A DNA stretch of 13,524 nt from Candidatus Hecatellales archaeon ex4484_218 (GTDB lineage Archaea > Thermoproteota > Bathyarchaeia > Hecatellales > Hecatellaceae): assembly GCA_002254975.1 (NCBI GenBank), contig NJEB01000009.1, forward strand, positions 1 to 13,524, in the 5' to 3' direction. Both the position numbers and the translations under genes were made by a program. The notes beneath the pieces are model-generated. The model saw only the letters and a list, made by a program, of their open reading frames with translations. It made no database searches and was not told where the DNA came from. Within the stretch, counting starts at the first letter, position 1; each line of letters starts with the position of its first letter. This document shows positions 1-13,524 of this stretch, one piece after another.

Positions 1-2617
1 AAACACCATTAGATGTATGAGGAGATAATCCAACAACTAAATGTCCAATAAGGTCATTTCTATCCTTTACATTGTAAAATTTTTTAAGTCCATACAATTT
101 TTCAAGTAGATCATCAATAAAACATGCAACTTTAACAAGAAAATCTCCACATTTCTCAGGTACAATTATATCTTGAACTTTAAGTTCACATAGTTGGTCT
201 GGGTTTGTTAGAGGATTTCCAAGATAATCTTTTTCGTAGCCCAGTTCTTTAAGTTTCTGGATAGTAACACCAATTTCTGAAGGTTTAAAATGGGTTAAAG
301 GTGCATTGGTTAAATCATACCTGATGGTTCCATCCTTAAAAACTGATAAACCATATTTTGCTCTTAACAATCCTTTTTCTAATGGTTCAGGTATTTTTTT
401 CTTGTTGGTTAAACCTTTAACACCCTTAACTAGGTCTGGAAAACCTAAACCTAAACGTTCACAAGCCTCATTCAAATATTCTTTTAAATCAATTATCTGT
501 TTACTGTAAAATTTTGCTTCAACCTTACATTGAGGGCAAACATCCTCATTTTCAGCTAAAACTCGACCACAAAGAGGACAAAAACCTTGAATAACAGTTT
601 TTACCCCACAAATAGGACAAACAGGTTTAAAGGTAGGCCTTCCACAACTTGGACATTTACGTTTAACAATTTCAACTTCAACAATTTTTTTGGAAGCTTC
701 AACAAGATTACGTTGAGAACCCCCAGCTAAACCTACAGGAAATAATACATGTACTGGAGGTTTCATTTTTCTTTCTTTAGCTTTTTCAGGACGGCCCATC
801 CTTGCACCTATAAAACATGCAAATTTATTCTTAACCCAAAAACCGGTTAGACGTCTAATTATTTTTAATGGGTTTTCATCTTGAAGAATTGTTTCATCAT
901 CAAGATTCCTCCCATAACCTAAACATACAGTTAAGGATGCAGCATCATCTTCAACAACAATTTTTTCATCAATTAGCCTATGAGGAATTAAAAGTTTTTC
1001 TAGGATAAGCTTAATTTCCGGGTTAAAATCTAAAAACAATTTTTTAATAAATCCTTCATTTCCCACCTCAACTTTACTTTTTAAAACAGTATTTCTAAGT
1101 TTAACAAATTCCTCCCAACCTATATTTTTCCAGAAATAGGTATATCTTGGATGCAGAGGAACATTTAAATTAAGAGAAATTTTTAAAGCTTCAACAACAT
1201 CCGGTTTAACAACCAAAAAATTGTTAAGGATTTCCTCTAAACGTTTAGGTTGAATACCCAAAAGTTTCGATGCTTCTTGAATAGAGTTTCCAAATTTTTC
1301 TTTTAAGGCTTTTTTTAGGTCCCAAATCCACCATTCTTCTACATAGCTAGGTGGAGCTAAAGGTTTTTCATTTTCATAAAATTCTGAAAAGGATATAAGT
1401 AGGTCTCCAAGAAAAAGAATTTTTTCAACTTTATCTTTAATTTTGTTTGCTTCATCAACATTTTCAACCCTAACAACAGAACCATCTTTTAATTTTACGA
1501 TTGGTGGTTCAATAGTTTCAACAGCTCCAACAATTCCACCTTTCCCGGGCATTTCAAGTCTTAGCTGAGTTCCAACAGCCAAAAAACCATCCAAAATAAT
1601 CATTGTTGCCGGATGAACACCAACACATGCAAGTCCGGTATTTCTTGCTCTTCCATATCTTAACCTAAATCTTCCACCAAATTTTTCGGTTGAAGGGAAG
1701 GAGAATACTGGTCTACCAGCAATAATATCCTGAAGATAGTCAGTTTCACTTTCTTCTTCTCTTGTAACAACGATGTTTTTAAGCCAATCCCAACCTTTTA
1801 AGTTAAGTTCATCAATAACCTTCCAAACTTTTCCAGCTCTTCCAGCAATTCCATCATTAACAACTCTTAAAGCACCACCTCTTACAGCATTTGTTTCAAT
1901 GGTTGGTATATCTCTAAAAGATGAAACTTCAATAGGGTCTGTTTTGATACCTGTAACCTCAACTGGTAAATGTTGAAGAATATAAGCTAAAGTTTCATCA
2001 TCCACATGAAATTGAAATCTTGAAACTTCACGTTCATACAATCTTAATTCTTCAATAAATCTTGAAATCTCTTCATCTGAAGCCCTATAAACATCTAACC
2101 CTAAAAGTTTTCTAACATAATCTCCAAGAACAACAATTAAAGCAAGTTCAGTTCCACCAGCAGACCTAATAGGCCCTGCAAAATATATGGATAGATACCT
2201 GCTAACCCCATAATCTGTTTGTTTCTGCTTAATAGATACTTTAACAATTCCTTGGATAGGTGCAGCAGTAACCCCCTCAGTTAAAATTGCTGTTCCAGTT
2301 TTAATTGCCTGTTCAGCAGCTTTTTCAACTTCAAAATTTCCAAATTCACCATAAAGAATTTCTTCAACAATTTTAAAAGCCAAAGGAACTCTTTGCATAT
2401 GGCTAAGTTCCCTAATTCTTCTTCCAACACTTGGAGGTCCAACCATACATTCTATTCTATCAGCAAAATCTCTTGAAATTCTAATTTCTTCATGGATAGA
2501 TTGTTTTGGGTCAAAACCTTTAGCTTTAGCCTCATCAACCAACCTAAAAATTTCCTCAAGTTTACTTTCAAACTCAATAAAATATTTTTTGTAATCTTCA
2601 CTACAACTTGGAAACAT
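1..2617 (-). CDS. polC: DNA polymerase D large subunit DP2, N-terminal about 872 residues (3' end beyond window)
   Basis: Catalytic subunit of the archaeal replicative polymerase PolD, which pairs with the small exonuclease subunit DP1. One uninterrupted frame reads from ATG at 2617 to the left edge. Recognisable DP2 blocks are FAGPIRSAGGTE (about residues 144-155), FGGRFRLRYGRARNTG (about 310-325), a GRPEKA...KPPVHVLFPVG block (about 605-630), and a zinc region (about 650-700) with four CxxC pairs: CPSC, CPIC, CPLC and CPQC. The last visible residues, LIGHLVVGLSPHTSNGV, normally lie just before the catalytic NxDGDED segment, so the catalytic aspartates and the usual intein site there are outside the window. 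No intein is present in the visible part. GGTGA at 2624-2628 (minus strand) sits 6 bases before the ATG and supports this start. The gene lies 30 bp after the Elf1-like gene and is probably cotranscribed with it and nadE. Family length is roughly 1100-1270 residues. Confidence 0.96.
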   Translation of the reverse strand, partial: MFPSCSEDYKKYFIEFESKLEEIFRLVDEAKAKGFDPKQSIHEEIRISRDFADRIECMVGPPSVGRRIRELSHMQRVPLAFKIVEEILYGEFGNFEVEKAAEQAIKTGTAILTEGVTAAPIQGIVKVSIKQKQTDYGVSRYLSIYFAGPIRSAGGTELALIVVLGDYVRKLLGLDVYRASDEEISRFIEELRLYEREVSRFQFHVDDETLAYILQHLPVEVTGIKTDPIEVSSFRDIPTIETNAVRGGALRVVNDGIAGRAGKVWKVIDELNLKGWDWLKNIVVTREEESETDYLQDIIAGRPVFSFPSTEKFGGRFRLRYGRARNTGLACVGVHPATMIILDGFLAVGTQLRLEMPGKGGIVGAVETIEPPIVKLKDGSVVRVENVDEANKIKDKVEKILFLGDLLISFSEFYENEKPLAPPSYVEEWWIWDLKKALKEKFGNSIQEASKLLGIQPKRLEEILNNFLVVKPDVVEALKISLNLNVPLHPRYTYFWKNIGWEEFVKLRNTVLKSKVEVGNEGFIKKLFLDFNPEIKLILEKLLIPHRLIDEKIVVEDDAASLTVCLGYGRNLDDETILQDENPLKIIRRLTGFWVKNKFACFIGARMGRPEKAKERKMKPPVHVLFPVGLAGGSQRNLVEASKKIVEVEIVKRKCPSCGRPTFKPVCPICGVKTVIQGFCPLCGRVLAENEDVCPQCKVEAKFYSKQIIDLKEYLNEACERLGLGFPDLVKGVKGLTNKKKIPEPLEKGLLRAKYGLSVFKDGTIRYDLTNAPLTHFKPSEIGVTIQKLKELGYEKDYLGNPLTNPDQLCELKVQDIIVPEKCGDFLVKVACFIDDLLEKLYGLKKFYNVKDRNDLIGHLVVGLSPHTSNGV

Positions 2618-2647
2618 AAAAGTTCACCATTAAAATTTCCAAAAAAT

Positions 2648-2890
2648 TTAGCCTATTTGCCCAGAATAGAATAGGTCGCTAAATTTACAGTAGATGTCAA
2701 CTGGATGACTTGGGCCTGTTATCTGGATTTCTCCAACTAAACCACATTGGCTACATTGAACTTTAGCAACTGAACCAATTTCACCCATAACAACTTTTAC
2801 AGCATGAGCTCCACATCTGGGGCAAACAAAATATTTTGGAAGCTTCTTTTTAACAACCTTTACTACTTTCCTTCTACGTCTTCTCCCCAA
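2648..2890 (-). CDS. Elf1-like transcription elongation factor, zinc ribbon (80 aa)
   Basis: Small basic protein resembling archaeal and eukaryotic Elf1. Elf1 associates with RNA polymerase, with Spt4/5 in eukaryotes, and aids elongation through obstacles. Visible features are a basic N-terminal tail (GRRRRRKVVKVVKKKLPK), a zinc ribbon with C23xxC26 and C46xxC49, and a C-terminal HPVDIYCKFSDLFY segment. That segment matches the family's PVDVY...D ending, which separates it from generic zinc ribbons. The length is normal for the family. The start is TTG at 2890; GAGGT on the minus strand at 2898-2902 lies 7 bases upstream and supports it. It sits between nadE (53 bp gap) and polD DP2 (30 bp gap) on the same strand, so one mRNA is likely. 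The family assignment is by motif, and no direct RNA polymerase contact can be shown from sequence. Confidence 0.82.
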   Translation of the reverse strand: MGRRRRRKVVKVVKKKLPKYFVCPRCGAHAVKVVMGEIGSVAKVQCSQCGLVGEIQITGPSHPVDIYCKFSDLFYSGQIG

Positions 2891-2943
2891 AAAAACTACC
2901 TCAACGTAAGAAATATTGCAAGGAGTAAGATAAAATTAACGTT

Positions 2944-3744
2944 TTAAAAGATTTCAAGAATAGGTGGCATACATCTTTTATGCATGGAGACTTCAACCAT
3001 ACCTTTAACCTTTTCAACAACCTCAAAAGAAATCTTTAACTTCTCAGCAACTAGTTCAGGGTTAAGCTTTAAATCAACTAAACCATAAAGAATTTGGTCT
3101 AAAACCTCATATTTAACTCCCAATTCATCTTCATCTGTTTGTCCAACCCATAAACCTGCTGTTGGAGTTTTATCTATAATTTTTTTTGGAATATTAAGAT
3201 AGCTTGCAAGCTTTTTAACTTGAGTTTTGTAAAGACTTCCTAATGGAAGCATATCTGAGGCTTCATCTCCCCATTTTGTGTAGTAACCTGTTAAAATCTC
3301 AGTTTTATTGCTTGAACCAGTAACCAGCAAACCAAATTTGTTTGCAAAATAGTATAGGGTAGCCATCCGGATTCTTGATTTAAGATTCCCATTAACTTTA
3401 AAGTTTTTGGGGTCTGAAAAAGGAATTGTTTCCAGAAAGGCCTTATAAACGTTTGAAATATCTGTTTTAACAACATCTAAACCTAAATTGTTTGCTGCAT
3501 TTTTAACATCTTCAAAATCTTCGGGGTTAAAGGTTTCAGATTCAGGCATAAACAAAACTTTAACCCTATCCTTACCTAAAGCTTTAACACATAGGTAGGC
3601 TGTTGTTGTTGAATCAACACCCCCACTCATCCCTAAAACAACACCATTAACCTTAGCCTCATCCACAAATCTTCTAACCAAAAAACATAACCTATCAACA
3701 ATCTCTCCAACATCAAAATCTAAAATTTTATCCAGAAAACTCAA
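2944..3744 (-). CDS. nadE: NH3-dependent NAD+ synthetase
   Basis: Makes NAD+ from deamido-NAD+ (nicotinic acid adenine dinucleotide), ATP and ammonia, the last step of NAD synthesis, in the cytoplasm. The 266 residues form a single N-type ATP pyrophosphatase domain with the P-loop SGGVDS at 40-45, TGSSNKTE at 142-149, GYYTKWGD at 153-160 and DMLPLGSLYKTQV at 164-176, all hallmarks of NadE. There is no N-terminal nitrilase/glutaminase domain, so the enzyme should use free ammonia. The start is TTG at 3744, chosen because GGAGGT on the minus strand (3751-3756) lies 6 bases upstream and no other in-frame start is nearby. It is the first gene of the leftward nadE-elf1-polD block and diverges from the uL3 gene across a shared 190-bp intergenic region. 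Confidence 0.95.
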   Translation of the reverse strand: MSFLDKILDFDVGEIVDRLCFLVRRFVDEAKVNGVVLGMSGGVDSTTTAYLCVKALGKDRVKVLFMPESETFNPEDFEDVKNAANNLGLDVVKTDISNVYKAFLETIPFSDPKNFKVNGNLKSRIRMATLYYFANKFGLLVTGSSNKTEILTGYYTKWGDEASDMLPLGSLYKTQVKKLASYLNIPKKIIDKTPTAGLWVGQTDEDELGVKYEVLDQILYGLVDLKLNPELVAEKLKISFEVVEKVKGMVEVSMHKRCMPPILEIF

Positions 3745-3782
3745 AGATGAACCTCCATTCCAATAATTTTTTTGACTACATG

Positions 3783-3794
3783 ATTATTAAATAT
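3783..3794 (-). promoter_or_regulatory. candidate archaeal TATA box for nadE-elf1-polD
   Basis: Read on the minus strand the segment is CATATTTAATAA, an AT-rich TATA-like element about 40 bases upstream of the nadE TTG start. This spacing leaves room for a transcription start near 3760 and the GGAGGT ribosome binding site at 3751-3756. Immediately upstream on the minus strand lies a short inverted repeat, GTTAAA-T-TTTAAC (3795-3807). In an AT-rich genome such elements also arise by chance. Confidence 0.45.
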
Positions 3795-3827
3795 GTTAAA
3801 TTTTAACGGTTAGATGGTGGTATGGGT

Positions 3828-3845
3828 GTAGGATATATATCCTAC
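3828..3845. promoter_or_regulatory. perfect 18-bp palindrome between divergent nadE and uL3 genes (candidate operator)
   Basis: GTAGGATATATATCCTAC is identical to its reverse complement over all 18 bases. It lies about 35 bp from each of the two candidate TATA boxes (3783-3794 minus, 3881-3891 plus). A dyad of this length in a divergent promoter region fits a binding site for a dimeric regulator. The GTAGG/CCTAC arms make it less likely to be simple AT-rich chance. No regulator can be named from the site alone. Confidence 0.5.
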
Positions 3846-3880
3846 TCAAAACTAAAATTTTTGGCTATATTTAAGGAAAA

Positions 3881-3891
3881 CTTAAATATTT
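3881..3891 (+). promoter_or_regulatory. candidate TATA box for the uL3-uL4-uL23 transcript
   Basis: CTTAAATATTT is a good match to an archaeal TATA box. Transcription would start around 3912-3918, leaving a leader of roughly 20 bases with the purine-rich GGAAG (3921-3925) before the uL3 ATG at 3935. Confidence 0.55.
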
Positions 3892-3934
3892 TAGAATTCT
3901 ATGGTGTTTTGCATACTTATGGAAGTGTTATCGA

Positions 3935-4507
3935 ATGGGTCATCGTAGAAAACATGCTCCAAGAAGAGGTTCACTAGCCTTTAGACCTAGAGCACGTGCT
4001 AAAAGAATGGTTGCAAGAGTTAGATATTGGCCTGAGGTTGAGGAAACTAAACTTTTAGGTTTTGCTGGTTATAAGGCTGGTATGACTTATGCTTTTGTTG
4101 TTGAAGATAATAAGGCTTCACCAAACTATGGTAAAGAAGTTTTTTGTCCAATAACAGTTATAGATACACCTCCTCTCTGGATTTGTGCTGTTAGGGCTTA
4201 TGAACAAACACCTTACGGGTTAAGAACCTTTACCGAAGCTTGGGCTGAAAATTTACCTAAAGACCTTGATAGAGTTTTAACCTTACCTAAAAATATCTTA
4301 ACAACCGAAAACCTAAAAAAAATTGAGGAGAATCTGGATAAAATTGCTGATTTAAGAGTTATAGCATGTACAATACCTAGAGAAGCTGGAATTTCAAAGA
4401 AAAAACCTGATGTTTTAGAGATTCCTGTTGGTGGGAAAGATATTAAAGAGAAATTTGAGTATGTAAAAAGTATTTTAGGTAAAAGAGTTCATGTTTACCG
4501 TTCCTAG
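3935..4507 (+). CDS. rpl3: ribosomal protein uL3 (L3), N-terminal fragment; gene disrupted by an internal deletion with frameshift
   Basis: uL3 is an early 23S rRNA-binding protein of the large subunit, and its central extension reaches toward the peptidyl transferase centre. This piece has the archaeal N-terminus ([23 protein letters not shown]), then [10 protein letters not shown] and [11 protein letters not shown], and is collinear with archaeal L3 up to SILGKRVHV. After that the frame gives only YRS and stops at 4505-4507. The following DNA encodes the L3 C-terminus (VPRAGQ...) in the +1 frame. The intervening family segment (DVF..GE..DV..VTKGKG..G..KRWG...GPW.PSRV) is absent, about 55-60 residues by comparison with remembered archaeal L3 sequences. 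The remaining coding would give about 275 residues rather than the usual 330-350. The ATG at 3935 has GGAAG 9 bases upstream. uL3 is essential, so an assembly or sequencing deletion is as likely as true gene damage. Confidence 0.93.
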
Positions 4508-4751
4508 AGCAGGTCAACTTGGATTTTTCCAAAGAACAGAATACAATAAAAGAATAATCAAAATTGGTTTTGATGGTAAAGAAATAACACCTAAAGGTGG
4601 TTTTCATAGGTATGGAGTAATTAAAGGACCATATATTCTGCTTAAGGGTAGTGTTCCAGGACCACCTAAACGTTTAATTAGGTTAAGACATGCTGTTAGA
4701 GGACCTGAAGAAATTCAGAAACCACAAGTTACCTATGTTCATGTTGGGTGA
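4491..4751 (+). CDS. rpl3: ribosomal protein uL3 (L3), C-terminal fragment in a different frame
   Basis: This frame encodes the conserved L3 C-terminal region: [21 protein letters not shown], then [37 protein letters not shown] and a final segment ending YVHVG. It overlaps the N-terminal fragment by 17 bases but in the +1 frame. The formal ATG at 4491 is most likely the internal Met of the family's V-M-F/W-TVPRAG region rather than a true translation start, and no ribosome binding site precedes it. It should be read as the second half of one damaged gene and not as a separate protein. Its stop overlaps the possible GTG start of uL4 (GTGA, 4748-4751), the tight linkage expected for L3-L4. Confidence 0.92.
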
Positions 4752-4756
4752 ATTGG

Positions 4757-5617
4757 ATGGGTGAAGAACCAGAAAAAATTGAAGAAACAAAACCTACAGC
4801 TGAGATAAACCTAGAAGAATTTAACAAACCGGAAATTCTTCCAGTTTATAGTTTAGATGGAAAAATTGTTGGAAAGGTTGAGGTTCCAAAAATTTTTATT
4901 TCAACACCTGTTCGTCCTGATGTGGTTAAAAGAGCTGTTTTAGCAATTCAATCAAGAAGATTCCAACCTAAAGGTAGAGACCCTATGGCTGGAAAAAGAA
5001 CAACAGCCGAATCTAGAGGTGTAGGTTTAGGTATTGCAAGAATACCAAGAGTTAAAGGTGCAGGAACACCTAGAGCTGGTCAAGGAGCTTTTGCACCCGG
5101 TACCGTGGGGGGAAGACTTGCCCATCCACCAACCCCTGAAAAAATCATTATTAAAAGAATAAATAAGAAAGAGAAAAAATTGGCTTTAAAATCTGCTTTA
5201 GCTGCAACCACAAAAAAGGATTTGGTGGAAAAACGTGGACATAAGGTTGAAGATGTTTTCCGTTTACCTATTATTGTTGAGGATGAAATTGAAGAAGTTA
5301 AGAATACAAGAAAGTTAAGGGATGTTTTAAAAGCATTAAAGCTGGAGAAGGAGCTTGAAAGAATCATAGAGGGAAGAAGAATTAGAGCTGGTAAGGGTAA
5401 AAGAAGAGGTAGAAGGATTAAACAAGCTAAAGGGCCTCTTTTCATCGTGAATGAAGACCGTGGTATTGTTAAGGCTGCTTCTAACCTTCCAGGTGTTGAT
5501 GTTGCAACAACCAAAAATTTAAATGTTGAACTTTTAGCACCAGGAACCCATCTTGGAAGATTAACAATTTGGAGTGAGTCTGCATTTAAAGAGGTTGGAG
5601 GTCTCCTAACAAAATAG
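4757..5617 (+). CDS. rpl4: ribosomal protein uL4 (L4, eukaryotic L4/archaeal L4e type)
   Basis: Large-subunit protein that binds 23S rRNA and lines the peptide exit tunnel with a long loop. The tunnel-loop region is intact: QSRRFQPKGRDPMAGKRTTAE, SRGVGLGIARIPRVKG and RAGQGAFAPGTVGGRLAHPP, followed by KKEKKLALKSALAAT. The archaeal C-terminus LLAPGTHLGRLTIWSESAF is present. I chose ATG 4757 (286 residues) because GGTGA (4747-4751) lies 5 bases upstream; a GTG at 4748 would add three residues and overlap the uL3 stop as GTGA but has no ribosome binding site. The first 25 or so residues are acidic and extend beyond the usual archaeal start, making the protein slightly longer than the common 250-270. 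It lies between uL3 and uL23 as in other archaea. Confidence 0.96.
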   Translation: MGEEPEKIEETKPTAEINLEEFNKPEILPVYSLDGKIVGKVEVPKIFISTPVRPDVVKRAVLAIQSRRFQPKGRDPMAGKRTTAESRGVGLGIARIPRVKGAGTPRAGQGAFAPGTVGGRLAHPPTPEKIIIKRINKKEKKLALKSALAATTKKDLVEKRGHKVEDVFRLPIIVEDEIEEVKNTRKLRDVLKALKLEKELERIIEGRRIRAGKGKRRGRRIKQAKGPLFIVNEDRGIVKAASNLPGVDVATTKNLNVELLAPGTHLGRLTIWSESAFKEVGGLLTK

Positions 5618-5641
5618 CTTCTTTTTAGGGTGGTGTAGATT

Positions 5642-5908
5642 TTGGTTAAAGATTTAAGTAAGGTTCTTTTGTATCCTGTCATCACTGAGGATACTGTTCC
5701 TTTAATTGAAAATGAGAATAAGCTTGTTTTTATGGTTGACCGGAAAGCTACAAAAAATGAGATTAAACAAGCTTTTAGGATGCTTTATGATGTTGAGGTT
5801 GAAAAGGTTAATGTTTTAATTACGCCTAAAGGTGAAAAAAAAGCTTTTATTAAGCTTAAACCAGAATATAAGGCTTCAGATTTAGCTATAAAGATAGGTA
5901 TTCTGTAG
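5642..5908 (+). CDS. rpl23: ribosomal protein uL23 (L23)
   Basis: Small rRNA-binding protein at the peptide exit of the large subunit and a docking site for SRP. The 88-residue sequence shows the archaeal pattern: LYPVITEDTV near the N-terminus, NKLVFMVDRKATKNEIKQAF, then VEKVNVLITPKGEKKAFIKL and a final ASDLAIKIGIL. The length is normal. The start is TTG at 5642, preceded by AGGGTGGTG (5627-5635) at 6 bases spacing. It follows uL4 by 24 bp in the standard archaeal order. In most archaea uL2 would come next, but here three unrelated genes intervene. Confidence 0.95.
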   Translation: MVKDLSKVLLYPVITEDTVPLIENENKLVFMVDRKATKNEIKQAFRMLYDVEVEKVNVLITPKGEKKAFIKLKPEYKASDLAIKIGIL

Positions 5909-5926
5909 TTTAGAGGTAAGTTTTAG

Positions 5927-6406
5927 GTGAAAAGTAGATTTAAAACATGTATGTCCTGGAGGGAAAAACTGGAAAAACAACAAGAACCTAGGATTGTTAA
6001 TATTCCACCAAAAATGGTAAAAAGATTGGGAAAAGGGAAAATGCTTATCCCTAAACCTTTAGATGTTGATGCGTTAATTCGAAAGGTTGAAAAAGGTAAA
6101 CTTGTAACCCAAAACCAGATTAGGGAAAAATTAGCTAAAGATTACAATGTAAACTGCACATGTCCAGTAACAACAGGAATATTTATCCGTATTGTTGCTG
6201 AAGCTGCTGAGGAAGATTTAAGAAAAGGAAAAAAACAAGTAACCCCTTATTGGCGTGTGGTTGGCTTGGATGGAAGTTTAAACCCTAAATTTCCAGGTGG
6301 AGTTAAAAAACAAGCTAAAAACTTGGAAAAAGAGGGGCATGTTATTGTTTGGGATAAAAAAGTGCCTAAGGTAAAAGATTTCGAAAAATTTTTAGTTAAG
6401 TTTTGA
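5927..6406 (+). CDS. MGMT-family (alkyltransferase-like) protein lacking the catalytic cysteine
   Basis: The middle and C-terminal parts resemble the DNA-binding domain of O6-methylguanine-DNA methyltransferase. KGKLVTQNQIREKL...TTGIFIRIVAEAA occupies the position of the helix-turn-helix, and PYWRVVGLDGSLNPKFPGG...EKEGHVI matches the PCHRVV..DGsL..y.GG...LL..EG block. The alkyl-accepting Cys of PCHR is replaced by Tyr (P107-Y108-W109-R110), so it cannot act as a classical suicide methyltransferase. By analogy with ATL proteins it may recognise modified DNA, but this is inference. GTG 5927 has GAGGT (5913-5917) 9 bases upstream; ATG 5951 (MSWREKLE) matches the likely conserved start but lacks a ribosome binding site, so the first eight residues are uncertain. 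It lies 18 bp after uL23 and is probably cotranscribed. Confidence 0.75.
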   Translation: MKSRFKTCMSWREKLEKQQEPRIVNIPPKMVKRLGKGKMLIPKPLDVDALIRKVEKGKLVTQNQIREKLAKDYNVNCTCPVTTGIFIRIVAEAAEEDLRKGKKQVTPYWRVVGLDGSLNPKFPGGVKKQAKNLEKEGHVIVWDKKVPKVKDFEKFLVKF

Positions 6407-6413
6407 TTGTTTT

Positions 6414-6436
6414 AGGTTTTAACTTCGAAACCTTTT
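6414..6436 (+). terminator. weak terminator-like hairpin with T run
   Basis: AGGTTT (6414-6419) and AAACCT (6428-6433) form a 6-bp stem with an 8-base loop, followed directly by TTTTAG. It sits just after the MGMT-like gene. The stem is short, and archaeal termination depends mainly on T-rich stretches, so it may only reduce read-through into the membrane protein gene. No convincing TATA box follows it. Confidence 0.3.
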
Positions 6437-6472
6437 AGAGGAAGGTGTTTTTCTTTAAAACTTGAAGAAGAC

Positions 6473-7306
6473 TTGTTTAACCCTAAGATTCTTTTAACAT
6501 CTATATTTTTCTTGGTTATTTTAGCTCAAACTATGACTTTATCTTTTTCAGACCAGCCAATGATAATCCATCCACCAACTATTAGCATGGATTCTTCAAG
6601 TATGGTAAATATTAGGTATGCAGGTGAGAAGGATGTTTATGTTGTTTTACCTCAACTTCCAAAAAATTTTACAGTTGAATCTGCTAAAGTTGTTGGTGAA
6701 AAAGTTGGAGGATTAATCATAATTTCTGCTGAAAACATGAAAAAAGCAGGAATTTTTGATTGTAGTTTAGCGTTTTTTTCAACAGCCCCCTACAACCTAA
6801 ATGTTTCCCTGTTAAAGGGAAATGATGTTAAACCTATCAGCCAATATATTTGTCCAGCAAACATAACAGTTCAGTTAAACCTTGTTTTAGCTTTAAACCT
6901 TAAAGAACCAGTACCTGAAGGTCAAATATTTATCCAACAATTTTTCATGAATACTTTTTCAAGGTTTGCTTCAGGATGGGAGTTTGCTGTGTATCTTATT
7001 TTTATCCCACTTTTTATGGTTACTGGATTTTTAAATTTACATGATATGAAAAGAAAAAAGGAAAAATGGACTAAACAAGATTCGGTAGCCCTAATTTTAA
7101 GACATGTTTTTTATGCTTTTCTTTTCTGTTTTATCATTGTTTCAATTGTAAGTTTAGGATTGCTTGTTTACAGTTATATTTTTAAAGTATCCCTCTTTTC
7201 TTTTGGAGTTTTTATTTTTTCAGCTTTACTTTTCGCTTTAATAGGTTTAATTTATTGGCTTGCTAAATGGAGGAATTGGTATGACCTTATCGATGAGGAA
7301 GATTAG
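6473..7306 (+). CDS. uncharacterised membrane protein with signal peptide and three C-terminal helices; possible partner of the downstream Lon-type protease
   Basis: I do not recognise the family. The layout is clear: a signal peptide (about residues 4-25, LLTSIFFLVILAQTMTLSFS), an extracytoplasmic, probably beta-rich domain (about 27-165) with two cysteines (C97, C127) that could pair, and three hydrophobic helices (about 169-188, 212-236, 241-263). The loop after helix 1 is strongly basic (MKRKKEKW), placing it in the cytoplasm; the short tail KWRNWYDLIDEED would also be cytoplasmic. TTG 6473 is the only start in this frame after the upstream stop, and it begins immediately before the signal peptide. 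The ribosome binding site is poor (GAAGAAG, 6464-6470). The gene overlaps the following AAA/Lon gene by 26 bases, which implies translational coupling and suggests joint function. I infer that it could anchor the soluble protease at the membrane. Confidence 0.8.
   Translation: MFNPKILLTSIFFLVILAQTMTLSFSDQPMIIHPPTISMDSSSMVNIRYAGEKDVYVVLPQLPKNFTVESAKVVGEKVGGLIIISAENMKKAGIFDCSLAFFSTAPYNLNVSLLKGNDVKPISQYICPANITVQLNLVLALNLKEPVPEGQIFIQQFFMNTFSRFASGWEFAVYLIFIPLFMVTGFLNLHDMKRKKEKWTKQDSVALILRHVFYAFLFCFIIVSIVSLGLLVYSYIFKVSLFSFGVFIFSALLFALIGLIYWLAKWRNWYDLIDEED
7269..7273 (+). promoter_or_regulatory. ribosome binding site that fixes the AAA/Lon start at ATG 7281
   Basis: GGAGG lies inside the end of the membrane protein gene, 7 bases before ATG 7281. 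An in-frame TTG at 7260 has no such site. This makes ATG 7281 the likely start and couples the two overlapping genes. Confidence 0.75.
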
Positions 7307-10022
7307 TGGAGAGGCAGACTCTAAACCATGGTGGCTTAAACATCCAAACCTACGTAAAATACTTTTTCTCCCCCTATACTTAACAACAAGAGATTATCGA
7401 CGTTGGAGAAATGCTCAACTAACCCCAAAAAAACTTAGAAGAAACCTTCGTGAGCTGGATAAAAAATTTCCCTTTAAACGTGAAAATCTTATTGGAAGAG
7501 ACCAAGAATATCAGTTACTTATGACAAGTTTTAGTTACCATGTTATTCAAGACTCGCAGGTTAGGGAGATTTTTAAGGCTGCTCCACCACCAAAATTTTT
7601 TATTCTTAAAGGTGCAACTGGAACAGGGAAATCTTTGTTAGCTGAAGTATGCATTAGAGATGCAATAAGTTATGGGGTAAGTAAAGGTGTTAACATTCAA
7701 CCTATCATAGTTAAAGGTGAAGATGTTTTTGACCCATTTTATGGGCAGTCAATAAAAAATCTTGCAAATATTTTTAAACGTGCTAAAGAAGCTCCAAGTA
7801 TCATCTTTTTTGATGAATTTCAAACTTTTGGTATGAAGGTTGGAAAAGCATCTCAAGGTGTTGACCGTGAAGATATTAGAGTTCAAGATACCTTTGTTGA
7901 TTATATTAACAAAATTTTAAACACTCAGCAAAGAACGGTTGTTATTGTTGCAACTAACATTGTTGAAAGTATTAGGGAGGATATTCGGAGAAGAGGCTAC
8001 TTCATAGATTTAGACCAAAATATAACAAGAGACATGCTTTTAGCTGTTTTAGCTGCTGAACTTGAAAAAAATGGTTGGACTCATCTAAAACCTGAAGAAG
8101 TTATGGATATTCTGGAAAAAACTGTTAGTGCTTTCCGTCAAACTCAACTAACACCCTTTGACATTATAGATGCATGTCAAAAAATTAGAAACCGTAAAAT
8201 TGAACCTATACGAGCAAACCTTTTCAAAAAAATTAAAGATAAAATTTATTCCTCAGAAGTAAAATATACGGTTACCCTTGAAGATTTTAAGATTGCAGCC
8301 AGAGAATTAAGAGGTTATGTTGAACAGGAGAAAAGCAGTGAAGTTATGAGTGCAATTTTAAAAATTAAACCTTCAACAACCTACAATGATGTTGGTGGAC
8401 TTTTTGGGATTAAAGAAAAAATTTTCAAAACAATTTCTTTAAGCCTAAGAACAGATTTAGCAAGCAAACTTAACTGGGTTCCACCTAAGGGATTTTTACT
8501 TTGGGGTGAACCAGGATGTGGGAAAACTCATTTATCTAAGGCTATTGCTAGAGAAAATAATGCAACCTTCTTTTATGCTCCAGCAGCCCATTTGCTGATG
8601 AATGCTAAATGGGTTGGTGAACCTGAAAAAAATGTTCGAGACCTTTTTGCTTTAGCAAGAAAACATGCTCCAAGTATTATTTTCTTTGATGAATTTGATG
8701 TTTTATCCAGTAAACGTAGAGGAGACCCTGTTGGAGATAAGATTACCGCCCAAATATTAACTGAGTTGGATGGTTTACAACCTCTTGAAAATGTTATTGT
8801 TATTGCTGCAACCAACAAACTTGAAGCTATTGATGAAGCCATACTTAACAGGTTTGAACCTTACATCATAGAAATTCCCTTACCAAGAAATGATGCTGAA
8901 AGAATGGATATTATCAGGGTTCATCTAAGAGAATATATAGGTCATCTTCACCCAGAAGTTTCAGTTGAAAAAGTTTTAAGTATTATTAAACGTTTTCGTG
9001 TTGTTTCACCACGAGTTGTTGCTGAAATTATTAGGGAAGCAAACAGGTTAAGGTCTCAAGAAGTAATTGCATGTATGGAGCTTTGTAAAGCTGAGGAGGC
9101 AAAAGATGAAGCACGTAAAAAACATGTTATGGAAGTTTTTAGAAAAGACTTAGAACGATTGTATGAAGTTTTGGGAACAAATAAGATTCAACAATTAAAA
9201 AATGTTAATAGTGAAACCTATAAAATACGTTTATACCATTTTGAAAAAGCAGCTGAACAACTTGAACCTGAAATAGATAAAGAATTGATGGATGTTCAGG
9301 AAAGTGTGTTACATGAGATTCCTGATACAGGTGTGGTTGTAGGTTTAGCAACAGACCAACAAGGTAGACGTGGAATGATTTTAATTGTTGAATGTGCAAT
9401 TAACAGTAGGGGAACCGGAAAAATAACCTTAACTGGTGCTGCAAAAACAGCTGTTTTAGGTCATGCAACAACAGTTGAAGATTTAAGTGTTCTTGAAAGT
9501 GCAACAAATGTTATTGAATATATTCGTAGCTACATTTATGATAAAATTGGTTTGGATATTTCAAATTATGATTTTAAGTTTCAAGTAATTAGTCCACTTG
9601 AAGGTGTTGCTGGGATGGGTGTTACAGGTCCAAGTTTAGGTGTTGCTTTTAGTGTTGCAGCTATTTCTGAACTTGCTGGTGTTAAGGTTGAACCAAACAT
9701 TGTAATGACTGGAAAAGGAGATATTAAAGGGAATGTTGGACCAATTGGTGGGGTTGGATGGAGGGGGGCTGGAAAAATTCAAGCAGCCATAAAAACAAGA
9801 AAAATAAAAATTAGGAAGTTTATCTTACCTAAATGGAATTATGAAAAATCAACAGATGAACTTAAAACTTTGATGGAGCAAAATATTGAGGTTATTCCTG
9901 TTCAACGTCAAGTTGAAGCTTGGATTCATGCATTAAATCTAAGTGAGGAGGAAATTGTTAGAAGATTAGCTGTTAATCTTAGTGGTTTTGAACCTAAACC
10001 TACCTTTAAGTTTAACCTTTAA
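7281..10022 (+). CDS. tandem AAA+ ATPase with C-terminal Lon (S16) protease domain, 913 aa
   Basis: A predicted ATP-dependent protease. AAA+ module 1 has Walker A GATGTGKS (111-118) and Walker B IIFFDE (174-179). Module 2 resembles Cdc48/PAN: YNDVGG entry, Walker A GEPGCGKT (409-416), pore-loop motif KWVG (443-446), Walker B IIFFDE (ending D470-E471), VIAATN sensor and an ILNRFE arginine segment. A linker with coiled-coil tendency (about 600-675) leads into the Lon proteolytic domain (about 678-905). The catalytic Ser785 is in GPSLG and the likely catalytic Lys832 in GGVGWRGAGKIQAA. They are 47 residues apart, where Lon proteases have 43; a four-residue insertion before the Lys accounts for the difference. 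Typical LonA/LonB carry one AAA+ module, so two is unusual. There is no transmembrane insert such as archaeal LonB has, whereas the overlapping upstream gene encodes a membrane protein. Both ATPase sites and the protease dyad look intact. Confidence 0.9.
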   Translation: MTLSMRKISGEADSKPWWLKHPNLRKILFLPLYLTTRDYRRWRNAQLTPKKLRRNLRELDKKFPFKRENLIGRDQEYQLLMTSFSYHVIQDSQVREIFKAAPPPKFFILKGATGTGKSLLAEVCIRDAISYGVSKGVNIQPIIVKGEDVFDPFYGQSIKNLANIFKRAKEAPSIIFFDEFQTFGMKVGKASQGVDREDIRVQDTFVDYINKILNTQQRTVVIVATNIVESIREDIRRRGYFIDLDQNITRDMLLAVLAAELEKNGWTHLKPEEVMDILEKTVSAFRQTQLTPFDIIDACQKIRNRKIEPIRANLFKKIKDKIYSSEVKYTVTLEDFKIAARELRGYVEQEKSSEVMSAILKIKPSTTYNDVGGLFGIKEKIFKTISLSLRTDLASKLNWVPPKGFLLWGEPGCGKTHLSKAIARENNATFFYAPAAHLLMNAKWVGEPEKNVRDLFALARKHAPSIIFFDEFDVLSSKRRGDPVGDKITAQILTELDGLQPLENVIVIAATNKLEAIDEAILNRFEPYIIEIPLPRNDAERMDIIRVHLREYIGHLHPEVSVEKVLSIIKRFRVVSPRVVAEIIREANRLRSQEVIACMELCKAEEAKDEARKKHVMEVFRKDLERLYEVLGTNKIQQLKNVNSETYKIRLYHFEKAAEQLEPEIDKELMDVQESVLHEIPDTGVVVGLATDQQGRRGMILIVECAINSRGTGKITLTGAAKTAVLGHATTVEDLSVLESATNVIEYIRSYIYDKIGLDISNYDFKFQVISPLEGVAGMGVTGPSLGVAFSVAAISELAGVKVEPNIVMTGKGDIKGNVGPIGGVGWRGAGKIQAAIKTRKIKIRKFILPKWNYEKSTDELKTLMEQNIEVIPVQRQVEAWIHALNLSEEEIVRRLAVNLSGFEPKPTFKFNL

Positions 10023-10045
10023 AATTTTTAAGGTTAAGTTTTTAT
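10012..10045 (+). terminator. near-perfect inverted repeat plus T run at the end of the AAA/Lon gene, abutting the uL2 promoter
   Basis: TTAACCTT (10012-10019) and AAGGTTAA (10030-10037) are exact reverse complements. The AT core between them is also symmetric apart from one mismatched pair. It spans the stop codon (10020-10022) and is followed by GTTTTTAT. As RNA it would form an 8-bp stem with a 10-base loop and then a T run, consistent with a terminator. As DNA, its right arm lies directly beside the uL2 TATA box, so an operator is the alternative reading. Confidence 0.45.
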
Positions 10046-10048
10046 AAG
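10039..10048 (+). promoter_or_regulatory. TATA box of the uL2-uS19 transcript
   Basis: TTTTTATAAG is a strong archaeal TATA box in the 72-bp gap before uL2. A transcription start near 10070-10075 would leave a leader of about 20-25 bases, containing GGTG (10080-10083) ahead of ATG 10095. It shows that uL2-uS19 need not depend on read-through from the uL3 promoter. Confidence 0.7.
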
Positions 10049-10094
10049 TCTACATGCAACAATTAATCTACAATTTTTTGGTGTTTGATGGGTA

Positions 10095-10838
10095 ATGGGT
10101 AAACGAATTAGAGTTCAAAGAAGAGGTAGAGGAACCCCAACCTTTAGAGCATTAACCCATCGGAGAGTAGCACCTGCACGATATCCCCCCACCCAAAAAC
10201 TTGGAGAAAAAACATTAAAAGGTTGGGTTAAGGAGCTTATTCATGACCCAGCTCGAGGGGCTCCTTTAGCTTTAATCCATTGTGAAAATGGTTTAACCTT
10301 CTACAATATTGCATGTGAAGGCATGTATGAGGGTCAAGAAGTTTTTATTGGTAAAGATGCACCTTTAGAGGTTGGAAACATTTTACCTGTTTCCCAAATT
10401 CCTGAAGGAACCCTAATTTACAATGTGGAAAAAATTCCTGATGATGGTGGAAAATTTGCTAGAGCCTCCGGAAGTTATGCTATGGTTATTGCTCATACAC
10501 CAGCTGGAACAACCATTAAGCTAACTTCAGGTAAAACAACAATTGTTGATGGAAAAGCTTTAGCAACCATAGGTGTTGTTGCAGCTTCCGGAAGAACCGA
10601 TAAACCATTCATGAAGGCTGGAGAAAAATATTATTTGATGAGGGCTAAAGGACGTAAATATCCAATAACTAAAGGAGTAGCCATGATAGCCGCATCCCAT
10701 CCATTTGGAGGAGGAAGACATAAACATCCAGGTAAACCTACAACTGTTTCTAAGAGTGCTCCGCCAGGTAGAAAAGTTGGATTAATAGCTGCTAAAACTT
10801 CCGGTCGGGCTAAAAAAAGTAGAGCGGCAAAAGCTTAA
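10095..10838 (+). CDS. rpl2: ribosomal protein uL2 (L2)
   Basis: Core large-subunit protein needed for subunit association and for the peptidyl transferase region. The 247-residue length fits archaeal L2. The archaeal N-terminus MGKRIRVQRRGRGTPTFRA is followed by HDPARGAPLA (about 50-59) and GTLIYNVE...GGKFARASGSYA, the RNA-binding core. The C-terminal HPFGGGRHKHPGKPTT (from H202) carries the conserved histidine region and leads to SAPPGRKVG. Start ATG 10095; the ribosome binding site is weak (GGTG, 10080-10083, 11 bases away). It has its own TATA box and is separated from uL23 by three non-ribosomal genes, an interrupted S10 cluster. Confidence 0.97.
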   Translation: MGKRIRVQRRGRGTPTFRALTHRRVAPARYPPTQKLGEKTLKGWVKELIHDPARGAPLALIHCENGLTFYNIACEGMYEGQEVFIGKDAPLEVGNILPVSQIPEGTLIYNVEKIPDDGGKFARASGSYAMVIAHTPAGTTIKLTSGKTTIVDGKALATIGVVAASGRTDKPFMKAGEKYYLMRAKGRKYPITKGVAMIAASHPFGGGRHKHPGKPTTVSKSAPPGRKVGLIAAKTSGRAKKSRAAKA

Positions 10839-10874
10839 ATAGGTTTAGCTTTTTCTCCTAAGAAGGGAGAGGAA

Positions 10875-11276
10875 ATGCCTAGAGAATTTACCTATCGAGG
10901 TTATACTTTAGAGCAGCTTCAACAAATGCCTATGGATGATTTTGTTAAGCTTTTACCATCCAAGGCTAGAAGAAAAATGCTTAGAGGTCTTCCTCTTGAA
11001 CATAGAAAACTACTTGAAACTGTAAGAGAACTTAGAAGAAAAGGTTTGTTGGAAAAAGAGGTAATTAGAACTCATTGTAGGGACATGGTTATTCTTCCAG
11101 AAATGGTTGGAGCAATTATTGCTGTTCATAATGGAAAAGAATTTGTGCCTGTAAAAATTAAACCTGAAATGATCGGCCATTTATTGGGTGAATTTTCCAT
11201 TTCAATTAAGAAAGTTGACCATGGTGCACCTGGTGTAGGTGCAAGCAGAAGCTCCATGTATGTACCATTAAAGTAA
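10875..11276 (+). CDS. rps19: ribosomal protein uS19 (S19)
   Basis: Small-subunit head protein near the decoding A site. The 133 residues follow the archaeal S19/S15e pattern: [33 protein letters not shown], then [16 protein letters not shown] and the conserved [26 protein letters not shown], ending in [21 protein letters not shown] 10875 is preceded by GGGAGAGG (10865-10872). It is 36 bp downstream of uL2 in the canonical order, but uL22 and uS3, which usually follow, are absent; the next gene is convergent purB. The ribosome binding site could pair with TCTCC (10854-10858) in the leader. Confidence 0.97.
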
Positions 11277-11311
11277 TCTTCTACTATTCCCACATGAAAG
11301 TTTCTAAACGA

Positions 11312-11341
11312 TCTTCTTTTCTGTTGTTGTTTACCCTTTTT
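11312..11341 (+). terminator. T-rich termination region after uS19
   Basis: A pyrimidine-rich stretch (TCTTCTTTTCTGTTGTTG, then CCCTTTTT) begins about 35 bases after the uS19 stop, with no strong hairpin. This is the usual form of archaeal terminators. The 162-bp gap between convergent uS19 and purB also has a T run on the opposite strand (ATTTTTTG, minus strand, near 11344-11352) that could end purB transcription. Nothing else is visible in the gap. Confidence 0.4.
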
Positions 11342-11438
11342 AAACAAAAAATTTTGAGCTTATATTTCTGGTTATCTGATATTTGCTTTAATTACTAAAG
11401 AGTTTAAGGGTAAAGTTAAAAATTTAATTATTAGAGGT

Positions 11439-12812
11439 TTATTTAACTAGATTTTTTCTTGTTTCTCTTTCCATTCTAGTTTTTTTGATTGCAGCTTCAA
11501 TTTGTTCTATGGTTGTTCCAAGATAGTTTGCTGGTTCTAAAATTTCTTTTAACTCTTTTTCATCAAACATTTTTTTAATGTTTTCATCTGAAAGTAAAAT
11601 TTCACCAAAATTTTTATCTTCCATCAAACTTTTTAAGACAAGTTCTCTTACAATTTTGTAGGCTTCTTGTCTACCTAAACCTTTTTTTGTTAAAGCTAAC
11701 ATTACAGCTTCAGACATTATTCTACCTTTTGTTAGGTTTAGGTTTTCAATCATCCTTTTTTTGTTAACATGTAGGTTTGATAGGATATTGTTCATTAGGT
11801 TTAGCATATAATCTGTTAAAATAAATGTGGTTGGTAAAATAAATCTTTCAGCTGAAGAATTTGTTAAGTCTCGTTCATGCCATGATGGAATATTTTCTAA
11901 AGCTGGAATAACAAATCCACGTATAACCTTAGCTAAACCACAAATTCTTTCAGATGTAATAGGATTAATTTTATGGGGCATTGTGGAACTTCCAACCTGA
12001 AATCTAAAATCAAAAGGTTCAGAAATTTCACCAATCTCTGTTCTTTGAAGAGACCTAATCTCAGTTGCAAATTTATCTAAGGTTGAAGCAAGCATAGCAA
12101 GTAAACAAATAAGTTCAGCATACCTATCTCTTTGAATTATTTGGGTTGAAACCTCAACTGGTTGAAGCCCTAACCTATCCATAACAAGTTTCTGAATTTT
12201 TAATCCAACCTCACCAAAACCAGCCTGGGTTCCCACAGCACCAGTTAACTTTCCAACCAAAACTCTTTTTTTACATTCCTCCAATCTTTGAATGTATCTT
12301 GAAATTTCTCTCATCCAAACAGCAAATTTTAAACCTAAAGTTATGGGTAAAGCATGTTGTCCATGGGTTCTTCCAATCATCAAAGTTTTTTTATGTTTTT
12401 CAGTTAAACTCATCAAAATTTCTTCAAGTTTCCAAAGTTTAGTTTCAAGTATTGTAAGTGCATCTTTAAATTGAAGTGCTGTTGCGGTATCTAAAATATC
12501 GTTGCTTGTTGCTCCAAAATGGATAAATCCACCTTCTTCTCCACAAGCTTCAGCTAAAGCTTCAACAACAGCCATAACATCATGCTTAATTTTTTTCTCA
12601 ATTTCAGCAACTCTTTCAGGCTTTACATATTTGGTTGAGGCTTTTTCCAAAACCTTTTCAACTTTTTCCTTCGGATATAAGCCCACCTCACCTAAAGCCC
12701 AAATTAAGGCTGCTTCAACATCCAAAAGTTTTTGAAGTCTAGTTTCATCTTCAAACACTTTTCTCATTTCAGGTGTTCCATATCTTCCAGCATCTATGGG
12801 TAAGATAGGCAT
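11439..12812 (-). CDS. purB: adenylosuccinate lyase
   Basis: Fumarase/aspartase-superfamily enzyme that acts twice in purine synthesis: it releases fumarate from SAICAR to give AICAR, and from adenylosuccinate to give AMP. The 457-residue length is normal. It starts with MPILPIDAGRYGTPEMRKVF, has the conserved KHDVMA (His77) and GRTHGQHALP (His150) histidine motifs, and the lyase signature GSSTMPHKINP (274-284) with its flexible catalytic serine loop. Start ATG 12812; GAGGT on the minus strand (12822-12826) lies 9 bases upstream. The C-terminal EPANYLGTTIEQIEAAI is typical of archaeal and Bacillus-type PurB. It is convergent with uS19 and downstream of an acyl-CoA ligase-like gene on the same strand (99 bp gap), so cotranscription is possible but not shown. 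Confidence 0.97.
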   Translation of the reverse strand: MPILPIDAGRYGTPEMRKVFEDETRLQKLLDVEAALIWALGEVGLYPKEKVEKVLEKASTKYVKPERVAEIEKKIKHDVMAVVEALAEACGEEGGFIHFGATSNDILDTATALQFKDALTILETKLWKLEEILMSLTEKHKKTLMIGRTHGQHALPITLGLKFAVWMREISRYIQRLEECKKRVLVGKLTGAVGTQAGFGEVGLKIQKLVMDRLGLQPVEVSTQIIQRDRYAELICLLAMLASTLDKFATEIRSLQRTEIGEISEPFDFRFQVGSSTMPHKINPITSERICGLAKVIRGFVIPALENIPSWHERDLTNSSAERFILPTTFILTDYMLNLMNNILSNLHVNKKRMIENLNLTKGRIMSEAVMLALTKKGLGRQEAYKIVRELVLKSLMEDKNFGEILLSDENIKKMFDEKELKEILEPANYLGTTIEQIEAAIKKTRMERETRKNLVK

Positions 12813-12911
12813 GATTATTCAACCTCTCATAAAAAATATTTCTAGAAACATAATTAAGGGTTAAGTCTAACCGAAAAATCTACAACAATAAAAAATTAGG
12901 TTAAATTTTGG

Positions 12912-13524
12912 TTAAGCTTTTTTTGTTAAATCTGTTATTCTTGCAATTTTATGGAATATTTTTGGTAGTTCCTCCCATGAAACCCATTCAATTTCAACAG
13001 GTATCTTTAACTCCTTTTCTATAGCCTCTACCCATTTTTGCTTTAGTTCTTCAGGGTCTTTAGTTAAAGATTTGTTATAGGATGCTTTAAGCCTAAGTTT
13101 ATCCATTGTTTTTGCATATTTTAAAATTGTAAATGCTGCTTCTCTAGTTTCAGGGAATTTTTCAACAATACGTTTAATAAATTCTGGATGAATCTTTTTT
13201 CCAGCTATATTTACAAGCCAAGGTGTTCTACCATAAACTGTAAGCCTAACATGGGTTCGACCACAACCACATTTTTCCGTATTCATGTCAGCATAATCTT
13301 CTGAACCAAATCTTATGGTTGGGAATGCTTTCATCTCCAAGTTTGTAACAACAAATTCTCCTCTTTCATTAGGACCTACAATTTCACCGGTTTCAGGGTC
13401 TATAAGCTCAACATAGTAAATATCCTCCCAAAAATGAGCTCCAGTATGGGTGTAACAATCTCCATATGCAAGCCAAATTTCACCAACTCCGCCAACATCA
13501 AAAACATCTTCAACATTCCATGTA
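12912..13524 (-). CDS. PaaK-type adenylate-forming ligase (phenylacetate-CoA ligase family), C-terminal part, 5' end beyond window
   Basis: The open frame runs to the right edge without a start being needed (about 204 codons visible), so the TTG at 13340 is internal. Recognisable PaaK-family features are H-TGAHFWEDIYYVELIDPETGEIVG followed by ERGEFVVTNLEMKAFPTIRFGSED, which stands for the usual GElV.T.L..a.PliRyrTGD block. Then come C-G-C-GRTHVRLTVYGRTPWLVNIAGKKIHP, the hinge and start of the C-terminal lid, and a small ligase C-terminal domain of about 85 residues. The family forms acyl-adenylates and transfers the acyl group to CoA. The usual YRTGD is altered to RFGSED but keeps the Asp. 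The substrate cannot be inferred, since many archaeal members do not use phenylacetate. It precedes purB on the same strand. Confidence 0.85.
   Translation of the reverse strand, partial: TWNVEDVFDVGGVGEIWLAYGDCYTHTGAHFWEDIYYVELIDPETGEIVGPNERGEFVVTNLEMKAFPTIRFGSEDYADMNTEKCGCGRTHVRLTVYGRTPWLVNIAGKKIHPEFIKRIVEKFPETREAAFTILKYAKTMDKLRLKASYNKSLTKDPEELKQKWVEAIEKELKIPVEIEWVSWEELPKIFHKIARITDLTKKA

Follow-up and report, generated by a model that had tools for sequence, protein, structure and literature searches.

A tandem-AAA+ Lon protease gene between uL23 and uL2

In the window, that is, the whole stretch of 13,524 nucleotides that was analysed, the genes for uL23 and uL2 are separated by a stretch (5909..10094, + strand) holding orf159, TM277 and the gene of a tandem-AAA+ Lon protease. 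This stretch is missing at the same place in the same-genus genome G001, where the uL23 and uL2 matches end 74 nt apart and the two genes are thus adjacent. Mis-binning of the contig was judged unlikely from the uL2 identities: uL2 of the window is 83% identical to that of G001, 67–69% to those of G002–G006, and 79% over 90 residues to that of G007. No foreign base composition was seen, the protease gene and TM277 both falling within the range of their neighbours in GC and third-position GC.

The protease gene (7281..10022, + strand) encodes 913 amino acids, from the ATG at 7281 to the TAA at 10020–10022. The sequence GGAGG at 7269–7273 lies 7 nt 5′ of this ATG, within the 3′ end of the upstream gene. 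The latter, TM277 (6473..7306, + strand), shares 26 nt with the start of the protease gene and encodes a putative membrane subunit of 277 aa, with a signal peptide or TM segment, a predicted beta ectodomain (residues ~27–148), three TM helices and an acidic tail, WYDLIDEED (structure model, pLDDT 82.5). A positive loop and the acidic tail fit a cytosolic C-terminus located beside the N-terminus of the protease.

The protease starts with a segment (residues 15–65; 7323..7475, + strand) that opens with a conserved WW motif, ahead of which Asgard proteins carry a fused membrane segment (see below). It is followed by AAA1 (residues ~66–330; 7476..8270, + strand), with the Walker A motif GATGTGKS, the pore loop FDPFYGQS and the Walker B motif IIFFDE, and by the Cdc48-D2-like AAA2 (residues ~355–600; 8343..9080, + strand), with the Walker A motif GEPGCGKT, the pore loop KWVG in the stretch NAKWVGEPEK, the Walker B motif IIFFDE and R524. 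The Lon/S16 protease domain (residues 679–883; 9315..9929, + strand) contains the predicted catalytic Ser785 in a GPS motif (codon 9633..9635, + strand) and the predicted catalytic Lys832 (codon 9774..9776, + strand), with 46 residues between Ser and Lys. A sequence-only reading of the gene had proposed two AAA+ modules with intact Walker A and B motifs, a KWVG pore loop in the second, an S16 domain behind it and S785 as the catalytic serine. All of this was borne out. PF00004 (AAA) matched two stretches of the protein (181.3 bits, cut-off 21.2), so that the first module is AAA+ by Pfam, and Lon_C (PF05362) matched residues 679–883 (57.7 bits, cut-off 21.1), which together with the Ser-Lys dyad places the protein in the Lon superfamily (S16). 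The KWVG loop is in AAA2, the predicted serine is at the position given, and the motifs are kept in relatives.

Conservation of the ATPase and protease motifs

The relatives form two groups, group 1 (58–70% identical, including the window protein) and group 2 (~38%), and the word "Lon" is absent from every displayed source name in either. In an alignment of the window protein with 47 relatives picked from 120 listed proteins (A3), both AAA and Lon_C were matched by Pfam in 48 of 48 members. Residues were counted in the 110 of the 120 listed proteins, window protein included, that have more than 850 but fewer than 1030 aa. The Walker A lysine is present in 110/110 for AAA1 and in 109/110 for AAA2 (one R), and the Walker B DE pair in 110/110 for each module. 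The pore-loop aromatics are equally constant (Y154 in 110/110; W, Y or F at position 444 in 110/110). R232 and R236–R238 of AAA1 are invariant, and its sensor Asn is substituted in 5 of 66 group-1 rows. In none of the 109 rows with a residue at the site is S785 or K832 replaced. Hydropathy gave no TM segment in the window protease; a stretch of the Lon domain flagged by the same scan in P0028, P0040 and 16 of 44 group-2 rows (positions displayed for five of the 16) is what we take for buried core, not membrane.

The spacing of the dyad is uniform within each group, namely 46 residues in group 1 (65/65 rows with residues) and 48 in group 2 (44/44 rows). In LonA and LonB the catalytic Ser and Lys are stated to be exactly 42 residues apart in a 2022 classification (PMC9569914), a spacing that the tandem protease does not have. 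We found 42 in E. coli Lon, YcbZ and L130, and 46 in both bathyarchaeal LonBs measured (L125 and L126), via an insertion elsewhere. Because the spacing is 46 or 48 and not 42, the geometry near Lys832 may differ. The residue before the catalytic Ser is Pro in 109/109, as it is in L125 and L126, and not the Asp of LonB.

The tandem protease occurs in lineages from Bathyarchaeia and Methanomethylicota through to Odinarchaeia. Outside the phylum, it was found in 2 of the 148 genomes of the phylum sample of G420, one being G420 itself (Odinarchaeia), whereas none of the 100 genomes sampled for the phylum of G422 (a Methanomicrobiales MAG) had it, a sample without positive control.

Position among Lon and AAA+ families

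In the 2022 classification (PMC9569914), which deals with LonA, LonB, LonC and LonBA, the ATPase domain of all Lons includes an AAA+ module that precedes the protease domain. Instead of the single Lon-type AAA+ module of LonA, LonB and LonC, the tandem protease has two AAA stretches. Could it nevertheless be an ordinary LonA, LonB or other described Lon whose AAA+ domain was duplicated? The Lon_C score above the Pfam cut-off speaks for this, as does the Pro before the catalytic Ser, which is the LonA state and marks an A-type centre in the same classification (PMC9569914). However, the scores for TIGR00764 (LonB; 70.6 bits, cut-off 516.6) and TIGR00763 (67.3 bits, cut-off 608.05) are far too low, although the TIGR00764 cut-off is an unfair test in this phylum because none of 398 sampled genomes reaches it. 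The LON substrate domain of the LonA N-terminus is absent among 25 of the 35 Pfam families at E 1 and among the 15 at E 0.01. In the trees, AAA2 branched with archaeal Cdc48 D2 domains with modest support (91/90), and AAA1 was too divergent to be placed. AAA1 and AAA2 lie far apart, and a recent AAA duplication was therefore rejected. The Lon domains of the tandem proteases formed a single clade (100/98), apart from the sampled E. coli Lon, LonB and YcbZ-type Lons; the eight Lons of ~820 aa in the tree grouped with E. coli YcbZ. The tree program warned that the tandem-protease clade is met by the long branch of E. coli Lon, and the Lon domain by itself could therefore have a LonA affinity; for the whole protein, given the two unlike modules and the separate Lon clade, we regard a duplicated ordinary Lon as highly improbable. 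A described Lon subfamily with the two-AAA+ layout was not found in the open-access literature searched. The family is apparently uncharacterised, and these data support the earlier suggestion of a separate lineage.

The Cdc48-like character proposed earlier is favoured by the trees for AAA2 only. As in Cdc48/VCP/VAT, there are two tandem AAA modules, the second grouping with D2. Unlike these, the tandem protease carries its own C-terminal protease, shows no CDC48 N-domain family among the displayed Pfam matches of the window protease and A3, and has no HbYX-like tail (0/110 relatives); the score for full-length CDC48 (TIGR01243) is 213.9 bits, below the cut-off of 802.65. The D2 grouping and a Ser-Lys spacing other than the 42 residues found in E. 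coli Lon and in YcbZ would suit a membrane-tethered remodelling or extraction ATPase, a Cdc48-like segregase whose Lon domain is mainly structural or cuts few substrates. This is distinctly unlikely, since Ser785 and Lys832 are kept in 109/109 across groups only ~38% identical, which is hardly expected of a dead domain. The AAA modules draw PADLOC matches (IetA, TRIP13 and others), which carry no specific information, and a defence-system reading was dropped.

A membrane gene accompanies the protease

The sequence-only reading did not mention a membrane partner. The TM277 profile matched 18 of the 398 sampled phylum genomes, which are exactly the 18 with a group-1 protease (statistics on this co-occurrence ignore shared ancestry). 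There is one match per genome, always adjacent and on the same strand, the match ends ranging from a 23-nt overlap to 37 nt apart. A wider protein search for TM277 (alignment A1) gave at least 5 proteins from a candidate set capped at 7999, and is thus of little weight.

The group-2 membrane profile matched 23 of 398 genomes, 22 of them at E 7.0e-30 or lower, and these 22 all fall among the 25 genomes with a group-2 protease. The two genes are on the same strand in 14 and divergent in 8, and the match ends lie 20–313 nt apart, except in G095 (841 nt), where the protease match begins only at residue 268. G387 has a second copy of the membrane gene on a contig other than that of the protease. 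Group-2 partners have mostly two, not three, C-terminal TM segments, and no convincing homology to the group-1 proteins was detected (hhalign probability 25). One membrane family common to both groups is thus unsupported; what links protease and membrane gene in group 2 is their adjacency and a roughly similar topology.

Some Asgard archaea have the three-TM part and the protease fused in one protein. TM segments precede the WW motif in eight proteins (P0048, P0053, P0059, P0065, P0066, P0067, P0069 and P0073), six of which are Asgard by source name. Seven of the eight N-terminal extensions were searched with blastp against 18 upstream proteins: the best E value per extension ranged from 1.3e-17 (39% identity) to 7.9e-8, and the best match to TM277 of the window was 38% identical (E 2e-17). 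In the DNA of L138 the fused frame is unbroken over 1014 aa.

These observations bear on whether the enzyme is a soluble double-ring AAA+ Lon protease, with a membrane gene that codes for one of its substrates or for an independent regulator, or that is simply next to it in an operon. The absence of a TM segment from the 913-aa protein would agree with this, as would the divergent transcription in eight group-2 genomes and the much faster divergence of the TM277 counterparts (22–39% identical to TM277, against 60–70% for the group-1 proteases of the loci compared). We nevertheless consider it unlikely, given that the group-1 pair shares the same 18 of 398 genomes, always side by side, and that the in-frame fusion recurs in eight proteins and is confirmed in the DNA of L138. 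With this partner, the enzyme is more likely to be tethered to the membrane than to be soluble.

A probable membrane-tethered protease

The protein is probably a membrane-tethered double-ring AAA+ Lon protease with an FtsH-like role. By homology, it would assemble as a stacked hexameric double ring, with the two AAA+ rings feeding a Lon peptidase ring. TM277 may bind the protease directly and keep it on the cytosolic side of the membrane. Recognition of substrates would take place at the membrane or via the ectodomain and TM bundle of TM277; the aromatic pore loops of AAA1 would grip them, the Cdc48-D2-like AAA2 ring would pull them, and Ser785/Lys832 would cut them inside the Lon chamber. Such an enzyme may serve in membrane-protein quality control, having in these archaea the role of FtsH in bacteria and of membrane-anchored LonB in other archaea.

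FtsH consists of an ectodomain and TM part plus a cytosolic motor-protease, with one AAA module and a zinc metalloprotease. The likeness lies in the proposed role, that of an AAA+ protease tethered to the membrane with an ectodomain, a TM part and a cytosolic motor-protease; in contrast, the HExxH zinc protease motif is found in 0 of 110 relatives. Archaea are stated to lack FtsH (PMC4343526). Archaeal LonB (MEROPS S16) is similar in its AAA+ motor, C-terminal Ser-Lys S16 domain and probable membrane location. Its anchor, however, is inserted within its own AAA+ module (PMC9569914, PMC9263693), whereas here the TM part is encoded by its own gene or fused to the N-terminus, and two AAA+ modules are present, the second of Cdc48-D2 type. 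LonBA of Firmicutes, so far described in firmicutes only, resembles the tandem protease in its A-type active centre and presumed N-terminal membrane segment but has one AAA+ module (PMC9569914).

Whether archaea have here a third kind of ATP-dependent protease, in addition to the 20S proteasome and LonB, appears evenly balanced. It would be an FtsH counterpart with a Cdc48-derived double-ring motor, a Lon peptidase gained independently of the LonA/LonB AAA-Lon fusions and a dedicated membrane subunit, for which there would be stages ranging from a separate gene with an ectodomain, via a separate three-TM gene, to the Asgard fusion. If true, this alters the count of archaeal ATP-dependent protease types, adds an AAA+ machine whose Cdc48-type motor carries its own protease, and offers archaea without LonB a possible route to degrade membrane proteins. 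The idea lends itself to direct tests through the membrane partner and the Asgard fusion.

Full-size Lons of other kinds were matched (TIGR00764, E 1e-25) in 54 of the 398 sampled genomes; as the remaining 344 lack them, their scarcity beside the tandem protease is weak evidence for this reading of its role. Only 3 of the 43 genomes with the tandem protease have one, against 5.8 expected (P = 0.13, relatedness uncorrected). For LonB-type matches (E below 1e-60, 28 genomes) the overlap is 0 of 43 (P 0.036, relatedness uncorrected). The two counts are no more than suggestive of mutual exclusion between the tandem protease and other Lons.

A tandem-AAA+ Lon protease and its relatives

The 913-aa protein encoded by an open frame of the window (7281-10022, + strand) had been read from sequence alone as two AAA+ modules and a Lon protease domain in one chain. 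Pfam confirmed this layout with two AAA stretches and a single Lon_C domain, the sole one found in the source genome (61% complete). No NCBIfam model reached its cut-off for this protein (CDC48, 213.9 vs 802.65; LonB, 70.6 vs 516.6). By sequence, the nearest solved structures were VCP-like ATPases for the AAA part and, for the C-terminus, 1z0b at E 4.9e-14, annotated as 'putative protease La homolog type'; 1z0b is the proteolytic domain of an archaeal Lon.

Among 5.8 billion proteins searched, with 7999 candidates scored, at least 3430 matched at E 1e-30. The best 120 of these relatives split into group 1 (58-70% identity) and group 2 (36-39%), corresponding among the matches listed to P0001-P0076, some of them partial, and P0077-P0120. 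Source names given among the 120 were 'AAA family ATPase', 'SpoVK/Ycf46/Vps4 family', 'transitional endoplasmic reticulum ATPase', 'hypothetical' and 'ATP-binding protein'; none mentioned Lon. Ten proteins of 596-850 aa were excluded from the motif survey, and over the other 110 (66 + 44) the ATPase and protease motifs were kept in both groups with few exceptions: the Walker A lysine of AAA2 is R in 1/110, and the AAA1 sensor Asn is replaced in five of the 66 group-1 rows. One group-1 relative, P0057 (64% identity), bears a bacterial source label (Methylomirabilota), which may reflect mis-binning or transfer.

Among 398 genomes drawn evenly from the window's phylum, the tandem protease was matched in 43 at E 1e-100 (group 1, 18; group 2, 25). 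A phylum sample around an Odinarchaeia genome gave 2/148, that genome itself counted. The family is undescribed in passages of PMC9569914, PMC9263693, PMC4343526, PMC5070193 and PMC2605481; the last includes among Lon architectures Sigma54_activat-AAA-S16 in Thermococcus, two ATPase models named on one protein that may represent a second module.

Phylogeny of the AAA modules and the Lon domain

The AAA tree comprised 12 group-1 and 8 group-2 proteins, 16 archaeal Cdc48-like proteins (sampled at every third locus of L035-L101), E. coli FtsH and 14 single-AAA proteins of 377-408 aa, a size typical of PAN/CdvC. AAA2 of both groups formed a single clade (100/99), joined with all sampled D2 domains by a branch supported at 91/90, under the program's star level. 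At this modest support the tree favours Cdc48 kinship for AAA2, which the sequence-only reading had called Cdc48/PAN-like; AAA1 was a very long branch with no supported placement. That reading had also suggested a possible separate lineage. In a tree of 34 rows, E. coli Lon, four bathyarchaeal LonBs and nine YcbZ-type Lons all fell outside a single clade (100/98) made up of the Lon domains of the tandem proteases. Because the program flags long branches in both trees, the Lon domain may, on these alignments, still have an affinity to LonA.

In L178 (G036:C6:23000-27500), a Cdc48-like ORF of >1,000 aa has its first AAA module interrupted by ~340 aa, possibly an intein.

A membrane protein accompanies the protease

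In the window, the protease start is overlapped by 26 nt by the gene of a putative membrane subunit, TM277 (277 aa; 6473-7306, + strand). Taking as partner the longest frame on the protease strand (minimum 100 aa) that terminates close to the protease start, we found an upstream gene with predicted TM segments in 42/42 loci examined. These loci were taken from matches, non-randomly; with 11 of them present in duplicate, they represent 31 distinct places. A profile built from 16 group-1 membrane sequences matched 18/398 genomes, exactly those with a group-1 protease, with a single match per genome that lies next to the protease. Since most of the 18 fed the profile, what carries information is the lack of matches in the remaining 380 genomes. 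In L003 and L004, from two genomes of the window's class, the partner is the three-TM part alone (124-134 aa), without ectodomain.

The group-2 profile, built from 10 sequences after exclusion of two divergent ones, matched 23/398 genomes. Twenty-two matches were strong, all within the 25 group-2 genomes and next to the protease; eight of these genes, all in family f29, are divergently oriented to it. The 23rd was marginal (39 residues, E 7.9e-4) and lies in G289, a genome without a protease match. Three group-2 genomes were missed: in G032 and G036 the protease is preceded, at a distance of 66 nt, by a gene for a 285-aa membrane protein (L006, L005), and the G040 protease is truncated by the contig end. 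G251 has a second group-2 membrane gene as a tandem copy, and G387 an additional one on a different contig. Comparison of the group-1 and group-2 membrane families gave no convincing homology.

In eight group-1 proteins, six of them Asgard by source name and two others of the same clade, TM segments precede the WW motif, a conserved N-terminal motif of the protease, which lies at residue 108-129 there and at residue 17 of the window protein. When seven of these extensions (105-126 residues) were set against 18 upstream proteins, they aligned with the C-terminal three-TM part of the latter, acidic IDEE-like tail included. The fused frame is unbroken in the DNA of L138 and of L034, the latter cut short by its contig. 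The full-length tree places the fusions on a branch (97 SH-aLRT) that also holds bathyarchaeal proteins, P0031 among them, and 16 further rows. P0031 is, by length, N-terminus and contig size, the protease of L003, where its neighbour is the 124-aa three-TM gene only. This looks like a path from a separate to a fused membrane part, a direction that we infer.

Other Lons in the same genomes

With three candidates scored per genome, TIGR00764 matched 54/398 genomes at E 1e-25. Three of these (G032, G036, G040) are among the 43 with the tandem protease, vs 5.8 expected by chance (P 0.13); for LonB-type matches the overlap was 0/28 (P 0.036), and both tests ignore relatedness. Within the 43, six genomes had matches at E 1e-20; apart from G032, G036 and G040, the match in each was to the tandem protease itself. 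Most genomes of the phylum sample also are without such Lons. Several Bathyarchaeia genomes have Lon-domain-only TIGR00764 matches in frames of ~300 aa (G008:C4:62551-62982, G014:C2:74780-75208 and similar).

The protease lies within a ribosomal-protein locus

The 4.2 kb between uL23 and uL2 in the window carry orf159 (5927-6406), TM277 and the protease. In G001, of the same genus (90% complete), 74 nt separate the match ends of uL23 and uL2, and in the family members G002, G004, G005 and G006 the distance is 14-27 nt; G003 showed no uL23 within the 1.5 kb viewed, and the G007 locus is cut. G001 and G002-G007 (62-98% complete) gave only partial, AAA2-type matches to the window protein, which in the full-length tree is a lone branch next to a clade of Nezhaarchaeota and Methanomethylicota proteins (support 81). 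A horizontal gain of the locus is likely. Its base composition carried no foreign signal, and loss in the sisters plus relocation is a possible alternative to gain.

orf159 weakly resembles the O6-methylguanine methyltransferase DNA-binding domain (PF01035, E 3.5e-5, under cut-off) and had no tblastn relative in the other loci compared. Two overlapping ORFs make up uL3 (3935-4751). They match Ribosomal_L3 profile positions 1-208 and 265-347 and leave ~56 positions unmatched, through an error in the assembly or because the gene is damaged.

Proposed mode of action

Of what the mechanism draws on, the motifs, the neighbouring partner gene, the fusion and the tree placements are observed. By analogy with AAA+ and Lon enzymes in general, the protein would form a hexamer, thread substrate through two pore-loop rings and cleave it inside a sealed chamber, with TM277 as its probable anchor. 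In the predicted TM277 model (pLDDT 82.5, pTM 0.55), a helix forms the N-terminus and three TM helices lie at the C-terminus; the model also has ten strands and a helix of low confidence. The tail, and a positive loop that follows the first C-terminal TM helix, are consistent with the geometry of the fusions.
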